Positions 1 through 64,000 of a stretch of 64,000 nucleotides of DNA are shown here, piece after piece. Location: positions 124,001-188,000 of the forward strand of contig NZ_JAUHHC010000007.1 of assembly GCF_030410485.1 (NCBI RefSeq). Reading direction: 5' to 3'. The notes below the pieces were generated by a model. The model was not told the DNA's origin. It saw only the letters and a list, made by a program, of their open reading frames with translations, and did not search any database. Made by a program: the position numbers and the translations under genes. This stretch comes from Roseateles violae (GTDB taxonomy: Bacteria; Pseudomonadota; Gammaproteobacteria; Burkholderiales; Burkholderiaceae_C). The first letter of the stretch is position 1, and every line of letters begins with the position of its first letter.

Positions 1-82
1 GCCACCGGCGCCGCCAGCAGTAGCGCCAGCGCGGCGGCGCGCCCGCTCGGGCGGGCGGCCGTTCGGGCGGGGGGCTTGTGGC
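1..82 (-). other. Possible 5' end of a minus-strand gene, cut by the window edge
   Basis: On the minus strand, one frame downstream of the SYLF gene reads as Arg/Pro-rich residues followed by a hydrophobic run (AAALALLLAAPV), which resembles a signal peptide. No ATG, GTG or TTG start could be found in that frame; only a CTG overlapping the previous stop codon is available. The stretch also holds a short GC-rich inverted repeat at 41-52. It may be the start of a secreted protein or simply intergenic DNA. Confidence 0.2.
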
Positions 83-655
83 TCAGAGCGTCGTCAGCTT
101 GTTGAACTTCGTGCCGTCCAGGCTCAGGTTGGCCATGAAGCCGGCGTTCGAACGCACGAAGCCGATGATGGGCTGCTGCGCGGTCTTGGTGTCGATATTG
201 GCATTGGCGCCCAGATTGGCGACGACCACCGAGGCATCGGCGCCGGCCGTCCAGCCCTGGCTGGCCTCGAACTTCTGCAGCGCCTCGGCGGTCATGAACA
301 GCAGGTACATGGCCTTCGACTGCGCGCCTGCCAGCAGGCCCACCGAGCCGGAGCCGACGCTGTAGTAGGACGTCGTCGTGCCGCCCTTGCGCAGCGCGCC
401 CTGGCCATAGGAGCCGCCGACGACGAAGCCGGCCGAGACGACCTTCGGGAACACCAGCACGCCGCGCGCCTTGTCCACCAGCTCCCGCGAGCCGGGCGCC
501 TCCTTGTAGAGCTCGGCCATCGCGTTGTCGACGGCTGCCTCGATCTCGCGCCGCTTGGCGTCTGCATCGGCCGTTCCGCCCGTCGAGGTCGAGCAACCGG
601 CGACAAGCGTCGTGCCGGCGACCAGGATCAGCTCTCTACGATTCAACATCATCAT
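83..655 (-). CDS. SYLF-domain (YSC84-like) lipoprotein
   Basis: This 190-aa protein starts with a lipoprotein signal: Arg-Arg, a hydrophobic run and a VAGC lipobox with the acylated Cys near residue 21. The rest is one SYLF/YSC84 domain, recognisable from ARGVLVFPKVVSAGFVVGGS followed by glycine-rich strands and a C-terminal GFMANLSLDG. SYLF domains bind lipids; bacterial members are small secreted or outer-membrane-anchored proteins of unclear role. Three ATG codons in a row begin the gene, with GGAG five to eight bases upstream. It appears to be a single gene. Confidence 0.85.
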   Translation of the reverse strand: MMMLNRRELILVAGTTLVAGCSTSTGGTADADAKRREIEAAVDNAMAELYKEAPGSRELVDKARGVLVFPKVVSAGFVVGGSYGQGALRKGGTTTSYYSVGSGSVGLLAGAQSKAMYLLFMTAEALQKFEASQGWTAGADASVVVANLGANANIDTKTAQQPIIGFVRSNAGFMANLSLDGTKFNKLTTL

Positions 656-763
656 GTCGGCTCCAGGTGGTTGCGGGGAAGAAAAAAGCCTCGTCGAACG
701 ATAGCGCCGAAATGCCTCGGCGGCTACTGGGGTCGGGTTTGAAGGACGGGCGGGCCCGGCGGC

Positions 764-1402
764 TCAGGCAAAGCGCTCGGCCTCGATCAGCACCTTCATC
801 AGCGCCGGCAGATTGCGCACGCCCAGCCGCTGCATCACGTGGGCGCGGTCCAGCTTGATCGTGCGCTCGCTGACGCCGAATTCGACCGCCAGCTGCTTGT
901 AAAGCCGCCCGGCAACGATGCCGTCGAGCACGCGGCGCTGGCGCTGGCCCAGCGAATCGACCAGGCGCTGCGTGTGGCGGGTGCGCCGCCGCCGCTCGCG
1001 CGCCTCGCCGTCGCGGGCCACCGCCTCGGCCACGGCGGCCAGCAGGCGCTGAGGCTCGACCGGCTTGGTCAGGAACTCGCAGGCGCCGGCGCGCATCGCC
1101 TGCACGCTGGCGCGCACATCGGCGCCGCCGGCCAGGAAGACGATGGGCCGCTGCAGGGTCGGGTCTTGCGTCAGCCGCGCCTGCAGCTCCAGGCCACCGA
1201 TGTCGGGCAGATGCAGATCGAGCAGCAGGCAGCCGGGCGCGTCCTCGGCATCGCGGCGCAGATAGTCGCCGCCGCGCGCATGGGCGCGCACCTGGTAACC
1301 GGCGGCGCTGAGCAGGCGGGCCAGCGCGGCGCGCAGGGCGGCATCGGCGTCGATCAGATGGACGACGGCGGCATTGCCATCGCCGCGGACTACGAAACTC
1401 AT
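764..1402 (-). CDS. FixJ/NarL-type response regulator with an atypical receiver
   Basis: This 212-aa protein has an N-terminal receiver (about residues 10-125) and a C-terminal LuxR-type helix-turn-helix (about 150-210, QRRVLDGIVAGRLYKQLAVE). The phosphoacceptor is Asp62 (LLLDLHLPD) and the conserved Lys is Lys113 (TKPVE). Two receiver positions are unusual: the second acidic residue of the Mg site is Ala19 (LIDADA), and the switch Thr/Ser is Ala91 (VFLAGG). Both changes would be expected to weaken Mg binding or switching. No histidine kinase is adjacent. A GTG two codons upstream is possible, but the ATG at 1402 is the simpler start. The second FixJ-type gene at 2975 is similar, so the two flank the Omp85-like gene. 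Confidence 0.85.
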   Translation of the reverse strand: MSFVVRGDGNAAVVHLIDADAALRAALARLLSAAGYQVRAHARGGDYLRRDAEDAPGCLLLDLHLPDIGGLELQARLTQDPTLQRPIVFLAGGADVRASVQAMRAGACEFLTKPVEPQRLLAAVAEAVARDGEARERRRRTRHTQRLVDSLGQRQRRVLDGIVAGRLYKQLAVEFGVSERTIKLDRAHVMQRLGVRNLPALMKVLIEAERFA

Positions 1403-1626
1403 GGGCACCGACTATTGGTGCCGGCGCGCCGCCCGGCCTATTGGACCAAGGTCCAATGCCGGCAAGCGCCGTGCGCTGTTCGCATCGGAGCTGGATGCAG
1501 CGCTGCGCCCGGCGTCGCGATCGCTGCGTCATCGCCTGGCAGCTTAGGCACAATCGACCGGCAGCGAAGATCGATCACCCAGGCGCGCCGCGGCGCGTGA
1601 ACCGAAACGAAGAAGGACGCAACGGT

Positions 1627-2817
1627 ATGGGCATCCGGCATCGAAGAGCAGGGGGGCACGCCAGCGGCGGCCTGATCATGGCGGCGGCGCTGCTGCTGGC
1701 CGGGCTGGGCGCCGCGGCGCCGGCACGGGCGCTGCCCGAGGGCTTCGTCGACAAGGAGGACAACTACCTCGACATCTCCGAATGGCTGATCGAGCGCAAG
1801 GGCTTTCTGCCGGTGCCCATCATCATCAGCGAGCCGGCGATCGGCTACGGCGGCGGCCTGGCGCTGATGTTCCTGCGCAACTCGATGCGCGAGAGCGCCG
1901 AGAAGGCGCGCGAGAGCGGGCTGATGATCCCGCCCGACATCTGGGTGATCGCCGCGCTGGGCACCGAGAACGGCACCAAGGCCGCCTTTGCCGGCGGCAT
2001 GGCCAGCTTCGACGAGGGGCGCTGGAAATACCGCGGCGGCATCGGCCGCGCCCAGGTCAATCTGGCCTTCTACGGCATCGGCGAGGGGCCGCTGGGCGGG
2101 GCCGGCGCCGGCGGCATCGACTACACGCTGGACGGCTGGATGTCGATGCAGCAGGCCTTGCGCCGCCTGGGTCAGAGCAATTACTGGCTCGGCGCACGCT
2201 GGCTCTATCTGGACCTGGACAGCAAGCTCGACATCAGCGGCCGCCCCGACGCCGGCCTGCGCCCCGACCAGGCGACGCGCAAGACCTCGGGCCTGGGCCT
2301 GACCCTGGAGCAGGATTCGCGCGACAACATCTTCACCCCGTCCAGCGGCTGGAAGGCGGCGCTGGACGCGACCTTCTACGACCCCGACTGGGGCAGCGAC
2401 ACGCGCTTCCAGGCCTATCGCGCCCATGTCTTTGCCTACTGGCCGCTGGAGAAGAGCCTGGTGCTGGGCACCCGGCTCGACGGACGCGCGGCGCGCGGCC
2501 AGGTGCCCTTCTACATGCTGCCTTTCATCGATATGCGCGGCATCCCGGCGGCGCGCTACCAGGACAAGAACACCGGCGTTGCCGAGGCCGAACTGCGCTG
2601 GAACGTGACGCCGCGCTGGGGCGTCGTCGGCTTCATGGGCGCGGGACGCGCCTGGGGCAGCCAGCAATCGTTCAGCGACGCCAGCTCGGCCGTCAGCAAG
2701 GGCCTGGGCTTACGCTATCTGCTGGCGCGCCGGGTCGGGCTGTGGATGGGCCTGGACTATGCGAAGGGGCCCGAGGACAGCACCGTCTATGTGACGGTGG
2801 GCAATAGCTGGCGCTGA
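1627..2817 (+). CDS. Omp85/D15-like outer membrane beta-barrel protein
   Basis: The 396-aa product has a signal peptide of about 35 residues ending in ARA. The mature part is rich in alternating hydrophobic and glycine/aromatic strands. Its C-terminal half matches the bacterial surface antigen (D15/BamA barrel) pattern: DSRDNIFTPSSGWKAAL, then a strand pair with FIDMRGIPAARYQ, then a Gly-Ala-Gly-Arg turn. No POTRA domains are present, so it is a barrel-only member, unlike BamA or TamA. The ATG at 1627 was chosen because GAAGGA lies just upstream and the signal peptide starts there; the open frame further upstream is not protein-like. It probably sits in the outer membrane; its cargo is unknown. 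Confidence 0.8.
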   Translation: MGIRHRRAGGHASGGLIMAAALLLAGLGAAAPARALPEGFVDKEDNYLDISEWLIERKGFLPVPIIISEPAIGYGGGLALMFLRNSMRESAEKARESGLMIPPDIWVIAALGTENGTKAAFAGGMASFDEGRWKYRGGIGRAQVNLAFYGIGEGPLGGAGAGGIDYTLDGWMSMQQALRRLGQSNYWLGARWLYLDLDSKLDISGRPDAGLRPDQATRKTSGLGLTLEQDSRDNIFTPSSGWKAALDATFYDPDWGSDTRFQAYRAHVFAYWPLEKSLVLGTRLDGRAARGQVPFYMLPFIDMRGIPAARYQDKNTGVAEAELRWNVTPRWGVVGFMGAGRAWGSQQSFSDASSAVSKGLGLRYLLARRVGLWMGLDYAKGPEDSTVYVTVGNSWR

Positions 2818-2974
2818 AACGGAAGCCGCGCAGCCTAACTGCTGATCACGACGCCATGCGCAGGCTCGTGTGCGGCGTTGCAAATCATCACACCTGCCTT
2901 GTGGTCACACGGGACGGCGGAATCCATAGTACAAAAGCAGCGATTGAGACTCGATCCGAAAGCAGGGATGGATC

Positions 2975-3649
2975 ATGGACCAGCTCAATGAGCAATGCCT
3001 GTGCGGCCAGGCGGCCGAAGAGAACCCGCCGCCGCACCTTCACATCGTCGATACCGATGCCGGCCTGCGCGCCGCCTTGCAGCGGCTGATCGCGGCGCAG
3101 GGCCTGGCCGTCAGCGGCCATGCCTCGGCCGAGGCCTTTCTGGCCGGCTTCGATCCGGCCGAGCATGGTTGCGCGATCGTCGATCTGGCGATGCCGGGCC
3201 TGGACGGGCTGGCGCTGCAGCGGGCCATGAGGGCGCGCGCCAGCCATATGCCGGTGATCTTCCTGACCGGCCAGGCCGATCTGCAGCGCTGCGTCGAGGC
3301 GATGAAGCAGGGCGCCAGCGACTTCCTCGGCAAGCCGGTCGACGAGACGGTGCTGCTGGCGGCCATCCAGCATGCGCTGGACAGGAACCTGCTGCTGCGC
3401 AGGAACTGCCGCCAGCGCGCGGCCGGCCAGGCGCTGCTGGCGACGCTGACCGCGCGCGAGCGCGAGGTGCTGCGCCATGTGATCGCCGGCCGGCTGAACA
3501 AGCAGATCGCCGCCGAGCTGGGCACGGCCGAGAAGACGGTCAAGGTCCACCGCGCACGCGGCATGGAGAAGATGCAGGTGCGCTCGGTGGCCGAGCTGGT
3601 GCGCATGGTCGAGCGCTCGCAGCTCAGCGGCCTGGACCTGTCGGTCTGA
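2975..3649 (+). CDS. FixJ/TodT-type response regulator
   Basis: This 224-aa protein has a receiver (about residues 20-140) and a LuxR-type HTH (about 155-215, LTAREREVLRHVIAGRLNKQ). Phosphoacceptor Asp70, switch Thr98 and Lys120 are all present, so phosphorylation chemistry looks possible. The second acidic residue of the metal site is Thr27 (IVDTDA). The N-terminus carries two cysteines (CLC, residues 8 and 10) ahead of the receiver, which is unusual. No kinase gene is nearby. It resembles the regulator at 764-1402, and the two may be diverged duplicates. An ATG at 2968 is out of frame. Confidence 0.87.
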   Translation: MDQLNEQCLCGQAAEENPPPHLHIVDTDAGLRAALQRLIAAQGLAVSGHASAEAFLAGFDPAEHGCAIVDLAMPGLDGLALQRAMRARASHMPVIFLTGQADLQRCVEAMKQGASDFLGKPVDETVLLAAIQHALDRNLLLRRNCRQRAAGQALLATLTAREREVLRHVIAGRLNKQIAAELGTAEKTVKVHRARGMEKMQVRSVAELVRMVERSQLSGLDLSV

Positions 3650-3674
3650 ACCCGCGCGCCGGGGCCGCTAGACT
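3646..3674 (+). promoter_or_regulatory. Candidate sigma-70 promoter for the deaminase gene
   Basis: CTGAAC (3646-3651) and TAGACT (3669-3674) are separated by 17 bases. They lie about 45 bases before the ATG at 3720. The -10 fits well and the -35 moderately. The -35 overlaps the end of the preceding regulator gene. Confidence 0.4.
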
Positions 3675-3719
3675 GTCGTCGGCGCCGGCTCCCGGCGCGC
3701 GTTCCGTCAAGCAGCTGCG

Positions 3720-4262
3720 ATGCAAAACATATCCCTGATCGACTGGCATTCGATGTTCATGGGCGTGGCCCTGCTGGCGGGCGCGCGCTCGAAGGACGCG
3801 CGCAAGCGCAACGGCGCCTGCATCGCCAGCGCCGACAACAAGATCCTGGGCGTCGGCTACAACGGCCTGCCGCGCGGCTGCGACGACAGCGACCCGGCCT
3901 ACTGGGCCGATGACGACGCCGATCCACGCCAGTCGCGCCACAGCTATATCGTCCATGCCGAGGTCAACGCGATCCTGAACTGCGTCGTGCTGCCGCTGAC
4001 CGGCGGCACGATCTACGCGACCCAGTTCCCCTGCCCGCGCTGCGTGCAGTCCATCATCCAGGTCGGCATCCGCCGCGTCGTCTATCTGGAGAAGAAGGCG
4101 CACCACCTGCCGCTCAACGAGGCCTCGGGCAAGATGCTGGCCGACGCCGGCGTCGAGGTGCGCGCGCTGGCCGAACTCGGGCCGGTGGCGGCCAACTGGT
4201 GCGAGCAGCTGGCCGGCTTCATCGCGCCGGGCCAGCTCGACCTGAGCGGAAACAGCGGCTGA
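3720..4262 (+). CDS. dCMP/cytidine deaminase family protein
   Basis: This 180-aa zinc enzyme belongs to the deoxycytidylate deaminase family, which converts dCMP to dUMP for thymidylate synthesis. His79-Ala-Glu81 (HAEVNAI) and the pair Cys105/Cys108 (PCPRC) are the zinc ligands and catalytic Glu. Asn35 and the GYNGLPRGCDD segment form the usual substrate loop. The length fits ComEB-type enzymes. The next gene, 82 bases downstream on the same strand, is unrelated. A related deaminase specificity cannot be excluded. Confidence 0.85.
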   Translation: MQNISLIDWHSMFMGVALLAGARSKDARKRNGACIASADNKILGVGYNGLPRGCDDSDPAYWADDDADPRQSRHSYIVHAEVNAILNCVVLPLTGGTIYATQFPCPRCVQSIIQVGIRRVVYLEKKAHHLPLNEASGKMLADAGVEVRALAELGPVAANWCEQLAGFIAPGQLDLSGNSG

Positions 4263-4344
4263 AAGACCGGCTTTTTCGGATTTAAGTTCGGCGCGCGGCG
4301 GCCATCATGGCGCCATTGCCAACGCCAGCTCCGACGAGGCCGCC

Positions 4345-4725
4345 ATGATCATCCCGCTGCACCTGCTTCCCGCCGATCTGCATTCGGACGCCACGCTGTG
4401 CTTCGATCTGCCGGCCGAGCAGGCGCCGCGCTACACGCTGGGCGGCGCCGAGCTCGATCCGGCGCTGCGCCCGCGCGCCGCTGCTGTCGAGCTGGGCTCG
4501 CCGATCGCCGGCCCGGTGGCGATGGCCGATCTGCAGCGCTTCGAGGCGCTGATGGCCGGCGAGGGCATCGCCCTGCAGCCGACCCGCATGCTCTACGACC
4601 GGCTCTATGCCTGCGAACGCCTGGCCCAGGGCCATGCCAGCGCCAGCCAGGCGCTGCGCAATCTGTCCATGCAGCTGTTCCACGACTATCAGCGCGCCGG
4701 CGAGTGGATCGGCCTGATCCACTGA
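4345..4725 (+). CDS. Conserved-looking hypothetical protein, 126 aa
   Basis: This small soluble protein has no signal peptide or membrane segment and is not recognised. The N-terminal half is acidic and rich in Ala and Pro. The C-terminal half is predicted helical (ADLQRFEALMAGEGIAL and a region around YDRLYACERLAQG). It follows the deaminase gene by 82 bases and ends before a strong palindromic terminator, so it may be co-transcribed with the deaminase. Its codon use matches its neighbours. Confidence 0.65.
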   Translation: MIIPLHLLPADLHSDATLCFDLPAEQAPRYTLGGAELDPALRPRAAAVELGSPIAGPVAMADLQRFEALMAGEGIALQPTRMLYDRLYACERLAQGHASASQALRNLSMQLFHDYQRAGEWIGLIH

Positions 4726-4746
4726 AGCGGCACCGGCCCGACAAGC

Positions 4747-4774
4747 ACAAAGCCCTCGCATGCGAGGGCTTTGT
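4747..4774. terminator. Bidirectional terminator, perfect 28-bp palindrome
   Basis: The two 14-base arms (ACAAAGCCCTCGCA and its complement) form a perfect hairpin flanked by A-rich and T-rich ends. It lies between the convergent genes ending at 4725 (+) and 4793 (-) and can stop transcription from both sides. Confidence 0.85.
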
Positions 4775-4792
4775 TCATGGTGCGGGCGGCGC

Positions 4793-5056
4793 TCAGAGAG
4801 CCGTCAGCCAGTCGCAGCGCAGCCGGCCACGCCGGTGCAGGCGCGAACGCCAGGCGGCATAGGCGCTGGGAAGCAGGAAGCTGGCCAGGCACAGCGGCAG
4901 CAGCATGAAGGCATGCAGCAAGAGCAGCGCCGGCACGCCGATCCAGCCCAGCACCCAGCTCATCAGCACCAGATCCCAGGCATAGAGTTCGACCGGGTGC
5001 TGGCGGCCATGCAGGCGCAGCCAGCATTTCACTTGGGCCAGTTGCGTCAGGGTCAT
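4793..5056 (-). CDS. Small inner-membrane protein, two predicted helices
   Basis: This 87-aa protein is not recognised by family. Two strongly hydrophobic segments (about residues 28-45 and 47-66) lie between a short N-terminal domain (MTLTQLAQVKCWLRLHGRQH) and an Arg-rich C-terminus, which by the positive-inside rule faces the cytoplasm. It is divergent from the carboxypeptidase gene and ends at the palindromic terminator. Confidence 0.6.
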   Translation of the reverse strand: MTLTQLAQVKCWLRLHGRQHPVELYAWDLVLMSWVLGWIGVPALLLLHAFMLLPLCLASFLLPSAYAAWRSRLHRRGRLRCDWLTAL

Positions 5057-5171
5057 GGCACACCTCCGCTGGGATCGGTACGGCTGGGATTTGTCAGCTT
5101 GGTGTCAGCAAATTTAGCATCGAGCGGGCCGGCGTGGGGCCTCGACCTCCTCAATCTTTTCGATATATCGA

Positions 5172-5195
5172 GCCTGCCGATAATCGCCGGCAGGC
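5172..5195 (+). promoter_or_regulatory. Hairpin just upstream of the carboxypeptidase ribosome binding site
   Basis: GCCTGCCG (5172-5179) and CGGCAGGC (5188-5195) form an 8-bp stem with an 8-base loop. The Shine-Dalgarno GAGGAGG follows about nine bases later, at 5204-5210. The stem is preceded by the palindrome CGATATATCG (5161-5170), which contains a possible -10. It could be a leader structure or an operator. Confidence 0.35.
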
Positions 5196-5217
5196 AAGGG
5201 CGACGAGGAGGCAATCG

Positions 5218-6498
5218 ATGCGTGCTGGATGGCTTTGGAAGGGCTTGGCAAGCCTGCTGCTGCTGGCGCCGCTGATGGCGGCGGCCGATCTGCAAGCGGC
5301 CTGGCTGGCGGCGGCCAAGCGCGAGCAGCCGGCGCTGCTGGCCAGCCTGCGCGAGTTCTGCGCGATCGAGAGTGGCAGCCGCGATCTCGACGGCCTGCGC
5401 CGCATGGCCGAGCTGCTGGCCGCGCGCTTGCGCGCGCTCGGCGGCGAGGTCGAGTTCGTCGAGCCGGCCGAGGTCTACCGGATGGAGGACACGCCGGCCG
5501 AGCTGGGCCGCAGCGTCAAGGCGGTGTTCCGCGGCGGCGGCACGAAGAAGCTGCTGCTGATCGCGCATATGGACACCGTCTATCCGGCCGGCACGCTGGC
5601 GCGCCAGCCCTTTGCGATCCGCGAGGACCGCGCCTACGGCCTCGGCATTGCGGACGACAAGCAGGGCCTGGCCGTCGTGCTGCACAGCCTGGCGCTGCTG
5701 AAGGCGCTGGACTACCGCGGCTATGGCCAGATCACCGTGCTCTTCAATGCCGATGAGGAACTGTCCTCGCCCGGCTCGCGTGCGCTGCTGGCGCGGCTGG
5801 GCGCCGAGGCCGATGCGGTGATGTCCTTCGAGGGCTCGGGCGCCAGCAACGACAAACTGTCGCTGGCCACGGCCGGCATCGCCTCGGCCCAGCTGACCGT
5901 CCATGGCCGTGCCGCCCATGCCGGCGGCGCGCCGCAGGCCGGCGTCAACGCGCTCTACGAGCTGGCGCACCAGATCCTGCAACTGCGCGAGCTGGGCGAC
6001 CCGGCCAGCGGCGTGCGCCTGAACTGGACCATGGCCAAGGCCGGCGTCGTGCGCAATATGGTGCCGCCGCTGGCCACCGCCGAGGCCGATGTGCGGGTGC
6101 TGCGCACGCAGGACTACGAGGCGCTGGAGCAGCGCCTGCAGCAGCGCATCCAGTTCCGCCTGCTGCCCGAATCGCGCGTCGAGCTGAACTTCGAGCGCCG
6201 GCGCCCGCCGCTGGAGGCCAGCGAGGCGGCGCGTGCCTTTGGCGAGCATGCGCGCAAGGTCTATGCGGAGCTGGGCCTGGCGCTGCGTGTCGACGCGATC
6301 GCCGAGGGCGGCGGCACCGACGCCGCCTTCGCCGCCCAGCGCACGCAGGCACCGGTCGTCGAGCGCTTCGGTCTGCGCGGCGCCGGCGCGCACAGCAGCG
6401 ACGCCGAGTACATCCTCGTCAGCTCGATCGTGCCGCGCCTGTATCTGGCGGCCCGGATGATTGCCGAGTTCTGCGAGGGCCGGATTCGGACGCCCTAG
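5218..6498 (+). CDS. M20 family metallopeptidase, glutamate carboxypeptidase-like, exported
   Basis: The 426-aa product resembles carboxypeptidase G2, a zinc enzyme that removes C-terminal glutamate from folates or peptides. An N-terminal signal peptide (about 22 residues, LLLLAPLMAAA) suggests a periplasmic location. Metal and catalytic positions are visible: HMDT, GIADDKQG, the Glu-Glu pair in NADEELSSPGS and the C-terminal His in GAGAHSSDAE. The dimerisation domain lies at roughly residues 215-330. The ATG at 5218 is set by a strong GAGGAGG Shine-Dalgarno; the frame open upstream is not signal-like. The exact substrate cannot be read from sequence. Confidence 0.85.
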   Translation: MRAGWLWKGLASLLLLAPLMAAADLQAAWLAAAKREQPALLASLREFCAIESGSRDLDGLRRMAELLAARLRALGGEVEFVEPAEVYRMEDTPAELGRSVKAVFRGGGTKKLLLIAHMDTVYPAGTLARQPFAIREDRAYGLGIADDKQGLAVVLHSLALLKALDYRGYGQITVLFNADEELSSPGSRALLARLGAEADAVMSFEGSGASNDKLSLATAGIASAQLTVHGRAAHAGGAPQAGVNALYELAHQILQLRELGDPASGVRLNWTMAKAGVVRNMVPPLATAEADVRVLRTQDYEALEQRLQQRIQFRLLPESRVELNFERRRPPLEASEAARAFGEHARKVYAELGLALRVDAIAEGGGTDAAFAAQRTQAPVVERFGLRGAGAHSSDAEYILVSSIVPRLYLAARMIAEFCEGRIRTP

Positions 6499-6582
6499 CC
6501 GACATAACGCAAGCTCATGGCCGCGCATCGATTTGGTATGCGCGCGCCGGCGGCGGAACGAGTCCAATCCAATACCGATTTA

Positions 6583-6607
6583 CATCCGCTTTACAAACAG
6601 GCGGATG
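6583..6607 (+). promoter_or_regulatory. Inverted repeat in the leader of the TonB receptor gene
   Basis: CATCCGC (6583-6589) and GCGGATG (6601-6607) flank an AT-richer spacer that includes TTTACAAA. The 254 bases from 6499 to 6752 hold no gene and should carry the receptor promoter. The repeat may be an operator or a leader hairpin. Confidence 0.3.
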
Positions 6608-6752
6608 GAATCGGACGCCCGCCGCTGCGGGTGCCCGGTGCCGGATCCCGGCGGCGCGGTTCTGGCCGCTGCGGTCGCCGTGCTGCCGGTCCTCGATCGA
6701 CCCGACGCCGCCGCCCGCTGGGCCGCGCGTCCCAAGAACAGAAAGAGACGCC

Positions 6753-9602
6753 ATGAAATTCCATCGCACCCCCGTCGCGGCCGCGCTCTCGACGGCCTTG
6801 TCGGCCGGCCTGCTCGGCGCGGCGCTGAACGCCCGCGCCGCCGACGAGCCGACTGCGCCGCCCAAGGCCGAGGAAAAGGCCAAGCTCGAGCAGGTCGTCG
6901 TCACCGGCATCCGCGCCTCGATCGCCAAATCGCTCGACACCAAGCGCAATGCCGACACCAATGTCGAGGTCGTCTCGGCCGAGGACGTGGGCAAGCTGCC
7001 CGACAAGAACATCGCCGATGCGCTGTCGCGCCTGCCCGGCGTCAATGTGCAGTTCGGCGGCGCGCTCGCCATGGACGAGGCCGAGCGCGTCTCGATCCGC
7101 GGCACCAGCCCCAACCTGAACCTGGTGACCGTCAACAGCCATTCGCTGAGCTCGGGCGACTGGCATGTCGGCGACCAGCAGTCCAGCGTGCGCAGCGTCG
7201 GCTTCGGCATGATGCCCTCGCAGCTGATCGGCCAGTCCATCGTCTACAAGACCCAGCGCGCCGACCTGACCGAGGGCGGCATCTCGGGCAGCATCGACAT
7301 CATCACGCGCCGTCCGCTGGACTTCCAGAAGTCGCTCAGCGGCGAGATCGCCGTCGGCGCCGTCTATGCCGACCTGCCGGACAAGATCGACCCGCAGCTC
7401 AGCGGCCTGATCGCCTGGAAGAGCGCCGACAACACCTTCGGCGTGCTGCTGCAGGCATTCAAGGAAGATCGCAGCCTGCGCCGCGATGGCGAGGAGACCT
7501 TCAGCTATGGCGTGATCAGCGCCGCCCAGGCGGCTGCCTCGGGCAATCCGGAACTGGCCGGCAAGCGCATGCCGGGCTCGCTGAACCTGGCCATGTTCGA
7601 GGGCAAGCGGGAGCGCGCCGGCGGCTTCGGGGCCGTGCAGTTCAAGCCCAACCGCGTGGTCGAGCTGAACGCCAGCGCCTTCAAGGCCGAGCTGCAGGCC
7701 GACAACTACAACAGCTCCGCCTATGCGGTGCCGACCAATCTGGTCGCCAACGGCTGGCTGATCCGCAATCCGGTGATCGACGGCAACACCATCGTCAAGG
7801 CCGATCTGGTGCGCCCGGCCAATTCGACCGCCAGCGTCGGTGGCATGCAGTTCGACCACAATCTGCGCCAGGGTGCCAAGTCGGAGACCTCGTTCTACGA
7901 CCTGGACCTGAAGGTCAATGCCAACGACGAGCTGAGCCTGCGCGCCCGCTACGGCTACACGGCGGGCCGCGGCGCGACGAACTCGCAGCCCTCGCTGACC
8001 TTCGGCCTGGTCAATCCGAACCTCAGCTACAAAATCAACCAGTCGAACCCGACCGACTTCGCGCTGACGAACTCGGCGACCGGCCAGGCTATCGACCTGA
8101 GCCAGGTATCCAGCTTCGTGCAGCTGATCCCCTCGGGTGCTCGCGCCGATTCGCGCGACAGCGAGAACTACCTGCATCTGGACGCCGAGTACCAGGTGCG
8201 CAACAGCTGGCTGAGCGCCGTCAAATGGGGCGTGCGCGGCTCCAAGCACACGCGGCTCTACGAAGTGACCGCGCCGCGCTGGAAGGCCCAGGACGAGCCG
8301 GGCTTCGCCGGCTTCGGCCCGACCATTATCGGCCTGGCGCAGACGCCGGGCGCCATCGTCACGCCGGGTGACGTGCCGGTGCCGGCGACGCTGTACCCGA
8401 GCGACTGGGCCAGCGGCCTGGACGGCAACTTCCCGCGCAATCCCTTCCGCTTCGATCCCGCGCAGATCCAGGGCTTCGTCGACAAGTACTACTACCTCGA
8501 TCCGGTCCAGGGCCGCAACTGGGCCGGCGGCTATCGCGTCGACGAGAGCAACCAGGCGATCTATCTGATGGGCGACTTCGAGCTGTCGGACAAGGTGTCG
8601 GGCAATGCCGGCCTGCGCATGGTCAAGACGACGGTCGATTCGCTGTCCTACCAGGCCTTGACCTCGGGCACCGGCCCGGGCCAATGCGTGCCGCTGCAGC
8701 CCTGCAATGTGCCGGGCGCCATCGTCGGCTCGCGTTTCGCCACCTACATCCCGCAGCAGGTGTCGACCAGCCACACGGCGGCGCTGCCCAGCCTGAACAT
8801 GGCCTGGCAGCTGCGCAGCGATCTGCTGGCGCGCGGCTCGCTGTCGCGCAGCATGGGCCGGCCGAACTACAACGAGCTGGCCGGCGCGGTCTCGCTGAAC
8901 AATGCCTTGCTGACCGGCACCAGCGGCAACCCGCGGCTGAAGCCGGTGACCAGCAACAATGTCGACGCGACCCTGCAGTGGTACTTCGCGCCGCGGGCGC
9001 TGGCCTCGGTGGGCGTGTTCGCCCAGCACCTGCACGACTATGTGAAGGCCGGCACCTCGGTGGTCGAGTACTTCAACACCTCGACCAATGCGATGAGCCC
9101 CTATGTGGTCAGCTCGCGGCGCGGCGTCAAGGCGCAGCTGAAGGGCGCCGAAGGCGCGCTGGAACTGCCGATCGGCGGCGGCTTCGGCGTCAACGTCAAC
9201 GGCACCTACGTCGACTCCAAGGATGCCGACGGCGTCGAGATGCTGGGCACCTCGAAGTGGACCTACAACCTGCGCGGCTACTACGAGGACGACCGCTTCA
9301 GCGCCAGCCTGGCCTGGAACTACCGCAGCGACTACTCGACCGGCTTCGTCGGCAATGGCACCAATGTGCCGCTGATGACGAACGGCGTGATCACGCAGTA
9401 CAACGGCCTGCGCTATTACGACGGCTACGGCAGCCTGGCCCTGTCGCTGGGCTTCAAGATCACCAAGGACATCAGCGTGACCTTCGACGGCAACAATCTG
9501 CTGAACCCGCTGCGCCATACCTACGACCTGAGCGAGAACGCGCCCGGCTACTGGCATGAGAGCGGCCGCCAGTACTACCTTAACCTGCACATGAAGTTCT
9601 GA
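6753..9602 (+). CDS. TonB-dependent outer membrane receptor (TIGR01782-like)
   Basis: This 949-aa receptor has a signal peptide ending near NARA (residue 29). A TonB box follows (LEQVVVTGIRASI), then a plug domain (about 50-190, with VSAEDVGKLPDKNIADAL and GISGSIDIITRRPLDF) and a 22-strand barrel ending in HMKF. The KLPDKNIADALSRLPGV motif and the C-terminal GRQYYLNLHMKF are typical of the Xanthomonas/Caulobacter receptor family, whose characterised members often take up carbohydrates. No siderophore or sugar-degradation genes are adjacent, so the ligand is open. It is transcribed alone, with terminator hairpins after the stop. Confidence 0.92.
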   Translation: MKFHRTPVAAALSTALSAGLLGAALNARAADEPTAPPKAEEKAKLEQVVVTGIRASIAKSLDTKRNADTNVEVVSAEDVGKLPDKNIADALSRLPGVNVQFGGALAMDEAERVSIRGTSPNLNLVTVNSHSLSSGDWHVGDQQSSVRSVGFGMMPSQLIGQSIVYKTQRADLTEGGISGSIDIITRRPLDFQKSLSGEIAVGAVYADLPDKIDPQLSGLIAWKSADNTFGVLLQAFKEDRSLRRDGEETFSYGVISAAQAAASGNPELAGKRMPGSLNLAMFEGKRERAGGFGAVQFKPNRVVELNASAFKAELQADNYNSSAYAVPTNLVANGWLIRNPVIDGNTIVKADLVRPANSTASVGGMQFDHNLRQGAKSETSFYDLDLKVNANDELSLRARYGYTAGRGATNSQPSLTFGLVNPNLSYKINQSNPTDFALTNSATGQAIDLSQVSSFVQLIPSGARADSRDSENYLHLDAEYQVRNSWLSAVKWGVRGSKHTRLYEVTAPRWKAQDEPGFAGFGPTIIGLAQTPGAIVTPGDVPVPATLYPSDWASGLDGNFPRNPFRFDPAQIQGFVDKYYYLDPVQGRNWAGGYRVDESNQAIYLMGDFELSDKVSGNAGLRMVKTTVDSLSYQALTSGTGPGQCVPLQPCNVPGAIVGSRFATYIPQQVSTSHTAALPSLNMAWQLRSDLLARGSLSRSMGRPNYNELAGAVSLNNALLTGTSGNPRLKPVTSNNVDATLQWYFAPRALASVGVFAQHLHDYVKAGTSVVEYFNTSTNAMSPYVVSSRRGVKAQLKGAEGALELPIGGGFGVNVNGTYVDSKDADGVEMLGTSKWTYNLRGYYEDDRFSASLAWNYRSDYSTGFVGNGTNVPLMTNGVITQYNGLRYYDGYGSLALSLGFKITKDISVTFDGNNLLNPLRHTYDLSENAPGYWHESGRQYYLNLHMKF

Positions 9603-9612
9603 GCATCACTCA

Positions 9613-9675
9613 CCCCCGAAAGGGGGTTAGGGGCCGGTACGCCCCGGCAGCAGCAAGAGGCCTTGGCGCCTCTTG
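9613..9675 (+). terminator. Tandem terminator hairpins after the TonB receptor
   Basis: Three stem-loops follow one another: CCCCC-GAAA-GGGGG (9613-9626), GGGGC-N6-GCCCC (9630-9645) and CAAGAGGC-N6-GCCTCTTG (9654-9675). The first has a stable GNRA-type loop and a short T run. Together they should insulate the receptor from the patatin gene 90 bases on. Confidence 0.6.
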
Positions 9676-9765
9676 TCCCTTGGGGATCGGGTATTGCGCT
9701 GATTCGCCGCCATTGCGCTCGCGGTACATTCAGCGCAATCCTCCGTCTGTATTGCCGCTCACCCC

Positions 9766-11631
9766 ATGCCCAAGGCTTCCGATCGCCCGCAACACCTCGA
9801 TGCCCTGCTGATGCGCCATCTGCCGACCCTGCTCGGCGATGTCGAACCGAGTGCGATCGAACTGCTGCTGGAGCATCTGGAATGGGTGGAGATTGCCGGC
9901 GGCCAGCCGCTGATGAAGCAGGGCGAGGCCGGCGACGCGATGTACCTGCTGGTCAGCGGCCGCCTGCGCGCCTACATCACCAACGAGTATGGCGAGCAGC
10001 GCATGGTGCGCGAGATCGCGCGCGGCCAGATCGTCGGCGAGATGAGCCTCTATACCGACGAGCCGCGCTCGGCGACCCTGGTCGCGATCCGCGACTCGGT
10101 GCTGGTGCGCCTGGGCAAGGCCGAGTTCAAGCGCCTCTTGTCGATCAGCGCCCAGGTCTCGATCGCGCTGACGCGCCAGATCATCCAGCGCCTGCAGACC
10201 GAGGCCTCGCGCACCTCGATGGACCGGCCGGTGACCGTGGGCCTGCTGCCGGTCAGCGCCGGTGTCGACCTGGCCGGCTTTGCCGCCAGCCTGGCCGAGC
10301 AGCTGGGCACGCATGGCCGTGTCGTCGTCATCGATGCGGCCTGGCTCGATGCCGACCTCGGCGAGCCCGGCATCACCGAGCGCGCGTCCAGCGACGTCGA
10401 CGCGAACCGCCGCATCGCCGTGCGCCTGGACGAGATCGAGGCGGCGCACGACTTCGTGCTGCTGCTCTCAGACACCACCGCCACGCCCTGGACCTCGCGC
10501 TGCACCCGCCATTGCGACGAACTGCTGCTGCTGGCCGATGCCGACCAGCCGGCGCTGCTGCATCCGATCGAGGAAGAGTGCCTGGTGCGCCGTCCGGCGC
10601 GCACCGACGCAGCCGAGATCCTGGTGCTGCTGCATCCGGCCGATCGCCGCTCGCCCAGCGGCACCGCGGCCTGGCTGGCGCGCCGGCCGCTGGCCGACCA
10701 CCGCCATATCCGGCCCGAGCTGACGCGCGATATGGCGCGGCTGGCGCGCATGGTCAGCCGCACCGGCGTCGGCCTGGTGCTGGCCGGCGGCGGCGCGCGC
10801 GGCCTGGCCCATATCGGCGTGCACCGCGCCCTGCAGGAGCGCGGCATCGAGATCGACGTCGTCGGTGGCACCAGCATCGGCTCGGTGATGGCCGCCTATG
10901 TCGCGGCCGACCAGAGCTCGGACGCGGTGACCCGCAGCGCGCGGCGCGCCTTCTCCTCCAACCCGACCGGCGACTTCAATCTGCTGCCCATGCTCTCGCT
11001 GATCAAGGGGCGGCGCCTGCGCCGCATCGTCAAGCAGGGGCTGGAGGAATTGACCGGTCAGGACGATGCGCAGGTCGAGGATCTGTGGAAGAGCTATTAC
11101 TGCGTCGCCACCAACTACTCGAAGGCCAGCGAGCAGATCGTGCGCAGCGGCTCGCTGCGCAATGCGATCCTGGCCAGCATCGCGATACCGGGCGCCCTGC
11201 CGCCGCTGATCAGCGACGGCGACCTGCTCTGCGACGGCGGCACCTTCAACAACTTCCCGGTCGACGTGATGCGCAGCACGCGCGGCATCGGCCGCGTGAT
11301 CGGCGTCGACCTCAGCTTCCGCAAGCCGCGCCGCATCGAGCATGCCGAGGTGCCGGGCACCTGGGCGCTGCTGCGCGACCGGCTGCGCCCGCGCAAGCAG
11401 CGCCGCTACAAGCTGCCCTCGCTGGCCGCCTATCTGATGAACGTGACGATTCTGTACAGCACCTCGCGCCAGCGCGAGGTGCGCAAGCTGACCGACGTCT
11501 ATATGAACCCGCCGCTGGACCGGGTCGGCATGCTGCAATGGAACCGTTTCGACCAGATCGTCCAGCAAGGCTATGAGCATGCCTGCCAGGTGCTCGACGC
11601 GCCCAAGCTGGCCACCGGGAGCGCCGCATGA
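9766..11631 (+). CDS. Cyclic-nucleotide-binding patatin-like phospholipase (NTE family)
   Basis: This 621-aa protein has a cyclic-nucleotide-binding domain at about 25-150. Its phosphate-binding cassette is VGEMSLYTDEPRSATL, with the Glu and Arg that contact cNMP both kept. A central NTE-type region follows (about 160-330). The C-terminal patatin domain (about 335-550) has the oxyanion loop GGGARG, nucleophile Ser370 in GTSIGS and catalytic Asp490 in CDGGTFNNFP. It should hydrolyse phospholipid or lysophospholipid at the inner membrane, possibly under cNMP control. Its stop overlaps the start of the next gene by four bases (ATGA), so the two are translationally coupled. A class III cyclase gene lies 3 kb away. 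Confidence 0.92.
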   Translation: MPKASDRPQHLDALLMRHLPTLLGDVEPSAIELLLEHLEWVEIAGGQPLMKQGEAGDAMYLLVSGRLRAYITNEYGEQRMVREIARGQIVGEMSLYTDEPRSATLVAIRDSVLVRLGKAEFKRLLSISAQVSIALTRQIIQRLQTEASRTSMDRPVTVGLLPVSAGVDLAGFAASLAEQLGTHGRVVVIDAAWLDADLGEPGITERASSDVDANRRIAVRLDEIEAAHDFVLLLSDTTATPWTSRCTRHCDELLLLADADQPALLHPIEEECLVRRPARTDAAEILVLLHPADRRSPSGTAAWLARRPLADHRHIRPELTRDMARLARMVSRTGVGLVLAGGGARGLAHIGVHRALQERGIEIDVVGGTSIGSVMAAYVAADQSSDAVTRSARRAFSSNPTGDFNLLPMLSLIKGRRLRRIVKQGLEELTGQDDAQVEDLWKSYYCVATNYSKASEQIVRSGSLRNAILASIAIPGALPPLISDGDLLCDGGTFNNFPVDVMRSTRGIGRVIGVDLSFRKPRRIEHAEVPGTWALLRDRLRPRKQRRYKLPSLAAYLMNVTILYSTSRQREVRKLTDVYMNPPLDRVGMLQWNRFDQIVQQGYEHACQVLDAPKLATGSAA

Positions 11632-13574
11632 CGCAACAAGCCGCCGGCCTGCTGGCCCGCCTGACCGCCGCCTGGGCCGCACGCCGGCAGGCCGCTGCCG
11701 GCCCGGATCCGGCCGACGCCGGCATCGATCCGCGCCTGGCCGGCTGCGCCGACAGGGTCTGCACGGCCGCCGAGGCGGTGGCGCGCATCCAGCCGGGCGA
11801 CCATGTCTTCGTCGGCAGCGCCTGCGCGACGCCGCGCGCGCTGGTGGCGGCGCTGGAGGCGCTGCGGCCGACGCCGGCCGATGTGGAGCTCGTGCATTTC
11901 CTGACCGACCATGCGGTCGCGCACGATGCCGAGGGCCAGCCCTTGACGCGCTTTCGCCACCGCAGCTTCTTCGTCGGCCAGGACATGCGCTCGGCCGTGC
12001 GCCGCGGTCTGGCCGACTATGTGCCGATCTCGCTGGCGCGCGTGCCGGAGCTGATCGCGATCGGCCGCGTGCGCGTCGACGTCGCGCTGATCCAGGTCTC
12101 GATGCCGGACGATTTCGGCTATGTCAGCCTGGGCATCTCGGTGGACGTGATCCCGGCGGCGCTGAAGCGGGCACGCCTGGTGATCGCCGAGGTCAACCCG
12201 GCGATGCCGCGCAGCATGGGCGACTCGATGCTGCATGTCGGCGAGATCGACCATCTGGTGCCCATCGACACGCCGGTGATCGAATACCAGCACCCGACGC
12301 AGCCGGGGCCGGTGGTCGAGAGCATCGCCCGCTATATCGGCAGCATCATCGACGACGGCTCGACGCTGCAGATCGGCATGGGCCGCTTCAGCAACGAGGC
12401 GCTCAAATACCTGAGCGACCGGCGGGACCTGGCCATCCATTCCGATGTCATCACCGACGCCATCATCCCGCTGCTGGAGAAGGGCATCCTGACCGGCAAG
12501 CGCAAGAGCAACCAGCCGGGCAAGATCGTCTGCAGCTTTGCGATGGGCTCGCGCCGGCTCTACGAGCTGATCGACGGCAACCCGCTGTTCTCCTTCCAGC
12601 CGATCGAGGCGGTCTGCGACGCCTGGACGGTGTCGCGCCAGCACAAGATGGTGTCCGTGACGCAGGCCTTTTCGGTCGATCTGAGCGGCCAGGTCTGCGC
12701 CGACCAGTTCGGCGGCGATTTCTACGGCGGCCTGGCCGCGCAGAGCGAATTCCTGCAGGGCGCCTCGCGCTCGCCCGGCGGCAAGGCGGTGATCTGCCTG
12801 GCCTCCACCGATGCCGAGGGTCAGGTCTCGCGCATCCGGGCGGTGCTGCCGGCCGGCGAGGGCGCGACGATCGCGCGCAGCGACGTCCATTACGTGATCA
12901 CCGAATACGGCATCGCCCATCTGTTCGGCAAGTCGATCCGCGAGCGCGCGATCGCGCTGATCCAGATCGCCCATCCGGAGCACCGGCCGGCACTGTTCGA
13001 GCAGGCGCAGCAGCTCGGCTATCTGCCGGCCGAGCAGAAGCTGCGCAATCTGCGTGCCTATGCGGTCGAGGAGGAGCGCCAGGTCATGCTGAAGGACCGG
13101 CGCGAGCTGCTGCTGCGCCCGGCCGGCGCAGCCGATGGCGACGCGGTGCGCGAGCTGTTCCACCGCATGCCCGAGCGCGATGTCTACACGCGCTTCTTCC
13201 GCAAGATCCGCGGCCTGTCGATCGCCGACGTGCAGCGCCTGTGCAATGTCAATGGCGAGACCGAGGTGGCCGTGGTGGCCGTCACCGGCAGCCGCGAGGA
13301 TCCGCAGGTCGTCGCCCATGCGCTCTATGTGCTGGACCCCTCGACCAATCTGGCCGAGACCGCCTTCATCGTCCACCCCGACTGGCAGGGCAGCGGCCTG
13401 GGCAGCCAGCTGCAGCAACAACTGGCCCTGCACGCCAGGGCCGCCGGCGTGCGCGGCTTCGTGGCCGAGATCCTGCCGACCAATGAGCAGATGATCCGGC
13501 TCGCCCGCCAGGGCTCCAGCGAGGTCAGCACCGAGCAGATGGACGGCACGGTGCGGGTGACGACCCTGTTCTGA
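11628..13574 (+). CDS. Acetyl-CoA hydrolase/transferase fused to a GNAT acetyltransferase
   Basis: This 648-aa protein has an acetyl-CoA hydrolase/CoA-transferase class I region at about 40-480. The expected catalytic Glu lies in ITEYGIAHLFGKS, and glycine loops occur at QIGMGRFSNEAL. From about residue 490 a GNAT domain follows (LLLRPAGAADGDAVRELFHR), with the acetyl-CoA pyrophosphate loop HPDWQGSGLGSQL. Such fusions occur across Proteobacteria; the physiological substrate is usually unassigned. It overlaps the patatin gene by ATGA, so it may handle acyl-CoA made from the fatty acids that enzyme releases. That link is inference. Confidence 0.9.
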   Translation: MTQQAAGLLARLTAAWAARRQAAAGPDPADAGIDPRLAGCADRVCTAAEAVARIQPGDHVFVGSACATPRALVAALEALRPTPADVELVHFLTDHAVAHDAEGQPLTRFRHRSFFVGQDMRSAVRRGLADYVPISLARVPELIAIGRVRVDVALIQVSMPDDFGYVSLGISVDVIPAALKRARLVIAEVNPAMPRSMGDSMLHVGEIDHLVPIDTPVIEYQHPTQPGPVVESIARYIGSIIDDGSTLQIGMGRFSNEALKYLSDRRDLAIHSDVITDAIIPLLEKGILTGKRKSNQPGKIVCSFAMGSRRLYELIDGNPLFSFQPIEAVCDAWTVSRQHKMVSVTQAFSVDLSGQVCADQFGGDFYGGLAAQSEFLQGASRSPGGKAVICLASTDAEGQVSRIRAVLPAGEGATIARSDVHYVITEYGIAHLFGKSIRERAIALIQIAHPEHRPALFEQAQQLGYLPAEQKLRNLRAYAVEEERQVMLKDRRELLLRPAGAADGDAVRELFHRMPERDVYTRFFRKIRGLSIADVQRLCNVNGETEVAVVAVTGSREDPQVVAHALYVLDPSTNLAETAFIVHPDWQGSGLGSQLQQQLALHARAAGVRGFVAEILPTNEQMIRLARQGSSEVSTEQMDGTVRVTTLF

Positions 13575-13711
13575 GCCGGCCAGCCGGCCCACTGGCTGTC
13601 GGGATTCCTTACAGCGGCGCGGCGGCGGCTGGCCGTCAGCGGTCCCGCGCCGGCCGGATTAGCCCGTCGATTCAAGCATCTAAGGCGAAAGCTAACCGCG
13701 CCCTCGCGCGG

Positions 13712-13727
13712 TGGCCCGCTTTTTGCT
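13712..13727 (+). promoter_or_regulatory. Sigma-54 promoter (-24/-12) of the PEP-CTERM gene
   Basis: TGGCCCGCTTTTTGCT fits the sigma-54 consensus TGGCACG-N4-TTGCW at all but one position and keeps the required GG-N10-GC spacing (GG at 13713-13714, GC at 13725-13726). The expected start of transcription is about 13738, 24 bases before the ATG. A CCGCGC-CCTC-GCGCGG hairpin lies directly upstream. PEP-CTERM genes in exosortase-bearing bacteria are known to be controlled by the PrsK/PrsR sigma-54 system, which fits. Confidence 0.7.
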
Positions 13728-13761
13728 GCGGTGCTCACTTGTATCGACGAGGGGAAGAACA

Positions 13762-14418
13762 ATGTCATCGAAATTTCGCCATCTGATTGCCAGCGCCTTT
13801 TGTGCGATGGCCGCCCTGTTTGCGGCCCCGGCCCAGGCGACGCTGGTGGTCGGCAGCTGGGATCCGCCGTTCGGCGCGCCGTTCGCCGAACTGGGCTGGC
13901 GTGGCGAGGCGGTCTTCTATGTGGCCGATGACTGCAAGACGGTCGACGGCGTGCGCATCGTCGTGATCAACTGCAGCCCGAGCAAGATGAAGGTGCAGAG
14001 CGCCCATGTGGAGCTCTACAACATCAATGACCCGAGCCCGCAGCCGACCAAGCAGGTGCTGGACTTCACCGGCGACATGTGGCTGCTGGCCGCCCATTTC
14101 GACAGCGCCGGCGTCATCGACGGCATCTCCGCGGTCACCAATCCCTTCCTGATGGAGAAGGGCCTGATCAGCGAGGCCAAGGTCGGCGGCAACGACGTCT
14201 ACTTCTCGCTGGCCTTCGAGTTCCTGTCCGGCGGCACCACCGCCCATCTGGGCTATGCCGTCTCGCAGGCCGGCATCATCCAGGGCTGGAACAACGGCGC
14301 CGACTATCCGGCTGCCGTCACCCTGCAGATCATCGAGTTGCCGGAACCGGCCTCGATCGCCCTGGTGCTGGGCGCCCTGGGCGCTGCCGGCTTCGCCACG
14401 CGCCGCCGCCGCGGCTGA
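13762..14418 (+). CDS. PEP-CTERM sorting-domain protein
   Basis: This 218-aa secreted protein has a signal peptide (about 1-27, ending PAQA). A beta-rich body with two cysteines (around DDCKTV and VINCSP) follows. The C-terminal sorting signal is LPEPASIALVLGALGAAG followed by RRRR. The signal directs cleavage and anchoring by exosortase, normally coupled to exopolysaccharide or outer-surface assembly; no exosortase gene lies in the window. The ATG at 13762 has GAGGGGAAG upstream. A longer open frame from 13711 would run through the sigma-54 promoter, so it is rejected. The gene is monocistronic, convergent with the cyclase gene. Confidence 0.88.
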   Translation: MSSKFRHLIASAFCAMAALFAAPAQATLVVGSWDPPFGAPFAELGWRGEAVFYVADDCKTVDGVRIVVINCSPSKMKVQSAHVELYNINDPSPQPTKQVLDFTGDMWLLAAHFDSAGVIDGISAVTNPFLMEKGLISEAKVGGNDVYFSLAFEFLSGGTTAHLGYAVSQAGIIQGWNNGADYPAAVTLQIIELPEPASIALVLGALGAAGFATRRRRG

Positions 14419-14426
14419 TTCAAGGC

Positions 14427-14447
14427 CGCCGGGCGCTCAGCCCGGCG
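14427..14447. terminator. GC-rich hairpin between convergent genes
   Basis: CGCCGGGC and GCCCGGCG form an 8-bp stem with a 5-base loop, between the PEP-CTERM stop (14418) and the last codons of the cyclase gene (14437). There is no T run, so termination would be weak or factor-assisted. Confidence 0.4.
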
Positions 14448-17265
14448 CCGACAGGCTCTGGGCGCGATCGAGCGCCTCGATCCAGGTCCAGGCGCGGCCA
14501 TCCTGCAGGGCCGCCTCGGCCGCCACCGCACCCAGCTGAGCACTCAAACGCTGTTCCAGTTGCTGCTGCGCCTTGCCGGCCTCGGCCGGTCGCGGCAGAC
14601 CCGCGCGGACACGCGCCTGCTCGGCCGCGGCCCCCAGCGCCAGTGCGATGGCCGGCCGGCCGCGCGCCTCGGCCAGGCGCGCATGGTCGTCCAGGCTTTG
14701 CAGCAGTTCCTCGCGCATCTCGAAGGCGCGGAAGGCGCGCAGCGCCTCGGCCAGCCGCTCGCGCGCGGCCGGCAACTGGCCCTCGTGCAGATCGCAGCGG
14801 CCCAGGCTGGCCAGCGCGCGCGCCACGTCGCGCTTGTCGCCGGCCTCGCGGCACAGCTGCAGCGCGCGCTCCAGATGCTGGCGCGCGGACGCCAGCTCGC
14901 CGCCGCCAAAGGCGACCTCGCCCAGCACCAGCTCGCACTCACCCTCGACCTCCAGGTTCTCGAGCTCGCGCGCCAGCGCGGCGCCCAGGCGCAACTGCTC
15001 GGCGGCCGCCTCGGGCCGGCCCAGGCGCAATTCGATATAGCCCAGATGCTGCAGGGCAATCGCCTCGCCGACCCGGTGGCCCAGCTTGCGGAACAGCTGC
15101 AGCGCCTCGTCCTCGGCCGCGCGTGCCGCCGCCGCATCGCCGATCGACAGCAGGGCCATCGACAGGGTCGACAGCGTGGCGGCGACGCCCGTCTCGTCCT
15201 GCAGCCGGCGCCGCAGCGCCAGGCAGGTCTCCAGCATGCGGCGCGCCTCGGCCGGATCGCCCTGGGTGATGGCCAGCGCCGCGCCGACATAGAGCGCATG
15301 CGCATGGGCCATGTCCGTGGCCTGGATGGCCGGCATCGCCAGCGCGGCGCGCACGGTCTCGCGGCCCTCGGCCAGATAGCCGCGCATGGTCCAGAAACCC
15401 TGCAGCGCCACCGGCAGCTTGACGGCCAGGAAGGGATCGATGCCTTCGGCGCCGCTGCGCGCGGCGGCCAGCGCGACGCGCAGATTGTCCAGATCGGCCT
15501 CGCCCCGCTCGACCCATTCGGCCTGCTGCGCGCCCTGCAGGCCGTCGCGCAGCTGCTTGGCCAGGCCGAAGAAATGGTCCAGATGGTGGCGGGTCAGCAG
15601 CAGCAGCTCGCCGCTGGCCTCCAGCTTCTCGCGCGCATAGTCGCGCAAGGTCTCCAGCATGCGATAGCGGGTCGCGCCGCCGGGCTGCTGGTCCAGCATC
15701 ACCAGCGACTTCTCGACCAGCGAGTCGAGCAGGTCCAGCACGTCGAGCGGATCGAGCGGCGCCTCGCCGCAGATCGCCTCGACGGCGGCCAGCTCGAAGC
15801 CGCCGACGAAGATGCCCAGGCGCTGCAGCAGCTGCTGCTCGCTCGGCTGCAGCAGCTCGTAAGACCAGTCGACCAGCGCGCGCAGCGTCTGCTGGCGCTG
15901 CTGCAACTGGCGGCTGCCGCCGGTCAGCAGCTTGTAGCGATCCTGCAGCCGCTTGTTGATGTCGGCCACCGCCAGCACGCGCACGCGCGCGGCGGCCAGC
16001 TCCAGCGCCAGCGGGATGCCCTCGAGCCGCGCGACCAGCTCGGCCACGGCCGGGGCCTCCCGCTCGTTCAATTCGAAATCGGGCTTGTGCGCGCGGGCAC
16101 GCTCGACGAACAGGCGCACCGCGGTCAGCCGTCCCAGCTCGGCCACGCTCTGCTCGCGCCCCGGCAGCGGCAGCGGCAGCACCGGATAGGTCTGCTCGCC
16201 CGGCACATGCAGGGCGATGCGGCTGGAGGCGATGATGCGCAGCTGCGGCGCGGCGCGCAGCAGCGCATGGGCCAGCTCGGCACATTTCTCGATCAGGTGC
16301 TCGCAGTTGTCCATCACCAGCAGCAGGCGGCGGTTCTGCAGCTGCTTGGTCAGGGTCTGCAGCAGCGGCTGCCCCGGTTCTTCCTGCACCTGCAAGAGGC
16401 GCGCGGTCTCGGCCAGCACCAGGGCCGGATCGCGGATCGGCGCCAGATCGAGGAACCAGGCGCCGTCGGGGAAGTCGCCCAGCAGCTCGGCCGCCACCTG
16501 CAGCGAGAGCCGGGTCTTGCCCAGGCCGCCCATGCCCAGCAGCGTCACCAGGCGGACGCCCTCGACCAGGCGCGTGCCCTCCAGCAGGCGCTTGACCTCG
16601 TCGATCTCGCGCTCGCGGCCGAGGAAGGGCGTCGCCTGGGGCGGCAGATTGTTGGGCACGGCCTTGATCGGCAGCCAGCGCTCGCCGACGCGGGCGACGC
16701 GGTAGCTCTTCTCGCCGTCCGGCGGCGCGCTGAACGGACCGGCGCCGACCTCGAACAGCTCTAGCGGCTCGGACACGCCCTTCATCTGCCAATGGCCATG
16801 CGATTGCGCCCGCTCTTCGCCGGCGAGCTCGCCCAGCGCCTGCACGGCGGCGGCGCTGAGCAGGGTCTGGCCGCCCTTGGCCAGCGCCATCACCCGCGCG
16901 GCCGTCGGCTTGGCCAGGCCCTCGACCTCCAGCGGCTTGGCGCCGCGGGCGATGTCGGCCGCCTCGTTCTCGCGCAGGATCACCGGCCCGACATGCAGGC
17001 CGGCGCGCGCCTTCAGCGGGATGTGCAGGCCTTCCAGCGCCTGGTGATAGGCGCGTGCATAGGCCAGCGCCTGGCTGGCCTGCTCGAACAGCAGCAGCAT
17101 GCCGTCGGTCTTGTCGATCTCGCGGCCGCCATGCGGCGGCAGCAGATCACGGGCGACTCGGTCGTGGGCGGCCCACAGCGCGGCCATATCTTGATCGCCG
17201 AGCAGGGTGGACAGGTGGGTGCTGTCGACCACATCGGTCAACAGCAGGGCGCGTAACTCGCTCAT
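14437..17265 (-). CDS. Class III cyclase domain - STAND-type ATPase - TPR signalling protein
   Basis: This 942-aa protein has three parts. Residues 1-170 are a class III adenylate/guanylate cyclase domain with metal Asp11 (LLTDVVDST) and Asp54 (EIDKTDGMLLLF), plus GLHVGPV before the transition-state region. Residues about 220-560 form an AP-ATPase/NB-ARC-like module, with Walker A GMGGLGKT near 245, a Walker B-like LLLVMDNCEH, and a winged-helix region. From about 600 to the end are tetratricopeptide-like repeats rich in Ala, Leu and Glu. It should be a cytoplasmic sensor in which TPR binding controls ATPase and perhaps cyclase output. Whether the cyclase is active, and its nucleotide, are not known from sequence. 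Confidence 0.85.
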   Translation of the reverse strand: MSELRALLLTDVVDSTHLSTLLGDQDMAALWAAHDRVARDLLPPHGGREIDKTDGMLLLFEQASQALAYARAYHQALEGLHIPLKARAGLHVGPVILRENEAADIARGAKPLEVEGLAKPTAARVMALAKGGQTLLSAAAVQALGELAGEERAQSHGHWQMKGVSEPLELFEVGAGPFSAPPDGEKSYRVARVGERWLPIKAVPNNLPPQATPFLGREREIDEVKRLLEGTRLVEGVRLVTLLGMGGLGKTRLSLQVAAELLGDFPDGAWFLDLAPIRDPALVLAETARLLQVQEEPGQPLLQTLTKQLQNRRLLLVMDNCEHLIEKCAELAHALLRAAPQLRIIASSRIALHVPGEQTYPVLPLPLPGREQSVAELGRLTAVRLFVERARAHKPDFELNEREAPAVAELVARLEGIPLALELAAARVRVLAVADINKRLQDRYKLLTGGSRQLQQRQQTLRALVDWSYELLQPSEQQLLQRLGIFVGGFELAAVEAICGEAPLDPLDVLDLLDSLVEKSLVMLDQQPGGATRYRMLETLRDYAREKLEASGELLLLTRHHLDHFFGLAKQLRDGLQGAQQAEWVERGEADLDNLRVALAAARSGAEGIDPFLAVKLPVALQGFWTMRGYLAEGRETVRAALAMPAIQATDMAHAHALYVGAALAITQGDPAEARRMLETCLALRRRLQDETGVAATLSTLSMALLSIGDAAAARAAEDEALQLFRKLGHRVGEAIALQHLGYIELRLGRPEAAAEQLRLGAALARELENLEVEGECELVLGEVAFGGGELASARQHLERALQLCREAGDKRDVARALASLGRCDLHEGQLPAARERLAEALRAFRAFEMREELLQSLDDHARLAEARGRPAIALALGAAAEQARVRAGLPRPAEAGKAQQQLEQRLSAQLGAVAAEAALQDGRAWTWIEALDRAQSLSAPG

Positions 17266-17359
17266 CGTGAACAGCCGGGTGGGAGTAACGGCTTGTGAAT
17301 GCCCTCATCTTAGCCGGCCTTGCTTGGGGCCCGCTGACAGCGCGGCCATGGGGGCCCGC

Positions 17360-18511
17360 TCAGCGCGGCAGACTGGACGGCAAGAGAATGCCACGGTCGA
17401 CCTGGGCCAACTGCGTATGGCCGCAGAAGGCCATCGTCAGATCGAGCTCGCGATGGATGATCTCCAGCGCCTTGGCCACGCCGGCCTCGCCCATGGCGCC
17501 CAGGCCGTACAGCATCGCGCGGCCGATATAGGTGCCGCGCGCGCCCAGGGCCCAGGCCTTCAGCACGTCCTGGCCCGAGCGGATGCCGCCGTCCATATGG
17601 ACCTCTATGTCTGCGCCGACCGCCTCCACGATGGCCGGCAGCGCGCGGATGCTGGATTCGGCGCCGTCGAGCTGGCGCCCGCCATGGTTGCTGACGATCA
17701 GCGCGTCGGCGCCGCTGGCGACGGCCAAGCGCGCGTCCTCGACGTCCTGGATGCCCTTCAGGATCAGCTTGCCGCCCCAGCGCTTCTTGATCCACTCGAC
17801 ATCGCCCCAGTTCAGCTGCGGGTCGAACTGCTTGGCCGTCCATTCGGACAGGGAGCCCATGTTCTCGACCCCGCGCACATGGCCGACGATATTGCCGAAC
17901 TGGCGTCGCTTGGTGCCCAGCATGCCCATGCACCAGCGCGGCTTCGTCGCCAGATTGATCAGATTGGCCAGCGTCGGCTTCGGCGGTGCGGACAGGCCGT
18001 TCTTCAGGTCCTTGTGGCGCTGGCCGAGGATCTGCAGGTCCAGGGTCAGCACCAGCGCGCCGCAGTTGGCCGCCTTGGCGCGGTCGATCAGGCGCTCGAT
18101 GAAGTCGCGGTCGCGCATCACATAGAGCTGGAACCAGAACGGCGCCTGGGTGTGCGCGGCGATGTCCTCGATCGAGCAGATGCTCATCGTCGACAGGGTG
18201 AACGGGATGCCGAAGGCCTCGGCCGCGCGCGCGGCCAGGATCTCGCCGTCGGCATGCTGCATGCCGGTCAGCCCGGTCGGTGCGATTGCCACCGGCATCG
18301 CCACCGGCACGCCCACCATCTGCGTCGCCGTGCTGCGGTTCTCCATATTGACGGCGACCCGCTGGCGCAGCTTGATCTGCTGGAAGTCCTCGGAGTTGGC
18401 GCGGTAGGTGCCCTCGGTCCAGGAGCCGGAGTCGGCGTAGTCGTAGAACATCCGCGGCACGCGCCGCTGGGCCAGCACTCTGAGGTCTTCGATGCAGGTA
18501 ATCACGGGCAT
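17360..18511 (-). CDS. lldD: FMN-dependent alpha-hydroxy acid dehydrogenase, L-lactate dehydrogenase-like
   Basis: The 383-aa protein matches the LldD/glycolate oxidase family, which oxidises L-2-hydroxy acids such as lactate and passes electrons to the respiratory chain. It has the N-terminal FYDYADSGSWTEGTYRAN region, the FMN-binding PVAIAPTGLTGM, FQLYVMRDRDF, the catalytic His in VSNHGGRQLDGA and the phosphate loop HMDGGIRSGQD. The length fits LldD. The ATG at 18511 starts at MPVITCIEDL; the frame continues 19 codons upstream but without family similarity. The gene stands alone, with no lactate permease nearby, so the substrate (lactate or a related acid) is not fixed. Confidence 0.88.
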   Translation of the reverse strand: MPVITCIEDLRVLAQRRVPRMFYDYADSGSWTEGTYRANSEDFQQIKLRQRVAVNMENRSTATQMVGVPVAMPVAIAPTGLTGMQHADGEILAARAAEAFGIPFTLSTMSICSIEDIAAHTQAPFWFQLYVMRDRDFIERLIDRAKAANCGALVLTLDLQILGQRHKDLKNGLSAPPKPTLANLINLATKPRWCMGMLGTKRRQFGNIVGHVRGVENMGSLSEWTAKQFDPQLNWGDVEWIKKRWGGKLILKGIQDVEDARLAVASGADALIVSNHGGRQLDGAESSIRALPAIVEAVGADIEVHMDGGIRSGQDVLKAWALGARGTYIGRAMLYGLGAMGEAGVAKALEIIHRELDLTMAFCGHTQLAQVDRGILLPSSLPR

Positions 18512-18593
18512 GGCGTCGTCTTTCTGTCGCTTCGGCGTGGGGGCGGACCGGTGCCCTACTGTATCCACGGATCCTGCCTACACTGCGGCCACG

Positions 18594-19139
18594 ATGAAGA
18601 CAGCCGAACGCGATTCCTTGCTGGGCCTGCTGCAGGCCCGTTTCGAGCAATATGGCCGGCGCCATCCGGGCATTGCCTGGGCCGAGGTGCTGGCGCGGCT
18701 GGCGGCGCAGCCGGGCGCGCTCGAGCTGCTGCAGCGGATGGAGCAGACCGGCGGCGAGCCGGACGTGATCGGCCGCGAGGAGGCGAGCGGCCGCATGCTC
18801 TTCTGCGACTGCGCGGCGGAGAGCCCGGCGGGCCGCCGCAGCCTCTGCTACGACGAGGCGGCGCTGGCGGCGCGCAAGGAGCACAAGCCGGCCGGCAGCG
18901 CCGTCGAGCTGGCCGCGGCCATCGGCATCGAACTGCTGGACGAGGCGCAGTACCGCGCGCTGCAGGCGCTGGGCGAGTTCGACCTGAAGACCTCCAGCTG
19001 GGTGCGCACGCCGGCGGCGATCCGCCAGCTTGGCGGCGCGCTGTTCTGCGATCGGCGCTATGGCCAGGTCTTCACCTATCACAACGGCGTCCAGTCCTAT
19101 TACGCGGCGCGCGGCTTTCGCGGCCGCCTGCTGGTCTGA
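18594..19139 (+). CDS. DUF4256 family protein
   Basis: This 181-aa soluble protein matches the DUF4256 pattern: GIAWAEVLARL, then TGGEPDVIGR, FCDCAAESPAGRRSLCYDEAAL, and a C-terminal block with ALGEFDLKTSSWVRTP and YYAARGFRG. Its function is unknown. The ATG at 18594 follows a TACACT -10-like hexamer by only nine bases, so the transcript may have little or no leader. It is the first of four genes on the same strand, and 31 bases separate it from the next. Confidence 0.8.
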   Translation: MKTAERDSLLGLLQARFEQYGRRHPGIAWAEVLARLAAQPGALELLQRMEQTGGEPDVIGREEASGRMLFCDCAAESPAGRRSLCYDEAALAARKEHKPAGSAVELAAAIGIELLDEAQYRALQALGEFDLKTSSWVRTPAAIRQLGGALFCDRRYGQVFTYHNGVQSYYAARGFRGRLLV

Positions 19140-19170
19140 GCCGCGGCAGGACTGGCTAAACTGCCGGCCG

Positions 19171-20880
19171 ATGATGAGCAACGCCGCCACCCTCCCGTCC
19201 ATGCTGCAAGCCGGCCTGCAGGCGCAGGCGCGCGGCGATCTGGCCGCGGCCGAGCGCCTGCTGGCCCAGGTCGCCGAGCAGGCGCCGCGCCAGGCGCAGG
19301 CCTGGTTCGCGCTGGGCAATGTGCGCGAGGACCTGCAGCGCCTCGCCGAGGCCGAGGTCTGCTACCGGCGCACGGCCGAGCTGATGCCGGGCCTGGCCGA
19401 GGCGCATTACAACCAGGCGCGCATGCTGCAGCGCCTGGGGCGCGGCGCCGAGGCGCGCGTGGCGATCGCGCAGGCGCTGCGCTGCAAGCCCGGCGCGGCC
19501 AATATGCTGCAGCTGCGCGCGATGCTGGAGGAAGAGGCCGGCGATCTGGCGGCCGCCCTGCAAAGCCTGGACGCGGCGATTGCCGCCGCACCCGAGCGTG
19601 CCGCGCTGCATCACAACCGCGCCGTCGTGCTGCAGCGCCAGCAGCAGCATGCGCTGTCGCTGGCCGCGCACGAGCGCGCGCAGGCGCTGGGCCTGGACGT
19701 CGCCGATGCCCATTACAACCACGGCAATACCTTGCGCAGCCTGGGCCGCGATGACGAGGCGCTGGCCGCCTACCGGCGCGCGCTGGCGCGCGATCCGCAG
19801 CACGGCCTGGCGCTGTACGACCTGGCACGGCTGCGCTGGAATGCCGGCGATGCCGATTTCGCCGCCGAGCTGCGCGCGGCCGAGGCGGCGGCGCCGGCCT
19901 CGGCGACGGCCGCCGGCATCCATGCGCGCCTGCTGCTGAACGCCGAGCGCCATGCCGAGGCGGTGGAGCTGTTCCGCCGCGCCATTGCCCGTGCGCCGGC
20001 GGCCTCCGGCTATCACGACGGACTGGGCCTGGCCCTGAGCCGGCTCGGCCGCCATGAAGAGGCGCTGGCCGCGCACGAGCAGGCGGTGCGCCTGGCGCCG
20101 GCCGACCCGACCGCGCGCTCCAACCATGCACACAGCCTGCTGGCCGCCGGCCGGCCGGCCGAGGCGGCCGCGCAGGCCGAGGCGGCGCTGGCGCTGGCGC
20201 CGCAGGACCAGCATGTGCTGGCGCTGCTGGGCCTGGCCTGGCGCGCGCTTGGCGATCCGCGCGAGCCCTGGCTGAACGACTATGCGCGCCTGGTGCGCGT
20301 GTTCGATCTGCCGGCGCCGGACGGCTTTGCCGATATGGAGGCCTTCAATGCCGCGCTGGCGGCCGAACTGACCCGGCGCCATACCGACCGGCGTGCGCCG
20401 ATCGACCAGAGCCTGCGCGAGGGCACGCAGACGCGCGGCAATCTGCTCGACGAAGACCATCCGCTGATCGTCGCGCTGCGCCGGCGGCTTGCCGAGGCGA
20501 TCGACCGTTATGTCGCCGAGCTGCCCGTCGACGCCGAGCATCCCTTCCTGCGGCGCCGCGGCAGCGGCTGGCGCTTCACCGATTCCTGGTCCTCGCGGCT
20601 GCGCAGCACGGGCTTCCACACCAACCATGTGCACGCGCATGGCTGGCTGAGCTCCTGCTACTACGTCGCGCTGCCGGCGGCGGTCGATCGGCAGGGCCCG
20701 GCCGGCTGGATCAAGTTCGGCGAGCCCGATCTGGATCTGGGCCTGGCGCCGCAGCGGATCGAGCAGCCGCGCGCCGGCCGCCTGGTCTTGTTCCCATCCT
20801 GCTTCTGGCATGGCACGGTGCCCTTCGACGATGGGGGCATGCGCCTGACCGTCGCCTTCGACGTGAAGCCGCTGCCATGA
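19171..20880 (+). CDS. TPR protein with C-terminal 2OG-Fe(II) oxygenase domain
   Basis: This 569-aa protein has about ten TPR-like repeats over residues 8-370 (for example AHYNQARMLQRLGRGAEAR and HYNHGNTLRSLGRDDEA). A domain of about 200 residues follows that matches putative 2-oxoglutarate/Fe(II) oxygenases (PF13759 type). Its signs are HVHAHGWLSSCYYVALP with the metal histidines, LVLFPSCFWHGTVPF with the distal His, and RLTVAFDV. The TPR part probably presents a protein substrate for hydroxylation. The stop overlaps the next start (ATGA). The start at 19171 comes soon after TAAACT at 19157-19162. Confidence 0.85.
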   Translation: MMSNAATLPSMLQAGLQAQARGDLAAAERLLAQVAEQAPRQAQAWFALGNVREDLQRLAEAEVCYRRTAELMPGLAEAHYNQARMLQRLGRGAEARVAIAQALRCKPGAANMLQLRAMLEEEAGDLAAALQSLDAAIAAAPERAALHHNRAVVLQRQQQHALSLAAHERAQALGLDVADAHYNHGNTLRSLGRDDEALAAYRRALARDPQHGLALYDLARLRWNAGDADFAAELRAAEAAAPASATAAGIHARLLLNAERHAEAVELFRRAIARAPAASGYHDGLGLALSRLGRHEEALAAHEQAVRLAPADPTARSNHAHSLLAAGRPAEAAAQAEAALALAPQDQHVLALLGLAWRALGDPREPWLNDYARLVRVFDLPAPDGFADMEAFNAALAAELTRRHTDRRAPIDQSLREGTQTRGNLLDEDHPLIVALRRRLAEAIDRYVAELPVDAEHPFLRRRGSGWRFTDSWSSRLRSTGFHTNHVHAHGWLSSCYYVALPAAVDRQGPAGWIKFGEPDLDLGLAPQRIEQPRAGRLVLFPSCFWHGTVPFDDGGMRLTVAFDVKPLP

Positions 20881-21251
20881 ACCCGAGCCAGGCGCGGCTG
20901 CTGCGGCCGCTGTTCCTGCTGGCCGGCGTGCTGTCGCTGCTGCTGGGCATCATCGGCATCTTTCTGCCGCTGCTGCCGACCACGCCCTTCGTGCTGCTGG
21001 CCGCCTGGTGCTTCGCGCGCGGCAGCCGGCGCTGCGAGGCCTGGCTGCTGCAGCACCGCGTCTTCGGCCCGCTGGTGCGCGACTGGCGCGAGCGCCGTGC
21101 CGTGCCGCTGCGGGCCAAGCAGCTGGCCACGCTGATGATGGCGCTCAGCTCGGTCTACGCCGCCACGCGGCTGCCGCTGGCCTGGTGCTGGCTGCCCGGC
21201 GCCTGCTGCCTGGCCGTCGCCGTCTGGCTGTGGCGCCTGCCGAACCGCTGA
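20877..21251 (+). CDS. YbaN family inner-membrane protein (DUF454)
   Basis: This 124-aa protein has the DUF454 signature GIFLPLLPTTPFVLLAAWCF followed by WLLQHRVFGPLVRDWRERRA. Two to three membrane helices sit at about 10-45 and 85-118. The family's function is not established. It is translationally coupled to the TPR/oxygenase gene by ATGA. Confidence 0.88.
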   Translation: MNPSQARLLRPLFLLAGVLSLLLGIIGIFLPLLPTTPFVLLAAWCFARGSRRCEAWLLQHRVFGPLVRDWRERRAVPLRAKQLATLMMALSSVYAATRLPLAWCWLPGACCLAVAVWLWRLPNR

Positions 21252-21272
21252 TCGACCACGAGGATTCGCGCG

Positions 21273-21629
21273 ATGAGTTTTGCCGCCCTGAAGCAACACG
21301 CCGCCGCCATGCCCGGCGCGACGATGGACATCAAATGGGGCGCCGACTGGGTCGCCAGCGTCGGCGGCAAGATGTTCCTGGTCGGCGGCCACGAGCCCGG
21401 GCCCTGGACCTCCTGCTCCTTCAAGGTCGACGAGCACCGCTTCCTGGAGCTCAGCGACCTGCCCGGTTTCGCCCCGGCGCCCTATATGGCGCGGCACCGC
21501 TGGGTGCAGCTGAGCGACCCCAGGGCGCTGCCGCTGGCCGATCTGAAGGCGCTGGTCGAGCGCTCCTACCAGCTGGTGCGCGCCGGCCTCAGCAAGAAGC
21601 TGCAGGCGAGCCTGGACGCCGGCGCCTGA
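21273..21629 (+). CDS. MmcQ/YjbR family DNA-binding-fold protein
   Basis: This 118-aa protein has the MmcQ/YjbR fold signature: PGATMDIKWGADWVASVGGK, then SFKVDEHRFLEL and the C-terminal LVERSYQLVRAGLSKK. The fold resembles a double-wing DNA-binding motif; its role is unknown. Its TGA abuts the stop codon of dinB on the other strand with no gap (TGATCA at 21627-21632). Confidence 0.85.
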   Translation: MSFAALKQHAAAMPGATMDIKWGADWVASVGGKMFLVGGHEPGPWTSCSFKVDEHRFLELSDLPGFAPAPYMARHRWVQLSDPRALPLADLKALVERSYQLVRAGLSKKLQASLDAGA

Positions 21630-22886
21630 TCAGAACAGCGGCAGGGTCTCCGGCCGCGCCGCGCCGGACGGGGCCTCGGCCGACGCGCCGCGCGCCGTCT
21701 TCCTGGCCTTGGCGGCCGGTGGTGCATCGCCTGGATGCGAGAGATTGCCGATGCGCACACCCAAGAGGCGCAGGCGCTTGTCGAAATTGACGCGCTTCAG
21801 GCAGCTGCCGGCCGCGCGGCGCAGCGCCTGGGCATCGGCGATCGGCTCGTCCAGGGTCAGGTCGCGCGTCACCGTGTGAAAGCCCTCGAAGCGCAGCTTG
21901 ATGCCGATGGTGCGGCCCTGGTAGCCCTTGCGCTCCAGATCGCCGGCCAGCTGCTCGCACAGCCGGGTGAAGATGCGGCCCAGCTCGGCGCGGTCGTGCA
22001 CCGCGTGCAGATCGCGCTCGAAGGTGGTCTCCCGGCTGATCGAGACCGGCTCGCTGAAGGTGACCACCGGCCGGTTGTCGCGGCCATGCGAGGCCTCGTG
22101 CAGCCAGGCGCCGTAGCTCTTGCCGAACTGCTCGATCAGCCAGGCCGGCTCGGCCGCGGCGATCTGGCCGACCGTCTCAATGCCCAGCGCCGCCAGCCTG
22201 GCCGCCGCCTTGGGGCCGATGCCGTTGATCTTGCGCACCGAGAGCGGCCAGATGCGCGCCGGGATCTCCTCGGCCAGCAGGACGGTGATGCCGTCGGGCT
22301 TGTCGATCTCGGAGGCGATCTTGGACAGCAGCTTGTTCGGCGTGATGCCGATCGAGCAGGTCAGCCCGGTCGCGCGCAGCACCGAGTTCTTGATCTCGCG
22401 CGCGACCGAGCGGATGCCGCCCAGCGGGTCATGACCGACCGGCTCGCGGATGCCCGGCACGGCGCTCAGATCGATATAGATCTCGTCGATGCCGCGGTCC
22501 TCGATCACCGGCGCCAGCTCGGCGACGGCCGCCTTGAACAGGCGCGAGTAGTGGCGGTAGCGGTCGAAATCGGTCGGCAGCAGGATGGCGTCGGGCGCGC
22601 GCAGCGCGGCCTTCATCAGGCCCATGGCCGAGAAAACGCCCAGGTCGCGCGCCGCATAGGTCGAGGTCGTCGCCACGCCGCGGCCGGTGTAGTCGCGCAG
22701 CTTGGCGAACTCGCGCGTGCCGTCCTCGCGCAGGCGCGGCGCATGTTCGCGCCGCCCGCCGATCACGACCGGCAGGCCCTTCAGCTCCGGATAGCGCAAG
22801 AGCTCCACCGAGGCGTAGAACGCGTCCATGTCCAGATGCGCGATCAGGCGCTCGGGCAGGGGGCTGGAGGGCGGTTCGGCGGCCAT
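21630..22886 (-). CDS. dinB: DNA polymerase IV, Y-family translesion polymerase
   Basis: The 418-aa polymerase copies past damaged bases. Metal-binding Asp19/Asp21 (HLDMDAFYASVE) and the active-site pair in DRGIDEIYIDLS are present. The family SIGITPNKLLSKIASEIDKP follows, then helix-hairpin-helix KINGIGPKAAARLAALG and the little-finger domain. The beta-clamp-binding end is probably the C-terminal PETLPLF (QLxLF-like). A His/Arg-containing insert after VVIGGRREHAPR distinguishes it from the E. coli protein (351 aa). It is convergent with the MmcQ gene; no LexA box was recognised upstream by eye. Confidence 0.93.
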   Translation of the reverse strand: MAAEPPSSPLPERLIAHLDMDAFYASVELLRYPELKGLPVVIGGRREHAPRLREDGTREFAKLRDYTGRGVATTSTYAARDLGVFSAMGLMKAALRAPDAILLPTDFDRYRHYSRLFKAAVAELAPVIEDRGIDEIYIDLSAVPGIREPVGHDPLGGIRSVAREIKNSVLRATGLTCSIGITPNKLLSKIASEIDKPDGITVLLAEEIPARIWPLSVRKINGIGPKAAARLAALGIETVGQIAAAEPAWLIEQFGKSYGAWLHEASHGRDNRPVVTFSEPVSISRETTFERDLHAVHDRAELGRIFTRLCEQLAGDLERKGYQGRTIGIKLRFEGFHTVTRDLTLDEPIADAQALRRAAGSCLKRVNFDKRLRLLGVRIGNLSHPGDAPPAAKARKTARGASAEAPSGAARPETLPLF

Positions 22887-22950
22887 GCCGCGGATTGTCG
22901 CGCGCGCTGCTGCCAGCGGCTGGCAGCAGGGTGTCGGATTAGCCCGGGCT

Positions 22951-24552
22951 TTAGGTCACCGGCGCGGGATTGAACAGCACCAGCGCGTTGTGCAGCTTCC
23001 AGTGCTCGGCCCAGGTCTTGCGGCGGCCGCTGGCCACGTCCAGCAGCAGACGGAACAGCTGCCAGCCCAGCTCCTCGATGCTGGCCTCGCCGTCGGCGAC
23101 CTGGCCGGCGTTGAGGTCCATCAGATCGTGCCAGCGCCGCGCCAGATCGCTGCGCGTCGCGACCTTGACGACCGGGCATTCGGCCAGGCCATAGGGCGTG
23201 CCGCGGCCGGTGGTGAACACATGCAGATTCATGCCGGCGGCCAGCTGCAGGGTGCCACAGATGAAGTCGCTGGCCGGCGTGGCCGCATAGACCAGGCCGC
23301 GCTGCTGGCGGCCGAGCTTCTCGCCGGGCGAGAGCACATGCGAGATCGGCGCGCTGCCGCTCTTGATGATGGAGCCCATCGCCTTCTCGGCGATATTGGA
23401 CAGGCCGCCGGCCTTGTTGCCCGGCGTGGTGTTGGCGGCGCGGTCGACGCGGCCGCGGTCCAGGTAGCGGTCGTACCAGCCGAGCTCGCGCACGATCGCT
23501 TCGGCCACCTCCGGCGTGGCGGCGCGGCTGGTCAGCTGTTCGACCGCGTCGCGCACCTCGGTGTTCTCGCTGAACATCACGGTGGCGCCGGCGCGCACCA
23601 GCAGGTCGGCGCAGAAGCCGACCGCCGGGTTGGCGGTGACGCCGGAAAACGCATCGCTGCCGCCGCACTGCACGCCGACGACCAGCTCGCTGGCCGGCAC
23701 CGTCTCGCGCCGGCGCGCGTTCAGACGCGCCAGATGCGGCTCGGCGCTGCGCAGGATGTCGTCCAGCATGGACATGAAGCCCACATGGGCCTCGTCCTGC
23801 AGGCAGACCGTCTCCGGCCCCGCGCCCGGGTCGCGCTCGTCGACGATGGCGAAGCTGCCCGGCGGCAGCAGGCGCGTCGGCTGCAGCTTCTCGCAGCCCA
23901 GGCTGACCACCATCACCTCGCCGCCGAAGTTCGGATTCAGCGAGATGTTCTTCAGGGTGCGGATCGGGATCACCGCGTCGGGCGCGTCGATGGCGACGCC
24001 GCAGCCATAGCTGTGCTCGAGGCCGATCACGTCGTCCACGTTCGGATAGCGCGGCAGCAGCTCGGCCTTGATGCGCGCCACCGCCTGCGCGACGACGCCG
24101 GCCACGCATTGCACGGTGGTCGTGATCGCCAGGATGTTGCGCGTGCCGACCGAGCCGTCGGCGTTGCGGTAGCCCTCGAAGGTATAGCCGTCCAGCGGCG
24201 TCAGCGACGGCGGCTTGACGGTGGCCATCGGCAGGCCCTCCAGCGCGCGCGCCGCGGGCATCTGTAGCAGGCGCTCGTGCACCCAGCTGCCGGCCGGGAT
24301 GTCCTTCAAGGCATAGCCGATGGGCACCTTGTAGCGCCGCACGACGCCGCCGGCCTCGATGTCGGTCAGTGCGACCTTGTGGCCCTGCGGCACCTGGTCG
24401 CGCAGCGTCAGGCCGGCGCCGGGCACGCCTTCGGGCAGCAGGGCGCCGGCCGGCAGGCCGCCGTCGTTGGCGACGATGGCCACGTTGTCGTCCGCATGCA
24501 TGCGGATGGTCAGCGGCGGGCGGGAGGGGGGCGGGGCAGCTACTGCACTCAT
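22951..24552 (-). CDS. garD: Galactarate dehydratase
   Basis: This 533-aa enzyme of the UxaA/GarD family removes water from galactarate (mucate) to give 5-keto-4-deoxy-D-glucarate. The N-terminal SAF-like domain (about 10-110) is followed by the large domain, with [49 protein letters not shown] and [17 protein letters not shown]. The start at 24552 gives the normal family length and excludes 75 unrelated codons upstream. It lies 16 bases after the TctC-type gene and probably shares its transcript, which suggests that the binding protein serves aldarate uptake. Other garD-pathway genes (kdgD, garL) are not in the window. Confidence 0.9.
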
Positions 24553-24568
24553 GGCGATCTCGTTGTCT

Positions 24569-25555
24569 TCAGTCCAGCGTGACCTTGCCTTCCTTGGCCA
24601 CGCGCGTCCACTTGGCGATTTCCTGGCGGTTGAAATCGGCGAACTGGGCCGGGCTGTTGGCGCCGTGCACCAGGCCCAGGCCGTCCAGCTTGGCCTTGAC
24701 CTCGGGCTGGGCGAGGATCTTCTCGACCTCGCCGTTGAGCCGCGTGACGATGGCCGCCGGCGTGCCGGCCGGCGCATACAGCGCCTGCCAGCTGGCGACG
24801 TCGAAGCCGGGCACGCCGGCCTCCTGCATGGTCGGCACCTGGGGCAGGGCGGCGGCGCGCTGCGCCGAGGTGACGGCCAGCGCGCGCACCTTGCCGGCCT
24901 GGATGTGCGGCAGGGCGACGGTGACCGTCTCGAAGCTGGACGGGATCTGGTTGCCGATCACGTCCTGGATCGCCGGCGCGCTGCCCTTGTAGGGCACATG
25001 GGCCAGGTCGGCGCCGGCCAGCAGCTTGAACAGCTCGCCGGACATGTGCTGGGAGCTGCCCTGGCCGGCCGAGGCGAAGGCGATGCTGTCGGGCTTGGCC
25101 TTGGCGGCGGCGATCAGGTCCTGGACGTTCTTGTAGGGCTGCTCGGTGCCGACCAGCAGCACGTTCGAGATGCTGCCCAGCAGGATCACCGGCGCGAAGT
25201 CCTTGAGCGCGTCATAGGGCATCCTCGGCTTCATTGCCGGATTGATCGCATGGCTGGCGATCGTGCCGAGCAGCAGGGTGTAGCCATCGGCCGGCGACTT
25301 GGCAACCGCGTCGGCGCCCAGCACGCCACCGGCACCGGCGCGGTTCTCGACGATGACGGTCTGCTTCAGCGCGACCTGCAGCTTCTCGCCGATCAGGCGG
25401 CCGAGGATGTCGCTGGTGCCACCGGCGGCAAAGGGAATGACCAGCTTGATCGGCTTGGCGGGCCAGCTGTCCTGGGCCTGCGCCAGCGGCGTGGCGAGAA
25501 TGGCGCTCAGGGCGAGGGCGGCGCTGGCAAGCAGGGAGCGACGGTTTTGGTGCAT
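24569..25555 (-). CDS. Bug/TctC family periplasmic substrate-binding protein
   Basis: This 328-aa protein has a signal peptide (ending AQAQ, about residue 28). It then has the TctC/Bug pattern [38 protein letters not shown], and [19 protein letters not shown]. Such proteins bind carboxylic acids for tripartite tricarboxylate transporters. The membrane parts TctA and TctB are absent here, as is common for Bug proteins in Burkholderiales, which encode many orphans. Position upstream of garD points to galactarate or glucarate as ligand, by inference. No regulator gene lies next to it. Confidence 0.9.
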
Positions 25556-25702
25556 GGCGGCTTGTCTCCGGTAGGGATGGGACCGCCTTGTTGCTGCATC
25601 GTTGGCGGTTTGTTGTCAGTCATCGTACAACAGGCGCCGGAGGCTCGCCAAGTAGGGAATTGGTGAGCCAGGGAATTAGAGCGCCGTGCGCGGGCGCGGA
25701 AG

Positions 25703-26161
25703 TCAGGCGCAGTTGCTGCTGCCGCTGCAGCAGGCGCTTTGCGGCTCGGCCTGCCCATCGAGGCCCAGTTGCCGCATCTGCTCGACCAGGGCCGCGTCCA
25801 TCATCTCGGCATGGGCCGGGAACCATTGCGCCAGCTCGGTGCGCACGATGGTCAGCGGCTCGCGGTCGTTCAGCTCGGTGGCATAGCGAACCACCTCGCG
25901 CATCACGTTCAGCACCATCGCATGCTGGCTGCTGTGGCAGTTGACCGGCTCGAAGCCGGCGGCGGCCATCCAGCCCTCCTCCATGGCGAAATGCGCCTCG
26001 GTATGCGCGAGCAGCTCGCGAAAGGCCGGCAGCGCATCGCTGCCGGCGTCCAGCGCGGCGCCGAAGGCATTCAGCAGCTCGACGAATTCCTCGTGCGTGT
26101 CATCGAGCTGGGCATGGTTGAGGACCAGCTTGTCGGTCCAGGCAAGGGCAGGGTGATTCAT
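25703..26161 (-). CDS. Bacteriohemerythrin-like protein with Cys-rich tail
   Basis: This 152-aa protein carries a diiron hemerythrin domain. Likely ligands are His23, His57, Glu61, His76, His80, His117 and Asp122, in the motifs DTHEEF, AHFAMEEGWM, CHSSQH and FPAHAEMMD. Such proteins bind oxygen or sense oxygen, NO or iron. The last twelve residues contain three cysteines (CCSGSSNC), an unusual addition that could bind metal or respond to redox. The ATG at 26161 was chosen because the domain starts there; 40 codons of low-complexity Arg/Pro sequence upstream are rejected. Confidence 0.85.
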   Translation of the reverse strand: MNHPALAWTDKLVLNHAQLDDTHEEFVELLNAFGAALDAGSDALPAFRELLAHTEAHFAMEEGWMAAAGFEPVNCHSSQHAMVLNVMREVVRYATELNDREPLTIVRTELAQWFPAHAEMMDAALVEQMRQLGLDGQAEPQSACCSGSSNCA

Positions 26162-26213
26162 GGGCTGCGAGTCTGCGCGCGGCCGGCGGCGCCGGCCTTG
26201 TGCGGGATCAGGA

Positions 26214-27650
<1,437 letters not shown>

Positions 27651-27744
27651 GGTGGGCGTGGGCCTGGGCAGGGGCACAATGAAGCGAAACAAGACAGACG
27701 CGATTCTATCGGGCCCCCATTCCGCGCCCGCTTGCCGCAACGCC

Positions 27745-28860
27745 ATGGCCGATTCCTCTTCCTCCTCGATCCACAAGCCCGCCCGCGACAGCGTCTGGTC
27801 CGACAGCAGCAGCCTGACCAGCATCCTCGGCTTCGCGCCGACCCAGCCCGATGATGCCGGCCAGCCGCTGGCGCCGCTGTTCGATCCGGGCCGCGTGTTC
27901 GACGTCTGCCATGTCGGCCTGGTGCTGCGCGCGGTGCTGGGCGTGCAGGGCCTGCTGGCGCTGGGCCTGGGCCTGGCCACGCAGGATCTGGCGCAATGGA
28001 TGCGCGCGGTGGCCAGCGGCACCGTCGTGACGATGTCGGCCGTGCTGCTGTGGCTGCTGCTGGTCTGCGCGGCGCGGCGCCCGCTGGGCCGCCTGCCCGA
28101 GCTCTGGCAATGGCTGGCTCTGATGGCGCTCGGCGCGGCGACCGCCTCGTTGGGCTGGCAGCTGCTGAACCTGGCCAGCGACGAGCCCAGTGGCGCCTTC
28201 CGCCTGGCCAGCATCGCGATCACCGGCGCGGCCACCGCGGGCCTGCTGCTGGCCTGGCTGAAGCTGCGCGAGCGCTCGCAGCGGCCCGCCGATGCACTGG
28301 CGCAGCTGGTCGAGCTGCAGGCGCGCATCCGCCCGCATTTCCTGTTCAACACCCTGAACAGCGCGATCGCGCTGGTGCGCGTCGATCCGCAGCGGGCCGA
28401 GGGCGTGCTGGAGGACCTGTCCGAGCTGTTCCGCGTCGCTCTGGCCGATGCGACGGCGGCGGTCAGCCTGGACGAGGAGGTGGAGCTGGCGCGGCGCTAT
28501 CTGGACATCGAGCAGATCCGCTTCGGCGAGCGGCTGCGCGTGCGCTGGAGCCTGGACCCGGCGGCCGCCGCCGCGCGCGTGCCGCCGCTGCTGCTGCAGC
28601 CGCTGGTCGAGAACGCGGTGCGCCATGGCGTCGAGCCGAACGACGCGGGCGGCGACGTCGAGGTGCAGACGCTGCGGCGTGGCGCCGAGGTCGAGATCCG
28701 CGTGATCAACAGCGTCGGCGCGCCGGCGCGCACCTCCGGTCACGGCCTGGCGCTGCGCAATGTGCGGCAGCGCCTGCGCCTGATGCATGATGTGGCCGCG
28801 CGCTTCGAGCTGAACCCGGAGCCGCACCGCTTTACCGTTCGCATCCTCCTGCCCCGATGA
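27745..28860 (+). CDS. algZ: AlgZ/FimS-like LytS-family sensor kinase
   Basis: This 371-aa protein has about four membrane helices (roughly residues 55-170) and then a histidine-kinase region of the LytS/YehU type. The phosphorylated-type His is His198 in [13 protein letters not shown]. The ATP-binding part has [17 protein letters not shown] (N box) and [13 protein letters not shown] (G box). In Pseudomonas AlgZ works with AlgR to control twitching and alginate; the targets here are unknown. It is 13 bases before algR and divergent from argH. The start at 27745 is the first ATG with protein-like sequence following. Confidence 0.88.
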
Positions 28861-28873
28861 CAAACCGCTGAAT

Positions 28874-29722
28874 ATGGCTGCCCAAGCGCTGAAGGTCCTG
28901 CTGGTCGACGACGAACCGCTGGCGCGGCTGCGCCTGCGCAGCCTGCTGGAGGCCTGCAAGGAACCGGCCGCCGAGGTCGTCGCCGAGGCCGGCACCGCCT
29001 CGCAGGCGCAGTCCTGGCTGCGCGAGCATGCCTGCGACCTGATCCTGCTCGATGTGCAGATGCCAGGCTCGGACGGCCTGCAACTGGCCGATGCGCTGCG
29101 CGAGCGCGGCGCCGGCGCCGCCGCCGGCGAGGGCAGCCCGCTGCCGCCGGCCATCGTCTTCGTCACCGCCCATGCCGAGCATGCCTTGCGCGCCTTCGAG
29201 CTCGACGCGATCGACTACCTGACCAAGCCGGTGCGGCGCGAGCGCCTGCAGGCCAGCCTGGCGCGCGTCGCCCAGCGCCTGGCCGAGCGCGCCGCCGTGC
29301 AATCGCAGTCGGCGGCCGAGGCCGAGCCAGGCCAGGACGCGAACGCCCATGTGATCGTCGTCAACGACCGTGGCCGCCTCTTGCGCGTGCCGCTGGCCGA
29401 GGTGCTTTACCTGAAGGCCGAGCTGAAATACCTGACCCTGCGCACGGCCAGCCAGAGCCTGGTGATGGACGGCAGCCTGTCCGACTACGAGGCGCGGCTG
29501 GGCGAGCGCTTCCTGCGCGTGCACCGCAATGCCCTGGTGGCCAAATCGGCGGTGCGCGAGCTGGAGCGCCATGCGGCCACCGATTTCGGCGGGCTCGATG
29601 GCGCCGGCGGCAATGGCGATGGCGCCGACGGCGGCTGGGCGGTGCGCATCGCCCATGTCGACGAATGGCTGGCCGTCTCGCGCCGCCAGGTCGCGGCGGT
29701 GCGCGAGGCGCTGGCCGGATGA
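28874..29722 (+). CDS. algR: AlgR-like LytTR-family response regulator
   Basis: The 282-aa regulator has a receiver with Asp60 (LILLDVQMPG), the switch Thr in FVTAHAEHA and Lys in TKPVRRERL. A LytTR DNA-binding domain follows (about 165-280: VPLAEVLYLKAELKYLTL, GERFLRVHRNALV). A Gly/Asp-rich insertion (about residues 238-255, GGLDGAGGNGDGADGG) interrupts the LytTR domain before its last strands, and is longer than usual. The gene is in an operon with algZ and overlaps the next gene by ATGA. Confidence 0.9.
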   Translation: MAAQALKVLLVDDEPLARLRLRSLLEACKEPAAEVVAEAGTASQAQSWLREHACDLILLDVQMPGSDGLQLADALRERGAGAAAGEGSPLPPAIVFVTAHAEHALRAFELDAIDYLTKPVRRERLQASLARVAQRLAERAAVQSQSAAEAEPGQDANAHVIVVNDRGRLLRVPLAEVLYLKAELKYLTLRTASQSLVMDGSLSDYEARLGERFLRVHRNALVAKSAVRELERHAATDFGGLDGAGGNGDGADGGWAVRIAHVDEWLAVSRRQVAAVREALAG

Positions 29723-30825
29723 GGCCGGTGCGTCGGCGCCTGGCCTGGGCGCTGGCCGGCCTGGCTTTGATATTGCTGTTGGTCCTGCTGCCGGAGCGGC
29801 GGGAGCTTCCCATGCCGCTGCCGCTGCCGATTCGGGTCGAGGCCGTGGCGATGGTCGAGCCGCCGAAGGCCGTGGTCAAGAAGTTCGCGGCCGGCGCATC
29901 TTTTGCCAAGGCCGAGCCGATACCGCCCGGGGCGATCGAGGTTTGCGGCGTGGGCTGGGTGAGCTTGCCGCCGGACGCGTCGGCCTCGGACGCGCCGCCG
30001 CCGGATTGGCAGCGACAGTGGGAAGCACAGGCTGAGACGCTGCGCGCCCAGGCTGTCGCGACGCTGCAGGCGCGCGGCGATGCGTTCTCGCGGGTGCTGG
30101 CACGGCTGATACAGAACGACACCGAGGGCGCCGCGGCGGCGGCGGCCGGCAGCAGCGACCCACGCGCCTACGGCCTGGCCTGGCAGGCCTGCAGCCGGCC
30201 TGGCGCCGGCCCGGCTTGCCAGCAGCTGAGCCTGCGCCGCTGGACGCAGCTGGAGCCCGGCAACGCCTGGCCCTGGCTGGGGATGCTGAGCGAAGCACGC
30301 CAGCGCGGCGATGCCTCGGGCGTCGAGGAGGCGCTGCACCGCGCGGCCGGGGCGGAAACCATGGACGGTGGCTTTGGCCGTTTCACCGGAGGCATCGACG
30401 AGGCGCTGCCGGCCGATGCGCCGGTCGGGGCGCGCTCCACGTTGCAGCTCGAGACCATCGGCCGCGAATCGGCGTTCGCGCTCGGGTGGCTGGGTGCTGG
30501 TGGCTTCAGTTCGAGCTGCTCGGCGGAGGCGGTGCGCGACGCCAACCGCCGCCAGAATTGCGTCGCCATCGCCAAGCTGCTGGCGAGCAAGGGGCGCGGC
30601 CTCGTGGATGTGGCGATCGGCGCGCGCGTCGGCGAGCGCCTGGGTCTGTCGGCCGACGAGATTGACGTGACGCCGGCCCAGGTCAAGGCCGCACAGCAGG
30701 CCTTCCCGGTTCCCGAGGAGCTGGCCAGCTGCGCGGCGCTGCGCCAGATGCAGGACTGGATGCGCGAAGTCGCTCGCGACGGCGAATGGCGTGCGCTGCA
30801 GGCGCGGCTGCCACCCAAGTCCTGA
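29719..30825 (+). CDS. Unknown membrane-anchored protein translationally coupled to algR
   Basis: This 368-aa protein is not recognised. An Arg-rich start and one hydrophobic helix (about residues 8-24, LAWALAGLALILLLVLL) form a signal anchor, placing the rest in the periplasm. The body is Ala-rich and mostly helical, and contains seven or more cysteines, including CSRPGAGPACQQL and FSSSCSAEAV. Their spacing suggests disulfides and perhaps Sel1/TPR-like repeats. The ATG at 29719 overlaps the algR stop (ATGA), which favours a function with AlgZ-AlgR. It is convergent with the GNAT gene, with only five bases between stops. Confidence 0.7.
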   Translation: MRPVRRRLAWALAGLALILLLVLLPERRELPMPLPLPIRVEAVAMVEPPKAVVKKFAAGASFAKAEPIPPGAIEVCGVGWVSLPPDASASDAPPPDWQRQWEAQAETLRAQAVATLQARGDAFSRVLARLIQNDTEGAAAAAAGSSDPRAYGLAWQACSRPGAGPACQQLSLRRWTQLEPGNAWPWLGMLSEARQRGDASGVEEALHRAAGAETMDGGFGRFTGGIDEALPADAPVGARSTLQLETIGRESAFALGWLGAGGFSSSCSAEAVRDANRRQNCVAIAKLLASKGRGLVDVAIGARVGERLGLSADEIDVTPAQVKAAQQAFPVPEELASCAALRQMQDWMREVARDGEWRALQARLPPKS

Positions 30826-30830
30826 CCGAG

Positions 30831-31292
30831 TCAGTTCGGCGGCAGCAGTTCCAGCAGCTCGTCGCCGTACTTGTCAATCTCGCCGGTCGGCCGCCAGCCC
30901 AGATGCCGGTAGAAGTCGTGCGAGCGGCTGGCCGGATCGCTGGAGCAGCCGAGGAAGAGCCGACCATGGCCATGCGCCGCCCGCAACTCGTCAATCACCT
31001 TCTGCAGCAGCGTGCGGCCCAGTCCACGCGCCTCGTAGTCCGGCAGCAGGGCCAGCACGACGATCTCGCCGCTGTCGGCGTCGCCGAAGCAATAGCCGAC
31101 CATTTCGCCGGCAAGCAGCGCGACATGGCCGGGCAGGCGGCCCGAGGCGATCTGCGCCGACCATGATTGGGCGGTGATGCCCAGCGCCGCCAGACGCTCG
31201 GCCGGCACGGCGTTCTGGCGCGTGCGGCCGCGCAGGTCGATGCAGGCCGGCGCGTCGGCCGGCAGCGCGGGGCGGATCACGATCGCCGTCAT
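30831..31292 (-). CDS. GNAT family N-acetyltransferase
   Basis: This 153-aa protein has the GNAT fold: VIRPALPADAPACIDLRGR at the N-terminus, the central strand GEIVVLALLPDYEARGLGRTLL with the acetyl-CoA loop (R/Q-x-x-G-x-G form EARGLG), and the C-terminal FYRHLGWRPTGE. The substrate is unknown. It is the last gene of the pncA operon and its start overlaps the preceding stop by four bases. Confidence 0.87.
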   Translation of the reverse strand: MTAIVIRPALPADAPACIDLRGRTRQNAVPAERLAALGITAQSWSAQIASGRLPGHVALLAGEMVGYCFGDADSGEIVVLALLPDYEARGLGRTLLQKVIDELRAAHGHGRLFLGCSSDPASRSHDFYRHLGWRPTGEIDKYGDELLELLPPN

Positions 31293-31684
31293 CGCTTGTC
31301 TATTCTCGCCTGCTGCCGCTGCGTCGCCGCATGCGCAAGCGCGATGACGACCGGCAGCAGCAGCTCGGGCACCAGATAGCCGAGCCACACCAGGGCGGGC
31401 TCCGGCAGGCCGACCTGGCTGATCGACAAGAGCCGTCCCAGCCCCGCCATCAGCACGCCGAAGGCCAGCAGATAGACGAGGGTGCCCTGCCGCCGGATCG
31501 TCAGCGCCGCCCATAGATTGATCAGCCCGGTCGAGAAGTAGACCCCGGCCATGAAACGGTGCACATTGTCCAGCCGCGGCGTCGTCGTCGGCTGGCCCAG
31601 ATAGAGCTGCAGCGCGCCCCCGGCCAGCGCGATGAAGGCGACCAGGAACAGGCAGACCTGGACGATGCGCTGGCTCAGGGGCAT
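31289..31684 (-). CDS. DUF4345-like four-helix membrane protein
   Basis: This 131-aa protein has four predicted membrane helices, with the conserved-looking LDNVHRFMAGVYFSTGLINL between helices one and two and RRQGTLVYLLAFGVLMAGLG after helix two. The layout matches DUF4345 proteins of unknown function. It lies between the VOC and GNAT genes (23-base gap upstream, 4-base overlap downstream). Confidence 0.75.
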   Translation of the reverse strand: MPLSQRIVQVCLFLVAFIALAGGALQLYLGQPTTTPRLDNVHRFMAGVYFSTGLINLWAALTIRRQGTLVYLLAFGVLMAGLGRLLSISQVGLPEPALVWLGYLVPELLLPVVIALAHAATQRQQARIDKR

Positions 31685-31707
31685 GGTGCTCTCCTTGGGG
31701 CTTGCGC

Positions 31708-32154
31708 TCAGGCGGCAGCGCTCGGCGGGTAGAACTTCAACTCGACCAGATGGCCATCCGGGTCGAGCACATACATCGAGCTGCCATCGCCCTCGGCGCC
31801 CAGATTGGTCTGCGGCCTGGCGCTGCGCTCGATCTTCGCTTCGTCCAATCGCGCCGACAGCGCGGCCGGGTCGAAGGGGGCGCAGACCAGGCAGAAGTGG
31901 TGCAGATTGGGCGCCGCCGCTTCGGCACCGGGCGCGGTGGCGCTGGAGCGGTCCGTGCGGCCCATGCGTCCCTCGCGCCAGACCAGGTCCAGCATCTGGC
32001 CGCCGGCGCGCAGATGGACCAGGCCGGCCGCCTCGTTGCGCGCCTCGATGCGGCAGCCGAGCAGGCCGCAATAGAAGGCGATCGAAGCCTCGAGATCGCG
32101 CACGCGCAGCGCAAGATGGTCGATGCCGCGCGGGCTGACAAGCGGCTGCTGCAT
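31708..32154 (-). CDS. VOC (glyoxalase/bleomycin-resistance) family protein
   Basis: This 148-aa protein is a vicinal-oxygen-chelate fold member made of two beta-alpha-beta-beta-beta units: GIDHLALRVRDLEASIAFYC at the start, HHFCLVCAPFD opening the second, and SMYVLDPDGHLVELKFYP at the end. Metal-ligand-like His13 and the final Glu are present. The substrate is not known. It begins six bases after the end of pncB. Confidence 0.85.
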   Translation of the reverse strand: MQQPLVSPRGIDHLALRVRDLEASIAFYCGLLGCRIEARNEAAGLVHLRAGGQMLDLVWREGRMGRTDRSSATAPGAEAAAPNLHHFCLVCAPFDPAALSARLDEAKIERSARPQTNLGAEGDGSSMYVLDPDGHLVELKFYPPSAAA

Positions 32155-32160
32155 CTTCTT

Positions 32161-33360
32161 TTACGCCGGTCGGCTGAACACCTGGCGCAGATAGGCCAGG
32201 AAGGTCTCGTCGTCGCACATGGTCTTGCCGGGGCTGTCCGAGAGCTTGGCGACCGGCTGGCCATTGGCATGGGTCAGCTTCATCACGATGTGCAAGGTGC
32301 GGTGGCCGACGTCGTTGGACAGCGAGGTGCCGATGCCGAAGCCCAGCTGGGTGCGGTCGGCGAAATGGCGGTAGAGCTCCAGCGCGCGGGCGATGGTCAG
32401 GCTGTCCGAGAAGACCAGACGCTTGGTGTGCGGATCGATGCGCAGCTTGGCGTAATGGGCCAGCGCCTTCTCGCCCCACCAGACCGGGTCGCCCGAGTCG
32501 TGGCGCAGGCCGTCGAAGAGCTTGGCGAAATAGAGATCGAAGTCGGCCAGGAAGGCATCCATGCCGACCACATCGGTCAGCGCGACGCCGAGGTCGCCGC
32601 GGTACTCCTGCACCCAGGCCTCCAGCGCGGCCTTCTGGTGGTCGCGCAGGCGCACGCCCAGGGCCTGGAAGGTCTGCAGATACTCGTGCGCCATCGTGCC
32701 GATCGGCACCAGGCCCAGGTCGCGCGCCAGCAGCACGTTCGAAGTGCCCTTGAAATAGCGCGGCATCTGCCGGGCCAGCGTCGCGATCACCTCGCGATGC
32801 CAGTCGCCGGAGAAGCGCCGGCGCAGGCCGAAGTCGAAGAACTCGAAGGGATGGCGGCGGGGCGCCTCGTGGCTGAAGGCGCGCAGCTGCGCGATCTTGG
32901 CCAGCAGGCGCTCGCGGCCCACATTGAGCGCGTCGCTGTTGTCGAAGCGGCGGAAATAGAGCTCGTTGACGATGGCCAGCAGATAGATCTCGAAGCCCAT
33001 CACATGGACCTGCGGGCCGCTGGCGATGATTTCCAGATGCGGGCCCTTGGCGCGCGCCTTGATGAAGTCGCGCTGGAAACGGAAGATGCGCAGAAAGTCG
33101 ATGAAGTCCGACTTGATGAAGCGCAGCCCCGCCAGGTACTGCAGCTCGTCGGCGCGAAAGCTCAGGCTGCACAGATGGTCGAGCTCCATATTGAGCTCGT
33201 CGAGCAGCTCGCTCAGCGGATAGGCGGGCTCGTTGCGGCACCAGAACGCATACTCGGCATGCGTCTGCGGATGGCGATGCAGCATCGCCTGCCACATCGT
33301 GAACTTGTAGAGATCGGTCTCCAGCAGGCTGGTGATGACTAGCTTTCTCATCGTCGTCAT
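32161..33360 (-). CDS. pncB: Nicotinate phosphoribosyltransferase
   Basis: The 399-aa enzyme joins nicotinate to PRPP, making nicotinate mononucleotide for NAD synthesis. It has the family start [19 protein letters not shown], the [15 protein letters not shown] region, the His-containing [15 protein letters not shown] loop (the phosphohistidine site in this family), and [13 protein letters not shown] and [12 protein letters not shown]. The length fits E. coli PncB (400 aa). Its start overlaps the pncA stop by four bases (ATGA), so the two salvage enzymes are coupled. Confidence 0.94.
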
Positions 33361-34160
33361 GCCGCCAGTTCGGCGCAGCGCGCCAGGCGCAGGCCGCGTC
33401 GGCGCATCGCATCGAGGAAGTTCGCGCCCTGCGCCTCGAAGCCGCCCACCGGGCTCATCCCGTCGCTGATCAGCACCAGCTTGTCGAGGCGGCCGCTGGG
33501 CAGATGCTCGACCAGGTCCGCTACCGTCGCCCTCACGCAGTGGCTGCTTGCCTCGCCGGCGATCCAGAGCTCGTCGCAGTTGTCGAGCCGCTCGACCAGC
33601 GCATGGTTCAGCAGCGTGCCCGGGTCGGCCGGGTCGGGCACCTCGGCCTGCAGGGCGCTGTAATGCTCGGTCCAGGGGTTCATGCCCTTGAGCACGAACT
33701 CGATAGGGCGCTGCCGGGCCAGCTGCCAGCCGATCAGCGCCTCTTGCAGCGGGCCATGGATGTTATGGCCCCAGCTGCCGAGCTCGCAATGGACCGGCCA
33801 GACCATCAAGGTGTAGCGACCGCGCGCCTCCAGCGCCTCGACATAGGCCTGGGCGCGCGGCAGGTGGCCGGCGACCCGCGGCCGGAACTGGCCGGCGCGC
33901 AGTTGCGCCGCCGTGATCTGCGTGAACGGTGCGACACCGCCGCCGTTGGCGGTGATCCAGAAGCCCGGGTGGGCGATATCGAGCCGGCGATGCGTGTCCA
34001 GCGTGACGGTGATCGCGTCGATATCGTCGATCTTTGCTTGCAGCAGCGCCGCCACCCGCCGCAGATCGGCATCCGCACCGGCGACCGGCAGGCTGGCGCC
34101 GGGGACGTCGCAGAAATCGTTCTGCGGGTCGATCAGGAGGAGATGACGGTGGGTCGGCAA
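33357..34160 (-). CDS. pncA: Nicotinamidase, isochorismatase-like cysteine hydrolase
   Basis: This 267-aa enzyme converts nicotinamide to nicotinate and ammonia. The catalytic triad is Asp11 ([10 protein letters not shown]), Lys158 ([15 protein letters not shown]) and Cys208 ([12 protein letters not shown]). Metal ligands lie in [13 protein letters not shown]. It is about 50 residues longer than E. coli PncA. The start is a TTG at 34160, supported by GGAG eight bases upstream and by the position of the first beta-strand; no ATG is available. It is the first gene of a five-gene operon with pncB, VOC, DUF4345 and GNAT. Confidence 0.9.
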
Positions 34161-34219
34161 GATGGGGGCTCCGGCGGCTTGGGGCGACTATACGGCCGCC
34201 CGCCGAGGAACCCCGTCAC

Positions 34220-37066
34220 TCAGCCGGTATTGCGCAGCCCCGCCGCGATGCCGTTGATCGACAGGTGGATGCCGCGCTGCACGCGCTCCAGCGTCGGGTC
34301 GTCCGCGCGCTTCTCGGGGGCAATCGCGCGGTAGCGGCGCATCAGCTCGACCTGCAGATGGTTCAGCGGGTCGATATAGGGGAAGCGGTGCTCGATCGAG
34401 CGGGCCAGGGCCGGGTTGGCGGCCAGGCGGTCCTTTTCGCCGGTGATCAGGCTCAGCGCTGCCTGCGTGCGCTCGAACTCGGCGCGCACGGCGGTGAAGA
34501 TCTTCTTTCCCAGGCGGCGGTCCTCGACCAGGTCGACATAGCGCTCGGCGATGCCCAGATCGGTCTTGGCCAGCACCATGTCGAGGTTGGACAGGAGCGT
34601 GCGGAAGAAGGGCCACTGGCGGTGCATGCGCTTCAGCAGGGCCAGGCCTTGCTGATGCTGCTCGCTGCCCTCGGCGCCGAGGAAGGCGGCGACGGCCGAG
34701 CCGAAGCCGCACCAGCCGGGCAGGGCGATGCGCGACTGGCCCCAGCTGAAGCCCCAGGGGATCGCGCGCAGATCCTCGATCGCGCGGGTGGCCTTGCGCG
34801 AGGCCGGGCGCGAGCCGATGTTGAGCTCGGCGATCTCGCGGATCGGCGTGGCGGCGAAGAAGTAGTCGGCGAAGCCGGGCGTGTCGTAGACCAGGCCGCG
34901 ATAGGCCTTGAAGCTGGCATCGGACAGGGCCTGGGCCGCGTCGAGGAAGCTCTTCGGCGCGCTCTTGGTCGGGTGCAGCAGCGTGGCCTCCAAGGTCGCG
35001 GCGACCAGGGTTTCCAGATTGCGGCGGCCGATCTCGGGGTTGGCGTACTTGCTGTTGATCACCTCGCCCTGCTCGGTCAGGCGTATCTGGCCGTTCACCG
35101 TGCCGGGCGGCTGGGCCAGGATGGCCTGGTAGCTGGGGCCGCCGCCGCGGCCGACTGTGCCGCCGCGGCCGTGGAACAGGCGCAAGGTGATGCCGTGCGC
35201 GACGCGCAGGCGCGCGAACATCTCGACCAGGGCGATCTCGGCGCGGTACAGCTCCCAGGAGCTGGTGAACATGCCGCCGTCCTTGTTCGAGTCCGAGTAG
35301 CCGAGCATCACGTCCTGCTCGGCGCCGCCGCGCTTGATCAGGGCCGCGATGCCGGGCAGGGCATAGAACTCGGCCATGATGGTCGGCGCCTCGCGCAGGT
35401 CGCCGATGGTCTCGAACAGGGGCACGACGATCAGATCGCTGATGGCATCGCTGGAGTCCAGGGTGCCGCGCAGCAGACCGACTTCCTTCAAGAGCAGCAG
35501 CACTTCCAGGAGGTCGCTGACCGTCTCGGTGTGCGAGATGATGTAGTGGCGCAGCGCCTCGCGGCCGAAGCGGGCCAGCGCCTCGCGCGCCGCCTCGAAG
35601 ATCGCCAATTCGCCTTGCGTCTTCTCGCCGTACGCATGGCCGACGACGCGCAGCGGCCGCGCGTCGGACAGCAGCTTCAGCAGCAGCTCGCGGCGCGCGG
35701 CTTCATCCAGGGCCGCATAGTCGGGCGCGATGCGCGCCGTGGCCAAGAGCTCGGTGATCACCAACTCGTGCTGGTCCGAGCTCTGGCGCAGGTCCAGCGT
35801 GGCCAGATGGAAGCCGAAGACCTGGATCGCCCGCATCAAGGGCTTGAGCCGCGGCGCGATCAGCGCGTCGGCGTGGTGGCTGCGCAGCGAGGCCTCGATC
35901 ACGCGCAGATCGGCCAGCAGCTCTTCGGGGCTGCGATAGGGATCCTGCGGCGCGACCGCGTGGCGCAGCGCCTCGGTGCCGGTCAGCTCGGTCAAGGTCG
36001 CGGCCAGGCGGGCGTACATGCCGGTCAGCGCGCGCCGGTAGGGCTCGTCCATCCGGTGCTCGTTGCGATCGGGGCTGCGCTCGGCCAGGGTCTGCATCTC
36101 GGGCGTGATGCGCGCCAGCCGGTAGGAGATCGACAGCTCGGCGCCGAGCTCGTGCAGCTCGGTCAGATAGTGGCGCAGCGCGACCTCGCCCTGGCGGCGC
36201 AGCGCATGGTTCAGCGTCGCGGCCGTCACATTCGGGTTGCCGTCGCGGTCGCCGCCTATCCAGTGGCCCATGCGCAGAAAGCTGTTCAGCTCATGGCCGG
36301 GCAGAGCCTCCTCGAGCTCGGCATAGAGCTTGGGAATCTCGCGCAGAAAGGTCGCGTGGTAGTAGGACAGCGCGTTCTCGATCTCGTCGGCGACGGTCAG
36401 CTTCGAATAGCGCAGCATGCGGGTCTGCCAGAGCTGGGTCACGCGGGCGCGCAGCAGCGCCTCGTTGTCGCGCAGCTCGCGCTCGGTGTGCAGGCCGTCG
36501 CGGCGCTCGACCAGGCCGGCGATCGCGCGCTCGGCGTCGAGGATGCTCTTGCGCTGCACCTCGGTCGGGTGGGCTGTCAGCACCGGCGAGATGAAGCCAT
36601 GCTGCAGGCTGCGGGCGATCTCGGCCGGGCGCACGCCGGCCTCGTGCAGGCGCTCCAGCGCAAAGGCCAGCGAGCCCTCGGCCAGGCTGCCGGCGCGCTC
36701 GTGGATCTCGCGGCGGCGCACATGGTGGCGGTCCTCGGCGATATTGGCCAGGTGCGAGAAATAGCTGAAGGCGCGGATCACGCTGACCGTCTGCTCGCCG
36801 GACAGGCTCTTCAAGAGCTTGTCGAAAGTCTTGCCGGCCTGGGCGTCGCGCTTCAGCCGGAAGGCGACCGAGAGCTTGCGGATGCGCTCGACCAGTTCGT
36901 AGGCCTCGCGGCCCTCCTGCTCGCGGATCACCTCGCCGAGGATGCGGCCCAGCAGGCGGATGTCCTCCATCAGGGGCTTGTTCTTGTCGTTGGCGGCGGC
37001 GCTCTTGCGCGGCGCGGCGGCGGATTTGGAGGGCTTGGCGACGGACTTGGCGGGCTTGGCAGGCAT
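34220..37066 (-). CDS. ppc: Phosphoenolpyruvate carboxylase
   Basis: The 948-aa enzyme fixes bicarbonate onto phosphoenolpyruvate to make oxaloacetate, refilling the TCA cycle. Conserved blocks are all seen: [20 protein letters not shown] (catalytic His), [46 protein letters not shown], and the C-terminal [13 protein letters not shown]. It is longer than E. coli Ppc (883 aa), partly through a Lys/Ala/Ser/Pro-rich N-terminal extension of about 30 residues. It is divergent from hemC; the 90 bases between them hold overlapping inverted repeats. Confidence 0.95.
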
Positions 37067-37087
37067 GGGAGGCTCGTCAGAGGGTGT

Positions 37088-37104
37088 GTAACGAAGTTAC
37101 GTAA
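37088..37104. promoter_or_regulatory. Overlapping palindromes between ppc and hemC
   Basis: GTAAC-GAA-GTTAC (37088-37100) overlaps the palindrome TTACGTAA (37097-37104). This AT-richer element sits in the middle of the 90-base divergent promoter region and is a candidate operator. The protein that would bind is not known. Confidence 0.4.
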
Positions 37105-37156
37105 ATCCGACTTTAGCAGTTTCTTTGGCGGCGCAGGCCTCATCGATAATCGGCGC

Positions 37157-38086
37157 ATGAGTCAGGACAACAACACCATCACCATCGCAACGCGCGAGAG
37201 CCGGCTGGCGCTGTGGCAGGCCGAGCATGTGAAGGCGCTGCTCGAACAGCAGGGCCGGCGCGTCGAATTGCTGGGCATGACCACCCGCGGCGACCAGATC
37301 CTCGACCGCACGCTGTCCAAGGTCGGCGGCAAGGGCCTGTTCGTCAAGGAGCTGGAGACGGCGCTGGAAGAGGGGCGCGCGCAGCTGGCCGTGCATTCGC
37401 TGAAGGACGTGCCCATGGACCTGCCCCAGGGCTTCGAGCTGGTCGCCATCCTCGAGCGTGAGGATCCGCGCGACGCCTTCGTCTCGAACCAGTACGCGAG
37501 CCTGGCCGAACTGCCGCAGGGCGCCCTGGTCGGCACCTCCAGCCTGCGCCGCGTCGTGCAGCTGAAGGCGCTGCGGCCCGATCTGCGCATCGAGCCGCTG
37601 CGCGGCAATCTGGATACGCGGCTGCGCAAGCTCGACGAGGGCGGCTACGACGCGATCGTGCTGGCCGCCGCCGGCCTGATGCGCCTGGGCCTGGCCGAGC
37701 GCATCCGCAGCCGCTTCAGCGAGACCGAGATGATTCCCTGCGCGGGCCAGGGCGCGCTGGGCCTGGAAGTGCGGGCCGACGCGACGGCGCTGAAGGCGGC
37801 GCTGGCGCCGATGAAGCATCAGCCGACCTGGCTGGCCACGCAGGCCGAGCGGGCGGTGTCGCGCGAGCTTGGCGGCAGCTGCAGCATGCCCCTGGCCGCC
37901 CACGCGCGCTGGGACGGCGGGTCCCTGCAGCTGGCCGTCGCGCTGGGCCATCCGGAGCAGACCGAACGGGCGCTGCTGAAGGCGCAGCTGGCCGCCCCGG
38001 TGCGCAGCGAGGCCGAGGCCCGCGCGCTCGGTGCCCGCGCGGCCCAGGCCTTGCGCGAGCAGGGCGCCGCCGCCTACCTGGCCTGA
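37157..38086 (+). CDS. hemC: Porphobilinogen deaminase (hydroxymethylbilane synthase)
   Basis: The 309-aa enzyme links four porphobilinogens into hydroxymethylbilane. The N-terminal [20 protein letters not shown], the catalytic-Asp region [11 protein letters not shown], and the dipyrromethane-cofactor Cys242 in [11 protein letters not shown] are present; the Cys number is the same as in E. coli. The true start is the ATG at 37157, six bases after a GATAAT -10-like hexamer, so the mRNA may be leaderless. It is followed after 13 bases by hemD. Confidence 0.95.
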
Positions 38087-38099
38087 GGCGCGGCCGGCC

Positions 38100-38900
38100 A
38101 TGCCCGCCGCGGACCGCTTGACGCTGGTGCTGACCCGGCCGCGGCAGCAGGCCGGGGACTGGCTCGCGCGCCTGGCCGAGCAGGGTGTGGAGGCGCTCAG
38201 CCTGCCGCTGCTGGAGATCGATGCCGGCGCGGCCGAGGCGGCCGATGCCGCCTGGGCCGCCTTGCCCGATGCGGCGCTGGCCATGTTCGTCAGTCCGAAC
38301 GCGGTCGAGCATTTCTTTGCCCGCCGACCGGCCGGCGCCGCCTGGCCGGCGCAGACCCTGGCCGCCTGCGTCGGGCCGGGCAGCGCGCGTGCGCTGGAAG
38401 CGGCCGGTGTGCCCGCCGGGCAGATCGTCCAGCCGCCGGCCGACGCGGCCAGCCTCGACTCCGAACATCTGTGGCCGCAGCTGGCCGGCCATGACTGGCG
38501 GGGCCGGCTGGCCCTGCTGCTGCGTGGCGAGGGCGGGCGCGACTGGCTGGCCCAGCGTCTGCGCGAGCACGGCGCCCGTACCCTCTACTTCAGCGTCTAC
38601 CGCCGCCGCGCGCCGCGCTTCGACGCGGCGCAGCGCGCGCTGCTGGACGCGATCGTGGCGGCACCGGATCGCCATGTCTGGCTGTTCAGCAGCGCCGAGG
38701 CGGTCGGGCATCTGCCGGAGCTGGCAGCGCAGGACTGGTCGGCGGGCCGCTGCATCTGCACCCACGAGCGCATCGCCGAGGCCGCGCGGCGCCTGGGTTT
38801 CGGGCATGTGGTTTTGGCGCGACCGGAGGCCGCGGCCATCGCCGCCGCGCTCGAAGCGATGCAGGGGCGAACCTACAATCGTCCGCATCGTGATCGATAG
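38100..38900 (+). CDS. hemD: Uroporphyrinogen-III synthase
   Basis: The 266-aa enzyme closes hydroxymethylbilane to uroporphyrinogen III. Sequence conservation in this family is low, but the start LTLVLTRPRQQAGDWLARL, the hinge VSPNAVEHFFAR, and WLFSSAEAVGHLPEL are typical, and the gene follows hemC directly. Its last eleven bases overlap the proposed GTG start of hemX. Confidence 0.9.
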   Translation: MPAADRLTLVLTRPRQQAGDWLARLAEQGVEALSLPLLEIDAGAAEAADAAWAALPDAALAMFVSPNAVEHFFARRPAGAAWPAQTLAACVGPGSARALEAAGVPAGQIVQPPADAASLDSEHLWPQLAGHDWRGRLALLLRGEGGRDWLAQRLREHGARTLYFSVYRRRAPRFDAAQRALLDAIVAAPDRHVWLFSSAEAVGHLPELAAQDWSAGRCICTHERIAEAARRLGFGHVVLARPEAAAIAAALEAMQGRTYNRPHRDR

Positions 38901-40041
38901 CCCCCCCAACCCTGCTGCCGACGGCCCCGCGCCGAATCCCGCCGTCCCGCCCGCCGCCGTTGCGCCTGCCGCGCCCGGCCTGCCGACCTGGCTGTCCCTC
39001 CTCATGCTGCTGCTGGCGCTGGCCTGCGTGGTCGCGATCGGCCTGGCCTGGCAGAGCCTGAACCGCCAGCAGGCGGTCGAGCAGGAACTGGTGCGGCGCC
39101 AGGAAGCCGGCCGCCAGGACGCCGGCGAGGCGCGTGCGACGGCGCGCCAGTCGCAGGAGTTGAGCCGCGACACCGCCGCCAAGCTGGCCCTGCTGGAGGC
39201 GCGGCTGGCCGAGGTGGCCTTGCAGCGCGGCCAGCTGGAGGAGTTGATCCAGTCGATGTCGCGCTCGCGGGACGAGAACGTGATCGGCGATATCGAGGCC
39301 TCGATTCGCGTTGCCCTGCAGCAGAGCTCGATCACCGGCAGCGCCGAGCCGCTGGTCGCGACCCTGCGCCAGGCCGACGAGCGCCTCCTGCGCTACAAGC
39401 AGCCGCGCATGGAAGGCGTGCGCCGCGCGGTCGCCCGCGATCTGGACCGCGTCAAGGCGGTCAGCGTGGTCGACGTGTCGACGCTGACGATCAAGCTTGA
39501 CGAGGTCGTGCGCCTGCTCGATGAGTTGCCGCTGCTGTCGAATGCCGAGCGTGCCAGCGAGGCCGCGCGGCCGCGCGGCACCGAGGCGCCGAAGGCGGTC
39601 GCCCGGCCGGCGGCGGCGCCCGCTGAGGCGGCCGATGCCGACGAGGGGCCGGTGGCGAGCTGGTGGCGCCAGGCGCGCGGCCAATGGCTGGCATGGAGCG
39701 CACGCGTCTGGGACGAGGCGCGCAGCCTCTTGCGCGTGACCCGCATCGAACATCCGGAGGGCATGCTGATCGCGCCGGAGCAGAGCTTCTTCCTGCGCGA
39801 GAACCTCAAGCTGCGCCTGCTGAACGCGCGGCTGGCCCTGCTGAGCCGCCAGTTCGATACCGCGCAGGCCGATCTGCGCGATACGCAGGAGATGCTCAAC
39901 CGCTACTTCGACACCCGTTCGCGCAAGGTCGTCTCGGCCAGCGAGCTGCTGCGCCAGGTCGCCGGCCAGGCGCGCCAGGTCAATGTGCCGCGGCCCGACG
40001 ACACGCTGGCGGCGCTGGCCGCCGCGGCGGCCGGACGCTGA
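38890..40041 (+). CDS. hemX: HemX-like membrane protein of the heme operon
   Basis: This roughly 383-aa protein is often annotated as uroporphyrinogen-III methyltransferase-like but lacks methyltransferase motifs. It has a Pro/Ala-rich N-terminus, one membrane helix (about residues 30-55, LSLLMLLLALACVVAIGLAW), and a long coiled coil rich in Gln, Glu, Arg and Ala. A periplasmic helical domain with FLRENLKLRLLNARLALLSR follows. The start is inferred to be a GTG at 38890, overlapping hemD; no ATG fits. It probably works with HemY at the inner membrane. Confidence 0.85.
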   Translation: MIDSPPNPAADGPAPNPAVPPAAVAPAAPGLPTWLSLLMLLLALACVVAIGLAWQSLNRQQAVEQELVRRQEAGRQDAGEARATARQSQELSRDTAAKLALLEARLAEVALQRGQLEELIQSMSRSRDENVIGDIEASIRVALQQSSITGSAEPLVATLRQADERLLRYKQPRMEGVRRAVARDLDRVKAVSVVDVSTLTIKLDEVVRLLDELPLLSNAERASEAARPRGTEAPKAVARPAAAPAEAADADEGPVASWWRQARGQWLAWSARVWDEARSLLRVTRIEHPEGMLIAPEQSFFLRENLKLRLLNARLALLSRQFDTAQADLRDTQEMLNRYFDTRSRKVVSASELLRQVAGQARQVNVPRPDDTLAALAAAAAGR

Positions 40042-40059
40042 TCGGGGGCCATCGCCATC

Positions 40060-41295
40060 ATGCGTACCGTGATCTGGCTGGTGCTGCTGTTCGCCGTGGC
40101 CGTCGTTGCCGCGCTGACCCTGGGCAGCAACGACGGCCTGGCCTCCTTCTACTGGAACGGCTGGCGGCTCGATGTCTCGCTGAATCTGTTCCTCCTGGTC
40201 CTGGTCGGCAGCTGCTTCGCGCTGGTGACGGCGATCAACACGCTCAACTCGCTGGTCAGCCTGCCACGGCGTGCGCGCGAATGGCGGGTCGCGCAGCGCG
40301 AGCGCAGTGCGCAGTTGGCCTTGCGCGAGGCGCTGGCCGAGTTTTTCGGTGCCCGCTACAGCCGCGCACAGAAGGCGGCGCAGAAGGCGCTGAGCATCCA
40401 GGCGCAGACACCCGAGCTGGCGCAGGACCAGGACTTCACCGCGCTGAGCCACCTGATGGCGGCCGGCAGCGCGCACCGGCTGCAGGACCGCCGCCGGCGC
40501 GACGAGCATTTGCAGCAGGCGCTGGGCCTGGCCAGGCGCGGCGCGCTGGAGGAGGGCGCGCGGCTGCTGGCGGCCGAATGGGCGCTGGACGATCGCGATG
40601 CCGGCCGCGCGCTGAGTCTGCTGGCCGAGCTGAGTCCCGGCGTCGGCCGGCGCACGCAGGCGCTGCGGCTGAAGCTGCAGGCCGCGCGGCTGGCCGCCAA
40701 TCCGCTGGAGGCGCTGCGTACCGCGCGGCTGCTGGCCAAGCACCAGGCCTTCTCCAAGGTTGCCGCGCAGGGCCTGCTGCGCTCACTGGCCTTCGAGGCC
40801 CTGAGCAGCGCCCGCGACGTCGATCAGCTGCGCCAGGCCTGGCAGCAACTGGACAGTGCCGACCGGCGCGATCCGATCGTTGCTTCGCGCGCCGCGCAAT
40901 GCGCCGCGACCCTGGGCGCGCCCGATGATGGACGCGGCTGGCTGCGGCCCTTCTGGGACGATATCGGCGAGCTGACGGCCGACGAGCGCGTCGCGCTGGC
41001 CGAGGCCCTGGTGCCGGTCTTGCCCGGCCTGGGCCCCGAATGGCTGCAGCGGCTCGAAGCCGCCGTCGCCCGCTTCCCGCGCGACCGGCATCTGGTCTAC
41101 GCGCTGGGCCATGCGCTGGCCGAGCGCCAGCTCTGGGGCAAGGCGCGCCTGCTGCTGGAGCAGGTGGCCGACGATCGTGCGATGCCGGTCGCCGCGCGCC
41201 GGCGCAGCTGGATGATGCTGGCGCAGCTGGCCGAGCGCGATGGCGATCTGGAGCGCCGCGCGCGCTGCCACGAGGCGGCGGCCTCGCTGCCCTGA
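40060..41295 (+). CDS. hemY: HemY family TPR membrane protein
   Basis: This 411-aa protein has the HemY N-terminal domain: two membrane helices (about 3-22 and 41-62) around GSNDGLASFYWNGWRLDVSL. The motif RREWR-like PRRAREWRVAQRERSAQL follows, then TPR-like repeats to the end. This HemY is not protoporphyrinogen oxidase; its role in heme synthesis is unsettled, though it co-occurs with hemCDX. It is the last gene of the hem operon. Confidence 0.92.
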   Translation: MRTVIWLVLLFAVAVVAALTLGSNDGLASFYWNGWRLDVSLNLFLLVLVGSCFALVTAINTLNSLVSLPRRAREWRVAQRERSAQLALREALAEFFGARYSRAQKAAQKALSIQAQTPELAQDQDFTALSHLMAAGSAHRLQDRRRRDEHLQQALGLARRGALEEGARLLAAEWALDDRDAGRALSLLAELSPGVGRRTQALRLKLQAARLAANPLEALRTARLLAKHQAFSKVAAQGLLRSLAFEALSSARDVDQLRQAWQQLDSADRRDPIVASRAAQCAATLGAPDDGRGWLRPFWDDIGELTADERVALAEALVPVLPGLGPEWLQRLEAAVARFPRDRHLVYALGHALAERQLWGKARLLLEQVADDRAMPVAARRRSWMMLAQLAERDGDLERRARCHEAAASLP

Positions 41296-41327
41296 GCCAG
41301 CGAGTCGAACAAAAAAACCGGCTCTCC

Positions 41328-41356
41328 TTGGAGAGACTAAAAAACCATGCTATAGT
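41328..41356 (+). promoter_or_regulatory. Promoter of the first tRNA-Arg unit
   Basis: TTGGAG (41328-41333) and TATAGT (41351-41356) are 17 bases apart, with the tRNA starting 11 bases after the -10. The -35 lies within the inverted repeat CTCTC-CTTG-GAGAG (41322-41335). Confidence 0.65.
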
Positions 41357-41366
41357 GCAAGGCTTC

Positions 41367-41443
41367 GCGGCTGTAGCTCAGTTGGATAGAGTACTTGGCT
41401 ACGAACCAAGGGGTCGTGGGTTCGAATCCTGCCAGCCGCACCA
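41367..41443 (+). tRNA. tRNA-Arg(ACG), copy 1
   Basis: The 77-base sequence folds as a tRNA: acceptor arm GCGGCTG/CAGCCGC, D arm with AGCTCAGTTGGATAGAG, anticodon stem CTTGG/CCAAG around loop CTACGAA (anticodon ACG, read as ICG), T arm GTGGG-TTCGAAT-CCTGC. The discriminator is A and CCA is encoded. Confidence 0.97.
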
Positions 41444-41460
41444 ATAATAAGAAGAGAATC

Positions 41461-41492
41461 AACGGGCCAGACGTGCAAACGTCTGGCCCGTT
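41461..41492 (+). terminator. Terminator of tRNA-Arg copy 1
   Basis: A perfect 14-bp stem (AACGGGCCAGACGT and its complement) closes a GCAA loop and ends in TTTT. It follows the tRNA by 17 bases. Confidence 0.9.
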
Positions 41493-41607
41493 TTCCTTTG
41501 CGGCTTCGCAAGGCGCTGCGGTTTGGTTGCGCGCCGCCTTGCTTCATGGACCCGGGCAGTGACAATGCCCCGATGCCCAAGCCCGAAGCCGCGTCGCCCT
41601 CGCGTTC

Positions 41608-43326
41608 ATGTCGCTGATCCGCCTGCTCCGCATCGTCGCGCTGCTGCTGGTGGTGGTCACGGTGGCCTTGCTGGCGCTGCTGACCGGTGGGGCCTTGCAT
41701 GAGCTGGAGCGGAGCAGCCGGGCGCTGGCGGCGGTGGAGGAATTGCGGCTGGCGCTGCTGGTGGCCGAAAAGGCCTCGCGCGAGCGCGGACCCAGCAATG
41801 GCTGGCTCGGCGAGCCGCTGCCGCATACCGCGCCGGCCCGTCAGCGCCTCGACGAGGCGCGGGGCAAGACCGATGCGGCCTTCGCGGCCCTGCTGGTACG
41901 ACCCGACTCGGTCGTGCCCGATCGAGAGCCGCAGCTGGCGCGGGCGAGGCTGGCGCTGGAGCAGGCGCGCCAGCAGATCGATCGCGTCGCCGCCGAGCCG
42001 CTGGCGCAGCGCTCGTCCGAGGCGATCGCTGCCTGCGTGCAAGCGATGGTGGCGGTGATCCGGCAGCTCGCCCCGCTGGTCAGCCAGCTGGCCAACGAGG
42101 CGCAGAACGACTATCCGCCGATCGGCGATCCGCTGCAGGCCGCGCGGCTGAGCGCCGAGTTGCGCGAGTACGCCGGCCTGCTGGGCTCGCATTTCACCGC
42201 CGCGCTGGCGGCGGGTCGGCCGATGACGCGGGCCGAGCTCGACGCGGTCCAGCACACGCGCGGCCGCATCGACCAGCTGCGCTTTCTGATCTCGGTGCGC
42301 CTGGCCCGGCCACAGAGCGGCACGCCGACGGCCGAGCTCTGGGAGCGCGCGCAGCAACGCTATTTCGGCACGGCGCTGCCGCTGGCCGAGCAGGTCATCA
42401 CCGCCAGCCAGGCCGGCCAGGCACATGCGCTGAGCCCGGCCGCTTTTGCCGAGGCCTATGTGCCGGACATGAACTCGATCCTCGAGGTGCGCGACGCGCT
42501 GCTCGAGCAGTCGCTGGACGGCGCGCGCGCCGCGCGGCGCGAGGCCCTGGGCCTGCTGGGCCTGGTGCTGATCGGTGCAGTGGCGATGGTGGCGGGCCTG
42601 GTGGGGCTGCTGCTGCTGGTGCGGCGGCGCGTCCTCGGGCCGCTGGCGGCGATCGCACAGGCCGTCGACGAGCTGGCCGCGAACCGGCCACTGACGACGC
42701 TGACCCCGCTGCCGCAGGCGCCGGCCGAGGATGGACTGGCCGCGTTGATCCAGGCCGTGCGTGCGCTGCAGGAGCGCACGCAGCGGCTGGCGCTGGAGAA
42801 GGAGCGCGATTCGCTGATTGAGCAGCTGCGCAGTCAATCGAATACCGATGCGCTGACCGGCCTGCTGAACCGGCGTGGCGTCTTCGAGGCGGGCGAGCAT
42901 CTGCTGGAGCAGGCGCGCCGGCACGGCTTCGGCGTGACCGCCATCCTGCTTGACGTCGACCATTTCAAGCGCTTCAACGACGAGCTGGGTCATGCCGGCG
43001 GCGATGCCGCGCTGCTCGAGGTGGCCGAAGTGATCCGCGCGCAGATGCGCCGCAGCGATCTGGCCGGACGGCTCGGCGGCGAGGAATTCATCCTCTTGCT
43101 GAGCCATTGCGAGCTCGAGCTCAGCGAGCGCTTCGCGGAGCGCATGCGCAGCGAGCTCGAACAGTTGCCGCCGCGCGCCCAGGGACTGGCGCTGACGGCC
43201 AGCTTCGGCGTGGCCGGCTTTCCGGGGCATGGCGCGAGCCTGGATGAATTGATCTCGCGCGCCGACAAGGCCATGTATCGCGCGAAGACGGCCGGCCGGA
43301 ACCAGGCCATGACCGTCTCGGCCTGA
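41608..43326 (+). CDS. Membrane-bound diguanylate cyclase
   Basis: The 572-aa protein makes c-di-GMP. It has an N-terminal membrane helix (about 8-30) and a periplasmic helical sensor region (about 35-310, with coiled-coil character and no recognised domain). A second helix (about 312-335), a HAMP-like linker and a GGDEF domain (about 410-570) follow. The active site is Gly490-Gly-Glu-Glu-Phe494, which is compatible with activity. The product-inhibition site Arg481-x-x-Asp484 lies five residues before it. The gene stands alone between two tRNA-Arg units. The ATG at 41608 begins the first helix; an ATG at 41573 is out of frame. Confidence 0.92.
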   Translation: MSLIRLLRIVALLLVVVTVALLALLTGGALHELERSSRALAAVEELRLALLVAEKASRERGPSNGWLGEPLPHTAPARQRLDEARGKTDAAFAALLVRPDSVVPDREPQLARARLALEQARQQIDRVAAEPLAQRSSEAIAACVQAMVAVIRQLAPLVSQLANEAQNDYPPIGDPLQAARLSAELREYAGLLGSHFTAALAAGRPMTRAELDAVQHTRGRIDQLRFLISVRLARPQSGTPTAELWERAQQRYFGTALPLAEQVITASQAGQAHALSPAAFAEAYVPDMNSILEVRDALLEQSLDGARAARREALGLLGLVLIGAVAMVAGLVGLLLLVRRRVLGPLAAIAQAVDELAANRPLTTLTPLPQAPAEDGLAALIQAVRALQERTQRLALEKERDSLIEQLRSQSNTDALTGLLNRRGVFEAGEHLLEQARRHGFGVTAILLDVDHFKRFNDELGHAGGDAALLEVAEVIRAQMRRSDLAGRLGGEEFILLLSHCELELSERFAERMRSELEQLPPRAQGLALTASFGVAGFPGHGASLDELISRADKAMYRAKTAGRNQAMTVSA

Positions 43327-43336
43327 TACTGGCCGC

Positions 43337-43373
43337 ATTCTTTTTGGACTTCTTCCAAAAAGAATGCTATAGT
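43337..43373 (+). promoter_or_regulatory. Inverted repeat and promoter of the second tRNA-Arg unit
   Basis: ATTCTTTTTGGA (43337-43348) and TCCAAAAAGAAT (43354-43365) form a perfect 12-bp inverted repeat. The candidate -35 TTGGAC (43344-43349) falls inside it, and the -10 TATAGT is at 43368-43373 (18-base spacing). The repeat may also stop transcription coming out of the cyclase gene. Confidence 0.6.
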
Positions 43374-43383
43374 GCAAGGCTTC

Positions 43384-43460
43384 GCGGCTGTAGCTCAGTT
43401 GGATAGAGTACTTGGCTACGAACCAAGGGGTCGTGGGTTCGAATCCTGCCAGCCGCGCCA
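43384..43460 (+). tRNA. tRNA-Arg(ACG), copy 2
   Basis: It is identical to copy 1 except that the discriminator base before the encoded CCA is G (43457) instead of A. All stems are intact and the anticodon is ACG. Confidence 0.97.
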
Positions 43461-43478
43461 AACAATAAGAAGAGAATC

Positions 43479-43510
43479 AACGGGCCAGATGCGCAAGCGT
43501 CTGGCCCGTT
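43479..43510 (+). terminator. Terminator of tRNA-Arg copy 2
   Basis: A 14-bp stem with one G-T pair closes the same GCAA loop as copy 1, followed by TT. Compared with copy 1, one pair has changed on both sides (T-A to C-G) and one on one side only (C-G to T-G), so the stem is preserved. Confidence 0.85.
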
Positions 43511-43536
43511 TTCCATTGGGCGATCAACCGCCGCGT

Positions 43537-44027
43537 TCAGGATACCGGCTGGCCCTGACGGCGCCGCAGTGAACTCGGCGCGTCGAGATTTGCGTCATCG
43601 CTGACGCCGACACCCAGGCGGTCGACCAGTTCCCCGCCCATCCAGGCGGTGACCAGGGCCAGCGTCACGCCGATGAAGACCAGCGCATGGGCCAGCCAGC
43701 TCGGCGCCTTGGGCGCGTCGCGCCGCAAGCACCAGCTGAGCGCGAACAGGCTCAGCACGATCACGTTGCCGCCGGCGTGCAGCGCGCCGAGCGACTTGGC
43801 CCGCGTGCCGCGTGGGATCGCCAGCCAGTCGATCAGGCCGAAGGGTGCCGCCAGCAGGCCGCCGATCAGGCCGGCGGCAATCGGGTAGTCGGCGACGACG
43901 GCCAGCATGGGCCGCCCGGTGGCGATGGCCAGCAGATCGAACCCGACCGAGGCGCCGAGCAGCCCAGCGGAAACACGACGAGCATCTGGTGAATCGGATG
44001 CCCCAGCAGACGGGCTTTGCTTTCCAT
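43537..44027 (-). pseudogene. DUF2231 membrane protein gene with a frameshift
   Basis: Read from the ATG at 44027, the protein starts MESKARLLGHPIHQMLVVFP, a typical DUF2231 beginning, but then continues in a non-protein-like frame. The expected continuation (LLGASVGFDLLAIATG, then PMLAVVADYPIAAGLIGG and so on to LRRRQGQPVS) is in another frame. One missing base near 43960-43966 explains this; restoring it gives 163 aa with four membrane helices. It may be a recent mutation, a sequencing error or a working gene with an internal start at 43908. The family's role is unknown. Confidence 0.75.
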
Positions 44028-44087
44028 GGTGACTCGACTCCGAGTGGGAATGTCACCCGAGGGCAAGTTGCGCTCCTGCCGACCGGC

Positions 44088-45218
44088 TCAGCCCTCGCTC
44101 GGCAGCAAGGCCGCGATCTGCTGCGCATCGAAACCCAGCTCGCCCAGCAGGGTGCGGCCATCGGCGCCCGGTGCGGGGCCGCGCTGCGGGGCGCGGATCG
44201 CGCTGCGCGAGAAACGCGGCGCGGCGGCCGGTTGCCAATGGCCATCGACCTCGACGAAATTGCCGCGCGCTTGGTTGTGCGGATGGCGCGCCGCCTCGTC
44301 CAGCGACAGCACCGGCGCGAAGCACACATCGCTGCCTTCGAGCAGCGCCGTCCATTCCGCGCGCGTCTTGGTGCGGATGCGCGCGGCGACGCGCTCGCGC
44401 AGCGCCGGCCATTGCCGCGCATCGTATTGCTGGGCCGGGTCAAGGTCGTGCAGTTCCAGCCGCTGCAGCAGCTCGCGGTAGAACTGCGGCTCGATCGCGC
44501 CCAGGGTCACGTAGCGGCCATCCGCGCATTTAAAGCTATCGTAGAAGGGCGAGCTGTGCAGGAAGAAGTTCTGCGCCGGCTGCTCGCGCCAGAAGCCGCT
44601 GGCGCGCAGCGAATGGACCAGCGCCGTCAGCGCGCCGACGCCGTCGACCATCGCCGCGTCGACGACCTGGCCGCGGCCCGAGGCCCTGGCTTCCAGCAGC
44701 GCGCAGACGATGCCGAAGGCGGCGAACATGGCGCCGCCGGCCATATCGCCGAGCAGGGTGGCGGGCAGGCTCGGCGCGACGCCCTCGCGCGTCGCGATCG
44801 ACAGCGCGCCGGTCAGCGCCACATAGTTGATGTCGTGGCCGGCCGCCTGCGCCAGCGGGCCGGTCTGGCCCCAGCCGGTGACGCGGCCATAGACCAGGCG
44901 CGGGTTGCCCGCCTCGCAGTCGGCCGGCCCCAGGCCCAGTCTTTCCATCACGCCGGGGCGGTAGCCCTCGATCAGCGCGTCGGCGCCGGCGATCAGCTTC
45001 TTGACCGCCTGCAGGCCCAGCGGATGCTTGAGGTCCAGGCAGATCGAGCGCTTGCCGCGGTTCATCGCCTCGCCGGCGCCCAAGCTGCGCAGCGCCGCCG
45101 GCCGCTCGACGACGATCACCTCGGCGCCCATATCGGCCAGCAGCATGCCGACGAAGGGCCCCGGGCCGATGCCGGCCATCTCGATCACCCGCAGGCCGCC
45201 CAGGGGACCTTCGCTCAT
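44088..45218 (-). CDS. CaiB/BaiF family CoA transferase, alpha-methylacyl-CoA racemase-like
   Basis: This 376-aa protein starts LRVIEMAGIGPGPFVGMLLADM, the type III CoA-transferase pattern. In alpha-methylacyl-CoA racemase the catalytic residues are His, Asp and Glu; the matching places are GHDINYVALTG, LLGDMAGGAM and LGAIEPQFY. This favours racemase over CoA transfer. It would act on branched 2-methylacyl-CoA in fatty acid or sterol side-chain breakdown. It is transcribed alone, divergent from greB with 44 bases between. Confidence 0.88.
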   Translation of the reverse strand: MSEGPLGGLRVIEMAGIGPGPFVGMLLADMGAEVIVVERPAALRSLGAGEAMNRGKRSICLDLKHPLGLQAVKKLIAGADALIEGYRPGVMERLGLGPADCEAGNPRLVYGRVTGWGQTGPLAQAAGHDINYVALTGALSIATREGVAPSLPATLLGDMAGGAMFAAFGIVCALLEARASGRGQVVDAAMVDGVGALTALVHSLRASGFWREQPAQNFFLHSSPFYDSFKCADGRYVTLGAIEPQFYRELLQRLELHDLDPAQQYDARQWPALRERVAARIRTKTRAEWTALLEGSDVCFAPVLSLDEAARHPHNQARGNFVEVDGHWQPAAAPRFSRSAIRAPQRGPAPGADGRTLLGELGFDAQQIAALLPSEG

Positions 45219-45262
45219 CGTGTTCTCCTCATTGTTTTTGCGTCAGCGCCACAATACACGGC

Positions 45263-45820
45263 ATGAGCAAGGCATTCACAAAGGAAAGCGAGCAGGACGA
45301 CGACGAGGAGCTGGCGCTGCCCTCGCTGCCGCAGGGCACGCGCAACTACATGACGCCCGAGGGCTATGGGCGGCTGCGCGCCGAGTTCATCGAGCTGCTC
45401 GATGTGGAGCGGCCCAAGATCGTCGAGACCGTGTCCTGGGCGGCCAAGAACGGCGACCGCTCCGAGAACGGCGACTATCTGTACGGCAAGAAGCGGCTGC
45501 GCGAGATCGACCGCCGCCTGCGCTTCCTGACCAAGCGCCTGGACATCGCCGAGGTCGCCGACCCCAGCGTGCACCATGGCAAGGACCAGATCTTCTTCGG
45601 CGCCACCGTCACCTACGCGAACGCGAAAGGCGAGGAGCGGACGATCACCATCAAGGGCATCGACGAGAGCGACAGCCTGAAGGGCGAGGTCAGCTGGATC
45701 TCGCCGATCGCGCGCGTGCTGCTGAAGGCCCGTGAGGGCGACGAGCTGCAATTGCTGACGCCGGGCGGCGTCGAGACGATCGAGGTGATCGAGGTGAGCT
45801 ACCCGGCGCCTAAAACCTGA
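45263..45820 (+). CDS. greB: Transcription elongation factor GreB
   Basis: This 185-aa protein rescues stalled RNA polymerase by stimulating transcript cleavage. The coiled-coil tip carries the two acidic residues in KNGDRSENGDY. The basic patch KKRLREIDRRLRFLTKRLD marks it as GreB rather than GreA, and the C-terminal FKBP-like domain is seen at EVSWISPIARVLLKAREGDE. An acidic N-terminal extension (EQDDDEELALPSLPQG) makes it about 27 residues longer than E. coli GreB. Its stop directly abuts the spoT stop. Confidence 0.93.
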   Translation: MSKAFTKESEQDDDEELALPSLPQGTRNYMTPEGYGRLRAEFIELLDVERPKIVETVSWAAKNGDRSENGDYLYGKKRLREIDRRLRFLTKRLDIAEVADPSVHHGKDQIFFGATVTYANAKGEERTITIKGIDESDSLKGEVSWISPIARVLLKAREGDELQLLTPGGVETIEVIEVSYPAPKT

Positions 45821-48097
45821 TCAGGGCTTGACGCGCCAGACGCGCAGCACCGCCGGCGAGCGTTTCAAGGTGCGCAGCACATCGGCCAGGTGCAGGCGGT
45901 CGCGCACGGACAGCAGCAGATTCATCTCGGCCGTCTCGCTCGCCTGCGATTCCTCGCTCATCGAGATATGGGTGATGTCGGCCTCGGCGCTGCTGACGGC
46001 CGAGGCGACCTGGGCCAGCACGCCCTTGCCATTGTTCAGCAGCAGGGAGACGGCCGCCTCGAAGGGCCGGCTCAGCTCCTCGGCCCAGGTGACCGCGATC
46101 CAGTGCTCGGAGTCGCGCTGGAACAGCTTGCGGCCGACCGAGCATTCGGCCGTGTGCACCAAGAGGCCCTCGCCACGGCCCAGATAGCCCTTGACGTCGT
46201 CGCCGGGGATAGGTCGGCAGCAGGGCGCCAGCCGCACCGAGGCGCCTTCGCTGCCGTCCAGCATCACCTGGCCCTGGGCCGGTGCATCGTCATCGCCGAA
46301 GCGGCCCATGGTCAGCATCACCGCGTCGGGGCGCTGGCCCTGCTCGGTCAGCATGCGCGCCAGCTTCTTGGCGACGATGCTGGCGATCTTGCGGCCCAGG
46401 CCGATCTCGACCAGCAACTCGTCGACATGGCGGTTGCCGGCCCAGCGGGCCAGCTGCTGCCAGGCCTGGGCGGCGGTCTGGTCCTCGTCGTCGAGGCTGG
46501 GCAGGGTCAGCCCCTCGGCGCGCAGCGCCTGGGCCAGCATTTTTTCGCCCAGGTCGCGCGATTCTTCCTGCTCCAGGTTCTTCAGGAAATGGCGGATCTT
46601 GGAGCGCGCCCGGCCGGTGCGCACAAAGCTGAGCCAGGCCGGATTGGGTCGCGCGCCGGGGGCGGTGACGATCTCGACCACGTCGCCGCTGCGCAGCTCG
46701 GTGCGCAGGGGCACCGGCTCGCCATTGATCTGGGCGGCCACGCAATGGTCGCCGACGTCCGAGTGGATCGCATAGGCAAAGTCGACCGGCGTCGCGCCCT
46801 TGGGCAGGGCCATGATCTTGCTCTTGGGCGTGAACACGTAGACCGCGTCGGGGAACAGGTCGATCTTGACGTGTTCGAGGAACTCGTTGGCGTCGCGCGT
46901 CTCGTCCTGGATGTCGATCAGCGACTGCAGCCAGTTCGCGCCCAGCTGCTGCATACCCTGCGAGCTGGTGCCGGCCTTGTACATCCAGTGCGCGGCCACG
47001 CCTTTCTCGGCCACCAGATGCATGTTCTCGGTGCGGATCTGGAACTCGACCGGCGTGCCCAGCGGGCTGACCAGGGTCGTGTGCAGCGACTGGTAGCCGT
47101 TCGGCTTCGGGATCGCGATGTAGTCCTTGAAGCGGCCCGGCTGCGGCTTGTAGAGCTGGTGCAGCACCCCCAGCGACAGATAGCAGCTGGGCAGGTCGGC
47201 CACGACGATGCGGAAGCCGAAGATGTCGGACACCTGGGCAAAGCTCAGGTGCTTGTCCTTCATCTTCTTGTAGATCGAGTACAGCGTCTTCTCGCGGCCG
47301 TGGATCTCGACCTTGAGCTCCGACTCGCCGAAGGCCTTCAGCACGTCGCGCTCGATGCGCGAGACCAGGTCGCGGCGGTTGCCACGCGCCTTCGTGATCG
47401 CCTTGGACAGCGCCGCATGGCGCCAGGGGCTGATGAACTGGAAGGACAGCTCCTGCAGCTCGCGGTAGATCTGGTTCAGACCCAGCCGGTGCGCGATCGG
47501 CGCGTAAATGTCCAGCGTCTCGCGGGCGATGCGGCGCTGCTTGACGGCCGCCATCGCGTCCATCGTGCGCATATTGTGCAGGCGGTCGGCCAGCTTGATC
47601 AGGATCACGCGCACATCGCGCGCCATCGCCAGCAGCATCTTGCGGAAGGACTCGGCCTGCGATTCCTCCTTGGTCGAGAACTGCAGCTTGTCCAGCTTGG
47701 TGAGCCCGTCGACCAGCTCGGCCGTCGGCGCCTCGAACTTCTCGATCAGCTCGGCCTTGGTGACGCCGCAGTCCTCCATCGTGTCGTGCAGCAGGGAGGC
47801 CATGATGGCCTGGGCGTCGAGCCGCCATTCGGCGCAGATGCCGGCCACCGCGATCGGATGGGTGATGTACGGCTCGCCGCTGGTGCGCAACTGGCCCAGA
47901 TGGGCTGCGTCGGCAAACTTGTAGGCCTCGCGGATGCGCCGGATGTCGGCCTTGGGCAGGTAGTGCAGCCGGTGGGCCAGCGCGTCGAAGGAGGCGGCCT
48001 CGGCCTCGGTCGGCGCCGGCGCGGCCGTGCTGCGCAGGCCCGGCAGGCCGGTCAGGGCTGCGGGCAGGCGGGCGACGGCGAATGAACGGAATCCCAT
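45821..48097 (-). CDS. spoT: Bifunctional (p)ppGpp synthetase/hydrolase SpoT
   Basis: The 758-aa alarmone enzyme has an HD hydrolase domain with His104-Asp105 and Glu108-Asp109 (LLHDTMEDCGV). The synthetase domain shows GREKTLYSIYKKM, DIFGFRIVV and the RFKDYIAIPKPNGYQSLHT block, whose RxKD form is the one found in bifunctional enzymes rather than RelA. TGS (VFTPKSKIMALPKGATPVDF), helical and C-terminal ACT domains follow. The N-terminal 35 residues are Ala/Pro-rich and poorly conserved. It is downstream of gmk and rpoZ on the same strand, as in enterics. Confidence 0.95.
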   Translation of the reverse strand: MGFRSFAVARLPAALTGLPGLRSTAAPAPTEAEAASFDALAHRLHYLPKADIRRIREAYKFADAAHLGQLRTSGEPYITHPIAVAGICAEWRLDAQAIMASLLHDTMEDCGVTKAELIEKFEAPTAELVDGLTKLDKLQFSTKEESQAESFRKMLLAMARDVRVILIKLADRLHNMRTMDAMAAVKQRRIARETLDIYAPIAHRLGLNQIYRELQELSFQFISPWRHAALSKAITKARGNRRDLVSRIERDVLKAFGESELKVEIHGREKTLYSIYKKMKDKHLSFAQVSDIFGFRIVVADLPSCYLSLGVLHQLYKPQPGRFKDYIAIPKPNGYQSLHTTLVSPLGTPVEFQIRTENMHLVAEKGVAAHWMYKAGTSSQGMQQLGANWLQSLIDIQDETRDANEFLEHVKIDLFPDAVYVFTPKSKIMALPKGATPVDFAYAIHSDVGDHCVAAQINGEPVPLRTELRSGDVVEIVTAPGARPNPAWLSFVRTGRARSKIRHFLKNLEQEESRDLGEKMLAQALRAEGLTLPSLDDEDQTAAQAWQQLARWAGNRHVDELLVEIGLGRKIASIVAKKLARMLTEQGQRPDAVMLTMGRFGDDDAPAQGQVMLDGSEGASVRLAPCCRPIPGDDVKGYLGRGEGLLVHTAECSVGRKLFQRDSEHWIAVTWAEELSRPFEAAVSLLLNNGKGVLAQVASAVSSAEADITHISMSEESQASETAEMNLLLSVRDRLHLADVLRTLKRSPAVLRVWRVKP

Positions 48098-48157
48098 GGG
48101 GCGAATTTAACGCATCGCGCCCGGGCCAGCCGGGGCAGGGATACCGCCAAAACGACA

Positions 48158-48179
48158 ACGGGCACCCGCAGGTGCCCGT
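48158..48179 (-). terminator. Terminator after rpoZ
   Basis: ACGGGCACC and GGTGCCCGT form a 9-bp stem with a 4-base loop. On the minus strand it is followed by a T-rich run (TGTCGTTTT). It lies between rpoZ and spoT and so may lower spoT transcription from the upstream promoters. Confidence 0.7.
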
Positions 48180-48200
48180 CGATCGCACAGCGGCGCCGGT

Positions 48201-48404
48201 TTAGACCGGCACCTTGCGCAGCATCTCGACGCCGACTTCGCCGGCGGCGATCTCGCGCAGCGCCGTCACGCCGGGCTTGTTCTTGCTCTCGATCTTGGGC
48301 GTGTGGCCCTGGCTCAGCATGCGGGCGCGGTAGGTCGCGGCGAGCACCAGCTGGAATCGGTTCGGGATCTTGGTCAGGCAGTCTTCGACGGTGATGCGGG
48401 CCAT
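48201..48404 (-). CDS. rpoZ: RNA polymerase omega subunit
   Basis: This 67-aa subunit starts [20 protein letters not shown], then has [10 protein letters not shown] and the K-rich [20 protein letters not shown] typical of beta-proteobacterial omega. It helps assemble RNA polymerase and, with beta prime, forms a ppGpp site. It is between gmk and spoT. Confidence 0.95.
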
Positions 48405-48446
48405 GTGGTGGTTCCGGGCTGGGTGTTGCGGGTGCCGAACCGGGGG

Positions 48447-49067
48447 TTACGGCAGATTGAGCGCGTAGAACACCGCGGAGCGGTTTCGGCGCTGAGCGGC
48501 GTATTTTAACCGCTGCGCGTGGACAATCGATTTCAGGTCGAAAACAGCCGTGTCGAACACCGCATTGACGACGACGAAATCGAAATGCCGCGCCTGGGCG
48601 ACCTCGACGCGGGCGTTTTCCATGCGGTGGGCGATGACCTCCGGGTCGGTGTCGCCGCGGCGCGCCAGGCGCTGCTGCAGTTCCTCCCAGCTCGGCGGCA
48701 GGATGAAGATCAGCACCGCATAGGGGAACAGCTGCTTGATCTGCAGGGCGCCCTGGTAGTCGATCTCCAGCACGACGTCCTCGCCATGCGTCATGCGCGC
48801 CTCGATCGCCGCGCGCGAGGTGCCGTAGAGATTGCCGTGCACCTCCGCCCATTCGAAGAACTCGCCGCGCTCCGCCATTGCCTTGAACTCGTCCTTGCCG
48901 ACGAACCAGTACTCGCGGCCATGCTGCTCCTGGCCGCGCGGCGCGCGCGAGGTGTGCGAGATCGACACGTCCAGCTTGGCGTCCAGTTCCAGCAGCGCCT
49001 TGACGAGGCTCGATTTGCCGGCGCCGCTGGGTGCAGCGACGACGAAGAGATTGCCCGGATATTCCAT
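48447..49067 (-). CDS. gmk: Guanylate kinase
   Basis: The 206-aa enzyme phosphorylates GMP to GDP. The P-loop is at residues 12-20 (APSGAGKSS); the GMP-binding segment has [20 protein letters not shown], and [14 protein letters not shown] is the family middle block. It is 42 bases ahead of rpoZ and 27 bases after yicC. Confidence 0.95.
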
Positions 49068-49094
49068 ATCGCTATTGTCTTTTCTTCTGCTGCT

Positions 49095-50009
49095 TCACTC
49101 GATGTTCTGGACCTGCTCGCGCAGCTGTTCGATGGCGACCTTCATCTCCACCGAGATATTGGTCAGCTCGATCGCGGCCGACTTGGAGGCAAAGGTATTG
49201 GCCTCGCGCAAGAGCTCCTGGACCAGGAAGTCCAGGCGCTTGCCGAGTTCGCCGCCCTTCTTCAGCAGGCGGCTGATCTCGTCCAGATGGGCGCGCAGGC
49301 GGGCCAGTTCCTCGGCCACGTCGATGCGGATTGCATAGGCGGTGGCCTCGTTGAGCGCGCGCTCGCGGGACGCTTCCTCGGACACGGTCTGCGCCGCGCC
49401 GGCGCTGGCCAGCGCTTCCTGCCAGCGCTCCAGAAAGCGCTGCTGCTGGCGCGTCACCACGGCCGGCACCAGCGGCTCGGCCTCGGCGGCCAGTTCGCGC
49501 AGGCGCTTGACGCGCTCCAGCAGCACGGCGACCAGCTTCTCGCCCTCGCGCTCGCGCGCCTCGGCCAGGCCGTCGAGGCAGGCGCGCGCGGCCTCCATCG
49601 TCGCCTCGTCCAGGCGCTCGGCGGCAGCGCCGCCGTTCTTGCACCACTGCAAGGCCTCGTGCACCGACAGCGGCTTGGCCTGCGGCAGCCAGCCCTGCAC
49701 GGTGCTTTCCAGCCGCGCCAGCCGGTTCAACTGTTCCGGCTGCGGCTGGGGCCAGGCGTTGTCGGCCTCGCGCTGGGCGTTGATGCGCAGCTCGATCTTG
49801 CCGCGCTTGAAGCGCGCCGTCAGCAACTCGCGCAGCGCCGGCTCGAGGCCGCGCAGTTCCTCGGGCATGCGGAAGGCGAGGTCGAGAAAGCGGCTGTTGA
49901 CCGAGCGCAGCTCGACGCTGACGGAGGCCTTGGAGGCGCCGGTGTTTTCACCGGAAACACTGGGTTGCGAGGCGGCACTCGCGTAACCCGTCATGCTGTA
50001 GACTGGCAT
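49095..50009 (-). CDS. yicC: YicC family endoribonuclease
   Basis: This 304-aa protein has the family start YSMTGYASAA, the block VELRSVNSRFLDLAFRMPEELR, and the conserved C-terminal DUF1732 region with RIDVAEELARLRAHLDEISR and KRLDFLVQELLREANT. YicC is a stress-linked RNase in E. coli. An extra serine/glycine segment (about residues 12-27) separates the first strand from the second. It is the first gene of the yicC-gmk-rpoZ-spoT run and is divergent from the kinase gene. Confidence 0.92.
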   Translation of the reverse strand: MPVYSMTGYASAASQPSVSGENTGASKASVSVELRSVNSRFLDLAFRMPEELRGLEPALRELLTARFKRGKIELRINAQREADNAWPQPQPEQLNRLARLESTVQGWLPQAKPLSVHEALQWCKNGGAAAERLDEATMEAARACLDGLAEAREREGEKLVAVLLERVKRLRELAAEAEPLVPAVVTRQQQRFLERWQEALASAGAAQTVSEEASRERALNEATAYAIRIDVAEELARLRAHLDEISRLLKKGGELGKRLDFLVQELLREANTFASKSAAIELTNISVEMKVAIEQLREQVQNIE

Positions 50010-50041
50010 CTAGCACTCGGTAAGCAAAGCAAAGCGCGATT

Positions 50042-51010
50042 ATGTCAAAGCCGAAACCGGCGCCCCTGCCTGCGGGCACGGTGGTGGGGGGCTACCAGAT
50101 CATCAAGCGACTGGCAGCAGGCGGCTTCGGGGTGGTCTACCTGGCCGAAGATCCCGAACACCACCTGGTGGCCCTGAAGGAATATCTGCCCTCCAGCCTG
50201 GCCGAGCGCTCGCCCGGCGAACTGACGCCGCGCGTCAAGCCGGAGAAGCAGCCGCTGTACCGTCTGGGCCTGAAGAGCTTCTTCGAAGAGGGGCGGTCTC
50301 TCGCGCAGATCTCGCATCCCAGCGTCGTCTCGGTGCTGAACTTCCTGCGCGAGAACGAGACCGTCTACATGGTGATGAACTACCTGCAGGGCGATACCCT
50401 GCAGGACTTCATCGTCACCGCGCGCGACATGAAGCGCGACAAGGTCTTCCGCGAATCGACGATACGCTCGCTGTTCGACGAGATCCTGCGCGGCCTGCGC
50501 ATCGTCCACCAGCACAAGATGCTGCACCTGGACATCAAGCCGGCGAACATCTTCATCACCAACGACAACAAGGCGGTGCTCCTGGACTTCGGCGCGGCGC
50601 GCGAGGTGCTGAGCAAGGAGGGCAACTTCATCCGCCCGATGTACACGCCCGGCTTCGCCGCGCCCGAGATGTACCGCCGCGACGGCGCCCTCGGCCCCTG
50701 GACCGACATCTACGCGATCGGCGCCTGCATCTATGCCTGCATGCAGGGCTATCCGCCCAACGACGCGCCGCAGCGCCTGGAGAAGGACCGGCTGGCCCTG
50801 AGCCTGTCGCGCCTGCGCAATGTCTATTCGGACAATCTGATCGAAGTGACCGAGTGGTGCATGTCGCTCGATCCGCTGTCGCGACCGCAAAGCGTGTTCG
50901 CGCTGCAGAAGGAGCTGGCCCGTGAGACCGAGCGCCGCTACACCAAGCTGAGCTTCAGCGAGCGGCTGAAACTGCAACTGGAGAACCTCAAAACCGGGGC
51001 GAAAGCGTGA
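50042..51010 (+). CDS. Hanks-type serine/threonine protein kinase
   Basis: The 322-aa kinase has the Gly loop LAAGGFGVVY, Lys46 (VALKEYL) and the catalytic loop His162-Leu-Asp164 with Asn169 (HLDIKPANIF). The metal loop is Asp182-Phe-Gly and the APE-like motif is AAPEMYR. The usual Arg of HRD is Leu163, so it belongs to the RD-minus type, which is often not controlled by activation-loop phosphorylation. There is no transmembrane helix and no extracellular sensor, so it acts in the cytoplasm. It precedes a PP2C phosphatase, and the two should form a switch. Confidence 0.92.
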   Translation: MSKPKPAPLPAGTVVGGYQIIKRLAAGGFGVVYLAEDPEHHLVALKEYLPSSLAERSPGELTPRVKPEKQPLYRLGLKSFFEEGRSLAQISHPSVVSVLNFLRENETVYMVMNYLQGDTLQDFIVTARDMKRDKVFRESTIRSLFDEILRGLRIVHQHKMLHLDIKPANIFITNDNKAVLLDFGAAREVLSKEGNFIRPMYTPGFAAPEMYRRDGALGPWTDIYAIGACIYACMQGYPPNDAPQRLEKDRLALSLSRLRNVYSDNLIEVTEWCMSLDPLSRPQSVFALQKELARETERRYTKLSFSERLKLQLENLKTGAKA

Positions 51011-51080
51011 GCCCCCACGCTCACTTTCGTTCGCTGCCCCCCGAGAGGGAGCGAAGCCTCCTTGAGGCGGCTCGGCGGAG
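51009..51080 (+). repeat. Burkholderiales-style GC-rich intergenic repeat
   Basis: The gap between kinase and phosphatase genes has the form of the CCCCCACGCTCACT...GCTGCCCCCCGAG...CCTTGAGGCGG element seen between genes in many Burkholderiales. It contains a nested hairpin, GAGC (51049-51052) with GCTC (51070-51073) around GCCTC-CTT-GAGGC (51056-51068). It might act as an mRNA-processing or attenuator element. Confidence 0.5.
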
Positions 51081-51086
51081 GCCTTC

Positions 51087-51986
51087 GTGAAGTTTTCGGT
51101 CTTCCAGGTCAGCCGCAAGGGCGGGCGCGAGAAGAACGAGGACCGCATGGGTTACTGCTACACCCGCGAGGCCGGCCTGTTCGCGCTGGCCGACGGCATG
51201 GGTGGGCATCCGGAGGGCGAGGTCGCGGCGCAGAAGACCCTGCAGGCCCTGGCCGCGCTGTTCCAGCGCGAGGCGCGGCCGCAATTGGCCGAGCCGCAGC
51301 GCTATCTGCAGGACGCGGTGCTGATCGCGCACCAGCAGCTGCTGCGCTACGCGATCGAGAAGGGCCTGTCGGACACGCCGCGCACGACCGTCGTGGCCTG
51401 CGTGATGCAGGGCGACCAGGCCTTCTGGGCCCATTGCGGCGATTCGCGCCTGTACCTGCTGCGCGAGGGCAAGCTGGTCGCGCGCACCCGCGACCATTCC
51501 TATATCGAGCTGGCCGAGGCGCTGGGCCGGGCGACGCCGGGCGCCGAGCGTTTCAATCGCAATGTGCTGTTCACCTGCCTGGGCAGCCCGGGCAAGCCCA
51601 TGGTCGACACGGCCGGCCCGCTGTTGCTGGAGCCCGGCGACCGGCTGCTGCTGTGCTCGGACGGGCTCTGGGGCAATCTGAGCGATGACGAGATCGTCGC
51701 CCAACTGGCCGAGCGGACCATTGCCGACGCGGTGCCGGAACTGGTCGAGCGGGCGCTGCGCAATGGCGGCCCGCGCTGCGACAATGTCACCGTGCTGGCG
51801 GTCGAATGGGAAGGCAAGGGCGAACTCGATGCCCCCTCGACGCAGGAGCTGGACGAGGATGGTTTCGCCTCGACGATCCAGGGCGTCGCCGACCATCGCG
51901 TCGAGATGGACGAGAGCGAGATCGAGCGCGAGGTGCGCGAGATCCGCGATGCGATCCAGCGCGCCGCCAAGAAGCCCAAACCCTAG
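51087..51986 (+). CDS. PP2C family serine/threonine phosphatase
   Basis: The 299-aa protein dephosphorylates Ser/Thr residues with two metal ions. Motifs are KGGREKNEDR, ALADGMGGH (Asp36-Gly37), FWAHCGDSRLYLLR, LLLCSDGLWGNLS and RCDNVTVLAVEW. A C-terminal acidic tail of about 60 residues (rich in Glu, Asp and Arg) follows the catalytic domain. The start is a GTG at 51087 with GGAG seven bases upstream. It follows the kinase and should oppose it. Confidence 0.92.
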   Translation: MKFSVFQVSRKGGREKNEDRMGYCYTREAGLFALADGMGGHPEGEVAAQKTLQALAALFQREARPQLAEPQRYLQDAVLIAHQQLLRYAIEKGLSDTPRTTVVACVMQGDQAFWAHCGDSRLYLLREGKLVARTRDHSYIELAEALGRATPGAERFNRNVLFTCLGSPGKPMVDTAGPLLLEPGDRLLLCSDGLWGNLSDDEIVAQLAERTIADAVPELVERALRNGGPRCDNVTVLAVEWEGKGELDAPSTQELDEDGFASTIQGVADHRVEMDESEIEREVREIRDAIQRAAKKPKP

Positions 51987-51998
51987 AAAGAATTTCCG

Positions 51999-52733
51999 AT
52001 GACTGTTGAACTGAAGAAGCCGCGCATCGGACGTGCGGCCGACGCGCTGCGCCCGGTGACCATCACCCGCCGCTACACCCGCCATGCCGAGGGCTCGGTG
52101 CTGATCGAGTTCGGCGGCACCAAGGTCCTGTGCACCGCCTCGGTCGAGGAAAAGGTGCCGCCGCACAAGCGCGGCTCCGGCGAGGGCTGGGTGACGGCCG
52201 AATACGGCATGCTGCCGCGCGCCACCCACACGCGCAGCGACCGCGAGGCGGCCAAGGGCAAGCAGAGCGGCCGCACGCAGGAGATCCAGCGCCTGATCGG
52301 CCGCTCGCTGCGCTGCGTGTTCGACCTCGCCAAGCTCGGCGAGCGCACGATCTCGCTGGACTGCGACGTGATCCAGGCCGACGGCGGCACGCGCACGGCG
52401 GCGATCACCGGTGCCTATGTGGCCGCGCATGATGCGGTGAGCTGGCTGATCGCGCAGGGCAAGCTGAGCAGCTCGCCGATCAAGGACGCGGTCGCGGCGA
52501 TCTCGGTCGGCATCGTCGACGGCGTGCCGCTGCTGGACCTGGAATACACCGAGGATTCGGCCTGCGACACCGATATGAACGTGGTGATGACGGCGGCCGG
52601 CGGCTTCGTCGAGCTGCAGGGCACGGCCGAGGGCGTGGCCTTCACGCGCAAGGAGATGAACGCGCTGCTGGACCTGGCCGAGAAGGGCATTGGCGAGCTG
52701 CTGGCCGCGCAGCGACGCGCGCTGGAGATCTAA
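51999..52733 (+). CDS. rph: Ribonuclease PH
   Basis: The 244-aa phosphorolytic exoribonuclease trims the 3' ends of tRNA precursors. Typical blocks are [52 protein letters not shown] and [20 protein letters not shown]. The E. coli K-12 frameshift is absent, so the enzyme should be full length. It is 12 bases after the phosphatase gene and 4 before rdgB. Confidence 0.95.
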
Positions 52734-52737
52734 GCCG

Positions 52738-53343
52738 ATGAAGCTGGTGCTGGCCTCGAACAACGCCAAGAAGCTGGCCGAGCTGCAGGCCCTGTTTGCG
52801 CCGCTGGGAGTCGAGCTGATCACCCAGGGCTCGCTGGGTATCGCCGAGGCCGAGGAGCCGTTCCACAGCTTCGTCGAGAACGCGCTCGTCAAGGCACGCC
52901 ACGCCGCCCGGGCCAGCGGCCTGCCGGCGCTGGCGGACGATTCGGGCCTGGCCGTCGAGGCGCTCGGCGGCGCGCCGGGCGTGCTGTCGGCGCGCTATGC
53001 GACGCTGTTCGGCCGGCCCAAGAGCGATGCCGAGAACAATGCGGTGCTGCTGGAGAAGATGGCCGGCATGGCCGACCGGCGCGCGCGCTTCGTCTGCTCG
53101 CTGGTCGCCGTGCGTTCGGCCGAGGACCCGGAGCCGCTGATCGCGATGGGCCGCTGGCAGGGCGAGATCCTGACCGAGCTGAAGGGCGCGGGCGGCTTCG
53201 GCTACGACCCGCTGCTGTTCATCCCGGCGCTGGGCCGCAGCGTCGCCGAGCTGGGCGCGGCCGAGAAGAATGCGCTGAGCCACCGCGCGCTGGCGGCGGC
53301 CGACCTCGTGCGCCAGATGCGCGAGGTCTGGCACCTCGGGTGA
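52738..53343 (+). CDS. rdgB: XTP/dITP diphosphatase (RdgB/HAM1)
   Basis: The 201-aa enzyme hydrolyses dITP, ITP and XTP and so keeps deaminated purines out of DNA. It starts KLVLASNNAKKLAEL and has NALVKARHAARASGLPALADDSGLAV and GGFGYDPLLFIPALGRSVAEL. The ATG at 52738 lies four bases after rph; a longer open frame into rph is not used. Confidence 0.95.
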   Translation: MKLVLASNNAKKLAELQALFAPLGVELITQGSLGIAEAEEPFHSFVENALVKARHAARASGLPALADDSGLAVEALGGAPGVLSARYATLFGRPKSDAENNAVLLEKMAGMADRRARFVCSLVAVRSAEDPEPLIAMGRWQGEILTELKGAGGFGYDPLLFIPALGRSVAELGAAEKNALSHRALAAADLVRQMREVWHLG

Positions 53344-53347
53344 TGCG

Positions 53348-54550
53348 ATGGCCGATGTGATCAAGCTGATGCGGCCGGGCACCCTGAGCCTGGCGGCGCT
53401 GCCGCCGCTGTCGCTCTATGTGCACCTGCCCTGGTGCCTGAAGAAATGCCCGTACTGCGACTTCAACTCGCATGAGTGGAAGAACGGCAAGGAGTTGCCC
53501 GTCGAGACCGCGCGGGCCTATCTGGCGGCGCTGCGCAGCGATCTGGAGGCCGCTCTGCCGCTGATCTGGGGCCGGCCGGTCGTCAGCATCTTCATCGGCG
53601 GCGGCACGCCCAGCCTGTTCGCGCCGGAGCAGATCGCCGAACTGATCTCGGACCTGCGCGCGCGGCTGCCGCTGGAGCCCGGCTGCGAGATCACGCTGGA
53701 GGCCAACCCCGGCACCTTCGAGAAGGACCGCTTCAAGGGCTTCCGCGCGGCCGGCGTGACCCGGCTGTCGATCGGCGTGCAGAGTTTCGACGACGCCAAG
53801 CTGAAGCTGCTGGGCCGTGTCCACGATGCGAAGCAGGCGCGCGCGGCGCTGGCCGAGGCGGCGCAGTGCTTCGAGACCTTCAATCTGGACCTGATGTATG
53901 CGCTGCCGGGCCAGACCCTGGCCGAACTCGATCTGGAACTGCGGACGGCGCTGGCCTTTGCACCGCCGCATCTGTCGGTCTACCACCTGACGATAGAGCC
54001 GAACACGCTGTTCGCGAACCGGCCGCCCGCGCATCTGCCCGACCCGGACCTTGCCAGCGAGATGCTGGACCTGATCACGGCGCGCACCGGCGCGGCCGGC
54101 CTGGCGCGCTACGAGGTCTCGGCCTATGCACGCGCGGGCCACCGCTGCACCCACAATCTGAACTACTGGCAGTTCGGTGACTACCTAGGCATCGGCGCCG
54201 GCGCACATACCAAGCTGTCCTTCCCGCACCGCGTGCTGCGCCAGGTGCGCTGGCGCGAGCCAGCGGCCTATATGCAAAAGGCCGGCGAGGGCGCGGTGGT
54301 GTCGAACGAGCACGAGGTCGCGCGCCGCGAGCTGCCTTTCGAGTTCATGCTCAATGCGCTGCGCCTGAAGGAAGGCGTGCCGCTGACGCAGTTCCTGGAA
54401 CGCACCGGCCTGCCGCCGTCCAGCATCGCCCGCGCGATGGAGCAGGGCCGCGCCCGCGGCCTGCTCGAGGCCGACCCGGCACGCATCGCGGCGACGGCCC
54501 GGGGCTTCGACTTCCTCAGCGATCTGCAGTCGCTGTTCCTGGCGGACTGA
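53348..54550 (+). CDS. hemW: HemW, radical SAM heme chaperone
   Basis: This 400-aa radical SAM protein has the cluster motif Cys30-x3-Cys34-x2-Cys37 (PWCLKKCPYCDFN). The HemW-type C-terminal HNLNYWQFGDYLGIGAGAH and the HNxxYW signature separate it from the true oxygen-independent coproporphyrinogen oxidase HemN. It inserts heme into respiratory enzymes. It follows rdgB by four bases. Its last 35 bases overlap the convergent LysR gene. Confidence 0.92.
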   Translation: MADVIKLMRPGTLSLAALPPLSLYVHLPWCLKKCPYCDFNSHEWKNGKELPVETARAYLAALRSDLEAALPLIWGRPVVSIFIGGGTPSLFAPEQIAELISDLRARLPLEPGCEITLEANPGTFEKDRFKGFRAAGVTRLSIGVQSFDDAKLKLLGRVHDAKQARAALAEAAQCFETFNLDLMYALPGQTLAELDLELRTALAFAPPHLSVYHLTIEPNTLFANRPPAHLPDPDLASEMLDLITARTGAAGLARYEVSAYARAGHRCTHNLNYWQFGDYLGIGAGAHTKLSFPHRVLRQVRWREPAAYMQKAGEGAVVSNEHEVARRELPFEFMLNALRLKEGVPLTQFLERTGLPPSSIARAMEQGRARGLLEADPARIAATARGFDFLSDLQSLFLAD

Positions 54551-55481
54551 TCTCCTGCATCGGCGCCTGCGCCGGTAGATGGCCGGCCAGCGCGGCGCGC
54601 GAGGCGGCGATCTCGGCATGCAGCCAGTCGCAGAAGGCGCGCAGGGCCGGGTCTTGCGCCAGCGCCGGCGGATAGACCAGGTGGTAGCGCTGCTGCTCGC
54701 TGGCCAGCGGCACTTGCGGCGCGACGCGCACCAGCCGGCCGTCCAGCAGCGCGTCGGCGGCCAGCAGCTCGCGGGTCAGGCCCACGCCCATGCCTTGCTC
54801 GGCCGCCTGCAGCAGCATGCCCGCATCGTTGAAGATGGCCATCGGCAGCACGCGCTCGCGCAGGCCGGCGGCCTCGAACCACTGCGTCCATTGCGCCGGA
54901 TCGCCCAACAGCGGCTGGCGCGCGAGTTCGCTCACGGGTCGGCCGATCAGCCGGTTGGCCAATGCCGGCGCGGCCACCGGCAGCAGATTCGACTCGATCA
55001 GCGCCTCGTTGACCAGGCCGGTCCAGGGCCCGCGGCCCTGGCGCAGGGCCAGGTGGTAGCCCTCGCGCTCCAGGTCGATCACCTCCTGCGAGACATGCAG
55101 CTCCAGCGCGATGCCGGGCTGCAGCGCATGCCAGCGGCCAATGCGCGGCATCAGCCAGCGCTGGGCGAAGGAGGGCAGCATGGTCACCCGCAGGCTGCGC
55201 GCGACGCTGCCATGCTCGGCCGCCGCGGCCAGCAGCGCTTGCTCCAGTTCGCCGTAGGCGCGCTCGACGCCGCGCAGCAGCGCCTCGCCGGCGGCGTTCA
55301 ACGCGACGCGCCGGCCCTGGCGCTCGAACAGCGCGAAGCCCAACTGGCCCTCCAGCGAGCGGATCTGCTGGCTGACCGCGCTGTGCGTCAAGTTCAGTTG
55401 CTCGGCGGCGGCGCGCAGGTTCTGCGTCCGGGCGGCGGCACGAAAGGCGGCCAGGTATTGCAGCGGCAGTCGTTGACTCAT
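54516..55481 (-). CDS. LysR family transcriptional regulator, GcvA-like
   Basis: This 321-aa regulator has an N-terminal winged helix (PLQYLAAFRAAARTQNLRAA, then LNLTHSAVSQQIRSLEGQLG) and a LysR substrate-binding domain. The overall pattern (LPPLRALRAFEAAAR-like start, AQRWLMPRIGRW and HLALRQGRGPW) matches the GcvA subgroup. It is divergent from the small secreted-protein gene, a likely target. The 3' end overlaps hemW by 35 bases. The effector is unknown. Confidence 0.9.
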   Translation of the reverse strand: MSQRLPLQYLAAFRAAARTQNLRAAAEQLNLTHSAVSQQIRSLEGQLGFALFERQGRRVALNAAGEALLRGVERAYGELEQALLAAAAEHGSVARSLRVTMLPSFAQRWLMPRIGRWHALQPGIALELHVSQEVIDLEREGYHLALRQGRGPWTGLVNEALIESNLLPVAAPALANRLIGRPVSELARQPLLGDPAQWTQWFEAAGLRERVLPMAIFNDAGMLLQAAEQGMGVGLTRELLAADALLDGRLVRVAPQVPLASEQQRYHLVYPPALAQDPALRAFCDWLHAEIAASRAALAGHLPAQAPMQEISPPGTATADR

Positions 55482-55583
55482 GGTGGAAAGATTGGCTTAC
55501 CAATCTGGCCAGGATAAACAGTTTGTTAAGCGGTTGTTGGAAAAATATTATTACCAGCATCGATGTCCCAACAGGAGCTTCCG

Positions 55584-55883
55584 ATGTCTGCCCAACACTG
55601 CTACCGCCTGCTGCGCAAGCCCGAACCGCTGGCGCTGACCCTGCTGACGGCGCTGACCGCGCTGCTGTCCTCGCTGCTGCTGGCCCTGGTGCTGGTGGAG
55701 CCGGCGCTGGCCGCCGGCGACGCGAATGCCGAGCTGCGCGAGCGCGCGCTGGCCCAGGCCGAGGCCGCCCAGCTGCGGGCCATCGCGCAAGTGGCATCCG
55801 CCCAGCGCGCGACGCCGAGCTGGCCGCAGCGCCTGGCCGAGGCGCGCGCGGCCGCGCCGCCGCTGCCACCGCGGCCGCGTTGA
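55584..55883 (+). CDS. Small membrane-anchored or secreted protein
   Basis: This 99-aa protein is not recognised. It has an N-terminal signal or anchor helix (about residues 16-37, LALTLLTALTALLSSLLLAL), then an Ala/Arg/Gln-rich helix likely to form a coiled coil, and a Pro-rich end. The ATG at 55584 was preferred over one seven codons upstream because AGGAG (55573-55577) stands seven bases before it. It is divergent from the LysR gene. Confidence 0.65.
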   Translation: MSAQHCYRLLRKPEPLALTLLTALTALLSSLLLALVLVEPALAAGDANAELRERALAQAEAAQLRAIAQVASAQRATPSWPQRLAEARAAAPPLPPRPR

Positions 55884-55920
55884 GCGGGAAAGGGAGGAAA
55901 GGGTCGAAAGGAAGCCGGGC

Positions 55921-57009
55921 TCAGATCCGGTTCAGCGACATGCCGGCCGTGCTGCGCAGGCGCTCGATCAGGCGCGTGGCGATCTGGTTGAGCGGCAGCA
56001 CTTCGTCGGCGGCGCCGGCCGCGATCGCCTCGCGCGGCATGCCGAAGACGACGCAAGTGGCCTCGTCCTGGACGAAGTTGTAGGCGCCGGCGTCCTTCAT
56101 CACCTTCATCGCCTTGGCGCCGTCGGCCCCCATGCCGGTCAGCATCACGCCCAGCGCATTCGGGCCGACGACCTTGGCGGCCGAGTGGAACAGCACTTCG
56201 ACCGAGGGCTTGTGGCGGTTCACTGGGTCGCCGTCCTGCACGCGGGCGATGTAGTTGGCGCCCGAGCGCTCGACGCTCAGGTGCAGGCCGCCCGGCGCGA
56301 TATAGCCGTGGCCGGGCAGGATGCGCTCGCCGTCCTGCGCCTCCTTGACCTTGATCTTGCACAGGCCGTCCAGCCGCGCCGCATAGCTCTTGGTGAAGCC
56401 CGGCGGCATGTGCTGGGTGATGACGACGGCCGGGCAGTCGGCCGGCAGATTGATCAGCACGTCCTTGGTCGCCTCGGTGCCGCCGGTCGAGGCGCCGATG
56501 AAGATGATCTTCTCGGTCGACATGCGGCCCAGGCTGGCGATCGTGACCGGCTTGGCCGGCGCGGCGGGCGCGGTGCCGCCGGGCACCGGCACGCTGGAGC
56601 GGTGCACGCGCGCCTTGGCGGCGACGCGGATCTTGTCGGTGATGTCCTGGGCCAGCTGGCGGATGCCCTCGGCCACGCCGATCTTGGGTTTGGCGACGAA
56701 GTCGATCGCGCCGAGCTCCAGCGCCTTCATCGTCACCTCGGCGCCGCGCTCGGTCAGCGTGGACACCATCACCACCGGCATCGGCCGCAGGCGCATCAGC
56801 CGCGAGAGGAAGTCCAGGCCGTCCATGCGCGGCATCTCGACGTCCAGCGTGATCACGTCCGGGTTCAGGTTGCGGATCATCTCGCGCGCCACCAGCGGGT
56901 CGGCGGCCGCGCCGATGCACTGCATGTCCGGCTGGCGGTTGATGATCTCGGTGAGGATGCTGCGCACCAGCGCGGAATCGTCGACGACGACGACTTTGGT
57001 CTTGGCCAT
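55921..57009 (-). CDS. cheB: CheB protein-glutamate methylesterase/deamidase
   Basis: This 362-aa chemotaxis enzyme removes methyl groups from receptors. The receiver carries Asp56 ([13 protein letters not shown]), the switch Thr in VSTLTERG and Lys in AKPKIGV. The C-terminal catalytic domain has Ser in [11 protein letters not shown], His in [10 protein letters not shown] and Asp in [13 protein letters not shown]. It is the last of cheR-cheD-cheB; no cheY, cheA or cheZ follows. Confidence 0.96.
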
Positions 57010-57037
57010 GGGTCTACTTCTCCTGCGCTCGCGCCGC

Positions 57038-57712
57038 TCAGAACAGGTCGATCGTGCCGCCGCTGGCGACGACCGGCTGCGCCTGCTGGGCGGCGGCGCG
57101 GTCCTGCTGCACGAGCGCGTCGGTATTGGTCGGTGCCAGCCGCTTGACCATCGCCTTGCCGCTGTGCGGCAGGAAGCAGACCTTGCGCGGGTACACGTCC
57201 AGCACGTCCTTGGAGACGATGGGGATGCGCTCGGTCTTCAGATAGTCGATGACGAAATTGGTATTGCGCTCGCCGACATTGATCGTGTTCATGCCGGCGA
57301 TGACGGCGCCGCCGCCGAAGATCTTGGCTTCCATGCGGCTCTTGACGGCGCCGCGCTTCATCAGCTCGTTGATCAGGAGTTCCATCGCGAAGGAGCCGTA
57401 GCGGCCCGAATCGCCGCTGCCCTCGGGCAGCATGAAATGGTTCATGCCGCCGATCTGCGCCTGGCGGTCCCACAGGCAGGCCGCGATGCAGGAGCCCAGC
57501 GTCGTCATCAGCAGCGTGTCCTCGTTGTCGACGAAATACTCGCCGGGCAGGATCTTCACCGCGGCGTTCTTGAAATGTGCGTCGTAGAAGAAGAACGAGG
57601 CTTCGCCGTTCTTGCGAGGCAGGGCCTTGAGCCGGGCCACGCGGGCCGCACCCGCGCCGGCGGCGTTGATCGTGCCGATGCCGGCACCGCTGGAGGCAGG
57701 GGAGGTGACCAT
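57038..57712 (-). CDS. cheD: CheD chemoreceptor glutamine deamidase
   Basis: This 224-aa enzyme deamidates receptor glutamines and can interact with CheC/CheX-type phosphatases. The catalytic Cys75 ([10 protein letters not shown]) and His92 (GGMNHFMLP) keep the 17-residue spacing known for CheD. An N-terminal Ala/Gly-rich extension of about 30 residues is unusual. It lies between cheR and cheB. Confidence 0.93.
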
Positions 57713-57762
57713 CAGTCCTTATCGGCCGCTCGCGCCGTCACTTGAGGGTTTACCTGGGGCGC

Positions 57763-58617
57763 TCAGACGCGTTCGTAAATCGTCTTGCCGCGCAGCCGGA
57801 ACAGGTCGCGCGACTCGGTGAAGTTCTCCGAATGGCCGACATAGAGCAGGCTGCCGGGCCGCATCACCTTGTGGATGCGCTCGAGCACCTTGCGCTGGGT
57901 CGGTGCGTCGAAATAAATCATCACATTGCGGCAGAACACCATGTGGAAGGGCTCGCCCAGCGACCACTGCGTGTCCATCAGGTTCAGCACGCGGAAGTCG
58001 GTCCAGCGCTGCAGCTCGGGCTTGACGCGGATGCGCCCGGCATTGGCGCCGGTGCCGCGCATGAAGAAGGCCTTCAGCCGGCTCGCGTCGAGGCCGCGCG
58101 CGTCGGCGTTGTAGACGCCGCGCTTGGCCGTGTTCAGCACATTGGTGTCGATATCGCTGCAGACGATCTGCATCTGCGCGCTGGCGCCCAGCGCCTCGGC
58201 GCAGGTCATCGCGATCGAATAGGGTTCCTCGCCGGTCGAGGCGGCGCAGCACCAGATCCGCACCGGCTTGCCCGCCAGCGGCTTCAGGTCCTCGGCCAGC
58301 GCGACGAAATGGTGGTCTTCGCGGAAGAAGGAGGTCAGGTTGGTGGTCAGGCAGTTGACGAATTCCTGCCATTCCTGCGCGCCCTGCGGGCCGCTGATGC
58401 TCTCCAGCCATTGCAGATAGGCAGCAAAGGAGCGGTGGCCGGTCTCGCGCAAGCGCCGGGACAGCCGGCTGTAGACCATCGCGTGCTTGCCGTCGTGCAG
58501 GCTGATGCCGGCATGCTTGTAGATCAGCTGGCGCACGCGGTCGAAGTCGGCGCGGCTGAAGCTGAACTCATGGTCGACGGCTTCGGCGCCGCCTGCGCCG
58601 GTGGGGACGGAGGACAT
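57763..58617 (-). CDS. cheR: CheR protein-glutamate methyltransferase
   Basis: This 284-aa enzyme methylates chemoreceptors using SAM. The N-terminal helical domain is at about 20-90 (FDRVRQLIYKHAGISL). The SAM-binding domain has RIWCCAASTGEEPYSIAM, SDIDTNVL, and MVFCRNVMIYFDAPTQRKVL. The ATG at 58617 fits the family; a longer frame upstream is not protein-like. It begins the cheR-D-B unit and is divergent from the GGDEF gene at 58811. Confidence 0.94.
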   Translation of the reverse strand: MSSVPTGAGGAEAVDHEFSFSRADFDRVRQLIYKHAGISLHDGKHAMVYSRLSRRLRETGHRSFAAYLQWLESISGPQGAQEWQEFVNCLTTNLTSFFREDHHFVALAEDLKPLAGKPVRIWCCAASTGEEPYSIAMTCAEALGASAQMQIVCSDIDTNVLNTAKRGVYNADARGLDASRLKAFFMRGTGANAGRIRVKPELQRWTDFRVLNLMDTQWSLGEPFHMVFCRNVMIYFDAPTQRKVLERIHKVMRPGSLLYVGHSENFTESRDLFRLRGKTIYERV

Positions 58618-58750
58618 CGGTGGGAAACTCGCTGGTGATCTCTGCCCGGCGCGGGCCGGGCTGCCGATTTTGCATGGCGTCCGAGTGTCGCCGGCGCAGA
58701 TCGCCGCGCATAGCGTGAACAGTGCCTGCAACCAGGGCCTGTTTCGAGGC

Positions 58751-58778
58751 TTGGGAGGGGGATGGGCCCTGCTAGACT
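58751..58778 (+). promoter_or_regulatory. Candidate promoter for the GGDEF-MinD pair
   Basis: TTGGGA (58751-58756) and TAGACT (58773-58778) are 16 bases apart and lie upstream of the proposed TTG start at 58811. Confidence 0.4.
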
Positions 58779-58810
58779 GCGCCGGCACCCTCAGAACGCG
58801 CCTTCGCCGC

Positions 58811-59533
58811 TTGGAACCGCTGCCTCAATCCGCCCTGTTCGATACCCGCCGGCTGCAGCTGGACGTGGCCCTGCAATTGCTGCAGCAGGCCGGCGCGCTG
58901 CTGCCCGACAGCGAACCGTACAGCGCCGAGTGGCTGCAGGGCGTGATCGACGCGCTGTGCGATCTGTCCAGCCGCGACGGCCTGACCGGCCTGGCGAACC
59001 GCCGCAGCTTCGAGATGGCGATGTCGCGCGAGGTCGACCGCGTCGCCCGCTCCGGCGAGCCGGCGCTGCTGCTGACCCTGGACATCGACCATTTCAAGAA
59101 CATCAACGACACCTACGGCCATATGGCCGGCGACCAGGTGATCCAGGCGGTTGCCGATGCGCTCAAGCAGGTGGTGCGGCCGATGGATTCGGTGGCGCGC
59201 GTCGGCGGCGAGGAGTTCGCGATCATCCTGCCGAATTGCGCGACCGCCTTCGGCGCCACCGTGGCCGAGCGGGTCCGCGAGCGGGTCTCCGAGCTGCGCA
59301 TCGAGGTCTCGCCGGGCCAGGTGGTCGTCGTCACCATCAGCGTCGGCGGGGCCTTTGCGCCGCAATGGGTGCGCTCGTCCTCGCTCTTGTGGATGGAGCG
59401 GGCCGACCGCCAGCTCTACCGCGCCAAGGCCGAGGGCCGCAACCGCGCCTGCCTGGAGCCGCAGATCGATTCGCTGGTCAGTGCCGAAGAAAAAGGCATG
59501 TTGTTCGCAGTAACGCAACAGGAAGTTGAATGA
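58811..59533 (+). CDS. Soluble diguanylate cyclase
   Basis: With the TTG start this is a 240-aa protein. A short helical N-terminus (about 1-55) leads into the GGDEF domain (RDGLTGLANRRSFEMAM, ALLLTLDIDHFKNINDTYG, then Gly132-Gly-Glu-Glu-Phe136). The inhibition site Arg123-x-x-Asp126 is five residues before the active site. There is no membrane helix or sensor domain. The start is uncertain because no ATG occurs before the domain; TTG at 58811 follows a candidate promoter. Its stop overlaps the ATPase start by ATGA. Confidence 0.85.
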   Translation: MEPLPQSALFDTRRLQLDVALQLLQQAGALLPDSEPYSAEWLQGVIDALCDLSSRDGLTGLANRRSFEMAMSREVDRVARSGEPALLLTLDIDHFKNINDTYGHMAGDQVIQAVADALKQVVRPMDSVARVGGEEFAIILPNCATAFGATVAERVRERVSELRIEVSPGQVVVVTISVGGAFAPQWVRSSSLLWMERADRQLYRAKAEGRNRACLEPQIDSLVSAEEKGMLFAVTQQEVE

Positions 59534-60351
59534 GTACGATAGCCGCCGCCCCGCACGCAGCAGCGTCGCCCACCGTCCGGACTTCGGCCGCCCGCGGGGG
59601 CGCCCGCACACTGGCCATCACCAGCGGCAAGGGCGGCGTCGGCAAGACCTTCGTCTCGGCCAATCTGGCCGCGGCGCTCGCCGCAAGAGGCCAGCGCGTG
59701 CTGGTGCTGGACGCCGATCTCGGCCTGGCGAATCTGGACGTGGTGCTGAATCTGCATCCGAAGCTGACCCTGCATGATGTGTTCACCGGCAAGGCGACGC
59801 TGGATCAGGCCATCCTGCCGGCGCCGGGCGGCTTCTCGGTGCTGCTGGCCGGTTCGGGCATGGTCGAGTACTCGCGGCTGACGCCGGAGATCCGCGACAA
59901 GCTGCTGCAGATCGTCGAGCTGGTGCGGCCGCGCTTCGACTGGGTGCTGCTGGACACCGGCGCCGGCATCTCCGACGTGGTGCTGTTCTCGATCTCGATG
60001 GCCAGCGACGTGCTGGTCGTGGCCACGCCGGAACCGACCTCGCTGACCGACGCCTACGCGACGATCAAGGTGCTGGCCACCCAGCAGGAGCGCCGCCGCA
60101 TCGGCCTGGTGCTGAACCAGGCGAACCGCCCCGGCGAGGGTAAGCTGATCTGCGGCCAGCTGCAGCAGGTGCTGCAGCGCTTCGTCGGCGCCGCGCCCGG
60201 CCAGGCCTTCAAGCTGGAGTTGCTGGGCGAGGTCAAGGTCGACGCGCTCGTGCGCCAGGCGGTGCTCAAGCGCCAGCTGGTGCTCGAGCATTTCCCCGGC
60301 AGCGAGGCGGCGCAGGGCGTCAAGGCGCTGGCGCACAAGCTGCTCGGCTGA
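59530..60351 (+). CDS. MinD/ParA-type ATPase, FlhG-like
   Basis: This 273-aa ATPase has the deviant Walker A motif SGKGGVGKT (Lys34 and Lys39), LVLDADLGLANLDVVL, LLAGSGMVEYSRL and VLLDTGAGISDVVLFSI. These match the FlhG (YlxH, MinD2) branch, which controls flagellar number and placement. No flhF or flagellar genes are nearby. The last residues (VKALAHKLLG) could be a short amphipathic membrane helix. It is translationally coupled to the diguanylate cyclase and adjacent to cheRDB, suggesting motility control. Confidence 0.88.
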   Translation: MSTIAAAPHAAASPTVRTSAARGGARTLAITSGKGGVGKTFVSANLAAALAARGQRVLVLDADLGLANLDVVLNLHPKLTLHDVFTGKATLDQAILPAPGGFSVLLAGSGMVEYSRLTPEIRDKLLQIVELVRPRFDWVLLDTGAGISDVVLFSISMASDVLVVATPEPTSLTDAYATIKVLATQQERRRIGLVLNQANRPGEGKLICGQLQQVLQRFVGAAPGQAFKLELLGEVKVDALVRQAVLKRQLVLEHFPGSEAAQGVKALAHKLLG

Positions 60352-60645
60352 TGGCGGAGCGGGGCAGCCCGACCAGCGCCTTCGCCTGACCGATCGCTTC
60401 TACGATGTAGCCATGACTCAGCGGCGTTAGATTGAACCTGAGAATGCCTCTAGCATCTTGAACGTTCAATCCTCGCCAGGGCCACGGCGGCCACGTTTGC
60501 ACTGCGGCGCGCAGCCGGCTTGACAACTACACGGCCGTACTGACGCCATCAGGCGCTAAGCAGTTGCAGAGACTGGCGACGCGTACGTCAGCCGCCTGTG
60601 CCTGGCCAGCAAGCCCTGTCAATCCGGCATCGGCTGGTCGCACTG
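60352..60645. other. Gene-free stretch with nested inverted repeats
   Basis: No convincing gene was found. The region is visibly less GC-rich at 60410-60475. It holds ATTGAAC (60431-60437) and GTTCAAT (60464-60470), with ATGC-CTCTA-GCAT inside, and a perfect 12-base palindrome TTGAACGTTCAA (60458-60469). A 68-codon open frame on the minus strand (60320-60526) overlaps the ATPase gene and has no recognised similarity. Confidence 0.5.
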
Positions 60646-61962
60646 TCAGTGCGCACCGGCCGGGGCCAAGGCGGACGCTTCGTCGCGCGCGGGCTTGTGC
60701 TGGAAGGGCGCCCGCCAGGCCAGCAGCACCGGCACGACCGAGACGATCAGCACGCCGGTGAAGAAGACCTTGTAGTCGTGCCCGACGACGCTCCAGACCC
60801 AGCCGCTGGCGGTGCCGGTGGACCACTTGGTCAGCGCCATCACGCCGGTGGCAAAGGCGTAGTGGGTCATGCGGAACGGGCCCGGTGCCACCTGCTGCAT
60901 CATGTAGAGCATCTGGCCCACCGAGCCCATGCCGAAGCCGAACTTCTCGATCGCCACCAGCAGGCCGATCGTGAACATGTCGGTGGGCATCGTGTGGCTG
61001 AGGATCCAGTAGGTCAGATGCGGCAGGTTCAGCACCAGGGCCATCAGCACGAAGGTGCGCGGCAGGGTCCAGCGGGCGACGATGAAGCCGCCCAGGAAGG
61101 CGCCGGCGATGAAGGCCAGCGTGCCGGCCGTGCCATTGATGAAGCCGAGCGCCTGATTGTCCAGGCCGAGGCCGCCGACGCTGCGCGCGTCGAGCAGGAA
61201 GAGCGGGCCGAATTTCTCGATGAAGCCTTCGCCGAAGCGGTAGAAGAAGATCACCGCCAGCATCATCCAGATCTGCGGCTTCTGGAAGAAGGTCAGCCAG
61301 GATTCGCGCAGCGCCGGCATGGCCGCGCGCAGGCCCTGGCCCTGCAGCGCCGAGGGCTCGCCCGGCGGCAGGTAGCGCAGATGCCAGAGCCCGAAGCCGC
61401 CCATCATTAGCGCGCTGCCGCCCATCACGATCATCCAGCACTGCACCCAGGGCAGGCCAAGGTCCTTGTGCAGCCAGCCGGTCAGCGAGACCAGCAGGCC
61501 CGAGGCGATCACCGCGCCCATGTTCCAGCACATGCCCTGCAGGCCGGCGTAGCGGGCCTGGTCGCGCGGCGACATCGTCGTCATGAAGACGGCGTCGGCG
61601 GCGATGTCCTGGGTGGCCGAGGCGAAGCCGGTGACCCAGAAGAAGGCCAGCGAGAGGCGGAAGAAGTCGTCCAGCGGCAGGCAGAAGGCCACCACGCCCA
61701 GCGAGGCCATCATCAGGAACTGCATCGCGATGACCCACCAGCGCTTGGTCCTGAACGGCTCCAGCAGCGGTGACCACAGCGGCTTCAGCACCCAGGGCAG
61801 GTACATCTGCGAGGTGTAGAGGGCGATGTCCTCGTTCGAGATGCCCATGTTCTTGAACAGGATGGCCGCGACCACGGCGACGGTCACATTGGGCAGGCCC
61901 ATCGCCAGGTAGAGCGAGGGCACCCAGGTGAGCGGATGCCGGCGGGGAGTTTCTGTTGCCAT
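60646..61962 (-). CDS. MFS transporter, AmpG/PAT-like
   Basis: This 438-aa membrane protein has about 12 helices. Its early motif (LYTSQMYLPWVLKPLWSPLL, then FRTKRWWVIAMQ) is like AmpG-type permeases, which carry muropeptides or other sugar-containing compounds. Further marks are ASATQDIAADAVFMT and YAFATGVMALTKWSTGTAS. The start at 61962 has the first helix about 20 residues on; a longer frame is rejected. It lies 109 bases after xylB on the same strand and probably imports the sugar that pathway uses. Confidence 0.85.
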   Translation of the reverse strand: MATETPRRHPLTWVPSLYLAMGLPNVTVAVVAAILFKNMGISNEDIALYTSQMYLPWVLKPLWSPLLEPFRTKRWWVIAMQFLMMASLGVVAFCLPLDDFFRLSLAFFWVTGFASATQDIAADAVFMTTMSPRDQARYAGLQGMCWNMGAVIASGLLVSLTGWLHKDLGLPWVQCWMIVMGGSALMMGGFGLWHLRYLPPGEPSALQGQGLRAAMPALRESWLTFFQKPQIWMMLAVIFFYRFGEGFIEKFGPLFLLDARSVGGLGLDNQALGFINGTAGTLAFIAGAFLGGFIVARWTLPRTFVLMALVLNLPHLTYWILSHTMPTDMFTIGLLVAIEKFGFGMGSVGQMLYMMQQVAPGPFRMTHYAFATGVMALTKWSTGTASGWVWSVVGHDYKVFFTGVLIVSVVPVLLAWRAPFQHKPARDEASALAPAGAH

Positions 61963-62071
61963 GGATGTCTCAGGTTGCGCCCTGGCGGGGTGCTTTTTTC
62001 TTGTCGGGGCGTGCGCTGTCGATCTTATGACAGCGTTGTCGTTCCGGGTTTGAGGGTTAGCACCATTGGGC

Positions 62072-63517
<1,446 letters not shown>

Positions 63518-63565
63518 GGTTGGCGTTCCTTCAGGGGGCGGTCATTGTTGGGGGGCATCAGCCGA

Positions 63566-63646
63566 GCGCAATTGTGCGGGCATAAAACTAATTGAGGAAA
63601 ACGGAATGGCAACTGTCTGATTGCGAACCCCGGCATCACGCGCAAT
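63566..63646. promoter_or_regulatory. Candidate LacI-type operator region between xylB and its regulator
   Basis: The 203-base divergent gap holds an imperfect palindrome GCGCAATTGTGC (63566-63577). A wider inverted repeat ATTGCG...CGCAAT lies at 63620-63646. Both share the CAATT/GCAAT theme. They are plausible sites for the divergent LacI-family protein. Confidence 0.35.
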
Positions 63647-63720
63647 ACGCGAGGAGCTTGTCCTTCGCGGCTGTGGCACAGTGCGGCATCTCGATAACAG
63701 ACCCAGCGAGGACAGCAGCG

Positions 63721-64000
63721 GTGGCAAGCAGAGCAGCAGGTTCGTCGGCACCGACCATCGTCGATGTGGCGGCGCAGGCCGGGGTGTCGATCAAGACGGT
63801 GTCGCGCGTGCTCAACCAGGAGCCGGGCGTGCAGGAGAAGACCCGCGAGCAGGTGCTGAAGGTGGTGGCCGAACTGAAGTACCGGCCCAAGCTCTCCGCA
63901 CGCAGCCTGGCCGGCGCGCGCTCCTTCCTGATCGGTCTGCTTTATTACGACCCCAGCGCCGCCTTCGTCGCCGGCGTGCAGCAGGGTGCGACCCTGCGCT
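63721..64000 (+). CDS. LacI family transcriptional regulator, 3' end cut
   Basis: Ninety-three codons are present. The HTH reads TIVDVAAQAGVSIKTVSRVL, followed by the hinge YRPKLSARSLAGARS and the start of the periplasmic-binding-like domain (FLIGLLYYDPSAAFVAGVQQ). The GTG start has GAGGA eight bases upstream (63708-63712); another in-frame GTG at 63673 is less likely. It probably represses xylB and the MFS gene. Confidence 0.88.
   Translation, partial: MASRAAGSSAPTIVDVAAQAGVSIKTVSRVLNQEPGVQEKTREQVLKVVAELKYRPKLSARSLAGARSFLIGLLYYDPSAAFVAGVQQGATLR

Follow-up and report, generated by a model that had tools for sequence, protein, structure and literature searches.

The 187-base region that leads up to the start codon of a PEP-CTERM protein gene in Roseateles violae is, on the reading of its sequence, very probably a PrsK/PrsR-controlled, RpoN-dependent promoter that serves a single-gene unit. 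The gene lies in a window of 64,000 nt (the whole stretch of DNA analyzed; NZ_JAUHHC010000007.1, positions 124,001 to 188,000, forward strand), in which a sigma-54-type −24/−12 element is paired with a PrsR-type box further upstream. Such pairs precede only a few PEP-CTERM genes of this genome, which also encodes the matching trans-acting proteins, and the spacer between the two elements is near the helical phase common to related promoters. The promoter itself is of a known type; the phased spacing is the new part. The features of the region are as follows:

13597-13613, + strand: PrsR-type enhancer box (Haft motif 1), TGTCGGGATTCCTTACA, with a TGT-N11-ACA dyad; from matrix and genome pattern search
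13614-13711, + strand: 98-base spacer from the box to the −24, close to the mean helical phase found in related promoters; from spacer statistics
13695-13712, no strand: GC-rich inverted repeat ACCGCGC-CCTC-GCGCGGT, ordinary by stem count, no role assigned
13712-13727, + strand: sigma-54 −24/−12 promoter TGGCCCG-CTTT-TTGCT; from sequence reading and consensus counts
13738, + strand: expected transcription start, inferred from the −24/−12 (some 12 bases past the −12 GC)
13750-13756, + strand: AGGGGAA, probable ribosome-binding region, read from the sequence
13762-14418, + strand: PEP-CTERM protein gene (L030), 218 aa, tail LPEPASIALVLGALGAAGFATRRRRG; matches PF07589 and TIGR02595

Paired elements before a PEP-CTERM gene

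The 218-aa product exceeds the cut-offs of both PF07589 (25.8 bits, cut-off 20.7) and TIGR02595 (20.1 bits, cut-off 16) and has what appears by eye to be a signal-like N-terminus. It is not PepA (NF033554), which it matches in the tail only (17.6 bits versus a cut-off of 80). The upstream reading frame stops at 13574, leaving 187 bases before the ATG at 13762, and the next long reading frame (14437-17265) is on the opposite strand; the gene seems to stand alone as a single-gene unit. Homologues at E ≤ 1e-4 exist in 14 of 199 genomes (its own included), four others being fuller matches with 33 to 38% identity, and no close orthologue was found either among these 199 genomes or in a genome-contig scan. 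The three distant homologues with readable upstream DNA (28 to 38% identity) have neither box nor −24/−12 before their start, the fourth fuller homologue (L101) is truncated where its contig ends, and L099 has a −24/−12 with three mismatches inside its own reading frame. Because there is no close orthologue and these three distant homologues lack both elements, conservation could not support the site.

The −24/−12 element reads TGGCCCG (13712-13718), CTTT, TTGCT (13723-13727), with 10 bases between GG (13713-13714) and GC (13725-13726), and it spans the positions from 50 to 35 bases 5′ of the ATG. It deviates from TGGCACG-N4-TTGCW at one position and is the sole site in the window with ≤1 mismatch, which bears out the initial annotation of a near-consensus sigma-54 promoter with GG-N10-GC spacing 35 to 50 bases before the start. 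The GC-rich inverted repeat that this annotation placed just upstream is also present but carries no weight: 119 window positions begin a comparable stem (perfect 7-bp stem, loop of 3 to 8), no terminator-like site was found in 13500-14500 (0.5 expected by chance), and we rejected a regulatory or terminator function for the repeat.

Taken alone, the −24/−12 is within chance for a 64-kb window. Sites with ≤1 mismatch average 0.89 in shuffled windows (61 of 100 shuffles contain at least one), and 9 sites with ≤2 mismatches are observed versus 13.8 expected; across the 5.2-Mb genome, TGGCNNG-N4-TTGCW occurs 36 times and the reversed pattern 8 times. A motif-2 matrix derived from foreign sites gives the element 4.9, a score reached by 25 window positions (itself included), but this matrix penalizes TGGCCC because its training matches had been picked for TGGCAC, and it was dropped as a test for this reason. 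The TGGCCCG half is also present in 12 of 119 related pairs from other genomes (among the matches listed). Since the element alone is within chance, its weight rests on its position before a PEP-CTERM gene and on a partner box 98 bases upstream.

This partner box, overlooked in the initial annotation, is what settles the case for the −24/−12. At 21.4 bits, the 17-bp sequence TGTCGGGATTCCTTACA is the top match of the window on both strands, followed by matches of 16.9 and 8.8 bits. Motif 1 was published as a logo in a figure, and we scored the box instead with a matrix built here from 15 sites of other genomes. The training loci were fetched by patterns that fix only (C)TTTACA and TGGCAC-N6-TGCW, applied to overlapping samples of 60 and 399 genomes. 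Of the 31 loci obtained, 15 foreign loci before PEP-CTERM genes entered the matrix (including L126, kept by hand, whose tail the regular expression missed), and 14 loci at which no PEP-CTERM gene was detected and two that represent this genome's own L024 site (L122 and L130) were excluded. TGTC at the distal end of the box, which was not requested by the pattern, is present in 15/15 of the foreign PEP-CTERM loci versus 0/14 of the others, and the resulting consensus is TGTCRNNNNNYTTTACA, with a TGT-N11-ACA dyad. Three loci that match the TTTACA pattern without TGTC (L134, L135, and L142) are likely sigma-54 promoters and form a natural contrast to the PrsR sites; the genes behind them have N-termini that we take to resemble glutamine synthetase.

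By plain consensus counting, the box too is not beyond chance: three window sites have ≤2 mismatches versus 1.8 expected, and two of the three have a single mismatch. It is the pair that stands out. When the box (TGTCRN5YTTTACA) is required to lie 40 to 102 bases from a −24/−12, the window contains one pair with ≤1 mismatch in each element versus none in each of 200 windows simulated with a first-order Markov model; at ≤2 mismatches in each, one pair is observed against a simulation mean of 0.01 and a maximum of 1. A coincidence of two accidental motifs, with the gene served by a sigma-70 promoter, is thus extremely unlikely. Chance readily yields each motif singly (0.89 −24/−12 sites and 1.8 boxes with ≤2 mismatches expected per window), but it yields the pair in 0/200 simulated windows, and the pair recurs before four other PEP-CTERM genes. 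A search of 13500-14500 for sigma-70-like sites was also negative, but it carries little information with just 0.1 expected by chance.

The second-best box of the window (5103-5119, TGTCAGCAAATTTAGCA, 16.9 bits) has no PEP-CTERM gene in sight behind it; it was rejected as part of a promoter, the −24/−12-like site at 5246 being 126 bases farther along, within an open reading frame.

Distribution within the genome and trans-acting genes

A PF07589 search of the genome returns 55 places at E ≤ 1, of which 50 are above the cut-off. Among these 55 candidates, a box above 18 bits precedes only L024, L028, L034, and the gene of the window, L030; L027 reaches 12.9 bits, and all others are at ≤4.0. The same four have a −24/−12 with ≤2 mismatches at −50 to −72, and L046 has one with two mismatches at −144 and no box. 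The start codons of the 55 genes were picked by a simple script score, and a few (e.g., L009, L010, L017, L040, and L045) may be wrong; a pattern search for the box across the whole genome is independent of starts and therefore unaffected by these choices. This search (YGTCRN5YYTKACA) finds 12 sites, including 13597-13613, versus 9 for the reversed control. Five of the 12 precede PEP-CTERM genes with a −24/−12 (≤2 mismatches), at spacers of 62, 62, 64, 74, and, longest of all, the 98 of the window; of the seven other sites, one (L146) has a −24/−12 with two mismatches. In total, 5 of 56 PEP-CTERM candidates possess both elements (4 of the 55 from PF07589, plus L147, which that search missed). 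The scan of upstream regions that the initial annotation proposed for the same −24/−12 recovers a small set with both elements, and the site is not general for PEP-CTERM genes; the roughly 50 candidates without a pair are probably controlled otherwise.

The additional member, L147, has its PEP-CTERM gene at 1500-2325 of that locus (tail VPEPSGLALAAVALLSLGVAARRRGRR), with a PrsR-type box at G000:C1:1110277-1110293 and TGGCATAGCTATTGCT 74 bases on. L027 (G000:C8:439282-439344 and upstream) is a PEP-CTERM gene beside a PrsT gene; its weaker box, TGTCAGGAAAACCTACA, is followed 48 bases on, as read by eye, by TGGCACG with no −12 GC, and the locus is perhaps a decayed or divergent member. The residue at PEPxx[X] also varies: it is aromatic in 0/5 of the genes with box and promoter here and in 6/56 elsewhere (among the matches listed), versus 24 of the 50 readable tails among the 51 other candidates of this genome. 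This contrast gives a p of 0.06 within the genome and of 2.7e-5 across genomes (among the matches listed, by a statistic that ignores relatedness), and it may reflect the two exosortases.

The genome encodes the trans-acting proteins that such a promoter would need, as the initial annotation had surmised for PrsK/PrsR and exosortase at other loci, and the absence of an exosortase, which it had named as evidence to the contrary, is not what we find. PrsR (C8:782203-783537) scores 728.8 bits (cut-off 502.6), the adjoining PrsK (C8:780095-782125) scores 777.3 bits (cut-off 300), and PrsT (C8:783636-786305) comes next, with two more PrsT in the genome. Two exosortases, XrtA (C8:805323-806036) and XrtB (C9:204910-205626), and two copies of RpoN are above their cut-offs. 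Among 14 control genomes, none exceeds the cut-off for PrsR, PrsK, or TIGR02602, and one does so for PrsT. The region G000:C8:780095-806036 brings together, within 26 kb, PrsK, PrsR, PrsT, the PEP-CTERM gene L028 with its box and promoter, a second PrsT, and XrtA.

Seven further proteins match the PrsR model at 300 to 375 bits, below the cut-off, so that other NtrC-like activators are encoded and one of them could act here, on a true sigma-54 promoter whose PrsR-like box is unused or degenerate. The spacer of 98, longer than those given in the available portion of the paper that described the system (PMC1569441), would fit such an arrangement. It is nonetheless unlikely: the box is the best PrsR-type match of the window, the gene behind it is a PEP-CTERM gene, and the spacing comes close to the common phase, all of which favor PrsR as the activator.

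Spacer length and helical phasing

Spacers were collected in two scans, one for pairs 40 to 70 bases apart and one for pairs 72 to 102 apart (71 was left out). The scan of genome contigs at 72 to 102 gives at least 118 loci with at least 119 pairs, at least 69 of them before PEP-CTERM-like genes. A regular expression served to detect these genes; two of the matches (L163 and L170) seem to be false positives, and members have probably been missed among the 50 listed pairs that lack a detected tail. The scan of 369 genomes of the class at 40 to 70 gives 21 pairs in 17 genomes, and the reversed control gives none. Among the matches listed, the spacers found are 41, 43, 51 (2 pairs), 61-65 (17 pairs), 72-78, 80-88, 91, 93, 95-100, and 102, with peaks at 61-65, 73-75, 83-87, and 95-98. 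Spacers of 95 to 102 account for 20/119 listed pairs of the longer scan (13 of the 20 before PEP-CTERM-like genes), and exactly 98 bases occur in four other listed pairs.

For the 138 listed pairs of both scans that remain once 2 duplicates of the 119 are removed, the circular concentration reaches 0.59 at a period of 11.2 bases, a value attained by 0/2000 uniform draws. Removing 7 near relatives from the 140 leaves 133 listed pairs with an R of 0.61 at a period of about 11.2 bases, versus a null maximum of 0.34. For the listed long-spacer set tested against a smoothed null, 0/1000 draws reach the observed concentration. For the draws of the null models, every third period was scored. The best period differs by subset, among the matches listed: 11.8 for the 67 pairs with a tail, 10.8 for the 50 without, and 11.4 for the 21 of the 40-70 scan. 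This last set by itself is a concentration, not a period: 17/21 of its spacers are at 61-65, and its best fit within 6 to 20 is 19.9 bases.

From these data, the distance between the PrsR box and the RpoN promoter is likely quantized, changing by about 11 bases at a time across some five turns (about 41-43, 51, 63, 74, 85, and 95-98). The spacer of the window is near the common helical phase, on a longer step: 98 deviates from the mean phase by 1.5 bases at a period of 11.2, by 1.9 at 11.0, and by 2.8 at 10.5. The helical repeat of DNA loops in living cells is slightly above 10.5. As an argument against function, the long spacer is thereby weakened, given that 98 is near this phase and recurs exactly in the four other listed pairs. 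Our literature search, which mostly covered sources outside subscription journals, found no report of phasing at any PEP-CTERM promoter; for NtrC, the available portion of PMC7408454 describes helix-face dependence in one two-site system and gives it less importance at glnALG.

The length of the spacer also bears on whether the promoter is in decay, that is, once controlled by PrsR and RpoN and since weakened by drift of the −24 (TGGCCC), drift of the box (CCT), and a lengthened spacer. Its −24/−12 has the low matrix score of 4.9, its spacer is the longest of the five in the genome, and its box ends in CCTTACA versus TTTTACA or CTTTACA in most related boxes, CCT at positions 11 to 13 occurring in 1/119 related pairs (both among the matches listed). 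Decay is very unlikely all the same: TGGCCCG recurs in 12/119 related pairs and the 98-base spacer in four others (among the matches listed), and the GG, the GC, and the near-phase distance are retained.

Described systems and the predicted mechanism

For 99 of 167 proteobacterial PEP-CTERM genes, the available portion of Haft et al. 2006 (PMC1569441) describes two upstream elements, motif 1 (17 nt, with TTTACA at its end) and the sigma-54 motif 2. PrsR is proposed there to bind motif 1, and the spacer is given a mean of 62.8, an SD of 10.6, and a range of 32 to 92; that portion states no phasing, the word “helical” occurring in a reference title. The window presents the same arrangement, with a 17-nt box ending in TTACA (motif 1), then a −24/−12 (motif 2), then a single-gene unit with a PEP-CTERM tail, in a genome with PrsK, PrsR, PrsT, and exosortase, and the 34 bases that separate its −12 from the start codon are inside the range available from that paper. 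Unlike in that system, the spacer of 98 is above the maximum of 92 given there; we read the range of 32 to 92 as reflecting a sample of 99 sites and not as a criterion of the type, since spacers of 95 to 102 occur in 20/119 pairs among the matches listed.

The closest experimental counterpart in the sources available is pepA of Aquincola tertiaricarbonis RN12, whose start was mapped by primer extension behind a −24 GG/−12 GC and whose RpoN1 dependence was shown with an rpoN1 mutant (available portion of PMC9850573). Both cases combine a PEP-CTERM gene, a −24 GG/−12 GC, and a predicted upstream enhancer; the promoter is established by experiment in Aquincola and predicted from sequence in R. 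violae, the −24 is TGGCAC in the former and TGGCCC in the latter, and the proteins are different.

If the promoter acts as predicted, RpoN-RNA polymerase would occupy 13712-13727 as a closed complex, PrsK would phosphorylate PrsR, and a PrsR dimer would bind the TGT-N11-ACA box at 13597-13613. The 98-base spacer would then loop, such that PrsR could touch RpoN from the right face of the helix and open the promoter, and the exported protein would be sorted by an exosortase, XrtA or XrtB.

Desulfovibrio vulgaris belongs to a different lineage from the organism of the window. Its response regulator DVUA0057, predicted from the work of Haft et al. to regulate PEP-CTERM genes, enriched five predicted targets in vitro by DAP-chip, and its authors state that no binding motif was validated for this regulator (PMC3333781). 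Like the system of the window, it joins a response regulator to predicted PEP-CTERM targets, and we infer that it is PrsR because PMC3333781, in the portion available, cites Haft et al.

The present reading gives an orphan surface-protein gene a likely regulator, and it sets the five PEP-CTERM genes that carry both elements apart from some 50 candidates in which no pair was found. In the phased spacers, many natural promoters together document the orientation that an enhancer-binding protein needs toward its promoter. Were PrsR obliged to approach the polymerase on one side, a period near 11 bases, sustained for about five turns, would be expected, and the 98-base spacer of the window is one of the longest common steps. 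If the spacing is indeed quantized, the side of the helix on which PrsR acts would be fixed, and evolution would add or remove whole turns of DNA between the activator and its promoter.
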